A stretch of 64,000 bases of DNA. Origin: Dokdonella sp. Lineage in GTDB: Bacteria; Pseudomonadota; Gammaproteobacteria; Xanthomonadales; Rhodanobacteraceae. The notes beneath the pieces are model-generated. The model had not been told where the DNA came from, searched no databases, and was given only the letters and a program-made list of their open reading frames with translations. This document shows positions 1 to 64,000 of this stretch, piece after piece; position 1 is the first letter of the stretch, and the number at the start of each line of letters is the position of its first letter. The DNA lies in NCBI RefSeq assembly GCF_019634845.1, contig NZ_JAHCAQ010000008.1:98058-162057 (forward strand). The letters are read 5' to 3'. Both the position numbers and the translations under genes were made by a program.

Positions 1-117
1 GTCCTTGGGTGCGTTGATGCCGATACGCACCTGATTTCCCTTGACACCCAGCACGGTGACGGTCACCTCGTCACCTATCATCAAAGTCTCGCCTACGCGG
101 CGAGTCAAGATCAGCAT
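1..117 (-). CDS. csrA: Carbon storage regulator CsrA (3' end beyond window)
   Basis: The first 39 codons on the minus strand read [18 protein letters not shown] and continue to [10 protein letters not shown], the hallmark CsrA N-terminus (beta strands 1-4). CsrA is a small dimeric RNA-binding protein that blocks or stabilises mRNAs at GGA motifs. The start is the ATG at 117, preceded by an AGGAGAG Shine-Dalgarno 6-7 bases upstream. That site contains a GGA, so autoregulation by CsrA is plausible (inference). alaS lies upstream on the same strand, as in many gammaproteobacteria. About 20-25 C-terminal residues fall outside the window. Confidence 0.95.
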
Positions 118-276
118 TTGGCTCTCCTTGATTCGGCACGCGTCCGGTCTGTGTGCCGCACGTCAAGCCGCAGTACTGCCGACCACCCGATCGAGCGGTC
201 CATTGCCAGGGGCGTTGGACGCCCTCTTGTCGACTGCCTGATCGATCCCTCGCCGCCGGCACCGACAGGCCGCCCG

Positions 277-305
277 ATACTAACCAAGGCCATTGCACCA
301 CGCAA
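277..305 (-). promoter_or_regulatory. Probable sigma-70 promoter of csrA
   Basis: On the minus strand TTGCGT (300-305) and TAGTAT (277-282) are separated by exactly 17 bases, lying in the 215-base gap between alaS and csrA. The predicted 5' UTR of about 150 bases includes a hairpin, GGGCGT-CCA-ACGCCC. Seen by eye only; both boxes are imperfect. Confidence 0.45.
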
Positions 306-332
306 CGAACGATGGTCATGCCAGCGCGATGC

Positions 333-2963
333 TTACAGCAATTTTGATTCCAGCCACACCGGCAGCGCCGCCAGTGCAGCATCGAGCGCCGCCGAGTCGG
401 CGCCACCGCCCTGCGCCAAGTCGGGTCGACCGCCGCCCTTGCCATCGATCTGACGAGCCACGTGTGCGACCACGTCGCCGGCCTTGACCCTTGCCAGCGC
501 CGCGCCGTGCACGCCGGCGATCAGGCTGGCCTTGCCGTCGGCGCCGGCGGCGAGCAGCACCACGCAATCGCCGAGGCGGTTCTTGAGCTGGTCCACGCCT
601 TCGCGCAGCGCCTTGACGTCGAGCCCGTCGACGCGCGCCGCCACCACCGCGACGGCGCCGATGCGCTGCGCCGCAGCAGCCAGATCCTGGGTCGCCGAAC
701 TGGCGGCCTTGGCCTTGAACGACTCCAGTTCGCGCTCGAGCCGCTTCTGTCGCTCGAACAGCTGGCGCAGCTTGTCGACCACCTCGTCACCGCTGCCCGA
801 CAGCAGTTCCGCGAGTGCCTCCAGGCGCGCCTCTTCGGCCGCCACATGGGCCAGTGCCGCGGCGCCGGTCACGGCCTCGATGCGGCGCACGCCGGCGGCC
901 ACGCCGCCCTCGGACACGATCTTGAACAGGCCGATGTCACCCGTGCGCCCCACATGCGTGCCACCACACAGCTCGGTCGAGAACTGGCCCATCTTCAGCA
1001 CCCGCACCTCATCGCCGTATTTCTCGCCGAACAACGCCATGGCACCGAAGTCGAGCGCGTCCTGATAGGCCATCTCGCGCACTTCGGCCACCACGTTGCG
1101 CCGCACCTCGCTGTTGACGAGCTCCTCGATGCGGCGCAGCTCCGCCGCCGTGATCGGCTGGAAATGTGCGAAATCGAAGCGCAGCCGATCGGCTGCCACC
1201 AGCGAGCCCTTCTGCTGCACATGCGTGCCAAGCTCCTGGCGCAGCGCCGCATGCAGCAGGTGGGTGGCCGAATGATTGAGCACGATCGCCTGGCGACGCG
1301 CGGCGTCGACCTGGGCGTCGAGCTGTGCGCCCGTCGGCAGCGGCGCACCGTGCCAGCGACCGAGGTGCGCATGGAACACGCCGCCGAGCTTGACCGTGTC
1401 GGCCACTTCGAAACGCCCCTCGGCGTTCGCCAGCACGCCGGTATCACCGACCTGACCACCCGATTCGGCGTAGAACGGCGTGCGATCGAGGATGACGACG
1501 GCCTGTTCGCCGTCGTGCAGGGTTTCGACTGCCCGACCCTCGCGCACGATTGCGCGCACGATCGCACCATTCGCTGACAAGGCCTCGTAGCCGAGGAAGC
1601 GTGTCGGTGCAAGAACGCTGGCCAGTTCCGCCGGCAACGTGACCTTGCTGTCGAAGTGGCTCGCCGCTCGCGCGCGCTCGCGCTGCTGTTCCATCGCTGC
1701 CTCGAAGCCGGCCATGTCGACCGCCAGTCCGCGTTCGCGCGCGATGTCGGCAGTGAGATCGACCGGAAACCCGTAGGTGTCGTAGAGCCGGAACGCGGCC
1801 TCCCCCGGGATCGTGCCGCCGGCCCTGACGGCCACCTCCTCGAACACCTTCATGCCCTGCTCGAGCGTCTCGCCGAAACGCTCTTCCTCGGCCTTGAGCG
1901 CGCGCTCGACCAGTTCGCGCCGTGCCGGCAGCTCCGGGTAGGCATCGCCCATCACCGCCACCAGCGTCGGCACCATGGCGTGGAAGAATGGTTGCTTCTG
2001 GCCGAGCATCCAGCCATGGCGCAGCGCGCGGCGGATGATCCGGCGCAGCACGTAGCCGCGCCCTTCGTTGGACGGCAGCACGCCATCGACGAGCAGGAAC
2101 GCACACGCGCGGATGTGATCGGCAATGACGCGCAGCGATTTGTTCTCGAGGTCGCGGGTGGCGGTCAGACGCGCCGCCTCGGCGATGAGCTGCTGGAACA
2201 GGTCGATTTCGTAGTTGGAATGAACGTGCTGCAGGACCGCGGCGAGGCGCTCCAGACCCATGCCGGTATCGACGCAGGGCGCCGGCAACGGCGCCAGCGT
2301 GCCATCGGCCGCGCGGTCGAACTGCATGAACACGAGATTCCAGATCTCGATGTAGCGGTCGCCGTCCTCGTCGGGCGAACCGGGCGGCCCGCCGGCGATG
2401 TCGGCGCCGTGGTCGTAGAAGATTTCGGTGCAGGGTCCGCAGGGACCGGTGTCGGCCATCTGCCAGAAATTGTCCGAAGCGTATGCCGCGCCCTTGTTGT
2501 CACCGATGCGGACGATGCGCGCGGCTGGAATCCCTATCGTGTCGCGCCAGATGCCATAGGCTTCGTCATCGGTGTGGTAGACCGTCACCCACAGCCGCTG
2601 CGGATCGAGGCCGAGCACGCCGGTCAGGAACTCCCAGGCCCACTCGATCGCCTCGCGCTTGAAGTAGTCGCCGAAGGACCAGTTGCCGAGCATCTCGAAG
2701 AAGGTGTGGTGGCGCGCGGTGTAACCGACCGAATCCAGATCGTTGTGCTTGCCGCCGGCACGCAGGCAACGCTGCACGTCGGCCGCACGCACGAACTTGA
2801 GCTTCTCGCTGCCGAGGAACACGTTCTTGAACTGGACCATGCCCGAGTTGGTGAACAGCAGGGTCGGGTCGTTGGCGGGCACCAGCGAGCTCGACGGCAC
2901 GATGGTGTGGCCCTTGCCACGGAAAAAATCGAGGAACGCGGAGCGGATGTCGGCGGTTTTCAT
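333..2963 (-). CDS. alaS: Alanyl-tRNA synthetase AlaS
   Basis: An 876-residue cytoplasmic class II aminoacyl-tRNA synthetase that charges tRNA-Ala and edits mischarged Ser/Gly. The catalytic domain is N-terminal, with motifs such as [10 protein letters not shown] and [18 protein letters not shown]. The editing domain carries the zinc-binding HSATHLLH motif and CGGTH (Cys near residue 666). A C-Ala domain ends in a Gly-rich [14 protein letters not shown] stretch. Length is normal for the family (about 875). I chose the ATG at 2963 (MKTADIRS) over an in-frame TTG at 2969, because it matches the usual AlaS start. It lies between recX upstream and csrA downstream. Confidence 0.97.
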
Positions 2964-3038
2964 GCGCAATGCAGGCTGGAATCGAGGGAATGCCGGAACC
3001 GGCGGGCACGCCGAAGATGGCGCCAGGCAACGGAGCGA

Positions 3039-3551
3039 TCAAGCCGGCTCCGCGTCCGGGTCGGCCAGGTCGGCGCGCGTGAGGGCACGTACTGTCGCCG
3101 CATCGAAGCCGCGACGCAAGAGAAAGGCGGCGGCGCGGGCCCGCGCCGCCGCACCCGTGATGGCCTTGCCGCCCGCATGGCGACGCAATTGCGCGGCCGC
3201 ATTGGCCAGCCAGTCGGCGCCCAGTTCGTCGAGGGCGCCGCCGATCGCCGCCTCGGCCAGGCCATGGCTTCTGAGTTCGGCGCGGATGCGCAGCGGGCCA
3301 TATCCCTGCCCCGCGCGGTGGCGGGCCAAGGCCGCGGCAAAACGCTCGTCGCTCTGGTAATGCTGCTCGCGCAGGCGCGCGATGGCCGCCTCCGCCTCGT
3401 CGGCGTCATGGCCGCGCCGCGCCAGCCGGGTGGCCAGTTCCCGCGTCGAGTGTTCGCGTCGCGCCAGCATCTGCAGCGCATCGGAATAACCGTCACGCGA
3501 TGCGGCATTGTCGCTGCGCTGCTGTGCCGGCCTGCGCCGCGACGGACTCAT
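3039..3551 (-). CDS. recX: Regulatory protein RecX
   Basis: A 170-residue RecX-family protein, which binds and modulates RecA filaments. The family's helical repeats are visible: ALQMLARREHSTRELATRL, then REQHYQSDERFA, then RAGQGYGPLRIRAELRSHGL. The start is the ATG at 3551; the open frame extends upstream only as an overlap with zipA. Genes of this family usually follow recA, but here zipA ends 11 bases upstream, so recA must lie elsewhere. alaS starts 75 bases downstream. Confidence 0.88.
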   Translation of the reverse strand: MSPSRRRPAQQRSDNAASRDGYSDALQMLARREHSTRELATRLARRGHDADEAEAAIARLREQHYQSDERFAAALARHRAGQGYGPLRIRAELRSHGLAEAAIGGALDELGADWLANAAAQLRRHAGGKAITGAAARARAAAFLLRRGFDAATVRALTRADLADPDAEPA

Positions 3552-3562
3552 CCGCGCGGCCC

Positions 3563-4294
3563 TCAATACCCGGCGCGGATGCGCGCGCGTTCCTGCTCGC
3601 GATCCCAGGCCCGCAGCTCGTCGCGCACATGCGCGATGCGCTGGCGGCCGAGCGCATTGCGATCCTCGTCGAGCACCTGCGCATCGAGCAGTTCGGCCAG
3701 GCGCTGCGCGGTCGGCAGCATCATTTCCCAGGCATCGAGCGCAGGCAGCGGTCCCGGCAGCGTCATGAACAGCGTCAGCCCAGGGGTGCACACGTCATTG
3801 AGGCGCGCCATGTCGAAGCTGCCGGGCTTGACCATGTTGGCCATGCTGAAGATCGGCCCGTCGACCTTCTTGCCGAGCGCGAGGCGATGGAAGATGCCCA
3901 TGTCACCGAATTCGAGCCCGGCCTTTTCGGCGGCGACCACCACATCGGCGCCGCTGAGCAGGTCACCGGTGCGTGCCGCGACGAACAGGGTGACGATGCG
4001 CTCGATCGGCTGGTCGGGGCGTACGCCCACGGGCGGGCGCTGGCGCGCGACCTGCGGCTCGCTCGGCGCGGCCCCCTCGTCGATGAGCGACACGTCGAGC
4101 TCGCCCTGGGTCGGCTCGCCGTCCTCGACGGCCTCGCCAAGCGTCGGCTCGATGCGCTCGTCGCGGTCGGCCGGTCGCGCCGGTCGCCGCTCGCCCTGCT
4201 GCGGGCGCCGCGGCCGCCCGAACACGTAGATGAGGGCCAGCACGACCGCGCCTGCCAGGAGCAAGGGGATGCCGACCGCCGGGTTCCACGTCAT
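3563..4294 (-). CDS. zipA: Cell division protein ZipA
   Basis: A 243-residue FtsZ-anchoring membrane protein of the divisome. An N-terminal membrane helix (about residues 8-25, GIPLLLAGAVVLALIYVFG) is followed by a basic, Pro-rich linker. The C-terminal ZipA domain (from about residue 95) contains VVVAAEKAGLEFGDMGIFHR and FDMARLNDVCTPGLTLFMTL, a pattern typical of the FtsZ-binding fold. It follows smc with a 23-base gap. In related genomes I recall ligA next to zipA; here recX comes next (from memory). Confidence 0.92.
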   Translation of the reverse strand: MTWNPAVGIPLLLAGAVVLALIYVFGRPRRPQQGERRPARPADRDERIEPTLGEAVEDGEPTQGELDVSLIDEGAAPSEPQVARQRPPVGVRPDQPIERIVTLFVAARTGDLLSGADVVVAAEKAGLEFGDMGIFHRLALGKKVDGPIFSMANMVKPGSFDMARLNDVCTPGLTLFMTLPGPLPALDAWEMMLPTAQRLAELLDAQVLDEDRNALGRQRIAHVRDELRAWDREQERARIRAGY

Positions 4295-4317
4295 GTCGAT
4301 GACTCCATGGGCACGGC

Positions 4318-7300
4318 CTATGCCGCGCCAGCCAGTTTAGCCGCTTCCTCCAGATCCACCTGCACCAGCCGCGATACGCCCGGCTCGCGCATGGTCACGC
4401 CGCACAACTGGCGCGCCGCCTCCATCGTGGCCTTGTTGTGGGTGACGAAGATGAACTGCACGTGCTCGCTCATCTCGTTGACCATCGTCGAGAAACGGCC
4501 GACGTTGGCCTCGTCCAGCGGCGCATCGACCTCGTCGAGCAGGCAGAACGGCGCCGGATTGAGGCGGAAGATCGCGAACACGAGCGCCACCGCGGTCATC
4601 GCCTTCTCGCCGCCCGACAGCAGCGAGATCGAGGTCACGCGCTTGCCGGGCGGGCGCGCCATGATCGACACGCCCGTCGACAACAGGTCCTCGCCGGTCA
4701 GCTCCAGGTAGGCGTGGCCGCCGCCGAACAGGCGCGGGAACAGCTCCTGCACGCCGGCATTGACGCGATCGAAGGTCTCGCGGAAACGCGCCCGTGTTTC
4801 CTTGTCGATCTTGCGGATGGCGCCTTCGAGCGTCTCCAGCGCGGTGGCGAGGTCGCCGAGCTGGGCGTCGAGGTAGGTTTTGCGCTGCGCCTGTTCCTCG
4901 TATTCGCTGATCGCAGCGAGATTGACCGGCTCGAGGCGGCGGATCTTCTGCTCCAGATCGGCCACTTCGGCCTGCCAGCGCTCGACTGCGGCGTCGGCCG
5001 GCACGCTGTCGATGAGCTGCGCGAACTCGAACCCGGCCTCGGCGATGGCAGCGGCAAAGGCCTGTGCGCGCAGGCGGTATTCCTGCTCGCGCAGGCGCAA
5101 CTGGGCCAGCTCCTCGCGCTGCTCGGTGAGTCCCTGCTCGAACTGCTGGCGTTCCTGTTCGAGTCGGCGCAGTTCGTTGTCGTGCCCCTGCAGCGTCTGG
5201 CGCACCTCGACCATCTGCCGGTCGACCACCAGCCGCTGGTTGAGATGAAGCTGACGCTCGTCCTCGAGCCCCGGCAGCGGGTCGTTGGACGAGGCCAACT
5301 GCAACGCGACCTCTTCGCGCCGCGCCTGCAACTGGTCGAGCTGGTCGCGCATGCGCGACAGCGACTGCTGCAGCGCCGCCACCGTGGTCCGCCGCGATTC
5401 GATCGACAGCGCGAGCTGGTGCACGCGATCGCTGGTCTCGCGGGCATTCATGCGTGCTTCCTCACGCGCCTCCAGCAACTGGCGGCGCTCGCCGTCGAGT
5501 TCGTGGCGGCGCCGTTCGAGGCCGCTCATGTGCTCGATCGCATCCTCGAGCCGCTTGCGCGCCTCGCGCGCCTGGTCGCGGCCTGCGTCGAGCGCGGCGA
5601 CAACCTCGCCGAGCTCCTGCGCGATGCGCCGCTGGCGTTCGCTGGCGCTCTCGATCCGCCCGCGCTGGCTCTGCACTTGCCCCGCCAGTTCGGCCAGCCG
5701 GCGGTGCGCGCTGTAAAGCTCGCGCTGGGCGTCCTCGCGTGCGTGCTCGGCGTCGATGCGCTGCTGCCTGCCCGCCTCCAGAGCCTCGCCCTGCAGGCGG
5801 ATTTCCTCTTCCAGCGCAGCCAGTCGCGCGCCGGCCTCGCGGATCTCGCGCTCGCGCGCCAGCACGCCGATCTGGGCGCCGGCGCCGCGCTGCACGCGCA
5901 CGAAGCCATGCCCGAACCACTCACCCGCGGGCGTCACCAGCGATTCGCCCGGCGCCAACTGCGCCGCCTGCGCCTGCGCCTGCGCCAGTGAATCGCAGCA
6001 GCGCACGCGCGCCAGCAGCGCGCGCGCGGCGGCCGGTCCGTGCACCCGTGCCGCGAGCGAATCGGCGGCGACCTCGCTGCCGCCGGCGCGCGCCGCCATC
6101 AGCACGAGGTCGCTGCCGGCGAGACTGCCCAGCTCTCCGGCGTGTGCCAGCGGCTCGTCGAGCATGACCGCGTCCAGCCAGCCGTCGAGCACCGTTTCGA
6201 CGGCACGCTCCCAGCCGGCGTCGACCTGCAGCGTGGCGCCCAACCGCCGCGCCTCGCCCAACCCGAGTTCAGCCAGCCAGGCCTGACCGGCGCCGTCCTC
6301 GCCGAGCGCGGCATGCTGCAGCGCCTCCAGCGAGGCCAACCGACCGCGCAACGTCTCGCGTTCGCTGCGACCGGCCGACAGCGCCGCCTGGGTCGCGCGT
6401 TCGGCTTCGAGCGCCGCCTCGGCGGCATGCCGCCGCTCGTCGAGGCCACCCGTCAGCAGCGCCACCTGCTCACCCAGGCTGTCGTGGTCGCGGTCCAGTT
6501 GCGCCAGCGCCTGCTCCAGCTCATCCAGGTTGGTCGCCGCACGCTCGGCGTCCAGCGCGACGCGGCGCTGGTCCGCCGCCAAGGTCTGCTTGTCGAGGTA
6601 GTCGATGCGCGTGCGCTCGACCTCGGCCGCCTGCCCCGCCGCCGACGTCGACTGGGTGTGCTGGTCCCATTGCCCCTGCCATTGCGCCAGCCGTGCCTCG
6701 GCCTCGCGCAGGGCCTCGGTCGCGGCGGCGTCGGCCTCGCGCAGCGTCTCCAGCTGCGGCTCGGCTTGGGCAAGCTCGGCGCCTGCTTCGGCGTGGCGCT
6801 GCGCGTCGGCCTCGAGATGGCCATTGAGTTCGGCATGGGCGCGGTCGGTTTCCGCGCGCGCGCGCTCGAGCTGCTCGGCAAGCTGCTTGCGGTGCTGGAT
6901 CTGCTGCTCGATGCGCGCGATCTCGGCACCGACCTGGTACACCTGCGCCTGCACCTGATTGACCTGCTCGGCAGCCGCCGCGTGCTGCTCGCGCCCCTGC
7001 TCGAGCGCCAGTTCGGTGTGGCGATGCTGCGCCATGCGCTGTTCGATGGCGAGTTCGGCCTTGCGCAGGGCGGCCGCATGGGTGTCGAGCTCGCCCTGCG
7101 CGGCACGCAGCTCGAGCGCCCTGACCTCGGCTTCCTTGCGCTTCTGCTCGGCCTTGAGCTGCTGCCAGCGTTCGGCCGTGCGCGCCTGACGCTTGAGATG
7201 CTCGAGCTGCTTGTCGACCTCGTCGCGCACGTCGCGCACGCGGTCGAGGTTCTCACGGGTGGCCTTGATGCGACTTTCGGTTTCCTTGCGGCGTTCCTTG

Positions 7301-7818
7301 TAGCGGGAAATGCCGGCCGCTTCTTCCAGGTGGTTGCGCAACTGCTCGGGGTCGGCCTCGACGATCTCCGAGATCATGCCCTGCTCGATGATCGAATAGC
7401 TGCGCGGCCCGAGGCCGGTGCCGAGGAAGATGTCGGTGATGTCGCGCCGACGGCAGCGCACGCCATTGAGGAAATACTGCGACTGGCCATCGCGGCTGAC
7501 CACGCGCTTGACCGAAATTTCGTTGTAGCTGGCGTATTCACCGGCGATCGCGCCATCGGAATTGTCGAACAGCAGCTCGACCATCGCGCTGCCGACCGGC
7601 TTGCGGCCGCTGGAGCCGGAAAAGATGACGTCGGTGAGCGCATCGCCGCGCAGGCGGCTGGCCGCGCTCTCGCCCATCACCCAGCGGATCGCATCGATGA
7701 TGTTGGACTTGCCACAGCCATTGGGACCGACCACGCCGGTCATGTTGGTCGGCAGATGCAACGTGGTCGGATCGACGAACGACTTGAATCCGGCCAGCTT
7801 GATCGTTGTCAGACGCAT
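4318..7818 (-). CDS. smc: Chromosome segregation ATPase SMC
   Basis: A 1166-residue SMC protein that loads on DNA with ScpA/ScpB to organise the chromosome. The N-terminal ATPase head has Walker A GPNGCGKSN at about residues 31-39. Two long coiled-coil arms rich in E/Q/R/A flank a hinge in the middle (around residues 500-620). The C-terminal head has the signature LLSGGEKAMTAVAL and Walker B PFCLLDEVDAPLDEAN. The start is the ATG at 7818 (MRLTTIKLAGFKSF), the canonical SMC beginning; an in-frame upstream extension has no support. The scpA-scpB partners lie 1 kb away on the other strand. Confidence 0.97.
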   Translation of the reverse strand: MRLTTIKLAGFKSFVDPTTLHLPTNMTGVVGPNGCGKSNIIDAIRWVMGESAASRLRGDALTDVIFSGSSGRKPVGSAMVELLFDNSDGAIAGEYASYNEISVKRVVSRDGQSQYFLNGVRCRRRDITDIFLGTGLGPRSYSIIEQGMISEIVEADPEQLRNHLEEAAGISRYKERRKETESRIKATRENLDRVRDVRDEVDKQLEHLKRQARTAERWQQLKAEQKRKEAEVRALELRAAQGELDTHAAALRKAELAIEQRMAQHRHTELALEQGREQHAAAAEQVNQVQAQVYQVGAEIARIEQQIQHRKQLAEQLERARAETDRAHAELNGHLEADAQRHAEAGAELAQAEPQLETLREADAAATEALREAEARLAQWQGQWDQHTQSTSAAGQAAEVERTRIDYLDKQTLAADQRRVALDAERAATNLDELEQALAQLDRDHDSLGEQVALLTGGLDERRHAAEAALEAERATQAALSAGRSERETLRGRLASLEALQHAALGEDGAGQAWLAELGLGEARRLGATLQVDAGWERAVETVLDGWLDAVMLDEPLAHAGELGSLAGSDLVLMAARAGGSEVAADSLAARVHGPAAARALLARVRCCDSLAQAQAQAAQLAPGESLVTPAGEWFGHGFVRVQRGAGAQIGVLAREREIREAGARLAALEEEIRLQGEALEAGRQQRIDAEHAREDAQRELYSAHRRLAELAGQVQSQRGRIESASERQRRIAQELGEVVAALDAGRDQAREARKRLEDAIEHMSGLERRRHELDGERRQLLEAREEARMNARETSDRVHQLALSIESRRTTVAALQQSLSRMRDQLDQLQARREEVALQLASSNDPLPGLEDERQLHLNQRLVVDRQMVEVRQTLQGHDNELRRLEQERQQFEQGLTEQREELAQLRLREQEYRLRAQAFAAAIAEAGFEFAQLIDSVPADAAVERWQAEVADLEQKIRRLEPVNLAAISEYEEQAQRKTYLDAQLGDLATALETLEGAIRKIDKETRARFRETFDRVNAGVQELFPRLFGGGHAYLELTGEDLLSTGVSIMARPPGKRVTSISLLSGGEKAMTAVALVFAIFRLNPAPFCLLDEVDAPLDEANVGRFSTMVNEMSEHVQFIFVTHNKATMEAARQLCGVTMREPGVSRLVQVDLEEAAKLAGAA

Positions 7819-7877
7819 GCAGCGCTTACCTCGACGGGGTGGCCGCGGCACGCCGACCACCGGATGTTGACTGGACG

Positions 7878-7899
7878 AACCCGGATGCGCATCCGGGTT
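7878..7899. repeat. 22-base perfect palindrome after bolA-like gene
   Basis: A perfect inverted repeat centred on the CG at 7888-7889: AACCCGGATG facing CATCCGGGTT. It begins at the last base of the bolA-like stop codon. As RNA it would form a strong hairpin on either strand, but neither side has a T-run. It could be a stem-loop that stabilises or ends the yciI-bolA message, or a protein-binding palindrome. Confidence 0.6.
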
Positions 7900-8165
7900 C
7901 AGACTTCGTTGGGACTGCGCGCCTGGATCGACAGCGCGTGGATGTCGGTCTGCATCAGCTCGCCGAGCGCGGCATAGACCACGCGATGGCGCGCCAGCGG
8001 TGCCAGGCCGGCAAACGCCGCGCTGACGATCTGCACGCGGAAATGTCCGCGACCATCGCGCGCGCCGGCGTGCCCGACATGGTGGTGGCTCTCGTCCTCG
8101 ACCACCAGTTCGAGCGGCGCCAGGGTGGTCAGGCGCGCACGGATCGATTCGACGCGCCCGTTCAT
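7899..8165 (-). CDS. BolA family protein
   Basis: An 88-residue BolA-like protein. Typical features are ESIRARLTTLAPLELVVEDESHHHVGH near the N-terminus and the FAGLAPLARHRVVYAALGELMQ helix. BolA proteins act with monothiol glutaredoxins in iron-sulfur trafficking or as stress regulators; which applies here cannot be read from sequence. Its ATG overlaps the yciI stop codon (ATGA), so the two are translationally coupled. BolA versus IbaG subtype is uncertain. Confidence 0.88.
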   Translation of the reverse strand: MNGRVESIRARLTTLAPLELVVEDESHHHVGHAGARDGRGHFRVQIVSAAFAGLAPLARHRVVYAALGELMQTDIHALSIQARSPNEV

Positions 8166-8461
8166 GGCAGGGTCTGCCGGAACGGCCGCACCGACACGCT
8201 GGCGTACACGCCGCCGGTCACGTAAGGATCGGCATCGGCCCAGGCCCGGGCCGCGCCGAGATCGGCGAACTCGGCGACGATGAGGCTGCCCGTGTAACCG
8301 GCCGGCCCCGGGTCGGTGCCGTCGATGGCCGGAAACGGCCCGGCCAGCAGCAATCGCCCCTCGTTGCGCAACGCCTCCAGCCGCAGCACGTGGGCCGGTC
8401 GTGCGGCCGCGCGCCGCGCCAGCGAGTCGGGGACATCGATGCCGATGATGGCGTACAGCAT
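8162..8461 (-). CDS. yciI: YciI family protein
   Basis: A 99-residue protein of the YciI/YCII dimeric alpha-beta barrel family. Visible features are MLYAIIGIDVPDSLARR, a conserved R-x-x-HxxRLEALRNEG segment and ADADPYVTGGVYASV near the end (the family's 'DPY..AGv' motif). The biochemical role of YciI is poorly defined; hydrolase or dehydrochlorinase-like activity is reported for relatives. It forms a two-gene unit with the bolA-like gene by a 4-base overlap. Confidence 0.85.
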   Translation of the reverse strand: MLYAIIGIDVPDSLARRAAARPAHVLRLEALRNEGRLLLAGPFPAIDGTDPGPAGYTGSLIVAEFADLGAARAWADADPYVTGGVYASVSVRPFRQTLP

Positions 8462-8797
8462 GGGAACACATCCGTGGGCGGCCGATCATGTTACCCGATG
8501 CGCGGCGCCGGTCGCTGTGCGGGCCGCCGCCACCATGACTGGCGCGGCGATTGCGCGCGTGCGCGTTTGCGCTTAGGCTATGCGCGTATCGACCGGTCGG
8601 ACCCGCCGCTTGCCACGCCGGCCACGCTCCGCCCACCGGTCCCGTCTTGATGAAGTGTTTTGTCGTTGCCGGACTGTTGCGTCCGGTCCCGTATCGTTGC
8701 GGGTGCCGCGCCGGGCTTGTGCCGGTGGCGCCCTGTCGTAACCGGCTGTGACCTGTGCTGACCCGCGTCGTGAGGCGCCGGGCTTCATGGGACGAGC
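8462..8797. other. Divergent intergenic region yciI / scpA
   Basis: This 336-base gap between two divergent transcription units holds no convincing gene. A weak plus-strand promoter candidate is TTGCGC (8551-8556), 17 bases, TAGGCT (8574-8579), about 220 bases before scpA. No riboswitch-like fold or terminator was recognised. Confidence 0.35.
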
Positions 8798-9661
8798 ATG
8801 AACCAGACTGCCCAACCATCCAACGCGCCTGAACCGGCTTCGCCGTTCGCAGCCCCGCCGCAGCAGCAGGAAATCCCGCTTGCGCTCGTGCGTGGCCAGC
8901 CCGTGCTCGAAATTCCGCAGGACCTGTACATCCCGCCCGACGCGCTGGAGGTCATCCTCGACGCGTTCGAGGGGCCGCTCGACCTGCTGCTGTACCTGAT
9001 CCGGCGCCAGAACCTCGACATCCTCGACATCCCGATCGCCGAAATCACGCGGCAGTACGTCGACTACATCGAACTGATGCACGAGATGAAGCTCGAGCTC
9101 GCGGCCGAGTACCTCGTGATGGCCGCGATCCTGGCCGAGATCAAGTCGCGGCTGCTGCTGCCGCGGCCACCGACCGAGGAAGGTGCCGAGGTCGACCCGC
9201 GTGCCGAACTGGTGCGCCGCCTGCAGGAATACGAGCGCTTCAAGAAGGCCGCCGAGGACATCGACACGCTGCCGCGGCTGGAACGCGACTTCGCGCTGGC
9301 CCACGTCGCCACCGACGACCGCAACGTGATCCGGCTGCCGCCGCCGGTCGACCTGCGCGAACTGCTGCTCGCATTCAGGGACGTGATGCGGCGCGCCGAG
9401 CTGCATGGGCACCACGCGATCCGGCGCGAGACGCTCAACGTGCGCAGCCGCATGAGTGACATGCTGGCGGCGCTCGGCGATGGCAGTTTCCATCGCTTCG
9501 AGAGCCTGTTCGAGACCAGCGAAGGGCGCCTGGGCGTGGTGGTGACCTTTCTGGCCATGCTCGAACTGGCCAAGGAACAGCTCATCGAGATCGTGCAGGA
9601 AGTCGCCCTGGCACCGATCTACATCAAGTCACTGGCGACTGCTGCCGGCGAAGCAACCTGA
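8798..9661 (+). CDS. scpA: Segregation and condensation protein ScpA
   Basis: A 287-residue kleisin subunit of the bacterial SMC complex. After a low-complexity N-terminus (first ~35 residues, Pro/Ala/Gln-rich) come the hallmark FEGPLDLLLYLIRRQNLDILDIPI and EYLVMAAILAEIKSRLLLP segments that bind the SMC neck. A C-terminal winged-helix segment (VVTFLAMLELAKEQLIEIVQ) binds the SMC cap. scpB follows 38 bases downstream. The N-terminal extension is somewhat longer than in typical ScpA, so the exact start is less certain. Confidence 0.95.
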   Translation: MNQTAQPSNAPEPASPFAAPPQQQEIPLALVRGQPVLEIPQDLYIPPDALEVILDAFEGPLDLLLYLIRRQNLDILDIPIAEITRQYVDYIELMHEMKLELAAEYLVMAAILAEIKSRLLLPRPPTEEGAEVDPRAELVRRLQEYERFKKAAEDIDTLPRLERDFALAHVATDDRNVIRLPPPVDLRELLLAFRDVMRRAELHGHHAIRRETLNVRSRMSDMLAALGDGSFHRFESLFETSEGRLGVVVTFLAMLELAKEQLIEIVQEVALAPIYIKSLATAAGEAT

Positions 9662-9699
9662 TCGCCGCCCCACCCACACCCGCTGCAACCGACGTTCGG

Positions 9700-10476
9700 A
9701 TGGAAACTCCCCAACTCAAACGCATCATCGAGGCGGCCCTGCTGGCGGCATCGCACCCGTTGACGATCCCGCAACTGGCCGGCCTGTTCGACGAGTTCGA
9801 CATGCCGCCCCCCGACCAGCTGGCGCACGCACTGCAGTCGCTGCAGGAAGACTGCGCCGGCCGCGGCGTGGAACTGGTCGAGGTCGCCTCCGGTTTCCGT
9901 TACCAGGTGCGGCGCGAGGAACATGCCCTGATCGCGCGGCTGTGGGCCGAGAAGCCCTCGCGCTACTCGCGCGCGCTGCTGGAGACGCTGGCCCTGATCG
10001 CCTACCGCCAGCCGATCACGCGCGCCGAGATCGAGGCGATCCGCGGCGTGGCCGTGTCCACCCACATCGTGCGCACGCTCGAGGAGCGTGAATGGGTACG
10101 CGTGGTCGGCCACCGCGACCTGCCGGGCCGGCCCGCCCTGTTCGGTACCACTCGCCAGTTCCTCGACTACTTCCAGCTCAAATCGCTGGAAGAGCTGCCG
10201 ACGCTCGGCGAAATCCACGATCTCGAGGACATCGAGCAACAGCTCGCATTCGACGGCATCGCGCCACTGGGCACGGCGCCGATCGCCATCGATGCCGACC
10301 CGGCCGACGCCGCCGAGGTCATCCACGGCGAGACCCTCGACGCCACCGCTGACGAGGACGTCGACCACGCCGTCGATGCGGACTTCACCACCACCGACTC
10401 CAATGACCCCGGCGCGAGCGAATCGCTCGCCGCCCCCGCCGCGGATCAGCCGCGCACACCGGAAACCAGCCCATGA
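9700..10476 (+). CDS. scpB: Segregation and condensation protein ScpB
   Basis: A 258-residue partner of ScpA and SMC. Two winged-helix domains occupy about residues 1-175, with IIEAALLAASHPLTIPQLAGLF at the start and the conserved ETLALIAYRQPITRAEIEAIRGV signature. The last ~75 residues are acidic, Asp/Ala-rich and low-complexity, which is variable in the family. The stop codon overlaps the rluB start (ATGA), indicating translational coupling in a scpA-scpB-rluB unit, a common gammaproteobacterial order. Confidence 0.96.
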   Translation: METPQLKRIIEAALLAASHPLTIPQLAGLFDEFDMPPPDQLAHALQSLQEDCAGRGVELVEVASGFRYQVRREEHALIARLWAEKPSRYSRALLETLALIAYRQPITRAEIEAIRGVAVSTHIVRTLEEREWVRVVGHRDLPGRPALFGTTRQFLDYFQLKSLEELPTLGEIHDLEDIEQQLAFDGIAPLGTAPIAIDADPADAAEVIHGETLDATADEDVDHAVDADFTTTDSNDPGASESLAAPAADQPRTPETSP

Positions 10477-11933
10477 CCACCCCACCCCGCGCCATCCTCA
10501 AGCTCAAACACGGCGACGCCGACGCGACGCCGGCGGTCGAGGAACGCCTGCACAAGGTGCTGGCCAACGCCGGACTCGGCTCACGACGCATGCTCGAAAC
10601 GCGCATCGAGGCTGGCGCCGTGCAGATCAATGGCGCCGTTGCCAGCATCGGCCAGAGCGTGCACAGCGGCGATCGTGTCGAGATGGACGGCAAGCGCTTC
10701 GTGGTGGTGGCCGACAACGCCGAGCACGCCCAGGTGCTGCTCTACAACAAACCCGACGGCGTGGTCGCCACCCGCGACGACCCCGAAGGGCGCCCCACCG
10801 TGTTCGAACAGTTGCCCCAACTCAAGGGCGCGCGCTGGATCGCGGTCGGGCGGCTGGACATCAACACCACCGGTCTGCTGCTGCTCACCACCGATGGCGA
10901 ACTGGCCAACGCCCTGATGCATCCCAGTTCCGGCGTCGAGCGCGAGTACATCTGCCGCGTGCATGGCGAGGTCCCCGATGAAGTCATCGAGCGCCTGCGC
11001 AGCGGCGTCGAACTCGAAGATGGGCCGGCGCATTTCGACGAAATCGGCGTGATCAGCCGCGGCAACAGCCACTCCTGGTTCCGCGTGGTCATCCGCGAAG
11101 GCCGCAATCGCGAAGTGCGTCGCATGTGGGAATCGCAGGGGCTCATGGTGTCGCGCCTCAAGCGCATCCGTTACGGCAGCGTGGAATTGCCGCGCGGGCT
11201 GTTGCGCAGCCAGTCCGCCGCGCTCGACCCGGCACAGGTCGCACAACTGCGCGAGCGCAGCGGCATCGCGCGGGCCGAACCGCGGCTCACGTTGGCGCCG
11301 CTGATCGGCCAGCGCCGTGCGGCACCGACCGAATTCCGCCCCGCCGCCACCAGCCAGCAGGCCTGGACCGGCGCACGCAACGAGGAAGCGCGCGAATTCG
11401 CCGCCTTCGACCGCGCACGTGACGATGGCTGGCGCGCTGCATCCGACCCGCAGCGCAAGCGCCGTGGCGCCGGCAAGCCCGGCAAACCCGGCAGGGGACC
11501 GGGCGCACCGCGCGGCGCACGCGCGCAGACGCCGTGGCAGGATCGCAACGCACCCGGCCAGGGCCAGGGCCAGCGCCAGGGTCGCCAGCGCAAGCCGCAA
11601 CATCCCGTCATCGCGGCCGAACCGGGCCTGAGCCCGGCGGTTCTGCGCAGTTGGTTTCCCGACAGCGCCGGACAGCCCGGGCGCAAGCGGCGCGGCGCGC
11701 GACCGGGGGCCGAGGTGACGTTCCAGGCAGGCCAGTTCCAGCCACGCCAGCGCGACGAGCGCGGCGGCAATCGCGCTCCCGGCAAGCCACCGGCGCGCGG
11801 CGGCAACGTGCACGGCAATGTGCATGGCAATGTGCACGGCACGCCCGGCAACTCGTGGCGCGACGACAATCGCGGCAACCGCGCGCCCGGCCCCAATCGC
11901 CCCAAGCGCGGCCGTGGGCCGCGTCCGCGCTGA
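10473..11933 (+). CDS. rluB: 23S rRNA pseudouridine(2605) synthase RluB
   Basis: A 486-residue enzyme that isomerises a uridine in the peptidyl-transferase region of 23S rRNA. An S4 RNA-binding domain (about residues 20-75, HKVLANAGLGSRRMLETRI) precedes the RsuA/RluB catalytic domain with AVGRLDINTTGLLLLTTDG; the Asp of GRLD is the catalytic nucleophile. The fold ends near residue 265. The remaining ~220 residues are a basic Gly/Arg/Pro/Gln/Asn-rich tail with a GNVH repeat. Such tails occur in this family but this one is long. The gene overlaps scpB by 4 bases. Confidence 0.95.
   Translation: MTTPPRAILKLKHGDADATPAVEERLHKVLANAGLGSRRMLETRIEAGAVQINGAVASIGQSVHSGDRVEMDGKRFVVVADNAEHAQVLLYNKPDGVVATRDDPEGRPTVFEQLPQLKGARWIAVGRLDINTTGLLLLTTDGELANALMHPSSGVEREYICRVHGEVPDEVIERLRSGVELEDGPAHFDEIGVISRGNSHSWFRVVIREGRNREVRRMWESQGLMVSRLKRIRYGSVELPRGLLRSQSAALDPAQVAQLRERSGIARAEPRLTLAPLIGQRRAAPTEFRPAATSQQAWTGARNEEAREFAAFDRARDDGWRAASDPQRKRRGAGKPGKPGRGPGAPRGARAQTPWQDRNAPGQGQGQRQGRQRKPQHPVIAAEPGLSPAVLRSWFPDSAGQPGRKRRGARPGAEVTFQAGQFQPRQRDERGGNRAPGKPPARGGNVHGNVHGNVHGTPGNSWRDDNRGNRAPGPNRPKRGRGPRPR
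11802..11837 (+). repeat. Three 12-base tandem repeats in rluB tail
   Basis: The units GGCAACGTGCAC, GGCAATGTGCAT and GGCAATGTGCAC lie head to tail and encode three Gly-Asn-Val-His repeats in the disordered RluB tail. In-frame 12-base units let the copy number change without breaking the protein. Confidence 0.85.
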
Positions 11934-12147
11934 GGCCTGCGCATCGCGACAGGCGGCGGCAACCGCCGCATCCTTGTCCCACCACGCCGCATGCGTGCCT
12001 GTCCCTGGCGCTTCGCGGGCCGAAGTCGTCGCCGCGGGCGGCCGCAGCAACGGTCCCGCGCAGGCCGCATGTCCGCAGGCGACGCGCTTTGACGTAATGA
12101 CGCCACAGCGGCCGGCAGTCGCCGGCCCGACCATGGGAGATCGTGGC

Positions 12148-13377
12148 ATGGCGATGGGTATTCTTCGCGGGACGATGGCGGCTCTGACGATCGCGGCGGC
12201 ATCGATCAGCGCAGCGGCCGACGACACACCGACCAGCCCCGCCGCGGGCGATGCAATCTTCGTCAACGGCTTCGAGCGCATGGTCTGGGTGCAGGGCTAT
12301 CTGGCCGGCTACGAACAATCCTTGCTGCCGATCGGCGAGATCGATTTCGGTGCGATCACGCATCTCATGGTCAGCCGCGAGCGGCCGCTTGCCGGCGGCA
12401 CGCTCTCGCACGATTACGACATCGATGCGGTCAACGGTCCGATCTGGGCCCACAGCGCCGTCAACGCCGCGCACGCAGCGGGGCGCAAGGCGATCCTCAT
12501 GATCGGCGGCGCCTGCAACCTCGTCGGCGGTGTCTGTTCGGACATGAACTGGAGCGACGCGGCGAGTCCGGCGCACCGCGCCACCTTCGTCGCGAACCTG
12601 CTCGCCGACGTCGACGCCTACGGCTACGACGGCCTCGACCTCGACTGGGAGCCACTCGACAGCGCCAGCGACCGGGCCAGCCTCAAGGCGCTCGCGCAGG
12701 CCCTGCGTGCAGCGCGCCCGAATTTGCTGTTGACGATTCCGGTCGGCTGGTTCAACCCCAACTACATGACGCCCGACCCGTACTGGAACGAGATCGCGCC
12801 GCTGTTCGACCGCATCAACGTCATGACCTACGACATGGCCGGCTCCGCCCTGCAAGGCTGGACCGGCTGGAAGAGCTGGCACAACTCCGCGCTCTACAAC
12901 ACCAATCCGCCGACCGCGGCCACGCCGTCGGCGGTCGACGTGAGCATTCGCCTTGGCTTTCGCGCCGCACCGGCCAGCGTGCCGGCGGCGAAGCTTGGCA
13001 TGGGCGTGGCTTTCTACGGTTATTGCTGGCGTGGCGTGACCGGTCCGGGCCAGACCGGCGGCACCACCGCCGACCACAACGACGGCGTGATGAGCTTTGC
13101 CAACGTCGTCACGCAGTATCCGGTCGCAACCAAGCGCATGTGGGATGCCACCGCCCGCGTGCCGTACCTGTCCTCATCGACGGCGATGGGGCCGCAGAAC
13201 TGCAACTTCGTTTCCTACGACGACGAGCAGTCGGTCGCTGAAAAGGGCGCTTACGCGCGCGCGCAGGGACTGGGCAGCATCATCATCTGGACCGTCGGCC
13301 AGGGCCACATTGCCTCGCGGCCGGTCGGACAGCGCGATCCTCTGCTCACGGCCTTGCGCACCTCGTTGAACCAGTGA
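12148..13377 (+). CDS. Secreted glycoside hydrolase family 18 (chitinase-like) protein
   Basis: A 409-residue exported GH18 TIM barrel. A signal peptide (about residues 1-25, ILRGTMAALTIAAASISAAA) is followed by a short linker with IFVNGFE at residues 37-43. The GH18 catalytic motif DGLDLDWE occupies 161-168, with Glu168 the expected proton donor; INVMTYDMAG and a late IIIWTVGQ strand complete the barrel pattern. I chose the ATG at 12148 because GGGAGA precedes it by 7-8 bases; an in-frame ATG at 12133 is also possible. Substrate (chitin, peptidoglycan-derived or other glycan) cannot be assigned. No carbohydrate-binding module is seen. Confidence 0.85.
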   Translation: MAMGILRGTMAALTIAAASISAAADDTPTSPAAGDAIFVNGFERMVWVQGYLAGYEQSLLPIGEIDFGAITHLMVSRERPLAGGTLSHDYDIDAVNGPIWAHSAVNAAHAAGRKAILMIGGACNLVGGVCSDMNWSDAASPAHRATFVANLLADVDAYGYDGLDLDWEPLDSASDRASLKALAQALRAARPNLLLTIPVGWFNPNYMTPDPYWNEIAPLFDRINVMTYDMAGSALQGWTGWKSWHNSALYNTNPPTAATPSAVDVSIRLGFRAAPASVPAAKLGMGVAFYGYCWRGVTGPGQTGGTTADHNDGVMSFANVVTQYPVATKRMWDATARVPYLSSSTAMGPQNCNFVSYDDEQSVAEKGAYARAQGLGSIIIWTVGQGHIASRPVGQRDPLLTALRTSLNQ

Positions 13378-13722
13378 AGCCAACCCGTCGGCGCGCTGCT
13401 GCCGGCCCGTTGTCCTTCCCTGGGTGCGGGTCCAGCGCGCGCCGTCACGCCTGGCCGTTGCCCAATCGCTGCGCAGCAGTGACAGGCGCCATGCTCACAT
13501 CGCCGACCCCGGCAAGCCGATTGCCGCCCCGCCCACCGCGCCGTCGCCTCGGCCGGACATGCCAGCGCCGCGGCCATGGGCGCGAATCGGCGTGGGTGGG
13601 CAGCAGCCAGCGGTGATACGGGCACGCCTTGGCGCGTGGAACGGCGCCGCCCGGCCATGAAAAAAGGCGGCGGGTCGCCCCGCCGCCTTGCCTGATTCCA
13701 CCGTTCCGGGGTACAGCCCGGC
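13378..13722. other. Convergent intergenic region, GH18 gene / CsgG-like gene
   Basis: A 345-base non-coding gap between convergent genes. Apart from the terminator at 13660-13689 nothing recognisable is present. Open frames crossing it are antisense or out-of-frame extensions without Shine-Dalgarno sites. Confidence 0.5.
13660..13689 (-). terminator. Rho-independent terminator of the CsgG-like gene
   Basis: An 11-base-pair stem (AAGGCGGCGGG at 13664-13674 with CCCGCCGCCTT at 13679-13689) around a TCGC tetraloop. On the minus strand the stem runs into six T residues. It lies 33 bases beyond the stop codon of the CsgG-like gene. Confidence 0.9.
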
Positions 13723-14433
13723 TCAGTCGAGCTTGAGCGCCTTCTTGGTGCCGGCGCGGCGCTTCTGTTCCTTGGCGTTGTATTCGGCTTCGCAACCGCC
13801 ACGCACCACCATCACGCAATCGAGGTATTCGCTGATTTCGACCAGCGCGGCGCCGATGGCCTTGCCGGCCGGCGTGTTCTGTTCGTGGCCGAGGTTGCCG
13901 CCGAAGCCGCCACGGTAGACGCCCACGGCGATGCCACCACCCGAGCTGCGCCCTTCGATCGCACGCGAGAATTCGATGTCACCGGTACTGGCATTGACCA
14001 CGCGCACGTCGACGCGCACGTAGGCCTCGGACTTCTTGCCGCCGAGCGAAATGCCCTTGAAACTGAGGCCGCCACCGGTGCTGGCGGTGTTTTCCTCGTA
14101 GTCGGTGACGGTACCGAACACGAGATAGTCGGCGCCTGTCACCTGCCCCATCTTGGCGCCGGTGCCGGCCCGCACGCGACCCGAGGCGGCGAGATTCTGT
14201 TCCTCGAGCACCTTCTCGAGCTTGTTGCGCTCGACCACGCGGAAGTGCCCGCTACTGGCGAGTTCGTTCGACAGCATGCCCGACAATTCCCAGCCCACCC
14301 CGCCACGCCACCAGCCCGCCGCCGATTCATTCTTGAACTCGGCCACGCCGATCGCCGGCTTGTCGGCAAACGCGCTGGCGCTGGCCACCAAGCCCGTAAC
14401 GGCGAGGGCAACGGCAAGCAACGACTTCTTCAT
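13723..14433 (-). CDS. Exported CsgG/HfaB-family protein
   Basis: A 236-residue protein with a clear Sec signal peptide (about residues 1-23, KKSLLAVALAVTGLVASASAFA) and no lipobox Cys. The mature part has the CsgG-type core: IGVAEFKNES, then ELASSGHFRVVERNKLEKVLEEQNLAASGRV, then GADYLVFGTVTDYEE. In CsgG this fold builds an outer-membrane secretion channel for curli. Here no curli genes are nearby and no lipidation site is visible, so a secretion-pore role is unproven; it may be one of the many periplasmic CsgG-like proteins of unknown function. GGGAGAG stands 6 bases before the ATG. It ends in its own terminator. Confidence 0.82.
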   Translation of the reverse strand: MKKSLLAVALAVTGLVASASAFADKPAIGVAEFKNESAAGWWRGGVGWELSGMLSNELASSGHFRVVERNKLEKVLEEQNLAASGRVRAGTGAKMGQVTGADYLVFGTVTDYEENTASTGGGLSFKGISLGGKKSEAYVRVDVRVVNASTGDIEFSRAIEGRSSGGGIAVGVYRGGFGGNLGHEQNTPAGKAIGAALVEISEYLDCVMVVRGGCEAEYNAKEQKRRAGTKKALKLD

Positions 14434-14648
14434 CTGATCTCTCCCAAATGGACCCAAGGCTGCAACTGATCCGTAGCGGCCGCCACTCCCGGCCTGCGCG
14501 GGATTGCGTGACGCCGCCTCATCCCGCCATCGCAACGGGCGAGAGTCTAGCAGCACGATTCGATGCCGGATGCGGACCGGCGCCACGCGCCGGGCGGGAA
14601 CTGCATCACGCTCGCGCCCGGTCAAGATCCTCACCGACCGCGGGTCGC

Positions 14649-15446
14649 TCAGGGGCGTTCCCAGGGCTGGCTGGCCAGCGCCCGTTCGAGCAGCTCCCGC
14701 CAGGCCGGATCGAGCGCGAATGGCGCGGCGTCGATGGCGGCCAGCGGCATTACCGCACGCGTGCTGTTGGTGAAGAACGCGCCGCCGAAGCCGCCCACCT
14801 CGGTCAGCTCGACCCGCCGCACCGACTGTGGCACGCCGAGCTCGGCCAGCCCGGCTTTGAGCACCTGCATGGCGATGCCGTCCAACGCCGGGGCGTCGGG
14901 CCAAACGATGCCGCGCCCGTCGCAGAAGCCGACGTTCCATACCGAGCCCTCGGCGACCGCGCCGTCGGCGCGCACGAGCAATGCGTCGTCGAAGCCGAGC
15001 TGCTGGGCCTGGCGCCGCTGGTGGAACAGGTCGAAGCTGCCCAGGTGCTTGAGCTGGGCCGCTTCGCGCTCGACGCGCATGCTGCACACGCGCAGCGAGG
15101 CGGCGTCGATCCGGCGTGGCGGCGCCAGCGCGAGCAGCACGTCGGGCGCCACGCTGCGCAGCGGGTGGTCGCGATCGAACGCCTGCGAATAGACGCTGAT
15201 CCGCACCGAGGCATCGGCATTGCCCACCGCCGCACGCAGCCACGCGCGAACGCGCTCGAGGTCGAGGTCGCTGGCGAACAAGGCCCGGGTGGCGTCCTGC
15301 AGGCGCTGCAAGTGGCGCTGCAACCCCTGCACACGCCCGTTGCGCACCTGCATCGCGGTGAAATGCCCATAATTGGTCGTGAGCAGCGCGGCGACATCGT
15401 CGAGTGTCGCTGGCCGACCGTTGAACCACATGCGCGGCGCTGTCAC
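14649..15446 (-). CDS. Class IV aminotransferase / aminodeoxychorismate lyase-like protein
   Basis: A 265-residue PLP enzyme of fold type IV (branched-chain aminotransferase, D-amino acid transaminase, PabC). The N-terminal TTNYGHFTAMQVRNGRVQGLQRHLQRL pattern, a Lys in AAQLKHLGSFD as candidate PLP base, and GAVAEGSVWNVGFCDG are family features. The C-terminal VRRVELTEVGGFGGAFFTNSTRAV matches the 'aFxtns' cofactor motif. The fab-pabB-mltG block elsewhere in this window lacks pabC, so this gene may supply the lyase step to p-aminobenzoate (inference); an amino-acid transaminase is the alternative. Start 15446; 15431 is also possible. Confidence 0.75.
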   Translation of the reverse strand: MTAPRMWFNGRPATLDDVAALLTTNYGHFTAMQVRNGRVQGLQRHLQRLQDATRALFASDLDLERVRAWLRAAVGNADASVRISVYSQAFDRDHPLRSVAPDVLLALAPPRRIDAASLRVCSMRVEREAAQLKHLGSFDLFHQRRQAQQLGFDDALLVRADGAVAEGSVWNVGFCDGRGIVWPDAPALDGIAMQVLKAGLAELGVPQSVRRVELTEVGGFGGAFFTNSTRAVMPLAAIDAAPFALDPAWRELLERALASQPWERP

Positions 15447-15469
15447 CAGCCCGACTCCCCTGCGCTACG

Positions 15470-16456
15470 ATGCGCCACCTGCACCGCCCGCATTGTCACC
15501 AATTCGTGAGCACCCTGTCGCCCGCTGCCAAGGCGCAATGGCAAATCCATTTCTGCGTCCTGCTGTGGGGCTTCACGGCCATCCTCGGCAAGCTCATTTC
15601 GCTGTCGGCACTGCCGCTGGTGTGGTGGCGCATGCTGATCGTGGTGATCGCACTCGTGCTGGTGCCGCGCACCTGGCGCGGCCTGCGCGCGATCCCGCCG
15701 CGGCTCGCGCTCGCCTACGCCGGCATCGGCGTACTGGTCGCCCTGCACTGGTTCACGTTCTACGGCTCGATCAAGCTCGCCAACGCCTCGGTCGGAGCGA
15801 CCTGCATCGCGCTGGCGACACCGATGACCGCGCTGCTGGAGCCATGGCTCGCGCGGCGCCGCTTCTCGTGGCGCGAGCTGAGCCTGGGTGTGGCGACGCT
15901 GCCTGGCGTCGCCCTCGTGGTCGGTGGAATCCCGGCCTCGATGCAGCTCGGACTGGCGGTGGGCACCGTGTCGGCCTTGCTCGTGGCGCTGTTCGGCTCG
16001 CTCAACAAGCGCCTCGTCGAACAGGGCGACGCCTTTGCGGTGACGGCGCTCGAATTGGGCGCGGGCACGTTGACCGTGACCGCGATCGCCCCGCTCCTGC
16101 CTTGGCTGTTCGCGCCGCTGGCGGGCGACGTATTCGCGCTGCCCGATGCGCACGACGCCGTGCTGCTGGCGACGCTGGCGCTCGCCTGCACCCTGCTGCC
16201 GTTCACGCTGTCACTGGTTGCGCTGCGCCACATGAGCGCGTTTGCGGCGCAACTGGCCACCAACCTCGAGCCCGTCTACGCGATCGCACTGGCGGCCCTG
16301 CTGCTGGGCGAGCAGCATGAGCTCACGCCACGCTTCTACCTCGGCGCAGCACTGATCCTCGGTGTCGTGTTCGTGCACCCGTTGCTGGAATCGCGGGGCC
16401 GCGTCAGGCACGCCCAGATCGTCGGCCCGGCCGAGGCCAAGCAGCTCGTCGACTGA
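15470..16456 (+). CDS. EamA/DMT-family inner-membrane transporter
   Basis: A 328-residue membrane protein with about ten hydrophobic helices arranged as two EamA repeats, such as IHFCVLLWGFTAILGKLI and TNLEPVYAIALAALLLGE. The second is the conserved end of the second repeat ('ePv.a.l.a.l.lgE'). These drug/metabolite transporters export amino acids or other metabolites; the substrate is unknown. The start is uncertain: ATG at 15470 or GTG at 15506 (VSTLSPAAKAQWQ), the latter giving a more usual short N-terminus; neither has a clear Shine-Dalgarno. It is divergent from the aminotransferase gene, 23 bases away. Confidence 0.88.
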   Translation: MRHLHRPHCHQFVSTLSPAAKAQWQIHFCVLLWGFTAILGKLISLSALPLVWWRMLIVVIALVLVPRTWRGLRAIPPRLALAYAGIGVLVALHWFTFYGSIKLANASVGATCIALATPMTALLEPWLARRRFSWRELSLGVATLPGVALVVGGIPASMQLGLAVGTVSALLVALFGSLNKRLVEQGDAFAVTALELGAGTLTVTAIAPLLPWLFAPLAGDVFALPDAHDAVLLATLALACTLLPFTLSLVALRHMSAFAAQLATNLEPVYAIALAALLLGEQHELTPRFYLGAALILGVVFVHPLLESRGRVRHAQIVGPAEAKQLVD

Positions 16457-16517
16457 CGCCGACGCCCGGCACAGAGCCGACAATCCACCACAAGAAACCG
16501 TGGTATCGCCTTGATAT

Positions 16518-16549
16518 AAAAGACTCTGCGACGCAGGACCGCGTCGCAG
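16518..16549 (-). terminator. Terminator after the 118-residue orphan gene
   Basis: A perfect 9-base-pair stem, CTGCGACGC (16526-16534) and GCGTCGCAG (16541-16549), with a 6-base loop. It lies 5 bases past the stop at 16555 and is followed on the minus strand by AGTCTTTTAT. It also separates this gene from the converging transporter gene. Confidence 0.75.
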
Positions 16550-16554
16550 CCAAT

Positions 16555-16911
16555 TCAGCGCGCGCCACCCTTGCGAGCACCGCCCTTGGGCTGCGGTCCG
16601 GCCGAAGGTTGCGGATTGAGGTTGTCGAGCAAAGCGCGCAGGTCGACCGAGATCGTCTTGCCGTTGCCGGCCAGATCGAGCGCGCCCATCGACTTGCGCG
16701 CCAGCGCGGCGCGATCGATGAACACCTCCTGCTCGGGCTGCGGCGGGCGCGAGGTGCTGCACAGGTCGCGCTTCAGGCGCAGGGTCGTGGTGCCGGGCCG
16801 CTGCCAGGGATACCCCGGCGACAGGCGCTGCACCATCACGCTCTCCAGCCTGACGACGACCGTGTCGTCGCCCAGTTCCATGCAACGACCAATGCCGATG
16901 TCGTAGGTCAT
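16555..16911 (-). CDS. Hypothetical protein, 118 residues
   Basis: I do not recognise the family. The protein has no signal peptide or membrane helix. It starts MTYDIGIGRCMELGDDTVVVRLESV, contains PPQPEQEVFIDRAALARKSMGALDL, and ends in a Gly/Lys/Pro-rich basic tail. Coding support comes from a GAGG motif 4 bases upstream of the ATG at 16911, a terminator right after the stop, and an AT-rich region upstream carrying a TATAAT box. A small cytosolic protein with a nucleic-acid-friendly tail is possible, but that is guesswork. Confidence 0.65.
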   Translation of the reverse strand: MTYDIGIGRCMELGDDTVVVRLESVMVQRLSPGYPWQRPGTTTLRLKRDLCSTSRPPQPEQEVFIDRAALARKSMGALDLAGNGKTISVDLRALLDNLNPQPSAGPQPKGGARKGGAR

Positions 16912-17024
16912 CTCAACCTCGCTTGTTCACAAAGACAGATGGCCGATCCGGCGCCATGGCCGGTGCGCGGGTTGCGCCAGGGGAATCGACACAGGATCGG
17001 AACCGCCGAGGATAGTGCAGTCGA

Positions 17025-17100
17025 CGTAAGAAAAATGTTACACGCAATGCCAATCAACATTATAAATGTTTCTTATCATATTGATTGTTAGCGTTTTCTC
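17025..17100 (-). promoter_or_regulatory. AT-rich upstream region with TATAAT box
   Basis: This stretch is strikingly AT-rich against the rest of the window. On the minus strand it carries a perfect TATAAT at 17059-17064, nested in a short palindrome, CATTATAAATG. No good -35 lies at 16-18 bases, so an activator or another sigma factor may be needed. It sits about 150 bases upstream of the orphan gene starting at 16911, and immediately downstream of the PIG-L gene. Confidence 0.4.
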
Positions 17101-17143
17101 TAGCAGAAGCCCTCACCCAAATCCAACCGCAGTCGCAGCACAA

Positions 17144-18166
17144 TCAGGCCTCTGCCTGCTGCCAGCCATCGCGATCGAACACGATCAGGCGCGGTTCGCT
17201 GCGGTGCAACTTGGCCCAGACCGCGACCAGGGGCGAGGTCGATCCGGTCCGCGCGAGCTGCAGGTCGCCGCCTTGCAGTCGCAGCGTCACGGCGCCCGTG
17301 TCGATGGCGAACGGCGTGCGTCCGGGCAGGCCCAGCGGCGCCCGGATGCGGCTGACACTGCCGTCGGCGCTGGCCGCGAGCACCAGCAACTCGTGGCGCA
17401 GTGGCCAGCGCGCCTGTGCAGTCAGGCGCAGCATCACCGGCTCGGCCAGCGCCTTGGCGGGATCTGCGGCCGGCGCCGCGGCAAGGTCGAACCACTCCGG
17501 GCGCTGCGCGATGGCCAGCAGTCGACGGCGGCTGAGTGCGAGCTGGCTCGCATGGCAAGCCAGCGCCGCCAACTTGCGCTGCAGGTGCGGCGGAGCACTC
17601 GGCAGCGGCGTCCCGGTCGGGCCGCTGCCGCCATGCACCCCATAGCGCAGGCATCGGCACGGCAGGCGCGTGCGCAGCAAGGCGAGCGCGAGTGCGACGT
17701 GCAGCGCGCTGTGGTCGGGGTGACGGTCGGCCAGCGCCGGCATGACCAGTTGCGTCGGCGCGAACGTACCCAGTTCAGCGGCCAGCAGCGTCACCGCGGC
17801 GTCATCGGCCAGCAGTGCCCGCGTCAGGCCCTGGTCGGGCCAGCCGAGGCAGCGCACCTCGATGGCACCGGCGCCGAGGACCTCGAGCGCGGCCAGCGCC
17901 TCGGCGCGCCGCCGCTCACCCCATCGCCGCCGCGCAGCCGCACCGATCCACAATCGTCGTTCGAGCCAGCGCTGCGGCCAAGGATTGTCGTCGCCATCAC
18001 TGGCCAGCAACACGCGCACGCTGGCACCGGCGGCAAGCGCGCACTGGATCAGTTCGCCGCAGGCCAGGGTTTCGTCATCGGGATGCGGCGCCACCACGAG
18101 CACGCGGTCAGCACGGCTGAACTCAAGACTGGACACGGACGGGGGCGACGACGCGGCGATGGCCAT
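17144..18166 (-). CDS. PIG-L (LmbE-like) family deacetylase
   Basis: A 340-residue member of the PIG-L/LmbE zinc N-deacetylase family. The zinc and catalytic motif APHPDDE is at about residues 26-32, and a second ligand region ADRHPDHSALHVAL follows around 145-158. Relatives deacetylate N-acetylglucosamine in glycolipids, mycothiol/bacillithiol precursors or antibiotics. The ~110-residue C-terminal extension is not typical of the core family and I do not recognise it. It lies 42 bases downstream of argH on the same strand and may be cotranscribed with the arg operon, where I recall proB/proA in related species (from memory). Confidence 0.85.
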   Translation of the reverse strand: MAIAASSPPSVSSLEFSRADRVLVVAPHPDDETLACGELIQCALAAGASVRVLLASDGDDNPWPQRWLERRLWIGAAARRRWGERRRAEALAALEVLGAGAIEVRCLGWPDQGLTRALLADDAAVTLLAAELGTFAPTQLVMPALADRHPDHSALHVALALALLRTRLPCRCLRYGVHGGSGPTGTPLPSAPPHLQRKLAALACHASQLALSRRRLLAIAQRPEWFDLAAAPAADPAKALAEPVMLRLTAQARWPLRHELLVLAASADGSVSRIRAPLGLPGRTPFAIDTGAVTLRLQGGDLQLARTGSTSPLVAVWAKLHRSEPRLIVFDRDGWQQAEA

Positions 18167-18208
18167 GGCGGCCGAGCATAGCCGAGGCGTCGCCTTGCCG
18201 GCGCCGAA

Positions 18209-19504
18209 TCAAGGTGCGAGCCGAGCCCAGCGTTCGCGCAGCTCGGCCAGACGCAGGTCGGCGCAGGCACCCGGAGACACGCGCGCAGCGAGACTGGCCT
18301 GTGGACTCCTGCCCTCGCCCGCACTGGCCGCGGTTGCCGCGGCGGCGCGATAGGCCTCGCGAAACGGCACGCCGGCAACGGCCTGCTCGATCGCCACGTC
18401 GGTCGCATACATGGCCGGTTCGATTGCCGCGCGCATCGCCGCATCATTCCACTGCAGTCGCGTGAGCAGGTCAGGCAGCAGCGCGAGCGCGGCCAGGCCG
18501 CGCGCAAACCCGCGCACCAGTGCGCCCTTGCTGAACTGCAGGTCGCGCTGGTAGCCCGAGGGCAGCGACAGCAGTTGTTCGATCTCGCTGCGCGCCGCGG
18601 CCACGCCGGCGTAGCTCGCGCGCATGAGCTCGACCACATCGGGGTTGCGCTTGTTGGGCATGATCGAGCTGCCGGTGGTGTACTGCGCCGGCAGCCTGAC
18701 GAAATCGTATTCGGCGGTCGTGAACAAGGACAGGTCCCAGGCCAGCCGGCGCAGGTCGAGCAATGCCGCGCCGAGCGCATCGAGTGCGGCGATCTCGAAC
18801 TTGCCGCGCGAGAGCTGCGCGTAAACGGGATTGACCTGCAGGCGCGCAAAGCCGAGTGCGCGCGTGGTGTGGTCGCGATCCAGCGCCAGGTTGACGCCAT
18901 AGCCAGCCGCCGTGCCGAGCGGGTTCGCATCGATCCAGGTCAACGTGTCGCGCGCGCGCGCGGCGTCGTCGATGAAGGCCTCGGCAAAACCCGCCCACCA
19001 CAGCGCCGTGGACGACACCACGGCGCGCTGCAGATGGGTGTAGCCGGGCAGCGGCAGCGCTGCGTCGGCGGCGCGCGCCAGACACACGCCAGCGACCGCA
19101 TGGCACAGGCCCGCGAGCCCGGCCAACTGCGCCTTGAGCCACAGCCGCGTGGCCACCAGCACCTGGTCGTTGCGACTGCGCCCCGTGTGCACCTTGCGGC
19201 CGGCGTCGCCGAGACGCTCGGTGAGGCGCGCCTCGATCGCCGAGTGCCCATCCTCGAAACGCGCGTCGAGCGCGAAGCGACCGTCGCGGAAATCGGCGCC
19301 CAGCGCGTCGAGCTCGCCGAGCAATGCGGCGCACTCGGCCTCGCTCACGATGCCGATGCGGGCCAGTCCCTCGACATGGGCCTTGCTCGCTTCGATGTCG
19401 TGGAGGAAGAACTCGCGATCGAGCACCACGTCGTCGCCGGCGAGGAAGCGCATGATGCGCTCGTCGGTCGCGATGCCGGCCTTTTGCCACAGCAGCTCAG
19501 TCAT
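18209..19504 (-). CDS. argH: Argininosuccinate lyase ArgH
   Basis: A 431-residue cytoplasmic enzyme splitting argininosuccinate into arginine and fumarate, the last step of the pathway. The fumarase/aspartase superfamily signature [18 protein letters not shown] is intact, as are the substrate-binding segments [10 protein letters not shown] and [10 protein letters not shown]. It is slightly shorter than E. coli ArgH. The start at 19504 overlaps the argC stop by 8 bases, showing coupling. It is the last biosynthetic gene of the cluster. Confidence 0.96.
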
Positions 19505-20456
19505 GGGGGATGCCCTCCAGCTCGGGCCAGCCGAATGCCAGGTTGAGGTTCTGCAGCGCCTGCGTCGCAGCGCCCTTGAGCAGATTGTCGATCGTGGCGA
19601 CGACCACGACACGCTTGCCGCCCGGCGCCAGCGTGATGCCGCCGATGTCGACATGGTGGCGCCCGGCGATCGCGCTGACCCAGGGCGCGGCCTCGACCAC
19701 GTGCACGAGCGGTTCATCGGCATAGAACGAGCGATAGCGGTTCACCAGCTCGGCCTGCTGCCGCGGCTGCTGCAGCCACAGGTTCGCGGTCAGCGTAATG
19801 CCGCGAAAATGCGGCGCCACATGCGGCATGAACTCGACCGGCAGGCCGAGCTGGCGCGTGGCCTCGCGTTCGTGCAGGTGGTCGGTGAGCGCATAGGGCA
19901 TGAGGTTGTCGCGCAGCTTGTCCGGATCGTTCTTGTCCGACGGCGTGGTGCCGGCGCCCGAATATCCCGACACGCCGAAGCAGGCCGGCGGCGCTGCCAG
20001 CTCGTCCTTGAGCGGCGCGATCACGAGCTGCATCGCCGTGGCGTAGCAACCCGGATTGCTGATGTGGCGCTGACCACGGTAGCGCGCGCGCGTCAGCTCG
20101 GGCAGGCCGTAGTACCAGCTGTCATCGAAGCGATGGTCGGCCGACAGGTCGACGACCACGCTGTCGGCCCGCTGCGCCGCGATCGCGGCCACGATCGGCG
20201 TGGCCTTGCCATTGGGCAGGGCCAGCACGACCGCATCGGCACGCCGCGCGCCGACTTCCTCGTGCGACAGGTCCTCGTAGCACAGGTCGCCGCCGTACTC
20301 GGCCACCTGGCTGCGCACCGGCGTGCCGGCAAGCTCGCGCGAGGAAACGAAGGCCAGCTCGAGCCCGGGATGGCCGACCACGAGCCGGATCAGCTCGGCA
20401 CCGACATGGCCACGTGCGCCCACGATGCCGAGTGTTTTCGTGTTGCCCATTGCCAT
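19497..20456 (-). CDS. argC: N-acetyl-gamma-glutamyl-phosphate reductase ArgC
   Basis: A 319-residue NADPH-dependent enzyme that reduces N-acetylglutamyl phosphate to the semialdehyde. The Rossmann start [17 protein letters not shown], the catalytic cysteine in [11 protein letters not shown], and a late [26 protein letters not shown] all fit ArgC. The ATG at 20456 (MAMGNTK) or 20450 is possible. It follows the argAB gene by 35 bases and overlaps argH. Confidence 0.96.
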
Positions 20457-20491
20457 GTGTCCTCGCCGGCCCGCGCCGGCCACCAGAAATG

Positions 20492-21799
20492 TCAGTCGAG
20501 CAGGGTCGGCGCGCGCGCGCCGCTCAGCGCCACGCAGCGCTCGATCGCGGCGAAATCGTCCAGCCCGCACCAGAACACGCGCCAGCGCGGCAGGCGCAGG
20601 CAGCCGTCGCTCTGGTCGTGGTAGAAGGCATTGATCGCATTGCCGTGGCGCGAGCGCCAGAACAGGCGCGGGGTTTCCTCGCGCATGACCTGCCACACGG
20701 CACGCCCGAGGCCCTCGCCCTGCGCCTCGTCGAGCACGGCGAACTTGTCCAGATACACGTAGCCCGAATCCTCGACGAGGATCACGGCGGCGCGATAGTT
20801 CTCGCTCACGTAGGCCCGCAACAGGCGCGTGCGCTCGAAGTAGTCGGGCACCAGCCGGCGGCCGAACGCCGACTCGATGAGCTCGCGCAGACGGCCGCAG
20901 TCGACCTCGTCCCAGGACGACACGCGCCGCACGCGCTCGCCGCGTCGTACCAGCGTGCCCGAACCCTTGTGCGTGAACAGTTCCTTGGCCAGCTCGGCCG
21001 GGCGCGTGATCGACACCGACGACGACGGCGGCAGGCCATCGAGCAGGTCCTTGATCTGCTCGAGCTTGACCCGCATGCCGCCGGCCAGCCAAGGCTGCGC
21101 CAGCAGGTGCTCGTATTCGCTCGACAGGTTGATCGAGTCGATGATCTTGCCGCGTTCGTCGAGCAGGCCGCCGGTGCCGGTCAGGAACACGATCTTGTAG
21201 GGTTGCAGCACCTGCACCAGCTCGTTGGCGGCGAAGTCGGCGTTGACGTTGACGATCTGTCCCTCGCGCGTCTCGGCCAGCGAGGCGATCACCGGGATCG
21301 AGCCGACCTTGATCGCGGCTTGGATGCCGTCGGTGTCCACGCGCACGACCTTGCCGACCAGGCCATAGAGGTCGCGGTCGAGGAACTCGGCCTCGAACAC
21401 GCCCGACTGGATCGCGGTGGCGCGCACGCCCTGCGCCTGCAGCGCCTCGACCAGCTTGAGGTTTTCCTCGCGCATGACCTGGCGCACGATCGCGAGCACG
21501 GCGGCGTCGGTGACGCGCAGGTTGTCGACGGTGCGCTTCTCGATGCCGGCCGCCTGCATGCGCTCGTCGAGTTGCGGACCGGCGCCGTGCACGACGATCG
21601 GCGTGAGCCCGACCTGCTGCAGGAACGCGAGCGAGGACACCAGCGCCTCGAGCTCGTCGCGCAGCACGGCACCGCCGACCTTGACCACGGCGAAGCGCGC
21701 CGCATCGAGCTGCGAAAAGCGCTTGAGATATTGCTGGATCTCCTTGGTGCTGGCCATGTTGGACAGCAGCCGCAGGATCGTCAGGCGCAGGTCGGTCAT
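20492..21799 (-). CDS. argB: Bifunctional N-acetylglutamate kinase / synthase (ArgB-ArgA fusion)
   Basis: A 435-residue fusion. The N-terminal amino-acid kinase domain (about residues 30-290) has [35 protein letters not shown] and [14 protein letters not shown]. The C-terminal GNAT acetyltransferase domain (about 300-435) has [19 protein letters not shown] and [17 protein letters not shown]. This arrangement matches the NAGS/K known from Xanthomonas: it makes N-acetylglutamate and phosphorylates it, and is the usual site of arginine feedback. No separate argA or argB is seen in the window. The start at 21799 (MTDLRL) is preferred over an in-frame option at 21883. Confidence 0.94.
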
Positions 21800-21898
21800 G
21801 GTCAGCGCCCGCTCAGCAGCCGGCAGCCGGAAGCGACCCCCGATCGTCGCGGCCGACGGCGAGGGCGTGGTCGAGTGCGGCAAGTGCAGATGCGGTGT

Positions 21899-22996
21899 TC
21901 ACGGCGTGATCTCCAGCAGACGGTGGTAGGTGTGGACGGCGCGATCGAGTTGTTCCAGTGCGACCCATTCGTCGGCGCTGTGCGCCTGCGCGATGTTGCC
22001 CGGGCCGTAGACCAGGGCGGTGCAGCCTGCCTGCGAGAACAGCGCGGCCTCGGTCCAGAAATCGACCGCCGGGCCGATCGGCAGTTGCCATTGCATGGCC
22101 AGTCGCTGAGCGGCAAGGCGACGCGCCTCGGCATGGGCCGGATCGCCGGCCGGCAAGGGCGCGCCGCGGAAGGTCTCGCTGAACTCGACGGGCGCGACGT
22201 CGGCGCAGGCGCGCAGCGCCGCCAGCACGTCGTCGTGGGCCATCGATGGCAGCGGGCGGAAGCCGCAGCGCAGTTCCGCCGTCGGCGCGATCACGTTGGC
22301 CTTGATGCCGCCCTCGATGCGGCCGATGTTGAAACGCAGGCCGCGCAGGCCACCGAACGCCTCACCCGCCAGGCTCGCGACGTGATCGAGCGCGCGCGCG
22401 CCCCAGCGCACGGCCTGGTGCAGCGCGCTGTCGGCGGCCTGCTGCTCGCCCGAGGCATGGCCGGCACGACCGGCAAAGCGCAGCAGCAGCGAGCCGATGC
22501 CGCGATGCGCCAGCACGGCCTCGCCGCGCGTCGGTTCGGCGACGACGACCGCGTCGAATCGGCACGGCTCGCGCAGGAAGGCCGCGATGCAGCGCGCGTC
22601 ATTGGCTTCCTCGTCGCTCGTGAACAGGAACGCCGCGTCACCGTTGCTTGCCTGTGCGGCAGCCAGCAGCGCGGCGGCCGCACCCTTGATGTCGCAGGCA
22701 CCGAGCCCGACCGCACGCTCGCCGTCGACGCGCAGGGCAAATGGGCTGGCACTCCAGTGCGGCGAATCGGGCACCGTGTCGAGGTGCACGTTGAACAGGA
22801 TGCGCGGCTGCCCGCGCCGCGCCAGCAGGCTCACCGCACCCGCCCCGTGGTCGCGCAGGTCGAGGTCGAAGCCGCCCAGCTCCGCGCGCAGGTAGTCGAA
22901 GATGCCGCCGGTGTCGATCGCGCGCGGTGGATTGCGCGTGTCGAAACCGACCAGTGCGCGCAGATGCCTGATGGTGGCGGTGAGCAGGTCGTTCAC
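21899..22996 (-). CDS. N-acetyl-L-citrulline deacetylase (ArgE')
   Basis: A 365-residue M20-family metallo-deacylase. Zinc/cobalt ligand motifs are [29 protein letters not shown] and AEPT, with a late [15 protein letters not shown] containing the last ligand His. Beside acetylornithine carbamoyltransferase and argG, its substrate should be acetylcitrulline rather than acetylornithine (context plus family knowledge from Xanthomonas). The GTG start at 22996 overlaps the argG stop as GTGA, a clear coupling signal. Confidence 0.93.
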
Positions 22997-24246
22997 TGGG
23001 CCGCGTCCGCGTTGACCTGCGCCCACAGCGTCGAACTCATGCCGTAGAGCTTGATGAAGCCCTCGGCCTCGGCCACGCCCCAATCGGCCGATTGCGCGTA
23101 GGTGGCACCCTTGGCGTTGAGAATGTGGGGCGAGCTGACCGCCACCGCGCCGATGCTGCCGCCGTGCGTTTCGAGCACGACTTCGCCGCTGACGCAGCGC
23201 TGGCTCGCAGCGAGGAACGCTTCGAGGTCGGTCTTGAGTGGATCGTGGAAGAAGCCCTCGTAGACGAGTTCGACCCACTTGCGTGCGACCTCGGGCTTGA
23301 AGCGGTTCTGTTGTTTGGTCAGCACCGCTTCTTCGAGCGCCCGATGCGCGGCCAAAAGGGCCGCCAGGCCGGGCGCCTCGAAGATGATGCGTCCCTTGAG
23401 GCCGATCGTGGTGTCGCCGGTATAGATGCCGCGCCCGACGCCATAGGCCGCCAGCAGTTGGTTGAGTCGTGCCAGCAGGGCCGGACCCGCCAGCGCAACG
23501 CCGTCGAGCGCAACGGCCTCGCCGTGGACGAAGCCGATGCGCAGCCGCAGCGGCGTTGCCGGCCACTGGCTGCGCGGCTGGCACCAGCCACGCGCGCCCT
23601 CGCCCGGCGCTTCCCAGCGATCGATTTCGCCGCCCGACATGGTCAGGCCAAGCAGGTTCTCGTTGATCGTGTAGGCCTTCTGGCGGGCCTGCACCGCGAA
23701 GCCACGCTGCTCGAGGTACTGCTGCTCGTAGGCGCGCGTGTGGGTGTGTTCCTTCTGGATCTCGCGGATCGGCGCCACGATCGCGTAATCGCCGCGCGCC
23801 TTGACCGCGAGGTCGAAGCGCACCTGGTCGTTGCCCATGCCGGTGCAACCATGCGCGATCGCGCCTGTGCCGAGTTCGGCGGCACGTGCCAGCGCCGCGT
23901 CGACGATGAGGTAGCGATCCGACACCAGCAGCGGATACTGACCCTGGTAGGCCTCGCCGGCCCACACGAACGGCTTGACGAAGTGCTGCCACAGCGCCGG
24001 GCCGCCATCGACCGTCCGGTGCGAGGCCACGCCGAGCTCCTGCGCACGCGCCTCGATGGCGGCGCGCTCCTGCGCATCGACGCCGCCGGTGTCGGCGAAC
24101 ACCGTGTGCACGGCCCAGCCGCGCTCCTGCAGGTAGGGCACGCAGAAACTCGTGTCGAGCCCGCCGCTGAAGGCGAGCACGATGGGCTTGCGTGCGTCAT
24201 TGGCGCTTGCTGAGTGTTGCTGCGGAACCGCGGCAGGATGCGACAT
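22993..24246 (-). CDS. argG: Argininosuccinate synthase ArgG
   Basis: A 417-residue ATP-dependent ligase joining citrulline and aspartate. The N-type ATP pyrophosphatase loop AFSGGLDTS is at about residues 24-32, followed by [19 protein letters not shown]. It matches the family in length. I chose the ATG at 24246 (MSHPAAVP) over an in-frame TTG at 24303 on composition; no strong Shine-Dalgarno precedes it. It sits between argF' (57-base gap) and argE' (overlap). Confidence 0.96.
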
Positions 24247-24294
24247 GGGAGGGCTCGTATGGGGAAACGGGTTGCGTGGGAGACTGCTGTTGCA

Positions 24295-24315
24295 AATCAC
24301 CAATCACGAATCACG
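24295..24315. repeat. Tandem AATCAC repeats at the argF'-argG junction
   Basis: Three near-identical 7-base units, AATCACC, AATCACG and AATCACG, run head to tail across the argF' stop codon into the spacer before argG. On the coding strand they read as GTGATT units. Short repeats of this look are, as I remember, common in intergenic DNA of Xanthomonadaceae. Confidence 0.6.
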
Positions 24316-25323
24316 GCCTTCCACCAGCCGCGCCATCACGGCCTTCTGCACATGCAGGCGGTTTTCGGCTTCGTCGATCGCGATGCACGCGGGCGAATCC
24401 ATCACGGCATCGGTGGCCTTGACGTTGCGCCGCAGCGGCAGGCAGTGACTGAACACGGCATGGTCGGTGAGCGCCATCTTGGCCTCGTCGACGATGAAGT
24501 GGCGATGCGCATCGCGGATCGGTTTTTCATCGGCCCAGCGACCAAAATACGGCAACGCGCCCCAGCTCTTGGCGTAGACCACGTGTGCACCGCGATAGGC
24601 CTCCTGCGGATCGTGGCTGAGCGTGAGCGAACCACCGTTCTCGGCCACGTTGCGCCGCGCGAACTCCATGTAGCGCGCATCGAGCAGGTAGTCGCGGTTC
24701 GGGCACAGCAGGGTCACGTCCATGCCGAAGCGGGTGGCGATCTGCAGCGCCGAGTTGGCCACCGCCGTATTGAGCGGCTTGGGGTGATAGGTCCAGGTCA
24801 GCACGTACTTCCTGCCACGCAGGTCGGCGCAACCAAAATGCTGCTGCAGCGCCAGGATGTGGGCCAGCTCCTGCATCGGGTGCGTGATCGTTTCCATGTT
24901 GATGACCGGCACGCTGGCATGGCGCGCGAAGGCGTGGATCACGCGATCCTCGCGATCCACAGTCCAGTCCTGGAACTTCGGGAACGCGCGCACGGCGATG
25001 AGGTCGACATAGCGCGACAGCACGCGCGCGACTTCGGCCACGTGTTCCTCGGCCTCGCCGTCCATGACCGTGCCGGACTCGAACTCGATCGGCCAGGCAT
25101 CCTTGCCGGGCTGCAGCACGATCGCGTGGCCGCCAAGCTGGAACGCGCCCAGCTCGAAGCTCGTGCGCGTGCGCATCGACGGATTGAAGAACAGCAGCGC
25201 GATCGACTTGCCGGCCAGCGCGGTGCCGCTGCGATGGCGCTTGAACTGCGCGGCCTGCGCCAGCAGTGCGTCGAGCTCGGGGCGGGACCAGTCCTGAGTG
25301 GAAAGGAAATGTCGCATCGTCAT
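24304..25323 (-). CDS. N-acetylornithine carbamoyltransferase (ArgF')
   Basis: A 339-residue transcarbamylase using acetylornithine and carbamoyl phosphate. The carbamoyl-phosphate motif is SMRTRTS (about 49-55) and HPMQELAHILAL (148-159) replaces the OTCase HPxQ region. DAWPIEFESG and MDGEAEEH supply the acetyl-group pocket. Glu92 and Lys302 (in RRNVKATD) fall exactly at the positions I recall for the specificity glutamate and carboxylated lysine of the X. campestris enzyme. This makes the acetylcitrulline pathway call firm. Start at 25323, with AGG 6 bases upstream. It is first in the arg operon. Confidence 0.96.
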   Translation of the reverse strand: MTMRHFLSTQDWSRPELDALLAQAAQFKRHRSGTALAGKSIALLFFNPSMRTRTSFELGAFQLGGHAIVLQPGKDAWPIEFESGTVMDGEAEEHVAEVARVLSRYVDLIAVRAFPKFQDWTVDREDRVIHAFARHASVPVINMETITHPMQELAHILALQQHFGCADLRGRKYVLTWTYHPKPLNTAVANSALQIATRFGMDVTLLCPNRDYLLDARYMEFARRNVAENGGSLTLSHDPQEAYRGAHVVYAKSWGALPYFGRWADEKPIRDAHRHFIVDEAKMALTDHAVFSHCLPLRRNVKATDAVMDSPACIAIDEAENRLHVQKAVMARLVEGRDS

Positions 25324-25440
25324 CGTGACCTGCCGTTGGTTGAAGACTCCGGCCACGGATGGCCGCCTGGTTCCTGGCGCGGAACGCGCCGCGCGCACGC
25401 ATTCATCGACTCGAAATCTCGTCCCGGCCCGAGCAGAAAC

Positions 25441-25468
25441 AAAAAACCCGGCACGGGGGCCGGGTTTT
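25441..25468 (-). terminator. Terminator hairpin in the arg operon leader
   Basis: A 10-base-pair stem, AAAACCCGGC pairing with GCCGGGTTTT, with a 6-base loop. On the minus strand six T residues follow. It lies 118 bases before the argF' start and about 230 bases beyond the stop of the glycine-zipper gene. The sequence TGCCGGGTA at 25501-25509, overlapping the end of the leader ORF, repeats the downstream arm and could pair with the upstream arm (ACCCGGC) as an antiterminator. Confidence 0.85.
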
Positions 25469-25499
25469 CGCTCCAATCGATACAGCAACGCGCGATCGG

Positions 25500-25604
25500 C
25501 TACCCGGCAGGATGGCTCGGTTCCGGTCGGCGCGCGCGCGAGGTCATGCCAGCCGCCATGCGGGCGCTGGTCAGGTTCTGCGGTTGGACGGCCAGAAGGC
25601 TCAT
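25500..25604 (-). CDS. Candidate arginine leader peptide, 34 residues
   Basis: A minus-strand ORF from ATG at 25604 to TAG at 25500. It begins MSLLAVQPQNLTSARMAAGM and continues TSRARRPEPSHPAG, with three of four consecutive codons (CGC GCG CGC CGA) encoding Arg about 20 bases before the candidate antiterminator arm. In-frame GTG codons at 25616 and 25622 could extend it by 4 or 6 residues. No good Shine-Dalgarno is visible, the main weakness. The non-repetitive first half would suit a nascent-chain sensor rather than plain codon counting. Position and structure, not homology, support the call. Confidence 0.45.
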   Translation of the reverse strand: MSLLAVQPQNLTSARMAAGMTSRARRPEPSHPAG

Positions 25605-25640
25605 GCGGATCTGCACATTCACGCGTTGTTCGAGGGCGCC

Positions 25641-25669
25641 ACCTTAGCGGCTAACCTGTTGCGGTGCAA
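25641..25669 (-). promoter_or_regulatory. Probable sigma-70 promoter of the arg operon
   Basis: On the minus strand TTGCAC (25664-25669) and TAAGGT (25641-25646) are 17 bases apart. Transcription would start near 25634, about 30 bases before the leader ORF and upstream of the terminator hairpin, which is what an attenuator needs. Confidence 0.5.
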
Positions 25670-25696
25670 TAGACATCGCCCGGGTGGACAACGCCC

Positions 25697-26230
25697 TCAT
25701 TCGGCCGGCTCGATGCTCACTCGCACGCGCAGGCGGTCACCGGGGTCGTAGCCCAGGCGCGACATGAACACGTCGCCGCGATAGCGGTACTGCACGTCGT
25801 AGGCGACGATGCGATGCTCGGCCGGGCCCGCTTCCATGCGACAGCGCCGCTCGACGCCTTCGTAGTAGCCATCACTGCCGCGCGCCATGTTGTTGCCGAT
25901 CGCGCCTCCGGCGACCGCGCCGGCCACCGTTGCCGCACGGCGCCCATCGCCCTTGCCGACCGTGCTGCCGAGCACGCCGCCGACGATCGCACCGATCACG
26001 GTGCCGGCCGCGCGATTGCTGCCCGTGTCGCCCGGATAGGCCACCGGCACGTCGTCGCAGACCTCGCGCGCCGGGGCGCGCACATGGTCGTACACCGGAT
26101 CGACGCGCAGGACGTCGGCCCAGACCACCTTGGAGTTGCTCGTTCCATCGTCCGCGTAGCCCCGCTCCTGCGCCGCTGCCATCTGGGTCCCCGCCAGCAG
26201 CAGCAATGTCACCCAAAAAACTGCCTTCAT
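25697..26230 (-). CDS. Exported glycine-zipper protein
   Basis: A 177-residue protein with a signal peptide (about residues 1-21, [20 protein letters not shown]) and no lipobox. Two glycine-zipper stretches lie at about residues 75-110: [17 protein letters not shown] and [17 protein letters not shown]. The C-terminal domain ends in a basic/beta segment, [19 protein letters not shown]. This is the '17 kDa surface antigen / glycine zipper 2TM' class of envelope proteins of unclear function. GGAGG precedes the ATG by 6 bases. A paralogue lies at 48829-49305. Confidence 0.85.
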
Positions 26231-26393
26231 GTTGCCTCCACGAAGAGCCGCCGCGGATCTTTCCCGTCAGTCGGTCATGACGCTTGCTGCAGGCGATTTC
26301 AGCACGCGATCGCTGAACCCCGACCTAAGCCGCAACGGCCTGCGCTGCGGCTTTCCGACGCAGTTCCGAGGCCGGATGCTGCAGTGCGGCTGC

Positions 26394-26399
26394 TATCAT
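26394..26399 (+). promoter_or_regulatory. Probable -10 box of cysS
   Basis: TATCAT (5 of 6 consensus bases) lies 24 bases before the cysS ATG, giving a 5' UTR of under 20 bases with the AAGGA ribosome site in it. No convincing -35 was found at the right distance. Confidence 0.4.
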
Positions 26400-26423
26400 T
26401 GCGCGCTCACCAAGGAAGCCGCG

Positions 26424-27818
26424 ATGCCATTGCGCCTGTACAACAGCCTGACCCGCCGCGTCGAGGAATTCGTCCCGCTCGATCCGCAGCGGGTCACGAT
26501 GTACGTGTGCGGCCCCACCGTCTACAACTACGTCCACATCGGCAACGCGCGTCCGCCGGTGGTGTTCGGACTGCTGGCCCGCCTGCTGCGACGCCTGTAT
26601 CCCAAGCTCGTCTACGCCCGCAACATCACCGACGTCGACGACAAGATCAATGCCGCGGCGCGTGAAGCCGGCGTCCCGATCGAGACGATCACGAGCGGCT
26701 ACGCCCGCGCCTTTAGCGACGACATGGCGCGGCTCGGCGCCGATCCGGCCGACCTCACCCCGCATGCGACCGCGCACATCGCGCCGATCATCGCCATGTG
26801 CGAGCGTCTCATCGCCAACGGCCATGCCTATGCGGCGCAGGGCCATGTGCTGTTCGACGTCACGAGCTTCCCGGCCTATGGCGCGCTGTCGGGCCGCTCG
26901 GTCGAGGACATGATCGCCGGCGCCCGCGTCGAGGTGGCGCCGTACAAGAAGAATCCGGCCGACTTCGTGCTGTGGAAGCCCTCCACGCCCGACCTGCCCG
27001 GCTGGGACAGCCCTTGGGGCCGCGGCCGTCCTGGCTGGCACATCGAATGCTCGGCAATGGCCGCCGCGCACCTGGGTGAATCGATCGACATCCATGCCGG
27101 TGGCAACGATCTCATGTTCCCGCATCACGAAAACGAGATCGCGCAGAGCACCTGCGCGCACGGCGGCAAGATCTTCGCGCGCTACTGGCTGCACAACGGC
27201 ATGCTGACCTTCGACGGGCGCAAGATGTCGAAGTCGCTCGGCAATGTGCGCGTGCTGCATGACCTGCTCGACCGTTACCCGGGCGAAGTGTTGCGCTTCC
27301 TGCTGCTCAAGGCGCACTACCGCCAGCCGCTGGACTGGTCCGACGCGGCACTGGCGCAGGCCCGCGCCACGCTCGACGGCTGGTACACGGTGCTGCGTGA
27401 CCTGGCCGACATCGAGGTTGCGCCAGGCGAACGCGAATCGCCGGCGGCAATCGACGCCGCCCTCTGCGACGACCTCAACACGCCCGAGGCGTTTGCCGTC
27501 GTCGCCGGGCTCGCCGCCGCCGCGCGCGCGGCACGCACGCGCGAGGAACAGCGCCGCGCCAAGGCCGAACTGCTCGGCGCCGCCGACATGCTCGGCATCC
27601 TGCAGCACGATCCCGAAGCCTGGTTCAAGCAGGATCTGGCCAGCGACACGATCGATGCCGCCGAGATCCAGCGCCGCGTCGAGGCGCGCGTCGCCGCCAA
27701 GCAGGCCCGCGATTTCGCCACCGCCGACCGCATCCGCGACGAACTGCTCGCCGTCGGCGTCGTCATCGAGGACACCGCGCAGGGACCGCGCTGGAAAGTG
27801 GTGAAGACCGGTGGCTGA
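26424..27818 (+). CDS. cysS: Cysteinyl-tRNA synthetase CysS
   Basis: A 464-residue class I synthetase. The zinc-binding and HIGH region reads [18 protein letters not shown] (about 26-43), the second zinc segment is [13 protein letters not shown], and [18 protein letters not shown] supplies the remaining ligands. The KMSKSLGN loop is intact. Length is normal. The start at 26424 has AAGGA 7 bases upstream; upstream in-frame sequence is a chance extension. Its stop overlaps sufE by 8 bases, an unusual pairing of tRNA charging and sulfur transfer. Confidence 0.97.
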
Positions 27819-28245
27819 GCCGCACCTCATCGCCGGCGCCGAAGCCGAGCAGAGCGCGATCGCCGAGGAGTTCGCCTATTTCGGCGACTGGACCGAACGC
27901 TACCAGTACCTGATCGACCTCGGCCGCAAGCTGCCGCCCTATCCGCAGGAACTCAAGACCGACGAGCGCATGGTCACCGGCTGCCAGTCGATGGTCTGGC
28001 TCGACGCCACCGGCGACGCACGACGACTCGACTTCCGCGCCACCAGCGACTCCTCGATCGTGAGCGGCCTCATCGCGCTGCTGCTGCGCGTCTACTCGGG
28101 ACGTTCCGCCGCCGAAATCCTCGCCACCGAGCCCCATTTCATCGACGCGATCGGACTGGCGCGCCATCTCTCGCCCACGCGCAGCAATGGGCTGGCCGCG
28201 ATGCTGGCCAGGATCAAGCAGTACGCGCGGGCAGCCGCTGGCTGA
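27811..28245 (+). CDS. sufE: Sulfur acceptor protein SufE
   Basis: A 144-residue SufE-family protein that takes persulfide sulfur from the cysteine desulfurase SufS and feeds iron-sulfur cluster assembly. The active-site loop [11 protein letters not shown] has its Cys at about residue 58, and [18 protein letters not shown] is the family's C-terminal motif. The start is a GTG at 27811, read through the end of cysS (8-base overlap). sufS is not in the window. Confidence 0.93.
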
Positions 28246-28249
28246 AGCG

Positions 28250-29164
28250 CTACGCCGCGGCGCGGCTGGCCTCGTACACGCGCACATGCGCGAGTGCTGC
28301 CGCCAGCAGCGGCGCGTCGATGCCCAACGCCGTGGCGCGCGCGTGCATGTCGCCGAGGATGTGCTCGCCTTCGGTACGCGCGCCACGCTCCAGGTCGCGC
28401 AGCATCGACGCCTTGAGCGGCGAACCGGGCGTGCCGAGGATCGTATCGGCCGCCGCCACGAGCTGTGGCGGCAGCGCATGGCCGCTGCCGGCCGCGACCG
28501 CCAGGCACTCGCCGTGCAGGCGGCGGATCAGCGTCGCCCCGTCGGCCGTGGCCAGGATCTGCCCGACGTTGGCGCGCAGCAGGCAGGTGATGCCGGCCAG
28601 CGTGCTGATGAAGGCGAACTTGTCCCACATCGCAGCGATGATGTCGGCACTCTCGATCGCTTGCGGACCGAGCGCCATCAGCGCGCCGCGCACGGCGGCA
28701 GGCACCGGCGCGTCGCGCCCGCGACTGCCGAAGGTCAACCATTCGAGCTTGCCCAGATGCTCGATCGCGCCGTTCGCATCGAGCGTCACCGAGATGTGGG
28801 CGAGGCCGCCGAGCACGCGCGTGGCGCCGAACGCCGCATCGAGCGCATCGAGGTGACGCAGGCCGTTGAGCAGCGGCAATACGCGCGTATGCGGCCCCAC
28901 CGCCGGCGCGATCGCCGTGATCGCCGCGTCGAGGTCGTAGGCCTTGCACGACACGATGACGAGGTCATACGCGGCATCGACCGTCGTCAGCGCGGCGACC
29001 GCAGCGCTGAAATCACCCCGCCCCGAGTGCACGCGCAGCCCCGTGGCCGCCAGCGTGGCCGCACGCGCCGGCCGCACCAGGAAGCTGACGTCGACCCCAT
29101 GCTGCAGCAGGCGCGCACCGAAATAGCCACCGATCGCGCCGGCGCCAAGGACGAGGATGCGCAT
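28250..29164 (-). CDS. panE: 2-dehydropantoate 2-reductase (PanE/ApbA family)
   Basis: A 304-residue NADPH-dependent ketopantoate reductase for pantothenate synthesis. The Rossmann motif GAGAIGGYFGARLLQHG opens the protein. The central 'CKAYD' segment, NGLRHLDAL and WDKFAFISTLAGITCLLRANVG carry the expected substrate-binding residues, including the catalytic Lys in WDKF. It follows pilZ by 4 bases as the last gene of the mltG-tmk-holB-pilZ run and converges on sufE with a 4-base gap. Some family members have other substrates. Confidence 0.87.
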   Translation of the reverse strand: MRILVLGAGAIGGYFGARLLQHGVDVSFLVRPARAATLAATGLRVHSGRGDFSAAVAALTTVDAAYDLVIVSCKAYDLDAAITAIAPAVGPHTRVLPLLNGLRHLDALDAAFGATRVLGGLAHISVTLDANGAIEHLGKLEWLTFGSRGRDAPVPAAVRGALMALGPQAIESADIIAAMWDKFAFISTLAGITCLLRANVGQILATADGATLIRRLHGECLAVAAGSGHALPPQLVAAADTILGTPGSPLKASMLRDLERGARTEGEHILGDMHARATALGIDAPLLAAALAHVRVYEASRAAA

Positions 29165-29168
29165 TGCG

Positions 29169-29534
29169 CTACATCGTGTGGGTCGGCCGTTCCTGCCCGA
29201 GGATGCCGGCGAGGATCGATTCGATCTTGGTGCGCGCCATTTCGCCGTCGGCCGACTCGTTGAACTGCACGCCGATGCCGGCGACGCGGTTGCCCTGTGC
29301 GCCGGACGGCGTGATCCAGGCCACGCGGCCGGCCACCGGCAGGCGGTCGCCCTCGTTCATCAGCGACAGCAGCAGGAATACCTCATCGCCAATGTTGTAC
29401 TGCTTGGAGGTCGGCACGAACAGGCCGCCACCGCGCACGAACGGCATGTAGGCATTGAACAGCGCGCCCTTGTCCTTGATCGCGAGCGAGAGGATGCCCT
29501 GCCGCGGAGCGCCGCCGGTGCCAGGTGTCGCCAT
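29169..29534 (-). CDS. pilZ: Type IV pilus assembly protein PilZ
   Basis: A 121-residue single PilZ domain with FVRGGGLFVPTSKQYNIGDEVFLLLSLM and GRVAWITPSGAQGNRVAGIGVQF. The RxxxR and D/NxSxxG motifs needed for cyclic-di-GMP binding are absent, as in the PilZ proteins that work by binding PilB/FimX. Position after holB is the classic location of this founding PilZ gene. The spacing is 9 bases to holB and 4 to panE. Confidence 0.92.
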   Translation of the reverse strand: MATPGTGGAPRQGILSLAIKDKGALFNAYMPFVRGGGLFVPTSKQYNIGDEVFLLLSLMNEGDRLPVAGRVAWITPSGAQGNRVAGIGVQFNESADGEMARTKIESILAGILGQERPTHTM

Positions 29535-29543
29535 GATCGAGCC

Positions 29544-32256
<2,713 letters not shown>

Positions 32257-32339
32257 GAGGTGCGAGGGTACCGGCTGGGGTTGGCGAGGGATAGGGTCGG
32301 CGGGCAGCAGGCCACTCGCGGTCGTGGCCGTGTCGGCGC

Positions 32340-33209
32340 TCAGGATGCGGTCGTGGCCAGCCAGTCGCGCGGCGACATGCCGACGCGGGCCGCGAAGGCG
32401 CGCGACAGCGCCGACGGATTCGCATAGCCGAGCTCCGCGGCCAGCTGCTTGACCGGGCGGCCCGCGCGCAGGCGATCCTGCGCAAGCGCGATGCGCCAGT
32501 GGGCGAGGTACGCGCCGGGCGACTGCCCGACATGCGCGCGGAACGCCTGCGCGAAGGCCGTGCGCGACATGCCGGCGCGGGCGGCCATCCGCTCCAGTGT
32601 CCAGGCTTCGCCGGGCGCGTCGTGCAGCGCGACCAGCGCGCGCGCCAGACGCGGCTGCGCCAATCCACTGATGAGGCCGGCATGCACGCCGGCCTGCCGT
32701 GGGTGATCGAGCAGCCAGCGCAGCAACTGGATCACGACCACCTCGAACAGGCGGTCGGCCAGCACGCGCTGGCCACAGCGCACGCGGTCGGTCTCGGCGA
32801 ACAGCAACTGCAGCGACTGCTCCAACCCCGCCACCTGGGCCAGCGGCAACGCGACCAGCGGCGGCAGCGCACGCGCCAACGGGTGCTGCGCGCCGCCTTC
32901 GAAGTCGAGCCGCGCACAGGTGAAGTCGGCGCCGTCGCTGGGCGGGTTGTGGAAACGGTGCGTGAGCGGTCGCGGATAGAACAGCAGGGTCGGCTCGTCG
33001 AAGCCCAGCGTCGCCGGCACGCCGCGCGCACCTGGATGGCTCACGCGCAGGCGACCGCGGCGCAGGACATGCAGGTAGCCATGGCCGTCGCTCGCAGCGA
33101 AGTGCACGCGGCCGCACAGCGGACCGCAATGATGCAGTTGGGCGCGCACACGGAAGCGCTCGAGGAGGCCCGAGAGACGATCGATCGAAGGCGCCGATTC
33201 CGGATGCAT
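32340..33209 (-). CDS. AraC-family transcriptional regulator
   Basis: A 289-residue regulator. The N-terminal half looks like the AraC 'cupin_6' sensor type (CGRVHFAASDGHGYLHVLRRG, LLFYPRPLTHRFH). The C-terminal half (about 190-285) has two helix-turn-helix motifs: TLERMAARAGMSRTAFAQAF and VKQLAAELGYANPSALSRAF. It is divergent from the secreted protein at 33298 with an 88-base shared promoter region, so that gene is its likely target. Ligand unknown. It interrupts an otherwise conserved order between pabB and mltG. Confidence 0.9.
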   Translation of the reverse strand: MHPESAPSIDRLSGLLERFRVRAQLHHCGPLCGRVHFAASDGHGYLHVLRRGRLRVSHPGARGVPATLGFDEPTLLFYPRPLTHRFHNPPSDGADFTCARLDFEGGAQHPLARALPPLVALPLAQVAGLEQSLQLLFAETDRVRCGQRVLADRLFEVVVIQLLRWLLDHPRQAGVHAGLISGLAQPRLARALVALHDAPGEAWTLERMAARAGMSRTAFAQAFRAHVGQSPGAYLAHWRIALAQDRLRAGRPVKQLAAELGYANPSALSRAFAARVGMSPRDWLATTAS

Positions 33210-33297
33210 TGGTATCTATCTCGTACGGAAAGATCCCAATCATACATACCGTGCCTTGATACTGCCGGCCGACCCCACTGCACAGGCACGACCCGTG

Positions 33298-34050
33298 ATG
33301 AATTCCTTGCGCTCCACGCTCGTTCTCGCCGCACTGTCGGCCACCTTCGCCGGCACCGCGGCGGGCCATGACGGCGGCCACCACGGCGGCATCGCCACCG
33401 GACCCGGCAGGTTGGTCAAGGCGCCGTTCGACATCGTCCACACGCGGATCTCGACCGCCGGCAACCTCGCCATCTTCCACATGGCCGTGTCAGGCAAGGC
33501 CGGCGCCAGCCGCCCGGCCAAATCGGGCCAGCGTGCCGGCAGCTCGGTGTTCTCCTACGTGTGGCCGACCAGCCTCGATCCGGCCGTGGTCGGCTTCGAG
33601 GCGAAGGCCGGCATCCTCGCCTTCGCGGTCACCGCGCACCCGGATTTCGACGATACGCCGCTGTTCGACGAGAACGGCGACGGCAAGCCTGACAACGACG
33701 GCGGCGTCTGGCACTCGCACTGGGTGGTGCTGCAAGCCGATGCGGCCTGTGGCGCCGACGCCCTCAAGGTGGTGGACATCCCTGCCGGCGCCAAGCCGCG
33801 CCTGCCCAAGACCTGGCCGGGGCTGCCGATCCTCATCGACAGTCCCGGCTGGGCACCGACGTTCCGCGGCGCCAGCGTCGAGGTGCGGGTTCCGTTCGAC
33901 GACATCGGCATCGTGCAGGCCGGCCGCTTCGACGGCGTGACAGCTGCGCTGCGCGTCAATGCCAGCGTGCACGAACCACTGCTGTGCGTGGTCGACGTGT
34001 TCAAGGTCGCCTCGGGCGACCTGTCACTGCCGGGCAAGGTCGATCATTAG
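33298..34050 (+). CDS. Secreted protein of unknown function, divergent from araC-type gene
   Basis: A 250-residue protein starting at the ATG at 33298 (MNSLRSTLVLAALSATFAGTAA, a signal peptide). Next comes a His/Gly-rich stretch, GHDGGHHGGIATGPG, which could bind metal. A segment DENGDGKPDNDGG resembles an EF-hand/dockerin-type calcium loop. No known domain was recognised; the rest looks like a beta-rich periplasmic protein. Regulation by the adjacent AraC-type protein is inferred from the divergent arrangement. An in-frame start at 33256 is possible but would put 14 residues before the signal peptide. Confidence 0.75.
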   Translation: MNSLRSTLVLAALSATFAGTAAGHDGGHHGGIATGPGRLVKAPFDIVHTRISTAGNLAIFHMAVSGKAGASRPAKSGQRAGSSVFSYVWPTSLDPAVVGFEAKAGILAFAVTAHPDFDDTPLFDENGDGKPDNDGGVWHSHWVVLQADAACGADALKVVDIPAGAKPRLPKTWPGLPILIDSPGWAPTFRGASVEVRVPFDDIGIVQAGRFDGVTAALRVNASVHEPLLCVVDVFKVASGDLSLPGKVDH

Positions 34051-34076
34051 GATCGATCCAGGCCTCGCCACGGACG

Positions 34077-35429
34077 TCAGACGCCGAGCGCGCGCAGCAG
34101 ACCGCGCGCCTTGGCACGCGTCTCGTCGAGCTCGCGCCACGGGTCGGAGTCGGCCACGATACCGGCGCCGGCCCGGAACGCGAGGTCAGGGCCGCGCATG
34201 CTCAAGCTCCGGATGAGGATGTTGAGGTCGAGGTCGCCGTTGCGGTCGAGGTAGCCGAGCGCGCCGGTATAGGCGCCGCGGCCACCGGTTTCGAGCGCGG
34301 CGATGATCTGCATGCAGCGCAGCTTCGGGCAGCCGGTGATCGTGCCGCCCGGGAACACCGCCGCGATCGCCTGCCCGGGTGTGATGTCGCGGCGCAGCCG
34401 GCCACGCACATTGGAGACGATGTGGTGCACGTGGGCGTAGCTCTCGACGCTCATGAGCTCGTCGACGACGATGCTGCCGGGCACGCAGATCCGGCCAAGA
34501 TCGTTGCGCTCGAGGTCGATCAGCATGACGTGCTCGGCGCGCTCCTTGACGTGGCCGACGAGCTCGGCGATGCGGGCCGCATCGTCATCGCCGGGCTGGC
34601 GCGGCCGTGTGCCGGCGATCGGCCGTGTCTGCACGACCTCGGCGCGCACTTCGAGCAAGCGCTCGGGCGACGAGCTGATGACGGCGCCACCCGCGTACTG
34701 CAGCAGGCCCGCAAACGGCGCCGGATTGGTCGCACGCAGGGCCGCGTAGACGTCGGCTGCCACGGCCTGCTCCGCGCAGCGCGCACGCCAGCCGCGCGAG
34801 AGGTTGACCTGGAACACATCACCGGCACGCAGGTGCTCGTGCACGCGGGCGACCCCGTCGATGAATTCCTGTGGCGCATCTTCCTCGATGGCGGCGATCG
34901 CCACTGCGCGCGGCGTCCAGTCGGCGGCGGCGGCGAGATCGGCCTGCATCGCGGCGATGAGGTCGTCGCGCCCCGGTTCGGCGACCAGCATCGTGTGGCA
35001 GCGCGCGTGGTCGACGATGATCGCGGCCGGACAGCGCAGGGCCAACGCGGTCGGCAGGCAGGGCTCGAGCGCCGGCGGCAGGCACAGCCGCGGCTCGAGC
35101 TGCGCCGCCAGTTCATAGCCCAGATAGAGCAGCCAGCCGCCGTGGAACGGCAGCCGCGGCTCGGCCACATGCGTCGTGCGCGCGGCGCGCCAGCGCGAAT
35201 CGAGCGCCGCCAGGAATCCGTCGGCCAGACCGGCATCGTTGCCGGCAGCGAGGCCGCCGTCGGCGGCCAGCACGAGACGCTCGCCTTCGTGCATGAGCAG
35301 CAGGTCGCGGCCTGCGCGCGCACTGCCGCGCGCCGCGCTTTCGAGCAAACCTGGGTAACGCGCGGGAAAGCGCGCCGCCAGCGCCAGCAGGTCGCGGACA
35401 CCGGCGATTTCCTTGACCAGAGGGCTCAT
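34077..35429 (-). CDS. pabB: Aminodeoxychorismate synthase component I (PabB-like)
   Basis: A 450-residue chorismate-utilising enzyme making 4-amino-4-deoxychorismate for folate. C-terminal landmarks are AGDVFQVNLSRGW, VISSSPERLLEV, HVMLIDLERNDLGRI, FPGGTITGCPKLRCM and AYTGALGYL. The motif that is PIKGT in E. coli PabB reads PIAGT here, as in anthranilate synthase TrpE, so the covalent lysine is missing. Location after fabF argues for PabB; TrpE-like activity cannot be excluded. The N-terminal half matches the PabB length. No pabA or pabC adjoins. Confidence 0.87.
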   Translation of the reverse strand: MSPLVKEIAGVRDLLALAARFPARYPGLLESAARGSARAGRDLLLMHEGERLVLAADGGLAAGNDAGLADGFLAALDSRWRAARTTHVAEPRLPFHGGWLLYLGYELAAQLEPRLCLPPALEPCLPTALALRCPAAIIVDHARCHTMLVAEPGRDDLIAAMQADLAAAADWTPRAVAIAAIEEDAPQEFIDGVARVHEHLRAGDVFQVNLSRGWRARCAEQAVAADVYAALRATNPAPFAGLLQYAGGAVISSSPERLLEVRAEVVQTRPIAGTRPRQPGDDDAARIAELVGHVKERAEHVMLIDLERNDLGRICVPGSIVVDELMSVESYAHVHHIVSNVRGRLRRDITPGQAIAAVFPGGTITGCPKLRCMQIIAALETGGRGAYTGALGYLDRNGDLDLNILIRSLSMRGPDLAFRAGAGIVADSDPWRELDETRAKARGLLRALGV

Positions 35430-35519
35430 CGTTGGCTTCGCATGCGGGCGCCGGCCGGATCACGCGCGGGCCTTGCGGCGCATGACCGCAACCGCCAGCG
35501 GCGGTCGACCGGCTGCGGC

Positions 35520-36758
<1,239 letters not shown>

Positions 36759-36917
36759 GGGCAGACTCTTCGATTCAGACAACCAGACCGATCGCGATGC
36801 TGTCGCCGGCCGATGCGGCCTTCGATGACCGCGTCGGGGCCCTCAGCACCAGGGTGCCCGACCGTCAAGCCATGCTGCCGCCGAAGCATCGAACCGGCAA
36901 CACCGCGCGCCCGGGCC

Positions 36918-36945
36918 AAAACAAAACTGCGCCACGAGGGCGCAG
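36918..36945 (-). terminator. Intra-operon terminator between acpP and fabF
   Basis: A 7-base-pair stem, CTGCGCC (36927-36933) and GGCGCAG (36939-36945), with a 5-base loop. On the minus strand it is followed by TTTTGTTTT. It lies 25 bases after the acpP stop, so part of the transcripts may end here, leaving more acpP than fabF message. Confidence 0.75.
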
Positions 36946-36970
36946 CCTTGCCACACGATCCTGCAACCGC

Positions 36971-37210
36971 TCAGGCCTTGACGTGAGCCTTCACGTAGTC
37001 GATCGCCTGCTGCACGGTGGTGATCTTCTCGGCTTCCTCGTCCGGAATCTCGCATTCGAATTCCTCTTCGAGCGCCATCACCAGCTCGACCGTATCGAGC
37101 GAGTCGGCGCCGAGGTCGTCGACGAACGATGCGTTGGGCGTCACCTCGTCTTCCTTCACGCCAAGCTGCTCCACGACGATCTTCTTGACGCGCTCTTCGA
37201 TGCTGCTCAT
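36971..37210 (-). CDS. acpP: Acyl carrier protein AcpP
   Basis: A 79-residue acidic carrier of growing acyl chains. The phosphopantetheine serine is in [18 protein letters not shown] (Ser37), and the helices [18 protein letters not shown] and [13 protein letters not shown] are canonical. GAGGAA stands 9 bases before the ATG at 37210. It lies between fabG and fabF and is followed by a terminator. Confidence 0.99.
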
Positions 37211-37367
37211 GTGTTGTTGTTCCTCGCGATGGGATTCTTTCAGGCGCAAACCGCCGCTGTGCACGGCACGGCTCCCCGAAGCCGCCGCATTGTAGTGGAA
37301 CCCTTGCGGTGCCGCTACTTGATCGCCATGCGCCGCCGAACGGTCGGCAACACCGGCGAACGGTCGT

Positions 37368-38111
37368 CTACGGCATGTACATGCCGCCGTTGACGTGCAG
37401 GGTTTCGCCCGTGATGTAGGCCGCCGCGGGCGAGGCGAGAAACACCACGGCCTCGGCGATGTCGCTGGCTGCACCGAGCCGGCCGAGCGCGATCTGGCCC
37501 AGCAGTGCCTCGCGCTGCGCCTCGGGCAACGCGCGTGTCATGTCGGTGTCGATGAATCCGGGCGCGACCACGTTGACGGTGATGCCGCGCGAACCGATCT
37601 CGCGCGCCAACGACTTGGAGAAGGCGATGATGCCGGCCTTGGCGGCCGCATAGTTGGACTGCCCCGGGTTGCCGGTCAGGCCGATCACCGACGCAATCGA
37701 GATGATGCGGCCCTTGCGCGCCTTCATCATGCCGCGCATCACGGCCTTGCTGGTGCGGTAGACCGAGCTGAGGTTGGTGTCGAGGATCACCTGCCAGTCC
37801 TCGTCCTTCATGCGCATGAGCAGCTGATCGCGCGTGATGCCGGCGTTGTTGACGAGGATCGTCACCGCGCCGAACTCCTTGCCGACCGCATCGACCAGCG
37901 CCTCGACCGCCGCGCCGTCGGTGACATCGAGGACGCGACCTGCGCCGCCGTCGGCCGCCAGCCGTTCGCCGATCGCCTGGGCGCCCGCGGCGGTGGTGGC
38001 GGTGCCGATGACCGTCGCGCCGTGCGCGGCCAGTGCAGCGGCGATGGCGGCACCGATGCCGCGGCTGGCGCCCGTGACGAGCGCGATTTCACCTTGCAGG
38101 GACTTGCTCAT
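37368..38111 (-). CDS. fabG: 3-oxoacyl-[ACP] reductase FabG
   Basis: A 247-residue NADPH-dependent short-chain dehydrogenase. The cofactor motif is [16 protein letters not shown], then [16 protein letters not shown], the catalytic Ser in [13 protein letters not shown], and YAAAKAG (the YxxxK pair). The C-terminus [15 protein letters not shown] fits FabG. An in-frame extension upstream (MSKWISHD...) exists, but the ATG at 38111 gives the standard start. Confidence 0.96.
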
Positions 38112-38205
38112 GATCGTGACGATCCTCGAATCGTGGGAGATCCATTTCGACACCGCCCGCGGCCACGCCAGCGCAGGCCGACGGCGGCAATGTGGCAGCG
38201 CCGGC

Positions 38206-39168
38206 TCAGGTCGGCCAGGCCTCGAGTGCGGCCGCGAGCTCGGCCGGCGTGCCTAGCGCGCGCGCGTCGATGCTCTTGTCGATGCGCCTGGCCAGGCCGG
38301 TGAGCACCTTGCCCGGTCCGCATTCGGCCACGCGCGTCGCACCGCCCGCAACGAGTGCCTGCATGCACTGGGTCCAGCGCACCGGCAGATACAGCTGGCG
38401 CACGAGTGCATCGCGGATCGCGTCGGCGCCATCATGCACGGCGCCATCGACGTTTTGCACGATCGGGATCTGCGCGGCCTGCCAGCGGTAGGCCGCCATC
38501 GCGGCGGCGAGGCGATTGGCCGCCTCGCGCATGAGCGGCGTGTGCGAAGGCACGCTCACCGCCAGCCTGACCGCCTTGCGCACACCGCGCTCGCCCAGCA
38601 GCGCCAGCGCCGCGTCGACCGCCTGCGCGTGACCGCCGATCACGATCTGCCCCGGCGAGTTGTAATTGGCCGGCACCACGACGTGTTCGCCCGACAGTTC
38701 ATGGCAGACCTGTTCGACCAGCGCGTCGTCGGCGCCAAGGATCGCCGCCATCGCGCCGGCACCGGCGGGCACGGCGTCCTGCATGGCCTGGCCACGAATG
38801 CGCACCAGATGCGCGGCATCGTGCAGCGACAGGACCTGCGCGGCGACCAGGGCGCTGTATTCGCCGAGGCTGTGGCCGGCCAGGCGCGCCGGCACGGCGC
38901 CGCCTTGCGCGCGCCACACGCGCCACACTGCAACGCTGGCGGCGAGCAGCGCGGGCTGCGTGTATTCGGTGCGATTGAGCATCGCCTCGGGCCCGCCCTG
39001 CGCCAGCGCCCACAGATCGACGCCAGCGCCATCGGAAGCCTCGACGAAGGCCTCGCGCACGCCCGCGTGCGCCTCGGCGAGTTCGGCCAGCATGCCGACG
39101 GCCTGCGAACCCTGGCCCGGGAAAACGAAGGCGAGACTCGCCGCCTGGGAACCGTGTGCTGAAGACAT
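38206..39168 (-). CDS. fabD: Malonyl-CoA:ACP transacylase FabD
   Basis: A 320-residue enzyme loading malonyl groups onto ACP. FVFPGQGSQAVGMLAEL opens it, the nucleophilic serine is in LAGHSLGEYSALVAA, and the active-site His is in VSVPSHTPLM. It is encoded between fabH and fabG. Start ATG at 39168. Confidence 0.96.
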   Translation of the reverse strand: MSSAHGSQAASLAFVFPGQGSQAVGMLAELAEAHAGVREAFVEASDGAGVDLWALAQGGPEAMLNRTEYTQPALLAASVAVWRVWRAQGGAVPARLAGHSLGEYSALVAAQVLSLHDAAHLVRIRGQAMQDAVPAGAGAMAAILGADDALVEQVCHELSGEHVVVPANYNSPGQIVIGGHAQAVDAALALLGERGVRKAVRLAVSVPSHTPLMREAANRLAAAMAAYRWQAAQIPIVQNVDGAVHDGADAIRDALVRQLYLPVRWTQCMQALVAGGATRVAECGPGKVLTGLARRIDKSIDARALGTPAELAAALEAWPT

Positions 39169-39338
39169 CGCGACCTCACTGCAAGACGACGCAAACACAA
39201 TGCCGGACGACCGTGCGCGGCCAGCGTGCTCCGCGCCCGCCGCCCGCGTCGGCGCGATGCGCGGCAACACCACCGGCGCAAGGTCATGGGCCGCGTCGTG
39301 CCTGCCACGCAGGCACGCATGACGCACCCGGCGCCAGC

Positions 39339-40310
39339 CTAATACTTCAGCAGCGCCGACGCCCAGGTGAAGCCGCCACCGAAGGCCTCCAGCAGCAGGG
39401 TCTGGCCGCGCTGCACCTTGCCCGAACGCACCGCTTCGTCGAGCGCCAACGGCACCGAACCGGACGAGGTGTTGCCATGGCGGTCGACCGTGACGATCAC
39501 GCGCTCCATCGGCAGCTTGAGGCGCCGCGCCGTGGCCTCGATGATGCGCAGGTTGGCCTGGTGCGGAATCAGCCAGTCGACATCGGACTCGTGCATGCCG
39601 GCCGCTTCCAGCGTCTCGCCGACCATGCGGTCGAGCGTCTTGACCGCGACCTTGAACACCTCGTTGCCAGTCATCATGACGCGCACGCCGGCATTGGGCT
39701 CATCGAGGCGGAAGCCAGCCGACACGCCGACCGGGTTGTACAACAGGTGCTTGTAGCCGCCATCGGCGTGCAGGCGCGTGGTGATGATGCCGGGCCCGTC
39801 CGACGCCTCCAGCACGACCGCGCCGGCGCCGTCGCCGAACAGCACGCAGGTCGAGCGATCGCCGTAGTCGAGCATGCGCGTGAGCGTTTCGGCGCCGACC
39901 ACGAGTGCCTTGCGTGCCGAACCGCTGCGGATGAATTGATCGGCAACCGCCAGCGCGTACATGAAACCCGAGCAGGCGGCGTTGACGTCGAACGCGGCGC
40001 AACCGTTGGCGCCGAGGCGGTGCTGCAGCAGGCAGGCCGTGGCCGGGAAGATGAGGTCGGGCGTGGTGGTGCCGAGCACGATGAGATCGAGCTCGCTGCC
40101 CTTGACTCCGGCGGCCTCGAGCGCACGGGTGGCGGCATGGAAGGCCAGATCGCCCGTGGTCTCGCCCTCGGCGGCCATGCGCCGCTCGCGGATGCCGGTG
40201 CGACTGGCGATCCACTCGTCGCTGGTGTCGACGAGAGCCTCGAGGTCGGCGTTGGTGACGATTTTCTGCGGCAGATAGCTGCCGGTGCCGGCGATGCGCG
40301 AATGGATCAA
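39339..40310 (-). CDS. fabH: 3-oxoacyl-[ACP] synthase III FabH (TTG start)
   Basis: A 323-residue initiating condensing enzyme joining acetyl-CoA and malonyl-ACP. The catalytic triad is present: Cys in FDVNAACSGFMYAL, His in LIPHQANLRIIE, Asn in GNTSSGSVPLAL. No ATG or GTG stands at the expected N-terminus. A TTG at 40310 with AGGGGA 6 bases upstream gives the protein LIHSRIAGTGSYLP, which lines up with usual FabH starts. A rare start in an essential gene may set its level low. Confidence 0.94.
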   Translation of the reverse strand: MIHSRIAGTGSYLPQKIVTNADLEALVDTSDEWIASRTGIRERRMAAEGETTGDLAFHAATRALEAAGVKGSELDLIVLGTTTPDLIFPATACLLQHRLGANGCAAFDVNAACSGFMYALAVADQFIRSGSARKALVVGAETLTRMLDYGDRSTCVLFGDGAGAVVLEASDGPGIITTRLHADGGYKHLLYNPVGVSAGFRLDEPNAGVRVMMTGNEVFKVAVKTLDRMVGETLEAAGMHESDVDWLIPHQANLRIIEATARRLKLPMERVIVTVDRHGNTSSGSVPLALDEAVRSGKVQRGQTLLLEAFGGGFTWASALLKY

Positions 40311-40510
40311 GACCGTTCCCCTTCGGGCCAACGAACGCGCATCCGCCACGCTCGCGGGAGACAGCGATGCCGGGCGTCCTGCCACGGCCGGCACGAATGG
40401 GCCTGGATCGGCTGCCGCCGCTGGCGACAACCGGCCTGCACGAAACGGGGCGGCGCCGGGCACGGCGCCGCGTGGCGCGCAGGCGTGGTGCCGGCGCGCG
40501 AGGCTGTTGC

Positions 40511-40705
40511 TCAGCCTTCCTCGTGAACCGGCGTCTTGCTCTCGATGACCTTCTTGCCGCGGTAGTAGCCATCCTTGGTCACGTGGTGACGCACGTGGAC
40601 CTCGCCCGAGGTCGGGTCGGTCGCGAGCTGCTTGCTGCACAGCGCGTCATGGGCGCGGCGCATGCCACGGCGGGAAGGGGTTTTGCGACTCTTGGCAACA
40701 GCCAT
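40511..40705 (-). CDS. rpmF: Large ribosomal subunit protein bL32
   Basis: A 64-residue L32 protein. [20 protein letters not shown] is the universal L32 beginning and [15 protein letters not shown] the central part. CAGGAGT precedes the ATG by about 7 bases. It follows yceD as usual. The next gene is fabH after 200 bases; that gap has a 7-base-pair GC hairpin (40451-40470) and no plsX. Confidence 0.97.
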
Positions 40706-40857
40706 GGTGTACTCCTGGTGCGGACGTTCCCGTCCGGCTCTTGGCGACGACCCTGGTGGCCGTCGTGTCGGGTGTCGCGGACGCCCTGTCCGCATCTGCG
40801 ACGCAGCCATCCGGGCCACGCCATGAAAATCACCGGCGGCGACCGGCGCGACCGCAG

Positions 40858-41376
40858 TCAGCGCGCAGCGCCATCCTTCTTCAGCCCTGCCAGCACCGCG
40901 AACGGGTTGGCCCGCGGCGCCTCGGCGGCTTCGTCGGTGCTGCCGTCGACCCAGTCCAGCGCCGCGCCCGGTTGGGTTGGCACCACCGGCACGGCGAGGA
41001 TCAATTCATCCTCGATCACCGCCGCCAGGTCGATCGTGCCGTGCTCGACGAGCAGCGGTTCGTATCCGGCCGGCAGCGCCGCCTCGTCGCGCTCGTCGAC
41101 GATCAGGCCGAGCCTTTCGTCGATCTGCACCGGCAGCGTGAACACCTCGAGCGTGCGCTGGCACACGAGCGGCAAGCCGCAGTCCACGCGCACACCGAGA
41201 TAATCCACGCCCAGCTCATCCCTGTCGAACTGCGCATGATAGCGCGCCTCGCCCGCGCTCGTCGCCAACAGTCCGCACAGGCGCGGCATGGCGATGAACG
41301 GCAGGGTTCCCTCGTAGATGCGGCGAGCCTGCACCTGGCGCGCGACATCCACGCGGTCTGGCAGGGCTGCGGACAT
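40858..41376 (-). CDS. yceD: DUF177 protein YceD (23S rRNA accumulation protein)
   Basis: A 172-residue DUF177 protein, the conserved partner of rpmF. Features are [41 protein letters not shown] (containing one conserved Cys pair), and a C-terminal [11 protein letters not shown] motif. In E. coli the protein affects 23S rRNA levels. The start at 41376 lies only 9 bases from a strong -10 box, so the message may be leaderless. It is the first gene of the rpmF-fab run. Confidence 0.9.
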
Positions 41377-41385
41377 GGGCGCGCG

Positions 41386-41414
41386 ATGGTAGGTGGCGCG
41401 CTGCACGCTGTCAA
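41386..41414 (-). promoter_or_regulatory. Near-consensus sigma-70 promoter of yceD-rpmF-fab
   Basis: On the minus strand a perfect TTGACA (41409-41414), a 17-base spacer, and TACCAT (41386-41391). The start codon begins 9 bases downstream of the -10, so transcription should begin 2-4 bases before the ATG. This is the best-looking promoter in the window. Confidence 0.8.
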
Positions 41415-41420
41415 CCGCGT

Positions 41421-41449
41421 CTGTCGCCGCACGCCAATATGGCTACACT
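41421..41449 (+). promoter_or_regulatory. Probable promoter of the 41478 gene and maf
   Basis: CTGTCG (41421-41426), 17 bases, TACACT (41444-41449), with a TGG just before the -10 that could act as an extended -10. It lies 29 bases before the ATG and back to back with the yceD promoter. Confidence 0.4.
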
Positions 41450-41477
41450 GCAGCCAGGCAACAGGGGGAAGTGTGCG

Positions 41478-41897
41478 ATGCCGTACCTGCTGGCCGGCGC
41501 GCTCGCGCTGGCTGTAGCCGTGCTGCTGCTGGCGCTGCGCGAGCGCCGCCTGCGGGCACGCCGCGACCTGCTGCGGCAGGTGCTCGACCTGGCCGACTCG
41601 TTCGAGAGCCAGGTGATGCACTGCCGGGCGCAGTTGCGGGCGATGCCGACCGCCGGTACGCCGGCATCGGTGGAAGGCGTGCTCGACGCCGGCCTGCGCG
41701 ACCTGCTCGCCCATCGCCTGTGGCTCAAGAACGAGGGATCACGCGCCTCGCTGCAGGCATTGACGGCTGCGCGCGATGCGCTGGCCAGTGCCCGCGAGGC
41801 GTTGCAGCCGCAGTTGCAGCGCCTCAACCAGGCGCGCGCCGATCTCGACGGCGCACGTGAACTGCTCGACGCCGCCAACCGGGCGCGCCGACCATGA
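41478..41897 (+). CDS. Hypothetical membrane-anchored coiled-coil protein
   Basis: A 139-residue protein with one N-terminal helix (about residues 3-20, YLLAGALALAVAVLLLAL) followed by Arg-rich residues (positive-inside) and a helical, Ala/Leu/Gln-rich region likely to form a coiled coil (about 30-135). GGGGGAA lies 7 bases before the ATG at 41478. The stop overlaps the maf start as ATGA, so the two are coupled. I do not recognise the family. Confidence 0.7.
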   Translation: MPYLLAGALALAVAVLLLALRERRLRARRDLLRQVLDLADSFESQVMHCRAQLRAMPTAGTPASVEGVLDAGLRDLLAHRLWLKNEGSRASLQALTAARDALASAREALQPQLQRLNQARADLDGARELLDAANRARRP

Positions 41898-42478
41898 CGC
41901 GCCTCGTGCTGGCCTCGACCTCGCGCTACCGCCGCGAGCTGCTGGCGCGGCTCGGCCACGACTTCAGCGTCGCCGCACCGGCCAGCGACGAGTCGGCGCT
42001 GGCCGGCGAGAGTCCCGCCCGCACCGCGCTGCGGCTGGCCGAGGCCAAGGCGCGCGCGGTCACCGTCGACGAACCCGGCGCGCTCATCATCGGCAGCGAC
42101 CAGCTCGCCGAGCTCGACGGCCAGGCGCTCGGCAAACCGGGCTCGATCGCGGCGGCGCGGCAGCAACTGGCGGCCTGCAGCGGCCATGTCGTCCAGTTCC
42201 ATACCGCGGTCTGCGTGCTCGACACGCGCGGCGCCGCACCGCGCGCACGCAGCGCCATCGACTGCACGCGGGTGCTGTTCCGCCCGCTCGACGCCGAGGC
42301 GATCGCGCGCTACGTCGAGGCTGAGCGCCCGCTCGACTGCGCCGGCAGCTTCAAGGCCGAAGGCCTCGGCATCGCATTGTTCGACCGCATCGACAGCAGC
42401 GATCCGACCGCGCTGGTCGGCCTGCCGCTGATCGCGCTGGCGCGCCTGCTGCGCGAATGCGGCCTCGCCCTGCCCTGA
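41894..42478 (+). CDS. Maf family nucleotide pyrophosphatase (YceF type)
   Basis: A 194-residue Maf/Ham1-fold enzyme that hydrolyses modified or canonical NTPs to monophosphates. LVLASTSRYRRELLARLG is the Maf opening, followed by the metal-binding 'DESALAGESP' and GALIIGSDQLAELDGQALGKP. GSFKAEGLGIALFDRIDSSD near the C-terminus fits the YceF (7-methyl-GTP) subgroup rather than YhdE. Overlaps the previous gene by 4 bases. Confidence 0.9.
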   Translation: MTRLVLASTSRYRRELLARLGHDFSVAAPASDESALAGESPARTALRLAEAKARAVTVDEPGALIIGSDQLAELDGQALGKPGSIAAARQQLAACSGHVVQFHTAVCVLDTRGAAPRARSAIDCTRVLFRPLDAEAIARYVEAERPLDCAGSFKAEGLGIALFDRIDSSDPTALVGLPLIALARLLRECGLALP

Positions 42479-42524
42479 AGATTGCGCGCGCACAACGGCG
42501 CGGCAACGGGCACGCAGCGCCGCT

Positions 42525-42965
42525 TCAGCGCAGCGGCGCGGTGGCGTCGGCGTCGGGTCCGAGGCTGCGCAGCAACAGGACGAGCCGGCGACGCGTGTCG
42601 GCATCGAGATTGTCGGGCGCGAGCACGATCCGGAATCGGCGGCGGCGGTCAACGCGCCAGTCGAGCGTGACCATGTCGCCGAGCTGACGCCAGTCGACGA
42701 GCCCGGCGAGGCGTTCACCGCCGTCGCGATCGAGCAGCACCCAGCCGGCGGCCTGGTGGGCGATGCGCCGGAACCGTGGCCGCCGCAAGCGACCGGCGGC
42801 CGTGGCCGCACCACCGAGCACCAGCATGTCGAGCGTCACGCAGGCCGGCCAGCCGAGCGCGCTGAGCCAGGGTGCAAGCGTGGCCAACGCGGTGACCAGT
42901 GCCAGCGCCGCGAACAGGCGCCGCGACGGCGCGTAGTCAAAGGCGATGGTGGGCGCGGATTTCAT
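42525..42965 (-). CDS. ygfX: YgfX-like membrane protein (CptA family)
   Basis: A 146-residue protein with two closely spaced membrane helices (about residues 14-52, LFAALALVTALATLAPWLSAL and ACVTLDMLVLGGAATAAG) and a basic cytoplasmic tail ending LDADTRRRLVLLLRSL. Position directly after sdhE, overlapping it by 29 bases, is the conserved location of ygfX. It was first described as the toxin partner of SdhE and later linked to flavoprotein/cytoskeleton effects; which role applies is not readable from sequence. Confidence 0.8.
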   Translation of the reverse strand: MKSAPTIAFDYAPSRRLFAALALVTALATLAPWLSALGWPACVTLDMLVLGGAATAAGRLRRPRFRRIAHQAAGWVLLDRDGGERLAGLVDWRQLGDMVTLDWRVDRRRRFRIVLAPDNLDADTRRRLVLLLRSLGPDADATAPLR

Positions 42966-43191
42966 CGAGGATCGGCGCATACCGCGCCGGCGGCGCATGC
43001 TGGGCGATGAGCCAGTCCCACAGGTCCGGATCGGACTCCTCGAGCAGATCGGCAAAGGCCTCGCGCTGCGCTGTCGCCGCCTGCAGGTAGCGGCTCTCGA
43101 GCCACCAGCCGATCATGCGGTCGAGCTCGCGCGTGCCGCGCCGCGCGCGCCAACGCAAGCGGCCCGGGATGACCTCGGGCGCGCCGTTCAT
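42937..43191 (-). CDS. sdhE: FAD assembly factor SdhE
   Basis: An 84-residue SdhE/YgfY protein promoting covalent FAD attachment to SdhA. The RGxxE motif is present in RARRGTRELDRMIGWWLES, and the rest (DLLEESDPDLWDWLIAQHA) is typical. The start at 43191 (MNGAPEVIPGRLRW) is preferred over an upstream in-frame extension. It follows sdhB and overlaps ygfX. Confidence 0.92.
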   Translation of the reverse strand: MNGAPEVIPGRLRWRARRGTRELDRMIGWWLESRYLQAATAQREAFADLLEESDPDLWDWLIAQHAPPARYAPILDEIRAHHRL

Positions 43192-43264
43192 GTCCACGCG
43201 CCGAGCGGCATCGGCGCTGCCGCCGGCTGTCGCCCGCCCTGGTAGCGGCGGCAACGCATGCGAC

Positions 43265-44050
43265 TCAACCGCGTCGCTCGACCAGCAGCTTCTTGATGTT
43301 GGCGATCGCCTTGGCCGGATTGAGGCCCTTCGGGCAGGTGCGCGTGCAGTTCATGATCGTGTGGCAGCGATAGAGCTTGAACGGGTCTTCGAGCTCGTCG
43401 AGTCGCTCGCCGGTGGCCTCGTCGCGCGAATCGACGATCCAGCGATAAGCCTGCAGCAGGATCGCCGGACCGAGGTAGCGGTCGGCGTTCCACCAGTAAC
43501 TCGGGCACGCGGTCGAGCAGCAGGCGCACAGGATGCACTCGTACAGGCCATCGAGCCTGGCGCGGTCCTCGCGCGACTGCAGGCGCTCGCGGTCGGGCGG
43601 CGCCGGCGACTTGGTCTGCAGCCACGGCTTGATCGAGGCGTGCTGGGCGTAGAAATGCGTGAGGTCGGGCACGAGATCCTTGACCACCGGCATGTGCGGC
43701 AGCGGATGGATGCTGACATCGCCGGCCTTGCAGTCGTCGATCGCGGTGATGCAGGCCAGCGTGTTGGTGCCGTCGATGTTCATCGCGCAGGAACCGCAGA
43801 TGCCTTCGCGGCACGAACGGCGCAGGGTCAGCGTCGCATCAATCTCGTTCTTGATCTTGAGCAGCGCGTCGAGAACCATCGGCCCGCACGTCGCCAGGTC
43901 GACCTCGTAGGTGTCCATGCGCGGGTTGTCGCTGGTGTCCGGATCCCAGCGGTAGATGCGGAACGTGCGCGTGCGCTTGGCTCCCTCGCTGGCCGGAAAA
44001 TGCTTGCCGGGCTGGATCCTGGAGTTTCTGGGGAGGGAAAATTCGGCCAT
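43265..44050 (-). CDS. sdhB: Succinate dehydrogenase iron-sulfur subunit SdhB
   Basis: A 261-residue subunit carrying the [2Fe-2S], [4Fe-4S] and [3Fe-4S] clusters. Cysteine motifs are [31 protein letters not shown] and [17 protein letters not shown]. It passes electrons from SdhA to quinone at SdhC/D. The start at 44050 (MAEFSLPRN) follows sdhA after a 98-base spacer. Confidence 0.97.
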
Positions 44051-44148
44051 GGCGTTGCACCGGTGATCTGGGATGGGAAATCGGGAATGGGGTCTGGCTC
44101 GTGCGGCGGCAGCCGCTGTATCGACTGCCGCCGCCCATTTCCCGGCAT

Positions 44149-45942
44149 TCAGTACACGCGCTTCTTCGGCGGCACCGTCTCGACGTCGCTGGTCAGCGTG
44201 TTGGTGTGCACCGGACGGTAATCGAAGCTGCACTTGCCGTTGGCATCGACGCTGACGAGGGTGTGCTTCATCCAGTTCACGTCGTCACGCTCGGGATAGT
44301 CCTCGCGCGCGTGCGCGCCGCGACTCTCGTGGCGCTGCTCGGCCGAGTGGATCGTCGCCACGGCGTTGTACAGCAGGTTGTTGAGCTCGTAGGTCTCGAT
44401 GAGGTCGGAGTTCCACACCAGCGAGCGGTCCGCCACCCGCACGTCGGCGAACGAGGCGAACACCTTGTCCATCTTGGCGCAGCCTTCCTGCAGCGTCTTC
44501 TCGGTGCGGAACACGGCGGCGTCGGCCTGCATCGTGCGCTGCATGTCGAGACGGATCTGCGCCGTCGGCAGCGAACCCTTGGCATTGCGCAGGCCGTCGA
44601 GCCGCGTCAGCGCCTCGTCGCAGGCCGAAGCCGGCAGCGGCTTGTGCGGCGTGTCGGGCTTGATCGTCTCGGCACAGCGCTGCGCCACCGCGCGACCGAA
44701 CACGACGAGGTCCAGCAGCGAGTTCGAACCCAGGCGATTGCCGCCATGCACCGACACGCAGGCGGCCTCGCCGATCGAGTACAGGCCCTCGACGATGCGG
44801 TCGGGATCGTCACCGACCTTGCGCACGACTTCGCCGTGGTAGTTGGTCGGAATGCCGCCCATGTTGTAGTGCACGGTCGGCAGCACCGGAATCGGCTGCT
44901 TGGTCACGTCGACACCGGCGAAGATGCGCGCCGACTCGGAAATGCCGGGCAGCTTCTCGTGCAGCGTGTCGGCGCCCAGGTGCTGCAGGTTGAGGAAGAT
45001 GTGGTCATGGTGTTCGCCGACGCCGCGACCTTCGCGGATTTCGATCGTCATCGCGCGGCTGACCACGTCGCGCGATGCGAGATCCTTGGCGTTGGGCGCA
45101 TAGCGCTCCATGAAGCGCTCGCCCTTGGAATTGGTCAGGAAGCCGCCCTCGCCGCGCACCCCCTCGGTGATGAGGCAGCCGGCGCCATAGATGCCGGTGG
45201 GGTGGAACTGCACGAATTCCATGTCCTGCAGCGGCAGGCCGGCGCGCAGCACGAGGCCACCGCCATCGCCCGTGCAGGTATGGGCCGAGGTGCAACTGAA
45301 ATAGGCGCGCCCATAGCCGCCGGTGGCGATCACGACACCGTGGGCGCGGAACAGGTGCAAGGTGCCTTCGTTGAGGTCGAGCGCGAGCACGCCGCGGCAG
45401 GCACCGTCCTGGTCGAAGATGAGGTCGAGCGCAAAGTACTCGATGTAGAACTGCGCGTGGTGCTTGAGCGCCTGCTGGTAGAGCGTGTGCAGGATCGCGT
45501 GACCGGTGCGGTCCGCCGCCGCACAGGTGCGCTGCGCCACGCCTTTGCCGTAATCGGTGGTCATGCCCCCGAACGGGCGCTGGTAGATGCGTCCTTCCTC
45601 GGTGCGCGAGAACGGCACGCCAAAGTGCTCGAGCTCGATGACCGCCGCCGGCGCGTGCTTGCACATGTACTCGATCGCATCCTGGTCACCGAGCCAGTCG
45701 CCACCCTTGACCGTGTCATAGAAGTGGAAGCGCCAGTCGTCGTGGCCCATGTTGCCGAGCGCGGCCGAGATGCCACCCTGCGCCGCCACCGTGTGCGAGC
45801 GGGTCGGGAATACCTTGGTCACGCAGGCGGTCGACAGCCCGGTTGCGGCCAGTCCCATCGTCGCGCGCAGGCCGGCGCCGCCGGCGCCCACCACGACGAT
45901 GTCGTACTTGTGTTCCTGGATCTTGTAAGCGGTACCGGCCAT
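44149..45942 (-). CDS. sdhA: Succinate dehydrogenase flavoprotein subunit SdhA
   Basis: A 597-residue catalytic subunit of complex [19 protein letters not shown] is the FAD-binding motif. The covalent-FAD histidine lies in [19 protein letters not shown], and active-site residues include [11 protein letters not shown] and [19 protein letters not shown]. It oxidises succinate to fumarate on the cytoplasmic face. The ATG at 45942 lies 2 bases past the end of sdhD. Confidence 0.98.
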
Positions 45943-45943
45943 G

Positions 45944-46327
45944 TCAACGTCCCAGCGCAATTCGGAGTACGGCAAGCACGCCGGCAGCGGCGCCGAGGAT
46001 GCACAGCAGTCGGATCGCCACCTGCAGCACGAGCTGCCAGCCGTGGCTGTGCACGTAGTCTTCGATCACCACCTGCAGGCCGAGCTGCGCATGCCAGAAC
46101 ACGGCGATCACGAACAGGGCCATCAGCAGCGCGTTGCAGGGTTCGGCCAGCAGCGCATGCGCGCCGGCATAGTCCAGACCCGGCAGCCGCAGCACGAGCC
46201 AGACGAACCACAGGCCGAGCAGCAGCAGCGCGACGGCGGTGATGCGCTGGACCAGGAAATGATGCACGCCGTGCTTGGCCGAGCCGAGCGCGAGCGCGGT
46301 CTTGAGCGGTGTACGCAACGCGGTCAT
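45944..46327 (-). CDS. sdhD: Succinate dehydrogenase membrane anchor SdhD
   Basis: A 127-residue protein with three membrane helices. [20 protein letters not shown] opens the first, and [17 protein letters not shown] in the second/third contains the likely heme b ligand His and the quinone-site DY. The stop codon of sdhC overlaps its ATG (ATGA). Confidence 0.93.
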
Positions 46328-46719
46328 GCCCCACCCCACTTGAGCCAGGCGCACAGCCACAGCAGCGCGGTCAGCACGACGCTGCCGATGCTGACGAGGA
46401 AGCCGTTGCGCACGAACTGGGCGATCGCAAAACCCCAGCCCACGTCCTGCAACAGGTGGCGCACGCCATTGAGCAGGTGATACGACAGCGCCCAGCTCCA
46501 ACCGACCAGCAGCAGCAGACCGATCCAGGACCGCGCGAAGGCGGCCAGTCCGCTCCACGCCTCGGGCCCCGCCGCCAGCGCCAGCAGCATCGCCAGCAGC
46601 AGCAGGGTCCCGGCCGCGAGCGCGATGCCGGTCGCGCGATGCAGGATGGAGGTCACCATCTGCACCTGCCAGCGGTAGATCTGGATATGCGGTGAAAGCG
46701 GTCGCGCGTTCGCTGACAT
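46324..46719 (-). CDS. sdhC: Succinate dehydrogenase cytochrome b556 subunit SdhC
   Basis: A 131-residue three-helix anchor. RPLSPHIQIYRWQVQMVTSILHRATG is the SdhC N-terminal signature with the quinone-site Ser/Arg (SxxHRxTG). SYHLLNGVRHLLQDVG contains the heme-ligand His. It overlaps sdhD by 4 bases and follows the small SDHAF4-like gene by 52 bases. Confidence 0.95.
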   Translation of the reverse strand: MSANARPLSPHIQIYRWQVQMVTSILHRATGIALAAGTLLLLAMLLALAAGPEAWSGLAAFARSWIGLLLLVGWSWALSYHLLNGVRHLLQDVGWGFAIAQFVRNGFLVSIGSVVLTALLWLCAWLKWGGA

Positions 46720-46771
46720 GGCTGGCCCTGGCTCGCGTTGTCGTGGTTCGGCCGGCGCGCTGCGCCCAGCA

Positions 46772-46939
46772 TCAGAAGTCGATGCAGCGGCCGTTCTTTT
46801 CCCAATCCCCATAGCGCACCGGATCAAGGCCCTCGCGACCGCCCTGCTCGACAGGCGGCTGCGGCGCAGGCACCGGCGTCGCTGGGCCGGATGGCGGCAA
46901 CGGCTCGGGTGCGGGCGTGATCGACGAGGACTTGGACAT
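46772..46939 (-). CDS. DUF1674 / SDHAF4-like small protein
   Basis: A 55-residue protein with a Pro/Ala-rich first half and a conserved C-terminus GREGLDPVRYGDWEKNGRCIDF. That ending is the DUF1674 (SDHAF4) signature (RYGDWExxGRxxDF). In mitochondria SDHAF4 protects flavinylated SdhA and hands it to SdhB. As first gene of the sdh operon it probably plays the same part here, complementing SdhE at the other end (inference). Start ATG at 46939. Confidence 0.85.
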   Translation of the reverse strand: MSKSSSITPAPEPLPPSGPATPVPAPQPPVEQGGREGLDPVRYGDWEKNGRCIDF

Positions 46940-46956
46940 GATGCAGTGCGCCGTGA

Positions 46957-46985
46957 AGGTTAAACCTTGCGCCACGATCCGACAA
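46957..46985 (-). promoter_or_regulatory. Probable sigma-70 promoter of the sdh operon
   Basis: On the minus strand TTGTCG (46980-46985), 17 bases, TAACCT (46957-46962). The -10 lies inside the palindrome AAGGTT-A-AACCTT (46956-46968), which could be a regulator site. The predicted start is about 12 bases before the ATG of the SDHAF4-like gene. Confidence 0.5.
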
Positions 46986-47086
46986 CCTCGCAGCGGACAA
47001 GCCTTGCGCACCGCGCATTGCACATCGATCACTGCGGCCATGGCCGGCTGCTAAGATGCGCGGCATCCCAGACCAGCCCTGCATCG

Positions 47087-47896
47087 ATGGCCTCCGCACT
47101 CGCCGCGGCGGCGCTGCTGCGCCTCGCCGGCGCCGACGCGATCGCCTTTGCCCACGCCCAGTTCAGCAGCGACATCAAGGCGCTCGCGCCGGGCGATTGC
47201 GGCTGCGGTGCATGGCTCGACGCGCAAGGCCGCGTGCAGGCCGTGTTCGTGGCCTTGCGCAGCGATGCCAACAGCCTGCTGCTGTGGCTGCCACGCGGCG
47301 ATGCCGCGGCGCTGGCGAGCGCTGTTGGCCGCTATCGCTTGCGCAGCAGGGTGCAGATCGACGTCGTGCCCGGCTGGCAGGTGCTGGCAGCGCCGCCGGC
47401 CACGACTGCGCCGCCGTTCGGTCGATGGCTCGCCCACGCCGACGGTTGCCTGCTGCGCCCGGCGCCGACGGCCCAGCGCGGCCTGCTGCTGGCGCCGGCG
47501 GCACTGCCGATCGACGCCGCCGCGGCGCTGGAGTGGCAGCGCGAGGACCTATGCGCCCGGCTGCCGTGGCTCGAGACCGCCGTGGCGGGCCGCTTCGTGC
47601 CACAGGCGCTCGAACTGGAGCGCATCGGCGCACTCAGTTTCGACAAGGGCTGTTACCCCGGGCAGGAGATCGCCGCCCGGCTGCATTTCCGCGGCGGCAA
47701 CAAGCGTGGTCTGCGTGCCGTCGTGACCGGCACGCTGGCGCCGCCGCCCGGCACCACGCTGTCCGATGCCGATGGTCAACGCATCGGTGAGGTGCTGTAT
47801 GCGGTGCCGGCACAGGGCGGGCAGCCGGCAGCGGCGCTGGTGGTGGCCGAACTCGCCGCTCCCGCCGCCGCGGACGACACCGCCGGGAGCGCCTGA
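47087..47896 (+). CDS. ygfZ: YgfZ/GcvT-family folate-binding protein
   Basis: A 269-residue tetrahydrofolate-binding protein supporting repair or assembly of some iron-sulfur enzymes. The diagnostic KGCYPGQEIAARLHFRG motif (K-G-C-Y-x-G-Q-E) is near residues 186-202. The N-terminal GcvT-like fold starts LLRLAGADAIAFAHAQFSSD. It is divergent from the sdh operon, an iron-sulfur client. ATG at 47087 preferred; the frame stays open upstream without a ribosome site. Confidence 0.92.
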   Translation: MASALAAAALLRLAGADAIAFAHAQFSSDIKALAPGDCGCGAWLDAQGRVQAVFVALRSDANSLLLWLPRGDAAALASAVGRYRLRSRVQIDVVPGWQVLAAPPATTAPPFGRWLAHADGCLLRPAPTAQRGLLLAPAALPIDAAAALEWQREDLCARLPWLETAVAGRFVPQALELERIGALSFDKGCYPGQEIAARLHFRGGNKRGLRAVVTGTLAPPPGTTLSDADGQRIGEVLYAVPAQGGQPAAALVVAELAAPAAADDTAGSA

Positions 47897-48026
47897 GGGC
47901 GGCTGCGACCACACGCCGCAGAAGCGCTATCCCATTGAATGACAAAGAAACGCACACTTACCCGCCGCTGAACGCGAAACGCCCGGCACGCGACAAGCCC
48001 GGCTCCAGTCCGTATTCTCCGCACCC

Positions 48027-48051
48027 AGCCCTGCTCAGTCAGGGCTTTTTT
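48027..48051 (+). terminator. Rho-independent terminator after ygfZ
   Basis: The stem AGCCCTG (48027-48033) pairs with CAGGGCT (48040-48046), loop CTCAGT, followed by six T residues. It is 130 bases beyond the ygfZ stop on the plus strand. Confidence 0.85.
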
Positions 48052-48092
48052 GTGCGCCACCGAAGCGCACGCGACCGGTTCCGCTTGCGGGG

Positions 48093-48154
48093 CCGGCAAC
48101 CAGTGCCGGGACTCGACCCCGGCAGCGACCAGACGTCGGAGCGACTGCCGGGGT
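48093..48154 (+). promoter_or_regulatory. Consecutive hairpins upstream of sleB-like gene
   Basis: Hairpin one is CCGGCA (48093-48098) with TGCCGG (48104-48109). Hairpin two has 10-base perfect arms, ACCCCGGCAG (48116-48125) and CTGCCGGGGT (48145-48154), around a 19-base loop that itself contains CGAC/GTCG. They lie 165-230 bases before the gene. They could be a structured 5' UTR or RNA element; function unknown. Confidence 0.4.
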
Positions 48155-48319
48155 GGCAGACGCCGCCGACGTGGCGCCTGGAATGCGACGAACGGTCGCG
48201 CAGGCACCAGGTTTTCAAACACCGATGGTGAATCGCCGTGCGCCAAGGCGCAGGGTCGTGACGCGCGCAGCGCGCCAAGGCAAGGCGGTTGGCCATCCCT
48301 GGATGAACCAAGGAGCACG

Positions 48320-48757
48320 ATGACCATTTCCTTTCTGCTTTGGCTTGCCACGATCCTGCCGCAACCGGCGGCCGATCAGGTCTGCCTGGCCACGACCGTC
48401 TATCTGGAAGCGCGCAGCGAATCGCAGGTCGGCCAGATGGCCGTGGCCGAGGTTGCCATGCGCCGGCGCGAGCACGGGCGCTGGGGCAATACCGTATGCG
48501 ACGTGGTGCGCGCGCCAGGCCAGTTTGCGCTGACCACCACCAATCCGCGGTACGCGCTGCGCAATCCGCGGGCCTGGGCCGCGGCCTGGGCCGTGGCCGG
48601 CCACGCCATCCACATGTGGTCACTGCCGATCGACCGGCGCCGCCTGGTGGTGCCCGATGCCGACCATTTCGTGCTGGCCGAGTCGACCACACCCGCCTGG
48701 ATCAAGGGCGCCGCGGCCACCACGATCGGCGCACACAACTTCTACCACATCAACTGA
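48320..48757 (+). CDS. SleB-like cell wall hydrolase (Hydrolase_2 family)
   Basis: A 145-residue protein of the SleB/CwlJ (Hydrolase_2) family. TTVYLEARSESQVGQMAVAEV holds the conserved catalytic Glu, and VVRAPGQFALT and IGAHNFYHIN are the family's middle and C-terminal motifs. The N-terminus TISFLLWLATILPQPAA is a short hydrophobic export or anchor segment. Proteobacterial relatives are thought to act on peptidoglycan. AAGGAG is 6 bases before the ATG. It stands alone behind a long structured upstream region. Confidence 0.88.
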   Translation: MTISFLLWLATILPQPAADQVCLATTVYLEARSESQVGQMAVAEVAMRRREHGRWGNTVCDVVRAPGQFALTTTNPRYALRNPRAWAAAWAVAGHAIHMWSLPIDRRRLVVPDADHFVLAESTTPAWIKGAAATTIGAHNFYHIN

Positions 48758-48828
48758 ATCCGGCCGGCGCCCGGGCGGCGATCAGCGCCGCCGCCCGTGC
48801 CGGCCGATGACGCCGGCGCCCCGCGCGA

Positions 48829-49305
48829 TCAGCGCAGGCGCAACAGCCGGTTGTCACGGATCATCACCCGGTCACCCGGACGCAGGTTGTCGTGATGCCA
48901 CTGAGTGACGGTGGCCCAGCGACCATCGTCGAGCCGTACCGTGAACCGCCAAGCCGGGCGGCCGCCATAGTCGCTGGAATCGCGCTCGACCTGGTTGCCG
49001 ATCGCGCCACCGACGACCGCGCCGGCGACCGTCGCCGCAGTACGTCCGTCGCCCTTGCCGATCGTGCTGCCGAGCACGCCGCCGATGATCGCGCCGAGCA
49101 CCGCCCCGCCACCGCTGGTGGCGTTGTCGCGCACGTAGACCTGGGCCACCTCGCGGACCACGCCGCAGCGCGAGCAGTCGAACTGGGCCCGACGCTGGTA
49201 GTAGTCATCGTCGTAGTAGCGGGCCCGCGGCGGTGTCGCCGCGCAGCCAGCCAGGGTCAAGCCAAGCACACCCGCAAATACCGCTGCCGGAACCTTGCCG
49301 CTCAT
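48829..49305 (-). CDS. Glycine-zipper lipoprotein
   Basis: A 158-residue lipoprotein: the lipobox LTLAGC places the acylated Cys at about residue 21. A Tyr/Arg/Asp-rich segment (RARYYDDDYYQRRAQFDC) is followed by two glycine zippers, GGGAVLGAIIGGVLGSTIGKGDGR and [15 protein letters not shown]. The C-terminus (NLRPGDRVMIRDNRLLRLR) resembles OmpA-associated SlyB/17-kDa antigens. The zipper is nearly identical to that of the gene at 25697-26230. AGAGGT stands 8 bases before the ATG. Confidence 0.88.
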   Translation of the reverse strand: MSGKVPAAVFAGVLGLTLAGCAATPPRARYYDDDYYQRRAQFDCSRCGVVREVAQVYVRDNATSGGGAVLGAIIGGVLGSTIGKGDGRTAATVAGAVVGGAIGNQVERDSSDYGGRPAWRFTVRLDDGRWATVTQWHHDNLRPGDRVMIRDNRLLRLR

Positions 49306-49423
49306 GTCGTCGACCTCTGGGTGGAGTGACAGCCATCGTGACCGCAAGCGCCTAAAGAGCTCGTGAACGGCACCTTGGCTTGAGGCATGATGCGCGCCTC
49401 GCACCCACGCACGGTACCCGCCG

Positions 49424-50617
49424 ATGCCGATTCCCGCATCCGCCGCCGAACTGCTCGACATCGACGCCCAAGCGGCCGCGGCACGCCTGGCCACGTTGGC
49501 TGACGGCGAGGCCGCCGCCCTGTTGCGTCAGTTGCCGCCCGGCCGCGCGGTGGCGATCCTCGACCGCGTCGGCGCCGAGCGTCGCGCGCGCCTCAGCGCG
49601 GTGGCGACCGGCGCCGACGCCTGGCTGCTCGGCCAGAACTGGCCCGAGGGCAGCGTGGGCCGCCTGCTCGAACCGGCACCGGCCACATTCGGCGCCGACG
49701 CCACCGTGGCCGAGGTCATCGAGCGCCTGCGTCCGGTCGTCTCGCATACGCTCGTCACCTACGTGTTCGTCGTCGACGCGCGGCAACACCTGCTTGGCGT
49801 GGTCGCGTTCCGCGAACTGGCCTTCGCCCGCGCCACCCAGCGCCTGGCCGAAATCATGCTGGCGCAACCGTTCGCGCTGCAGCCCGAAACCAGCATCATC
49901 GCGGCGATGCGCGAAGTGGTGCATCGCCACTATCCCGTGTACCCCGTGTGCAACGCGCAGGGCGAACTGCTCGGACTCGTCCGCGGCGCCGTGCTGTTCG
50001 AGGAGCAGGCCTTCGAGATCAGCGCCCAGCTCGGCGCCACGGTCGGTATCGAGAAGGAAGAGCGGCTCGGCACGGCGTGGACGCGCAGCCTGCGCCTGCG
50101 CAATCCGTGGCTGCAACTCAATTTGCTGACCGGCTTCATCACTGCCAGCGTGGTCGGTTCGTTCCAGGACACCATCGATCACGTGGTCCTGCTCGCGGTG
50201 TTCCTGCCCGTGATCTCCGACCAGTGCAACAACACCGGCTGCCAGGCGCTTGCCGTCACGCTGCGCGGACTCACCTTCGGCGAACTCAAGCGCGGTCGCG
50301 GCCTCGCCCTGATGGCCAAGGAAGCCTGGCTCGGCTTCCTCAATGGCGTGCTCACCGGTGCCGTCGCGGCGCTGGCCATGTTCGGACTGGCCAGCTACCA
50401 GCACAACCCGCAGCCACTGACCCTGGCCGGAATCACGTTCACCGCGCTGGCCGGCGCCTCGGTGCTCGCCGGCGTGGTCGGCAGCGGCGTGCCGCAGATC
50501 CTCAAGCGCCTCGGCGCCGATCCTGCCACCGCATCGAGCATCTTCCTGACCAAGGCCACCGACATCACGAGCCTGGGGCTGTTCCTGGGCCTGGCAACCT
50601 GGTTGCTCGGGCGCTGA
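49424..50617 (+). CDS. MgtE-family magnesium transporter
   Basis: A 397-residue divalent cation channel/transporter. Domain order: a short MgtE_N helical domain (about 1-80), a CBS pair (about 85-200, with YVFVVDARQHLLGVV and YPVYPVCNAQGELLGLV), then the MgtE membrane domain (from about 225). That domain has VLLAVFLPVISDQCNNTGCQALAVTLRGL, the signature region (normally GGNAGxQ, here NNTGCQ), and five helices. It is somewhat shorter than Thermus MgtE, mainly in the N domain. Substrate could be Mg2+ or Co2+. Confidence 0.88.
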   Translation: MPIPASAAELLDIDAQAAAARLATLADGEAAALLRQLPPGRAVAILDRVGAERRARLSAVATGADAWLLGQNWPEGSVGRLLEPAPATFGADATVAEVIERLRPVVSHTLVTYVFVVDARQHLLGVVAFRELAFARATQRLAEIMLAQPFALQPETSIIAAMREVVHRHYPVYPVCNAQGELLGLVRGAVLFEEQAFEISAQLGATVGIEKEERLGTAWTRSLRLRNPWLQLNLLTGFITASVVGSFQDTIDHVVLLAVFLPVISDQCNNTGCQALAVTLRGLTFGELKRGRGLALMAKEAWLGFLNGVLTGAVAALAMFGLASYQHNPQPLTLAGITFTALAGASVLAGVVGSGVPQILKRLGADPATASSIFLTKATDITSLGLFLGLATWLLGR

Positions 50618-50671
50618 ACGCGGCGGCGCAGCGCGTGACCGCGGCCATCACCGCGCGCTAGGCTCGTGCCG

Positions 50672-53107
50672 ATGACTGTCCGTGTCTACCGTTTCGGCGA
50701 TTGCCGCATCGACCTGTCGGCACGCGAGCTGTGCCGCGCCGGCGAAGTGGCGTCGCTGTCGCCCAAGGTATTCGACTGCATCGCCTACCTGATCGAACAT
50801 CATGAGCGCGCGGTCGGGCGCGACGAACTCATCGCCGCCGTGTGGGGCCGTGCCGAGGTCAGTGACACCTTGCTCGGGCAGACCGTACTCAAGGCGCGAC
50901 GGGCCGTCGGCGACGATGGCAACGAACAGCGCGCGATCCGCACCATCCCGCGATTCGGCTACCGCTGGATTGCGCCGCTCACGGCAGCCAGCGCGCCGAT
51001 CGCACCGACATCGGCCGCAACGGCGCTCGCGGCGCAACCCACTGCGCCGGAGCCTGCCGGCGATGCCGCCGACACCGCGCTGCCCGTGCATGTGCCGACG
51101 CCGGCGCCGAAATCCGCACCGTCAGGGCCGCGCCGGCACGCGGCAGGGCTGATCGTCGCCGGCGCACTGCTGCTGGCCCTGGCCACACTGCTGTGGTGGC
51201 AACTGCGACCGGCCGCGTCCGATGTACCGGCGGCCGCCGCGCCCAGCGCGGGCGGCAGCCTGCCGACGCTCGCCGTGCTGCCGGTCGAAGTGGGCAGCGC
51301 GCCGCAGGACTGGACCTGGCTGCGACTGGGTCTCATGGATCTGATCGCCAACCACCTGCGTCACGCGGGTCTCATCGTGGTGCCGAGCGACAACGTGGTC
51401 GCGCTCGCCCATCGCGACGACTCCGCCGCGACCGGCGCGGCGGTCGGTGCCGCCACCGGCGCCCACCTGATCGTGGTGCCGAGCGTGTCGCGCCGTGACG
51501 GCCAGTGGAACGTGCGCCTGTTGCTGCAGCGTGACACCACCACCGTCCACGAGGTGCAGGCCCAGGCAGCCGACGCGATCGTTGCCGCACGTCGCGCGAG
51601 CGACCGCCTGCTGGCTCAGCTGGACCGGCAGCCGACCGGCACCGAGGCAGCTGACCTGCCCCTCGACGAATTGCTCTCGCGCGCCGACGCGGCGCTGTTC
51701 ACCGATGATCTCGACGGCGCCCGCAACCTGCTCGAGCAGGCGCCGCCGGCACTGCGCGAGCGCCCTGAACTGCGCCTGCGCCTGGCACAGATCGCGTTTC
51801 GTGGCGGCCACTTCGAGGATGCCGCAACGCGCCTGCAGGCGCTGCTGCACGAGGTCGGCGCCGAAGCCGAGCCCGTGCTGCGCGGTCGCATCCTCAACGG
51901 GATCGGCGCCACCGCCGTGCGCCAGAACCAGCTCGCGGTGGCAGGGCGCGCGTTTGCCGAAGCCGTGACGCTGCTGGAGACGCGCCAACAGCCGGCAGCG
52001 CTCGGCCAGGCCTACATGGGTCTAGCCATCAGCGCCGCCGCGCAAGGCGACTACGGCGCCGCGCAAGGCAACTTCTCGCGCGCCCGCGTTGCGCTCGAAC
52101 TGGCCGGCGACGGCCTGGCCCTGGCCCGCGTCGAGGAAAACGAAGGCATCATGCTCGCCAAGCGCGGCCACCTCGCCGAAGCGCTCGCCGCACACGAAAC
52201 CGCCGCCCGCAGCTTCGAGCGCTTCGGCGCCCTGAACGAGCTCGTCGACACCCTCGGCAACGCCGCCGGCACCCAGCTCGCACTGCTGCAGCCGAGCGCC
52301 GCCCTGGCCACCGTGCAACGTGCATTGCCGCTGCTGGAGCGGCTGGAAAACCGCAACGCCCGGCATGGCCTGCAGGTTGAACAGGTCGCCGCGCTGATCC
52401 AGAACGGACAACTGGGCCAGGCGCAGGCGTTGCTGACGCAACTGTTCGGCGAAATCGGGCGCGGCGGCGACCCGATCACGCCGCGGCTGCAACTGGAGCA
52501 GGCGCGGCTCGACTTCGATCGCGGCAATTACGCCGATGCCGCCCAGCTTGCCCAGTCCGCCAGCGACGCCTTCGACGATGCCGACTCGCGCCTCGAACGC
52601 AGCTGGAGCTGGTTGCTGCTGACGCAGGCCCTGCGTGCGCAGCAGCGTGACGGCGAGGCCGACCAACAGACAGCGCGGTTCGCGGCCTGGGCCAGCGTCG
52701 ATGCGCAGCCGCCGATGCAGGAGTTTGCCGAGCTCGCCCGTGCCGAACAGGCCTGGGCCCTGCATGACCTGCCGGCGGCGCACAAGGCCTACGAGGCCGC
52801 GCTGGCCAGCGCTGCGCAGCACGACATGCCCGCCGCCACCGCGCGCATCGTGGTCTCGTACGGCAATCGCCTGCTCGCCACCGGCGAGCTCGACCGGGCC
52901 GGCAGCGTGGTCGGCCAGGTCGCGCGCTGGGCTGGCCAGGACTTCCGCTGCGCCCTGCTGCAACTGCGCTACTACCACGCGCTCGGCGAGACCGATGCAT
53001 GGCGCAGCGCGCTGGCACGGGTCCAGGCACTGGCCGGCGAGCGCGCAATTGCGCTGCAACTGCTGCAGCCGCCGGCAGCCGCGCGCAAGCCGATCGGCCG
53101 ACCCTGA
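50672..53107 (+). CDS. CadC-like membrane regulator with winged helix, TolB-N-like and TPR regions
   Basis: An 811-residue protein. Residues ~1-100 form an OmpR/PhoB-type DNA-binding winged helix (SPKVFDCIAYLIEHHERAVGRDELIAAVW, IRTIPRFGYRWI). A Pro/Ala-rich linker leads to one membrane helix (about 150-172, AAGLIVAGALLLALATLLWW). The periplasmic part starts LPTLAVLPVEVGS and is followed by many TPR-like helical repeats (about 320-790). Architecture suggests a one-component sensor binding DNA inside and sensing peptides/proteins outside. It follows the Mg transporter by 54 bases. Start ATG 50672 or GTG 50666. Confidence 0.85.
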   Translation: MTVRVYRFGDCRIDLSARELCRAGEVASLSPKVFDCIAYLIEHHERAVGRDELIAAVWGRAEVSDTLLGQTVLKARRAVGDDGNEQRAIRTIPRFGYRWIAPLTAASAPIAPTSAATALAAQPTAPEPAGDAADTALPVHVPTPAPKSAPSGPRRHAAGLIVAGALLLALATLLWWQLRPAASDVPAAAAPSAGGSLPTLAVLPVEVGSAPQDWTWLRLGLMDLIANHLRHAGLIVVPSDNVVALAHRDDSAATGAAVGAATGAHLIVVPSVSRRDGQWNVRLLLQRDTTTVHEVQAQAADAIVAARRASDRLLAQLDRQPTGTEAADLPLDELLSRADAALFTDDLDGARNLLEQAPPALRERPELRLRLAQIAFRGGHFEDAATRLQALLHEVGAEAEPVLRGRILNGIGATAVRQNQLAVAGRAFAEAVTLLETRQQPAALGQAYMGLAISAAAQGDYGAAQGNFSRARVALELAGDGLALARVEENEGIMLAKRGHLAEALAAHETAARSFERFGALNELVDTLGNAAGTQLALLQPSAALATVQRALPLLERLENRNARHGLQVEQVAALIQNGQLGQAQALLTQLFGEIGRGGDPITPRLQLEQARLDFDRGNYADAAQLAQSASDAFDDADSRLERSWSWLLLTQALRAQQRDGEADQQTARFAAWASVDAQPPMQEFAELARAEQAWALHDLPAAHKAYEAALASAAQHDMPAATARIVVSYGNRLLATGELDRAGSVVGQVARWAGQDFRCALLQLRYYHALGETDAWRSALARVQALAGERAIALQLLQPPAAARKPIGRP

Positions 53108-53138
53108 GCCAGACGCGGCCGCCGCGGCGCCGCTGGCG

Positions 53139-54032
53139 TCAGTCCTCGTCCCACGACGTGGGCCGCGACGCTGCCACCTCGCGGCGGTTGCTGCTGGCTG
53201 CCGGCCCCACTCCCTGCCACACGGCCAGCGCATCGCGCGTGGCCGCCACATCGTGCACGCGCACTATCGCGGCCCCGTTCTGCACCGCCAGCAACGCGGC
53301 CACAGCCGAACCGGTGGCGCGCGCGGCCCCGCCCTCGCGTCCGGTCAGCGTGCCGATCATCGCCTTGCGCGACAGCCCGGCCAGTACCGGTGCGAGTTCG
53401 GCGAAACGCGCCAGTGACCGCAGCAGTTCCACATTGTGGGCCAGCGTCTTGCCGAAGCCGAAGCCGGGGTCGACCACGATGTTCTTGCGGTCGATGCCGG
53501 CGAGTTGGCAGGCGAACAGGCGATCACCGAGAAAGCGGTGCACTTCGCCGACCACGTCGTCGTAGTGCGGATCGTCCTGCATCGTGCGCGGCTCGCCCTG
53601 CATGTGCATGAGGCACACGGGCACACCGAGCGCGGCGGCGGCATCGAGCGCACCGTCGCGGCGCAGCGCGCAGACGTCGTTGATCATGCCGGCGCCGGCG
53701 GCCACTGCCGCGCGCATCACCTCGGGTTTGCTGGTGTCGACCGCCAGCGGCACCGTCGTGCGCGCGGCCAGCGCCTCGAGCACAGGCACGAGGCGGGCGA
53801 TTTCCTGCTCGGCCGGCACCGGCTCGGCACCCGGTCGCGTCGACTCGGCACCGATGTCGAGCAGGTCGGCGCCCTCCTCGACCAGGCGCAGACCGTGTTG
53901 CACGGCGGCTTCGACCGCGCCGCCGATCCCATCGCCGGAGAACGAGTCCGCGGTCAGGTTGAGAATGCCGCAGATGCGCGGCCGGTCGAGCACCAGCGCA
54001 CGCCCCGCACACTCCAGACGCGCGGCGATCAC
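53139..54032 (-). CDS. folP: Dihydropteroate synthase FolP
   Basis: A 297-residue folate enzyme joining p-aminobenzoate to the pterin diphosphate. Landmarks: GILNLTADSFSGDG (the usual NxTPDSFSDGG has Ala for Pro), LLDIGAESTRPGAEPV, VDTSKPEVM, INDVCALRRDG, DPGFGFGKTLAHN, and GLSRKAMIGTLTGRE. The GTG start at 54032 overlaps the upstream protease stop (GTGA). Normally folP follows ftsH directly; here two genes intervene. The last ~20 residues are a non-conserved basic tail. Confidence 0.94.
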   Translation of the reverse strand: MIAARLECAGRALVLDRPRICGILNLTADSFSGDGIGGAVEAAVQHGLRLVEEGADLLDIGAESTRPGAEPVPAEQEIARLVPVLEALAARTTVPLAVDTSKPEVMRAAVAAGAGMINDVCALRRDGALDAAAALGVPVCLMHMQGEPRTMQDDPHYDDVVGEVHRFLGDRLFACQLAGIDRKNIVVDPGFGFGKTLAHNVELLRSLARFAELAPVLAGLSRKAMIGTLTGREGGAARATGSAVAALLAVQNGAAIVRVHDVAATRDALAVWQGVGPAASSNRREVAASRPTSWDED

Positions 54033-56704
54033 GGGGCACCGGCGGCGTCGAAGCCATCGCCGAAGATGCGGTCGAGCAGCGGCAGCGACAACACGACCGT
54101 GTTGTTGGCCAGCCCGACCTCGGCACTGGGCGTGGATACCTTGAACGTGGCCAGCAGCGGATCGGCCGCGGAAGGCTTGACCCGCGCATCGACCGGGAAG
54201 ACCACACTGGCGCCGGCTGCGAGCACTCCGGCATGGGTGCACGACAGCAGCGCGACCGTCAGCCCGCAATCCCAATCGGCGCCGGTGGTGACGATGGCAT
54301 CGTCGAGCCCAGGCGCGATCAGCGTGATGTGCACGTCGCTGGCGTCGGCCAGGCCGACGTTGGTGATCTCGGCCGCGAACGTCAGCCGCTGGCCCGGCGT
54401 GGCGTGGTCGTCGGTCGCACTGGCGCTGACGGCGAGATCGCTCAGCGCGGGCGTGGCGGCCCGGCAGTTGTAGCAGACCAGGGCAAAGTCCTGATCGGTT
54501 CCATCGCCGCTGTTGGGCAAGGCATCGGAATTGATGTCGCTGGCCAGGACCTCGACGCTGACTTGACCACCATGCTGCGCGGACTGCAGGAACACCGCTT
54601 CCATGTTGTTCCTGCCATCGGCGCTGCCGCCGGTCTTCGACCAGCCGCTGCCGTCGAGGTCGTTGCCCAGATAGGTCTGGCCGTTGGCCGTGACGCGCAG
54701 GTCGAGATTGTTGTTCCACGCCGGCGTGGTGCCACCCAGGCCATGACCGGGCGCATCGGTCCAGGCCAGCATGATGCGTATCGGTTGGCTCGGATCGTCG
54801 GCGGTGTAGGTGTGCGACCAGCTGTCGCCGGTGTTGTCGAATACCACGCTCTGGTCGAGATATTCCACGTGCTGCGCGGGCGCAAGCACCGGCGTCACCT
54901 GCATGCGGCCCCAGCCCTGCCGATTGTCGAACAGGTGCGTCATGACGACGCCATCGGCATCGAGATGACCGATGAGACTCTTGGCCACCGCGGCGAACGC
55001 GGCCTTGACCAGGGCCGGGCTCGGATCGCTGCCGGCAGTGAGGCCGCGGTAGTACTCCGCGAACAGCGCGGCTGCACCGGTCACGTGTGGCGAGGCCATG
55101 CTGGTGCCGCACATGAGTCCGTAGCCGGTGGCGCTGGCCGCCGAGTCTTCCGAGCAGCCCGGTGCCACCATCGCCGGCACGCTGCGCCCGTCCTGCGCCG
55201 GGCCATGGGCGCTGTTGCTCGAGATGTCGTCGATCTGCGTCGACTGCACGGTCGCGCTCGACTGCATCCGGGTCGAGCCGATCGCGAACAGGTTCTTGGC
55301 TTCGTCGGGCGTGCCGAGCGAGCTGACGCTGCCGCCGTAACCATTCATGATCGACAACACGTAGACCAGCGGCTGGTCGCCCGCTGCCGTCGGATCGGCA
55401 TCGCGCACGCCGACATCGACCTGGCGCGTATCACCGTCGTAGCCCAGCGGCGAGCCCGCCGGGCCCCAGCTGTTGCCCGAAGCATAGGCGCCGTTGCGCT
55501 GCGATTCGGTCATCAGCTTGAGCATGCCGCCGGGCTGGGTGAAGGTCGGGTCATACACCTGTTCGATGAGCTTGGCCTGCGGCGCCATGCCGAGGCCGCG
55601 CAGGAAGGCACCGGCCTTGACCCCCGAACTGCCGTCGCCCGCCATCGTCGCCGCGGTATGGGTACCGTGCGAATCGACCGCGCTGCCGCCGCAGGTGCTG
55701 CCCAGGCAGGGCAGCATGCGATTGACGAGATCGGGATGGGTATCGTAGATGCCACCATCGACGTCGGCCAGGATGACGCCGTTGCCGTGCACGCCGATGT
55801 CGTCGAGGTAGTCGAGGTAGCCGGGAAACGCGATGTTGCCGGCATCGATGTTGCCGGCATTGACCTGATTGCTCATCTCGCCGCGCAGGCCGCCATCGAG
55901 CGGCACCGGCTGCACGCTATACACGCCCGGCAGGACCGCCAGCTCGGCGAGCCGATCGGTGCGCAGCTTGAGACTGACCACGGCCAGCATGCGATCGATC
56001 GGCTGCGCTGGAGCGCTGATCGGCGCCACCGCAGCGAGCGCGGCCATCACCCCGGTGGCATGCCGGTAGACCAGCACATGCACCTCGCGCTCGCCCGCCG
56101 CGAGCAGGCGCCACTGCGGCAGCAGGCGCCAGGCCGGCAGGAACTCGCCGCTCCAGCGCACCGCGGCGCTGCGCTGCAGCGTCTGCAGGTCGCTGCCGCG
56201 GCCCCACACCACGTAGGCGAACGGATGCAGGTACTGCACGGGTTCGAGGCCGGCCTGACGCAGCGCCCGCAGGTCGCTCTCGCGCACCGGCCCCTTGAAC
56301 TGCACGAGGCGGAAGTCGGCCTGTCCCGCCGCTGCGGTCGTCGTCGGCCAGGCACCGAAATCGGGCACGCCGGCCAGCGGATCGAAGCGCTGGCCACCCA
56401 GATCGAGCTCGAACGGTGCCTCCACCACGTCGAGCCGCAGCCCGGCGCGTGCGCGCAACCGCGCGAGCTGGTCGTCATCGACCTCGAGCCACTGGAAACG
56501 CCCATAGTCGCTGGCCGGCGCCGGCGCTCCCAGCACCTGCCGCAGCGTCGCGGCATCGGTCTCGACACGCAGCCACTGGCGCGCGCCAGCCTGCGCCGCG
56601 CCGCAGGCGAACAGCGCAAGCAGCAGCGCCGTCACACCGGCCCGGGCTGGCACTGCCCGCGCCCCGGCACAGCCGCGCAGACCGCGCGCTCCGGCGCGGA
56701 ACAT
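54029..56704 (-). CDS. Secreted subtilisin-like (KP-43-type S8) serine protease
   Basis: An 891-residue exported protease. Signal peptide (about 1-39, ending LLLALFACGAAQA), a ~240-residue propeptide-like region, then the S8 domain: Asp316 (ADVDGGI), His346 (DSHGTHT), oxyanion Asn454 and Ser535 (CGTSMASPH). A jelly-roll domain follows (SHTYTADDPSQPIRIMLAWTD), as in KP-43-like proteases, then a DUF11-like beta domain (~750-870) and a C-terminal tail LLDRIFGDGFDAAGAP. Start uncertain: ATG 56704, or ATG 56782 with GGGAG nearby giving 26 more residues. It overlaps folP by 4 bases and follows the TPR gene by 250. Confidence 0.88.
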   Translation of the reverse strand: MFRAGARGLRGCAGARAVPARAGVTALLLALFACGAAQAGARQWLRVETDAATLRQVLGAPAPASDYGRFQWLEVDDDQLARLRARAGLRLDVVEAPFELDLGGQRFDPLAGVPDFGAWPTTTAAAGQADFRLVQFKGPVRESDLRALRQAGLEPVQYLHPFAYVVWGRGSDLQTLQRSAAVRWSGEFLPAWRLLPQWRLLAAGEREVHVLVYRHATGVMAALAAVAPISAPAQPIDRMLAVVSLKLRTDRLAELAVLPGVYSVQPVPLDGGLRGEMSNQVNAGNIDAGNIAFPGYLDYLDDIGVHGNGVILADVDGGIYDTHPDLVNRMLPCLGSTCGGSAVDSHGTHTAATMAGDGSSGVKAGAFLRGLGMAPQAKLIEQVYDPTFTQPGGMLKLMTESQRNGAYASGNSWGPAGSPLGYDGDTRQVDVGVRDADPTAAGDQPLVYVLSIMNGYGGSVSSLGTPDEAKNLFAIGSTRMQSSATVQSTQIDDISSNSAHGPAQDGRSVPAMVAPGCSEDSAASATGYGLMCGTSMASPHVTGAAALFAEYYRGLTAGSDPSPALVKAAFAAVAKSLIGHLDADGVVMTHLFDNRQGWGRMQVTPVLAPAQHVEYLDQSVVFDNTGDSWSHTYTADDPSQPIRIMLAWTDAPGHGLGGTTPAWNNNLDLRVTANGQTYLGNDLDGSGWSKTGGSADGRNNMEAVFLQSAQHGGQVSVEVLASDINSDALPNSGDGTDQDFALVCYNCRAATPALSDLAVSASATDDHATPGQRLTFAAEITNVGLADASDVHITLIAPGLDDAIVTTGADWDCGLTVALLSCTHAGVLAAGASVVFPVDARVKPSAADPLLATFKVSTPSAEVGLANNTVVLSLPLLDRIFGDGFDAAGAP

Positions 56705-56954
56705 CCGCGCGATGCCAACCTCACCCGCCACGACGACTCGAGTCCGGCGCGATGCACGCGCCCATTTCCCATCTGCCCACATGCCTGTGTCTCCCCAGCC
56801 AAGTCCGGGCCAGCGCGCGCCGCGGCGCCCGGCCATGTCGCGCCAACCACGGCCATGGCGACCGCGCGCGCACAAACGCGCAACCCTAGCATGGCTGGCG
56901 GCAGTCGACGACGCCGGCCGGCGGCAGCGGCGCAAGGCCAGCACGTCGCGCGGA

Positions 56955-58862
56955 TCAGCTTGGCGGCCGCACCGCAACCGCATCGCTGGTCAGCGGAAGG
57001 CCCACCTTGGCGCAGAACCGCGCAAAGCGCGGATCATCGCGATAGCGCAGCAGCAAAGGATCGACCAACAGGTTGCTCACGCCCGGATCGCGTACGTCCC
57101 AAGCCCGATCGAGCCACTGGAAACTGTTGTCGGCGTCGCCGCGCAGCGCGTATACCTCGCTGATCTGGTAGGGCGCGTTGTCGGCGTCGTTGGTGATCAG
57201 CGCTGCAAGAGCGGCATCGGCGACCTCGCGGTCGCTGCCGATCTGGGTGGCCAGCGCCAGTGCCACGCGGCGCCAGCTCGGATCGCTTTCCTGCTCGGCC
57301 GCAGCAAGCGCCGCCGCGGCGTCACCGCGCAGGATCGCAATCACGGCCAGTTGCTGGTGAAAGCTGTCGGCCGCCGGCTGCAGCTCGATTGCGGCCTCGA
57401 CCATGTGCCGTGCCTCGTCGAGCCGGCCCAGCCCGGCCAGGTAAAAGCCGAGCCAGTTGTACCAGCGTGCCCGCAACGGGTCGCGCGCCAGTGCCTCGTT
57501 GGTGAGGCTCACCGCGGATTCGAGCCGGCCCAGCGCGGCATCGACGTTGCCGAGGCTGAACAGCATGCCGGCATCATGCGGCGCCAACTGGACTGCGCGC
57601 TGGTACTCCGCCTCCGCGCCGACCCAGTCGAAGTCGGCGTTGAGCAGCAGGTGGCCGCGTGCGCGGCGCGCCTGCGCCAGATCGGGTGCCAGTTGCAGGG
57701 CGCGGTTGGCCGCGTCGCGCGCCTTGGCCCAGGCTTCATCGCGCGCGCTGCCGACCAGATACTGCGTGGCCAGCCCCGCCCAGGCGTAGGAGATGCGTGC
57801 CTGGGCGGCGGCGTAGCGCGGATCGATCCGGGTGGCCTGGGTGTAGGCATCGATCGCCTGGCGCACGTCGGCCTGGGTGTTGCGCGCGGTGTAGTACTGG
57901 CCCTGCTGATAGGCCTGCCAGGCAGCGAGGCTGCCACCGGGCGGACGCTCGCTCTGCCCGATCGCGTCGGCCGTGACCAGCAGATGCGCCTGCAGCGCAT
58001 CGGCCACCGACTGGGTGATCGCATCCTGCAGCGCGAACAGGTCTCCGTAAGGTTTGTCGTAACGCTGCGACCAGACCACGCTGCCATCATCGGCGTCGAC
58101 CAAGGTGACGCTGACGCGCACGGTATCGTTCTGCTTGCGCACCGAGCCTTCGAGCAGGTGCGCCACGCCGAGCTTGGCGGCGATGATCCGCGGGCTGTCC
58201 TGGCTGCCGCGGAACTGGAACGCCGAATCGCGGCTGATGACCTTGAGCGAGTCGAATTGCGACAGCGCGGTGATGAGGTCCTGCGACAAGCCATCGGAAA
58301 AATACTGCTGGCTGCGGTCATCGCCGTCGTTGTCGAACGGCAGCACTGCCACCGACTTGCGCCGATCAGCAAGACCGGCGGCCGCGGCGCCAGCGTGGCC
58401 CGCGGCAGCGCTCGACGCCGCTGGCGCCGCGGGTGCGGACGGGGCCGTGGCGACCGTTGTGCCCGCCTGCGGCGCGCTGTGCTGCACGACCCGCTGCAGG
58501 GCCAGCAAGCGCCAGCCGAGCACCGCCACCGCCAGTGCCAGCACGCCGATGATCAGCGCGTTGAGGGCGCGCGCGACACGCCTGCCGATATGTGCCGGAC
58601 GTGCATCGGGCGCTGTTGCGGGCTGGGTCCGACGGATGCCATCGGGCGTGATCTCGTACACCCAGGCCAGCACGACAACGGCCGGAAAGGCGAGCACGAT
58701 CACCACGATGACGAGCCGAACGGCCCAATTGGGAATGTCGAAAAACGGGAAGACCTGGGTCGCAACCTGCACGATCAGCCAGCTCGTCACCGCATAGGCG
58801 ATCGCGACACGCCACACATGGCGGCGTTTCAATTCCTCGAAAAAGCCGGGCTGCGTGGTCAT
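56955..58862 (-). CDS. Membrane protein with TolB-N-like domain and TPR repeats
   Basis: A 635-residue protein. It starts FFEELKRRHVWRVAIAYAVTSWLIVQ, a pattern I associate with signalling TPR proteins and adenylate-cyclase-like relatives of this group. Two helices lie at ~15-40 and ~47-71 and a third at ~99-119. A periplasmic Ala-rich linker precedes RRKSVAVLPFDNDGDDRSQQYFSDGL (the TolB-N/FlgO-like fold, about 168-295). TPR repeats follow (about 320-560), e.g. AEYQRAVQLAPHDAGMLFSLGN. No enzymatic motif is seen. Promoter has a perfect CRP-type site. Function unknown. Confidence 0.85.
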   Translation of the reverse strand: MTTQPGFFEELKRRHVWRVAIAYAVTSWLIVQVATQVFPFFDIPNWAVRLVIVVIVLAFPAVVVLAWVYEITPDGIRRTQPATAPDARPAHIGRRVARALNALIIGVLALAVAVLGWRLLALQRVVQHSAPQAGTTVATAPSAPAAPAASSAAAGHAGAAAAGLADRRKSVAVLPFDNDGDDRSQQYFSDGLSQDLITALSQFDSLKVISRDSAFQFRGSQDSPRIIAAKLGVAHLLEGSVRKQNDTVRVSVTLVDADDGSVVWSQRYDKPYGDLFALQDAITQSVADALQAHLLVTADAIGQSERPPGGSLAAWQAYQQGQYYTARNTQADVRQAIDAYTQATRIDPRYAAAQARISYAWAGLATQYLVGSARDEAWAKARDAANRALQLAPDLAQARRARGHLLLNADFDWVGAEAEYQRAVQLAPHDAGMLFSLGNVDAALGRLESAVSLTNEALARDPLRARWYNWLGFYLAGLGRLDEARHMVEAAIELQPAADSFHQQLAVIAILRGDAAAALAAAEQESDPSWRRVALALATQIGSDREVADAALAALITNDADNAPYQISEVYALRGDADNSFQWLDRAWDVRDPGVSNLLVDPLLLRYRDDPRFARFCAKVGLPLTSDAVAVRPPS

Positions 58863-58888
58863 GCCGCCTCCGGGCGCGCCGGGGCGAC

Positions 58889-58928
58889 ATCCTACACAAA
58901 CGCGAGCCGAAGTGTGACGTCGATCACA
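58889..58928 (-). promoter_or_regulatory. CRP/Clp-binding palindrome and -10 box ahead of the TPR gene
   Basis: TGTGATCGACGTCACA (58913-58928, minus strand) is a perfect TGTGA-N6-TCACA site. A TAGGAT -10 candidate lies at 58889-58894, putting the site centre about 40 bases before the expected start, the class II activator position. In this order the CRP homologue is Clp, which uses the same consensus (known family biology). Confidence 0.75.
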
Positions 58929-58970
58929 TTTTGGCCGGCCCTGCGCCGCGCCAGGCGGCGCCGCGACGCC

Positions 58971-60896
<1,926 letters not shown>

Positions 60897-61033
60897 CGTG
60901 CAATCTCCTGCTGCCGGCTGCAGTGCCCGGTGGTGGCGACAACCTGCCCGAGAGCCGGCCAACGCGCCGTGAACGCGAGGGAACCGCGCTGCGCGAGCAG
61001 CAAACCGCCATCGTGCCTTGTCGCCATGAATAC

Positions 61034-61657
61034 CTATCCTTTCTTGCCTGTCGCCAGCGCGTAGACTTCGGGGCTGCGCGCGCGCGATGCCTTGGGCTTG
61101 CGGATGCTGACGCGCGCGTAGGCGCCACGCAAGCGCCGCACGAACTCGTCGAAGCCCTCGCCCTGGAACACCTTGGTGAGGAAAGCACCGCCCGGCCGCA
61201 GGTGCCGCGCGGCGAACTCCTCGGCCAGTTCGACCAGATGCATCGAGCGCGGCTGATCGACCGCCGCCACGCCACTCATGTTGGGCGCCATGTCCGAAAG
61301 CACAAGGTCGACCGGCGCGCCGGCCAGGCGCTGCTCAAGCTCGCTGAGCACGGCTTCCTCGCGGAAATCGCCGTGGATGAAGTCGACCCCGCCGATGCCC
61401 TGCATCGGCAGGATGTCGAGCGCGATCACGCGGCCGCGGTCACCCAGCCGCTCGCGCGCCACTTGCGACCAGCCGCCGGGCGCCGCGCCCAGATCGACCA
61501 CCACCATGCCGGGCCGCAGCAGTTGGTCGCGTTCGATCAGTTCCTCGAGCTTGAACACCGCGCGCGAACGCCAGCCTTCCGCCTGTGCCCGCTTCACATA
61601 CGGATCGTTGAAGTGCTCCTTGAGCCAGCGCGCACTGGATTTGCTCCGCGCGGCCAT
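61034..61657 (-). CDS. rlmE: 23S rRNA 2'-O-methyltransferase RlmE (FtsJ/RrmJ)
   Basis: A 207-residue SAM-dependent enzyme that methylates U2552 of the 23S A-loop. [15 protein letters not shown] is the SAM site; a Lys-Asp-Lys-Glu tetrad is supported by [22 protein letters not shown], and [15 protein letters not shown]-terminal [19 protein letters not shown] is universal in RlmE. The 137-base gap to ftsH is short enough for cotranscription. Confidence 0.97.
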
Positions 61658-61825
61658 CAGGCGCTACCTGGTCCGGCGCCGGCATCGCCGCGCCGCACTC
61701 GCGCGGCCACGGCGCGGCCGCTGCAACGGCGTGCAGCCAGGGCAGGGATCGAGGGGCGCCGGGTCGAGAGCATTGGCCATGATACCCTGTCAGGCCCGAT
61801 CCAGCCGCCCACGCCGCCACCGCGC

Positions 61826-62119
61826 ATGTCCCTGACCGCCTCCCAGAAGCGCTACCTGCGCAGCTTTGCCCACGAATTGCGCCCGGTCATCCTGGTCGGC
61901 CAGAAGGGCGTCACCGAAGCCGTGCTGGCCGAGTTCGAGGGCGCGCTCGCGCACCACGAACTGGTCAAGGTCAAGCTGGCTGCCGAGCGTGAACAACGCG
62001 CAACGCTGATCGAGGCCATGCGCGCGCACGCCGGCGCCGACGTCGTGCAGGCCATCGGCAAGACAGCCTGCTTCTACCGCCGCAACCCCGAGCGCAACCA
62101 GTTCACGCTGCCCAGGTAA
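61826..62119 (+). CDS. yhbY: Ribosome assembly RNA-binding protein YhbY
   Basis: A 97-residue CRM-domain protein binding pre-50S particles. LTASQKRYLRSFAHELRPVILVGQKGVTEAV is the classic N-terminus, and AIGKTACFYRRN ends the domain. It is divergent from rlmE-ftsH, the same order as in many gammaproteobacteria. Start ATG 61826; the long open frame upstream is antisense to rlmE. Confidence 0.95.
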   Translation: MSLTASQKRYLRSFAHELRPVILVGQKGVTEAVLAEFEGALAHHELVKVKLAAEREQRATLIEAMRAHAGADVVQAIGKTACFYRRNPERNQFTLPR

Positions 62120-62124
62120 GTCCG

Positions 62125-62511
62125 ATGCAACTGGATCAGCACCTGCCCGACGGCTACCTGTACTTTCGCCGCTACGGCGAGCGCGACGTCACGATCGTCG
62201 ACCGCGTCGTCACGCGCAGCTTCCTGCTCGCCCCCGATCGCCTGATCGAGGACTGGCCGGTCAGCGACGTCGGTGAGCTCGACGAGGCCGCGCTCGACGC
62301 AATCGGCGCGCTCGAACCCGAGCTCGTGCTGCTCGGCACCGGCGCGCGCCAGGTGTTCCCGCGCGCCGAACTGCGGGCGCACCTGCTGCGCCGAGGCATC
62401 GGCGTCGAAATCATGGACAACGCCGCCGCCTGCCGCACCTACAACCTGCTGGCCGACGAAGGCCGCCGCGTGGTGGTCGCCCTGATGTTGCCCGGTGACG
62501 CCGCGCGCTGA
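62125..62511 (+). CDS. Mth938-like (DUF498) domain protein
   Basis: A 128-residue protein of the Mth938/NDUFAF3-like family. LVTRSFLLAPDRLIEDWPVSD-like opening, LELVLLGTGARQVFP and GIGVEIMDNAAACRTYNLLADEGR are family hallmarks. The mitochondrial relative is an assembly factor of complex I; the bacterial role is unknown. It starts 5 bases after yhbY and converges on rpoS. Confidence 0.87.
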   Translation: MQLDQHLPDGYLYFRRYGERDVTIVDRVVTRSFLLAPDRLIEDWPVSDVGELDEAALDAIGALEPELVLLGTGARQVFPRAELRAHLLRRGIGVEIMDNAAACRTYNLLADEGRRVVVALMLPGDAAR

Positions 62512-62520
62512 CGGCGCGCA

Positions 62521-63399
<879 letters not shown>

Positions 63400-63440
63400 G
63401 CCGCGAGCTTACGCCGCTGCAAGCGGCAGCGGAACGAGGC

Positions 63441-64000
63441 TCACCGTCGCGGCAGGTAGTCGAGCGGATTGACCGGCTTGCCGTTGCGGCGGATCTCGAA
63501 GTGCAGCGAATCGCGGCTGGCACTGCTCGAACCCATCTCGGCGATCACCTGCCCGGCCTGCACCTGCTCGCCCTCGCGCACCATGCGCTTGCGGTTGTGG
63601 CCATAGGCCGACAGGAAACTCGCGTTGTGCTTGATGATGATGAGCTCACCGTAGCCGACCAGACCATTGCCACTGTAGACCACGCTGCCCGCAGCGGCCG
63701 CCCGTACCGGGTCGCCGGCCTTGCCGGCGAGGTCGATGCCCTGCCGCGTCGGATCGCCAGCGGCGAAGGAGCCGACCAGCACGCCGCCCGCCGGCCAGCG
63801 CCAGCTCACCTCGCCGACCGTGGCGGTGGCCGCAGCGGCTGGTGTACTTGGCGCTGGTGCACTTGGCGCTGGTGCACTTGGCGCCGGCGCACTCGGTGCC
63901 GATGCGCTCGGCGCCGGTGCGGCGGCCACGCCCGCCGTCGCCGGCGGCGTGGCCGCGATCGTTGGCGTGGCTTCGGCCGGCGGCGCGGCGGGGGTGGCCT
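63441..64000 (-). CDS. nlpD: NlpD-like M23/LytM-domain protein (5' end beyond window)
   Basis: The visible C-terminal ~186 residues start in a Pro/Ala/Thr-rich linker and end in a LytM domain (RWPAGGVLVGSF to VNPLDYLPRR). The first zinc-ligand His is replaced (RQGIDLAGKAG in place of H-x-G-x-D), so it should be catalytically dead and act as an amidase activator, as NlpD does. LHFEIRRNGKPVNPLDYL is intact. LysM and lipobox would lie outside the window. No start is given because the frame runs off the edge. Confidence 0.9.
   Translation of the reverse strand, partial: ATPAAPPAEATPTIAATPPATAGVAAAPAPSASAPSAPAPSAPAPSAPAPSTPAAAATATVGEVSWRWPAGGVLVGSFAAGDPTRQGIDLAGKAGDPVRAAAAGSVVYSGNGLVGYGELIIIKHNASFLSAYGHNRKRMVREGEQVQAGQVIAEMGSSSASRDSLHFEIRRNGKPVNPLDYLPRR
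63838..63924 (-). repeat. 15-base tandem repeats in nlpD linker
   Basis: Five full units and one partial unit of a 15-base repeat (GGCGCTGGTGCACTT and variants) run from 63838 to 63924 (plus-strand reading), encoding Ala-Pro-Ser-Ala-Pro repeats of the linker. The first two full units are identical and the rest diverge, so slippage could change linker length in frame. Confidence 0.85.

Follow-up and report, generated by a model that had tools for sequence, protein, structure and literature searches.

How is arginine synthesis controlled in this Dokdonella genome, and what part is played by the short open reading frame (ORF) ahead of its arginine genes? The window, by which we mean the whole 64-kb stretch of DNA that was analysed, carries a cluster started by argF', whose product, N-acetylornithine carbamoyltransferase, uses N-acetylornithine in its reaction. 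The cluster also holds argG, acetylornithine deacetylase and acetylglutamate kinase, and an argH-like gene scoring just below its model's cut-off. Three genes are listed here.

24304..25323, minus strand: argF', N-acetylornithine carbamoyltransferase, the gene that the leader precedes (NF003384, E 1.6e-180; ATG at 25323, family search query taken from 25326)
22993..24213, minus strand: argG, argininosuccinate synthase (NF003385, E 6.4e-208, match to the piece 23092-24213; start provisional, open frame 22993-24303)
20492..21883, minus strand: acetylglutamate kinase (argB type), further down the cluster (NF003386, E 7.6e-228)

The usual repressor for such a cluster, ArgR, passed its cut-off in none of the 55 genomes that have the enzyme and in 2 of the 6 that lack it (61 genomes; related genomes are counted here as independent, as are related sequences in the codon tests below). 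One genome with the enzyme, G004, gave an ArgR match below the cut-off. ArgR and N-acetylornithine carbamoyltransferase seem to be mutually exclusive in the order, G047 and G056 (f12) being examples.

The initial annotation had proposed an arginine-sensing attenuator ahead of argF', and all of its elements were found in place on the minus strand. In order of transcription they are as follows, with a predicted inner stem-loop added.

25641..25669, minus strand: promoter-like site TTGCAC-17-TAAGGT (read from the sequence; similar arrangement in relatives)
25500..25604, minus strand: leader ORF, 34 codons plus TAG, with the core ARMAAGMTSRARR (ORF reading, relatives, profile match)
25527..25538, minus strand: R-A-R-R codons CGC GCG CGC CGA, proposed stall site (sequence, codon conservation)
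25502..25508, minus strand: antiterminator element GCCGGGT, running into the leader's stop codon (comparative)
25473..25499, minus strand: stem-loop inside the antiterminator hairpin, CCGATCG pairing with CGATTGG (from the predicted fold of the segment left by a stalled ribosome)
25441..25469, minus strand: intrinsic terminator (sequence and terminator scan)

The 34-codon ORF with its R-A-R-R, the terminator with six U and then argF' could all be read as described. The ORF translates to MSLLAVQPQNLTSARMAAGMTSRARRPEPSHPAG*; read from the GTG at 25622 instead, it would have 40 codons. The terminator, GAAAACCCGGC-CCCCGT-GCCGGGTTTTT at 25469-25442, has 11 pairs counting G-U, and its upstream arm ACCCGGC (25465-25459) is common to the antiterminator; a terminator scan returned two terminator-like sites, one nested in the other, where shuffled sequences would lead one to expect 0.2. 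The promoter claim, with its 17-base spacer, comes with caveats. The hexamers TTGCAC (25669-25664) and TAAGGT (25646-25641) are present 17 bases apart, but each matches the consensus at 3 of 6 positions and a strict consensus scan of the window found no promoter at threshold. The site is believable only because a similar one is kept at the matching place in relatives, as TTGC..-17-(TAANGT, CATGAT or GAGCAT). The single-sequence fold of the window's leader was no better than shuffles (z -0.68 and -1.35), and an Rfam search of the 64-kb window gave 0 matches at the gathering threshold, T-box included. With an ordinary fold and a promoter that fails the strict scan, the window alone proves little; the evidence is comparative. 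A second hairpin, CGGCC-ATCCGT-GGCCGG (25349-25365, minus strand), lies just 5' of argF' and could have an effect on its translation; similar CCGGCCATCC..GGCCGG hairpins occur near argF' in L026, L022 and L130.

Is the small ORF conserved? The annotation had named its absence from relatives, or that of its Arg codons, as grounds for refutation. At 30 + 80 = 110 loci from two overlapping genome sets (own locus in the 30), the 700 bases ahead of argF' were searched for the core ARMAAGMTSRARR, with a match at 10 or more of its 13 residues required. The leader ORF is kept in 109 of 110 loci, with R-A-R-R all but invariant, and in the only miss, L096, the contig gives just 93 bases upstream. These loci yielded 94 unique leaders, own included, called f1/f2 by tree position. 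Eight residues never vary among them (A0, A3, G5, M6, S8, R9, A10 and R12), and T7 and R11 show one variant each; we refer to such leaders as frozen. The distance from leader stop to argF' is 497 bases in L051, 399 in L061 and 72-257 in other f1/f2 loci.

A profile of the leader matched its own genome at one place (E 1.8e-16). Among 369 genomes from the class, strong matches were found in 5, all f1/f2 and at one place each; those in G332, G447 and at a second place in G057 (E about 1e-3) look like chance. Plasmid records gave one match, in a 508-kb Xanthomonas sacchari 'plasmid' record (L239, NZ_CP010410.1 75666-80725) that holds argF', argG and the leader and is perhaps a misfiled piece of chromosome. 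In this record, the one annotated record looked at, the leader is without annotation. A search of solved structures with the leader gave no match.

The core is constrained as a peptide. In-lineage attenuator controls failed: a His leader model matched 0 of 61 genomes at cut-off, regions upstream of hisG held a His-rich ORF in 1 of 30, not leader-like, and a Thr leader model matched 0 of 40 genomes at cut-off, its weak matches being probably terminators. Unfrozen Arg leaders, the leader flanks and argF' were therefore used as controls. The pN/pS ratio is 0.035 over AAGMTSRAR, and 1.11 and 0.94 in the leader flanks, the latter over codons 14-18. Over 500 random pairs, the core has pN 0.017 and pS 0.451, versus pN 0.125 and pS 0.468 for argF'; that is, amino-acid change in the core is one seventh of that in argF' at an about equal synonymous rate, which places the constraint on the peptide. 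Four codons are used at each of G5, T7 and A4 (Ala in 80). Conservation of the RNA only is ruled out by a core pS like that of argF' combined with a low pN. Where the enzymes are 70-75% identical, the frozen cores share 83% of their residues (159 sampled pairs) and the unfrozen windows, even at their best offset, 33% (43 pairs). Judged by these substitution patterns, the comparison shows selection acting on the peptide in families f1-f4, beyond codon sensing.

The same data bear on the plainest explanation of the locus, a terminator of the upstream gene next to a chance ORF. That gene does end at 25697 on the same strand as the leader, but the ORF, the spacing, the antiterminator and the promoter are all conserved, and the pN/pS contrast of core and argF' rules out a chance ORF; this explanation is largely refuted and we give it next to no weight. 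Selection on the peptide would likewise be expected if the released peptide acted in trans and the attenuator only set its amount, and a leader peptide acting in trans has been described, peTrpL of Sinorhizobium (PMC7298713). However, selection here extends neither past the Arg/Pro codons nor into the N-terminal third, the pattern to be expected of a tunnel segment, and neither Pfam nor NCBIfam assigned the leader peptide to a family, so that a trans-acting peptide appears very improbable.

Codon choice points to tRNA charging. The codons of R9, R11 and R12 are CGC, CGT or CGA in 280 of 281 cases in frozen leaders versus 84.7% in argF', and the same holds for 136 of 146 regulatory Arg codons of unfrozen leaders. 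R12 is CGA in 89 of 94 leaders against a CGA background of 1.2%, S8 is TCG in 93 of 94, and P13 is CCG in all 88 leaders with Pro; these fixed codons are a second layer of constraint. CGA is read by inosine wobble of tRNA-Arg(ACG). The own genome (about 90% complete) has one tRNA-Arg gene each for ACG, TCT, CCT and CCG and none found for TCG, one weak tRNA match lacking an anticodon; CGA should thus depend on tRNA-Arg(ACG), which would be the tRNA that the leader senses. Its sole gene found lies in a tRNA cluster at 96.6-97.9 kb of contig C26, just outside the start of the window. The Ala inside the Arg run is invariant (94/94), while some relatives have Arg there. This is telling, since a codon counter should gain from Arg at that place.

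How would a waiting ribosome be converted into transcription of argF'? A terminator lies within 110 bases after the leader stop in all 94 unique leaders. The element and the terminator arm occur as three paired classes, GCCGGGT/ACCCGGC, GCTGGGT/ACCCAGC and GCCAGGT/ACCTGGC, the third with two exact cases, both f9. By exact heptamers in 174 sequences, 105 have the element of their own class, 7 that of another class only and 45 neither; 4 terminators are unclassed, and in 13 sequences the script found no terminator, of which 3 (L157, L161, L173) have one visible by eye. The claimed competition of antiterminator and terminator is borne out in that the two vary together, albeit through few events: on the enzyme tree (133 rows) 85 bear both traits and 80 agree, with only 4-5 independent changes, too few for an independent-pairs sign test on class agreement to reach significance. 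Three f9 leaders of the form VVVRRRRP..MELFG* (L180, L186, L189) have no recognisable antiterminator match and a terminator of class ACCCGGC.

RNAalifold, given 78 of the 94 unique sequences, predicted the six antiterminator pairs and no others. One pair is CG in 59 and UA in 16 sequences, and 99.3% of cells are paired, a flattering figure, since 16 of 94 sequences were left out before counting: 13 for an imperfect or shifted element (L013, L038, L048, L051, L054, L058, L059, L060, L063, L082, L085, L098, L105), L088 and L109 for length, and L081 as near-identical to L077. In 500 shuffles of the alignment, which ignore relatedness, the paired cells, double-change cells and covariation score were never reached; the number of covarying pairs and the number of pair types were within the shuffled range.

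The geometry suits a switch operated by a ribosome. In 79 of 93 leaders the distance from the last Arg codon to the start of the element is 18 nt, by a pattern that admits imperfect elements and leaves L051 without a match. A ribosome with a codon in its A site covers about 11 bases further, so that at the last Arg codon it would leave the element free; at the stop codon it would cover it. In L019 and L062 the leader ends early and the element is kept outside its reading frame. In predicted folds, the segment left by a stalled ribosome makes at least 5 pairs with the first arm of the terminator in 94 of 94 leaders, and in all 94 the segment beyond the leader stop folds into the terminator. Folding alone discriminates poorly, as shuffled spacers, too, pair with that arm at 5 or more positions in 59% of trials. 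Over the full stalled segment the terminator is favoured thermodynamically in 76 of 94, and the switch must therefore be kinetic. A pairing of CGCGCG in the Arg codons with CGCGCG past the stop had also been suggested. This protector is seen in the predicted fold of the window but is not general: with no ribosome, the antiterminator is predicted in 80 of 94 leaders. Most species seem to be without a trp-type protector, which is not a feature of every attenuator, and their untranslated leaders should read through.

That the RNA beyond a ribosome at the stop folds into the terminator in every leader would also suit a different mechanism, in which the nascent peptide at high arginine stalls the ribosome at the stop codon, masks the antiterminator and turns the operon off. 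TnaC and the fungal arginine attenuator peptide are examples of arrest at termination, and the conserved peptide would be accounted for. Arrest peptides keep the residues near the peptidyl centre, however, and here variation is free in the stretch that separates the Arg/Pro codons from the stop (codons 14-18, the flank at 0.94 above). The early ends of the L019 and L062 leaders and the resemblance of other families to codon sensors also speak against arrest at the stop, which we consider unlikely.

The missing Shine-Dalgarno sequence, named at the outset as the weak point, is real and shared: of 93 leaders, 85 contain none of the words sought, and that of the window is among them. In the 47 leaders of f3-f5 and f7-f11 that were scored, a -10-like hexamer is found 20 times with its end 6-7 bases ahead of the ATG, and no more than 4 times at any other offset. 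In 86 f1/f2 leaders the -10-like peaks fall 8-10, 24-27 and 36-38 bases before the ATG, and f9, the group used for rooting the tree, mostly has about 25 bases. The window has its -10-like element 36 bases before the ATG, whereas many relatives have it at 6-10. As read from these distances, leaderless-type spacing is widespread among relatives and not in the window.

Where did the frozen peptide come from? It was found in 10 of 10 f1-f4 loci of one set and 12 of 13 f1, f2 and f4 loci of another, the exception, L134, being truncated. Families f5 and f7-f11 have other short ORFs with Arg runs (for example RRRR or RRLRRP) in similar geometry and with unrelated peptides, such as MMNAHAAISIRTNPRRRRVSQSTAG and MMNRPANKDIRRLRRPRTGNRAG. 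Arg-run leaders were counted in 8 of 10 f5-f11 loci by eye, 17 of 27 by script and 16 of 20 new loci, the last count including the doubtful L181 and all 9 fetched f9 loci. They probably represent the ancestral attenuator, and ArgR was not detected in the genomes that have them. By count, the tree shows two changes of the frozen state, the second being an artefact, as L051 and L061 carry the core beyond the 420 bases used. A single origin of the frozen peptide fits; f6 and f7 are not separated from f3 on the tree. In the f6 genome and several f10 genomes no leader was found. The f10 cases L137-L144, L185, L188 and L127 have the enzyme, no leader found and mostly no terminator found; by eye, L127 and L188 have a GGEEF-like coding stretch upstream of argF'.

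The family comparison also weighs on a feed-forward scheme in which a pathway intermediate, for instance N-acetylornithine, arrests the ribosome at RARR and turns the operon on. The enzyme of the first gene uses this compound, the peptide is frozen, a stall at RARR would leave the antiterminator free, and the idea of ornithine sensing by SpeFL offers a model. Yet other families with the enzyme have unfrozen Arg-run leaders, and the codon choice points to tRNA charging. We regard the scheme as quite unlikely, less so than a trans-acting peptide and more so than arrest at the stop.

Taken together, we propose that the arginine operon is controlled by a ribosome-mediated transcription attenuator, with the nascent peptide probably assisting in f1-f4, a reading based on sequence comparison to which we give a probability of roughly 0.8. 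The attenuator itself is well supported by the conserved ORF, its R-A-R-R and the class agreement of antiterminator and terminator, in line with the annotation's reading of arginine attenuation. RNA polymerase would make the leader and a ribosome would start the small ORF without a Shine-Dalgarno sequence. With charged tRNA-Arg(ACG) in short supply, the ribosome would wait on RARR, worst at CGA as the codon choice suggests. Its footprint would end before GCCGGGT, which could then pair with ACCCGGC, a pairing supported by covariation; the terminator could not form and argF' would be transcribed. With arginine plentiful, the ribosome would reach the stop and cover GCCGGGT, and the terminator would form.

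In f1-f4, the peptide around MTSRAR would occupy the upper part of the exit tunnel while the ribosome waits, and probably make the stall stronger or more specific. The peptide-level selection adds support to the nascent-chain branch of the original proposal, arrest being putative; that the chain strengthens the stall or its specificity has about even odds. A bolder version, in which an Arg-codon attenuator has turned arrest peptide, is tentative and falls somewhat short of that. The Arg run would have become R-A-R-R behind an invariant (A/S)GMTS, with arrest at the accommodation of Arg-tRNA(ACG) on CGA and release reporting arginine. If true, the leader would be a missing link from codon-counting attenuators to nascent-chain sensors, in an order where ArgR is mostly not found. 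The unfrozen Arg-run and frozen leaders of one operon would form a natural before-and-after series from codon sensor to nascent-chain sensor, and the device is a likely arginine regulator for a whole order of bacteria, that of Xanthomonas and Lysobacter, with plant pathogens and soil bacteria among its members and ArgR not detected.

How does this leader compare with known systems? The classical proteobacterial attenuators are those of trp, his, leu, thr, ilv and phe. The leader resembles them in its short ORF with codons of the pathway, its terminator with a competing antiterminator and the pathway operon that follows. It differs in the arginine pathway, in usually lacking a Shine-Dalgarno sequence, often with leaderless-type spacing in relatives, in a protector hairpin that is not general, and in a peptide frozen in f1-f4, which codon sensing does not need. 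In the arrest peptides R-A-G-[P] and R-A-P-[P], the bracketed residue is assigned to the A site. With R12 in the A site, R-A-R-[R] would line up with both, a comparison of motifs and a lead only. The invariant R-A followed by two residues resembles the motif of the RAPP/RAGP arrest peptides SecM and ApdA, of which those described in PMC10987492 serve protein export, whereas this leader precedes an arginine operon. It also has no Pro at the proposed A site, and the A-site residue would here be the sensed amino acid.

The leader orf34/SpeFL ahead of Salmonella speF, according to PMC6386406, has a similar ORF length, a conserved core and consecutive Arg codons that sense arginine, and low arginine favours expression. 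Unlike the present leader, it controls a polyamine gene by way of Rho and RNase G (PMC6386406). The SpeFL core HIRRT..HIMM (DUF2618) was not found in the leaders here, with no DUF2618 match in 21 leaders searched against Pfam. For the Salmonella leader, the substitution of frequent for rare Arg codons is described as having no effect, and that of Lys for Arg as having one (PMC6386406); given that indifference to codon rarity, the CGA fixed here may set the two leaders further apart. Arginine T-boxes (PMC1262725) are likewise a form of RNA-level control by arginine supply, but the sensor here is a translated ORF, and the window gave no T-box match. Among the matches listed in a literature search, taken by title and start of abstract with most subscription papers outside its scope, there was no report of the leader, and in the main text of PMC2965389 neither arginine nor argF was found. 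The kind of attenuator is known; what is new is the pathway, the start without a Shine-Dalgarno sequence, the occurrence in genomes where ArgR is not detected and, most of all, a peptide that has stayed frozen.
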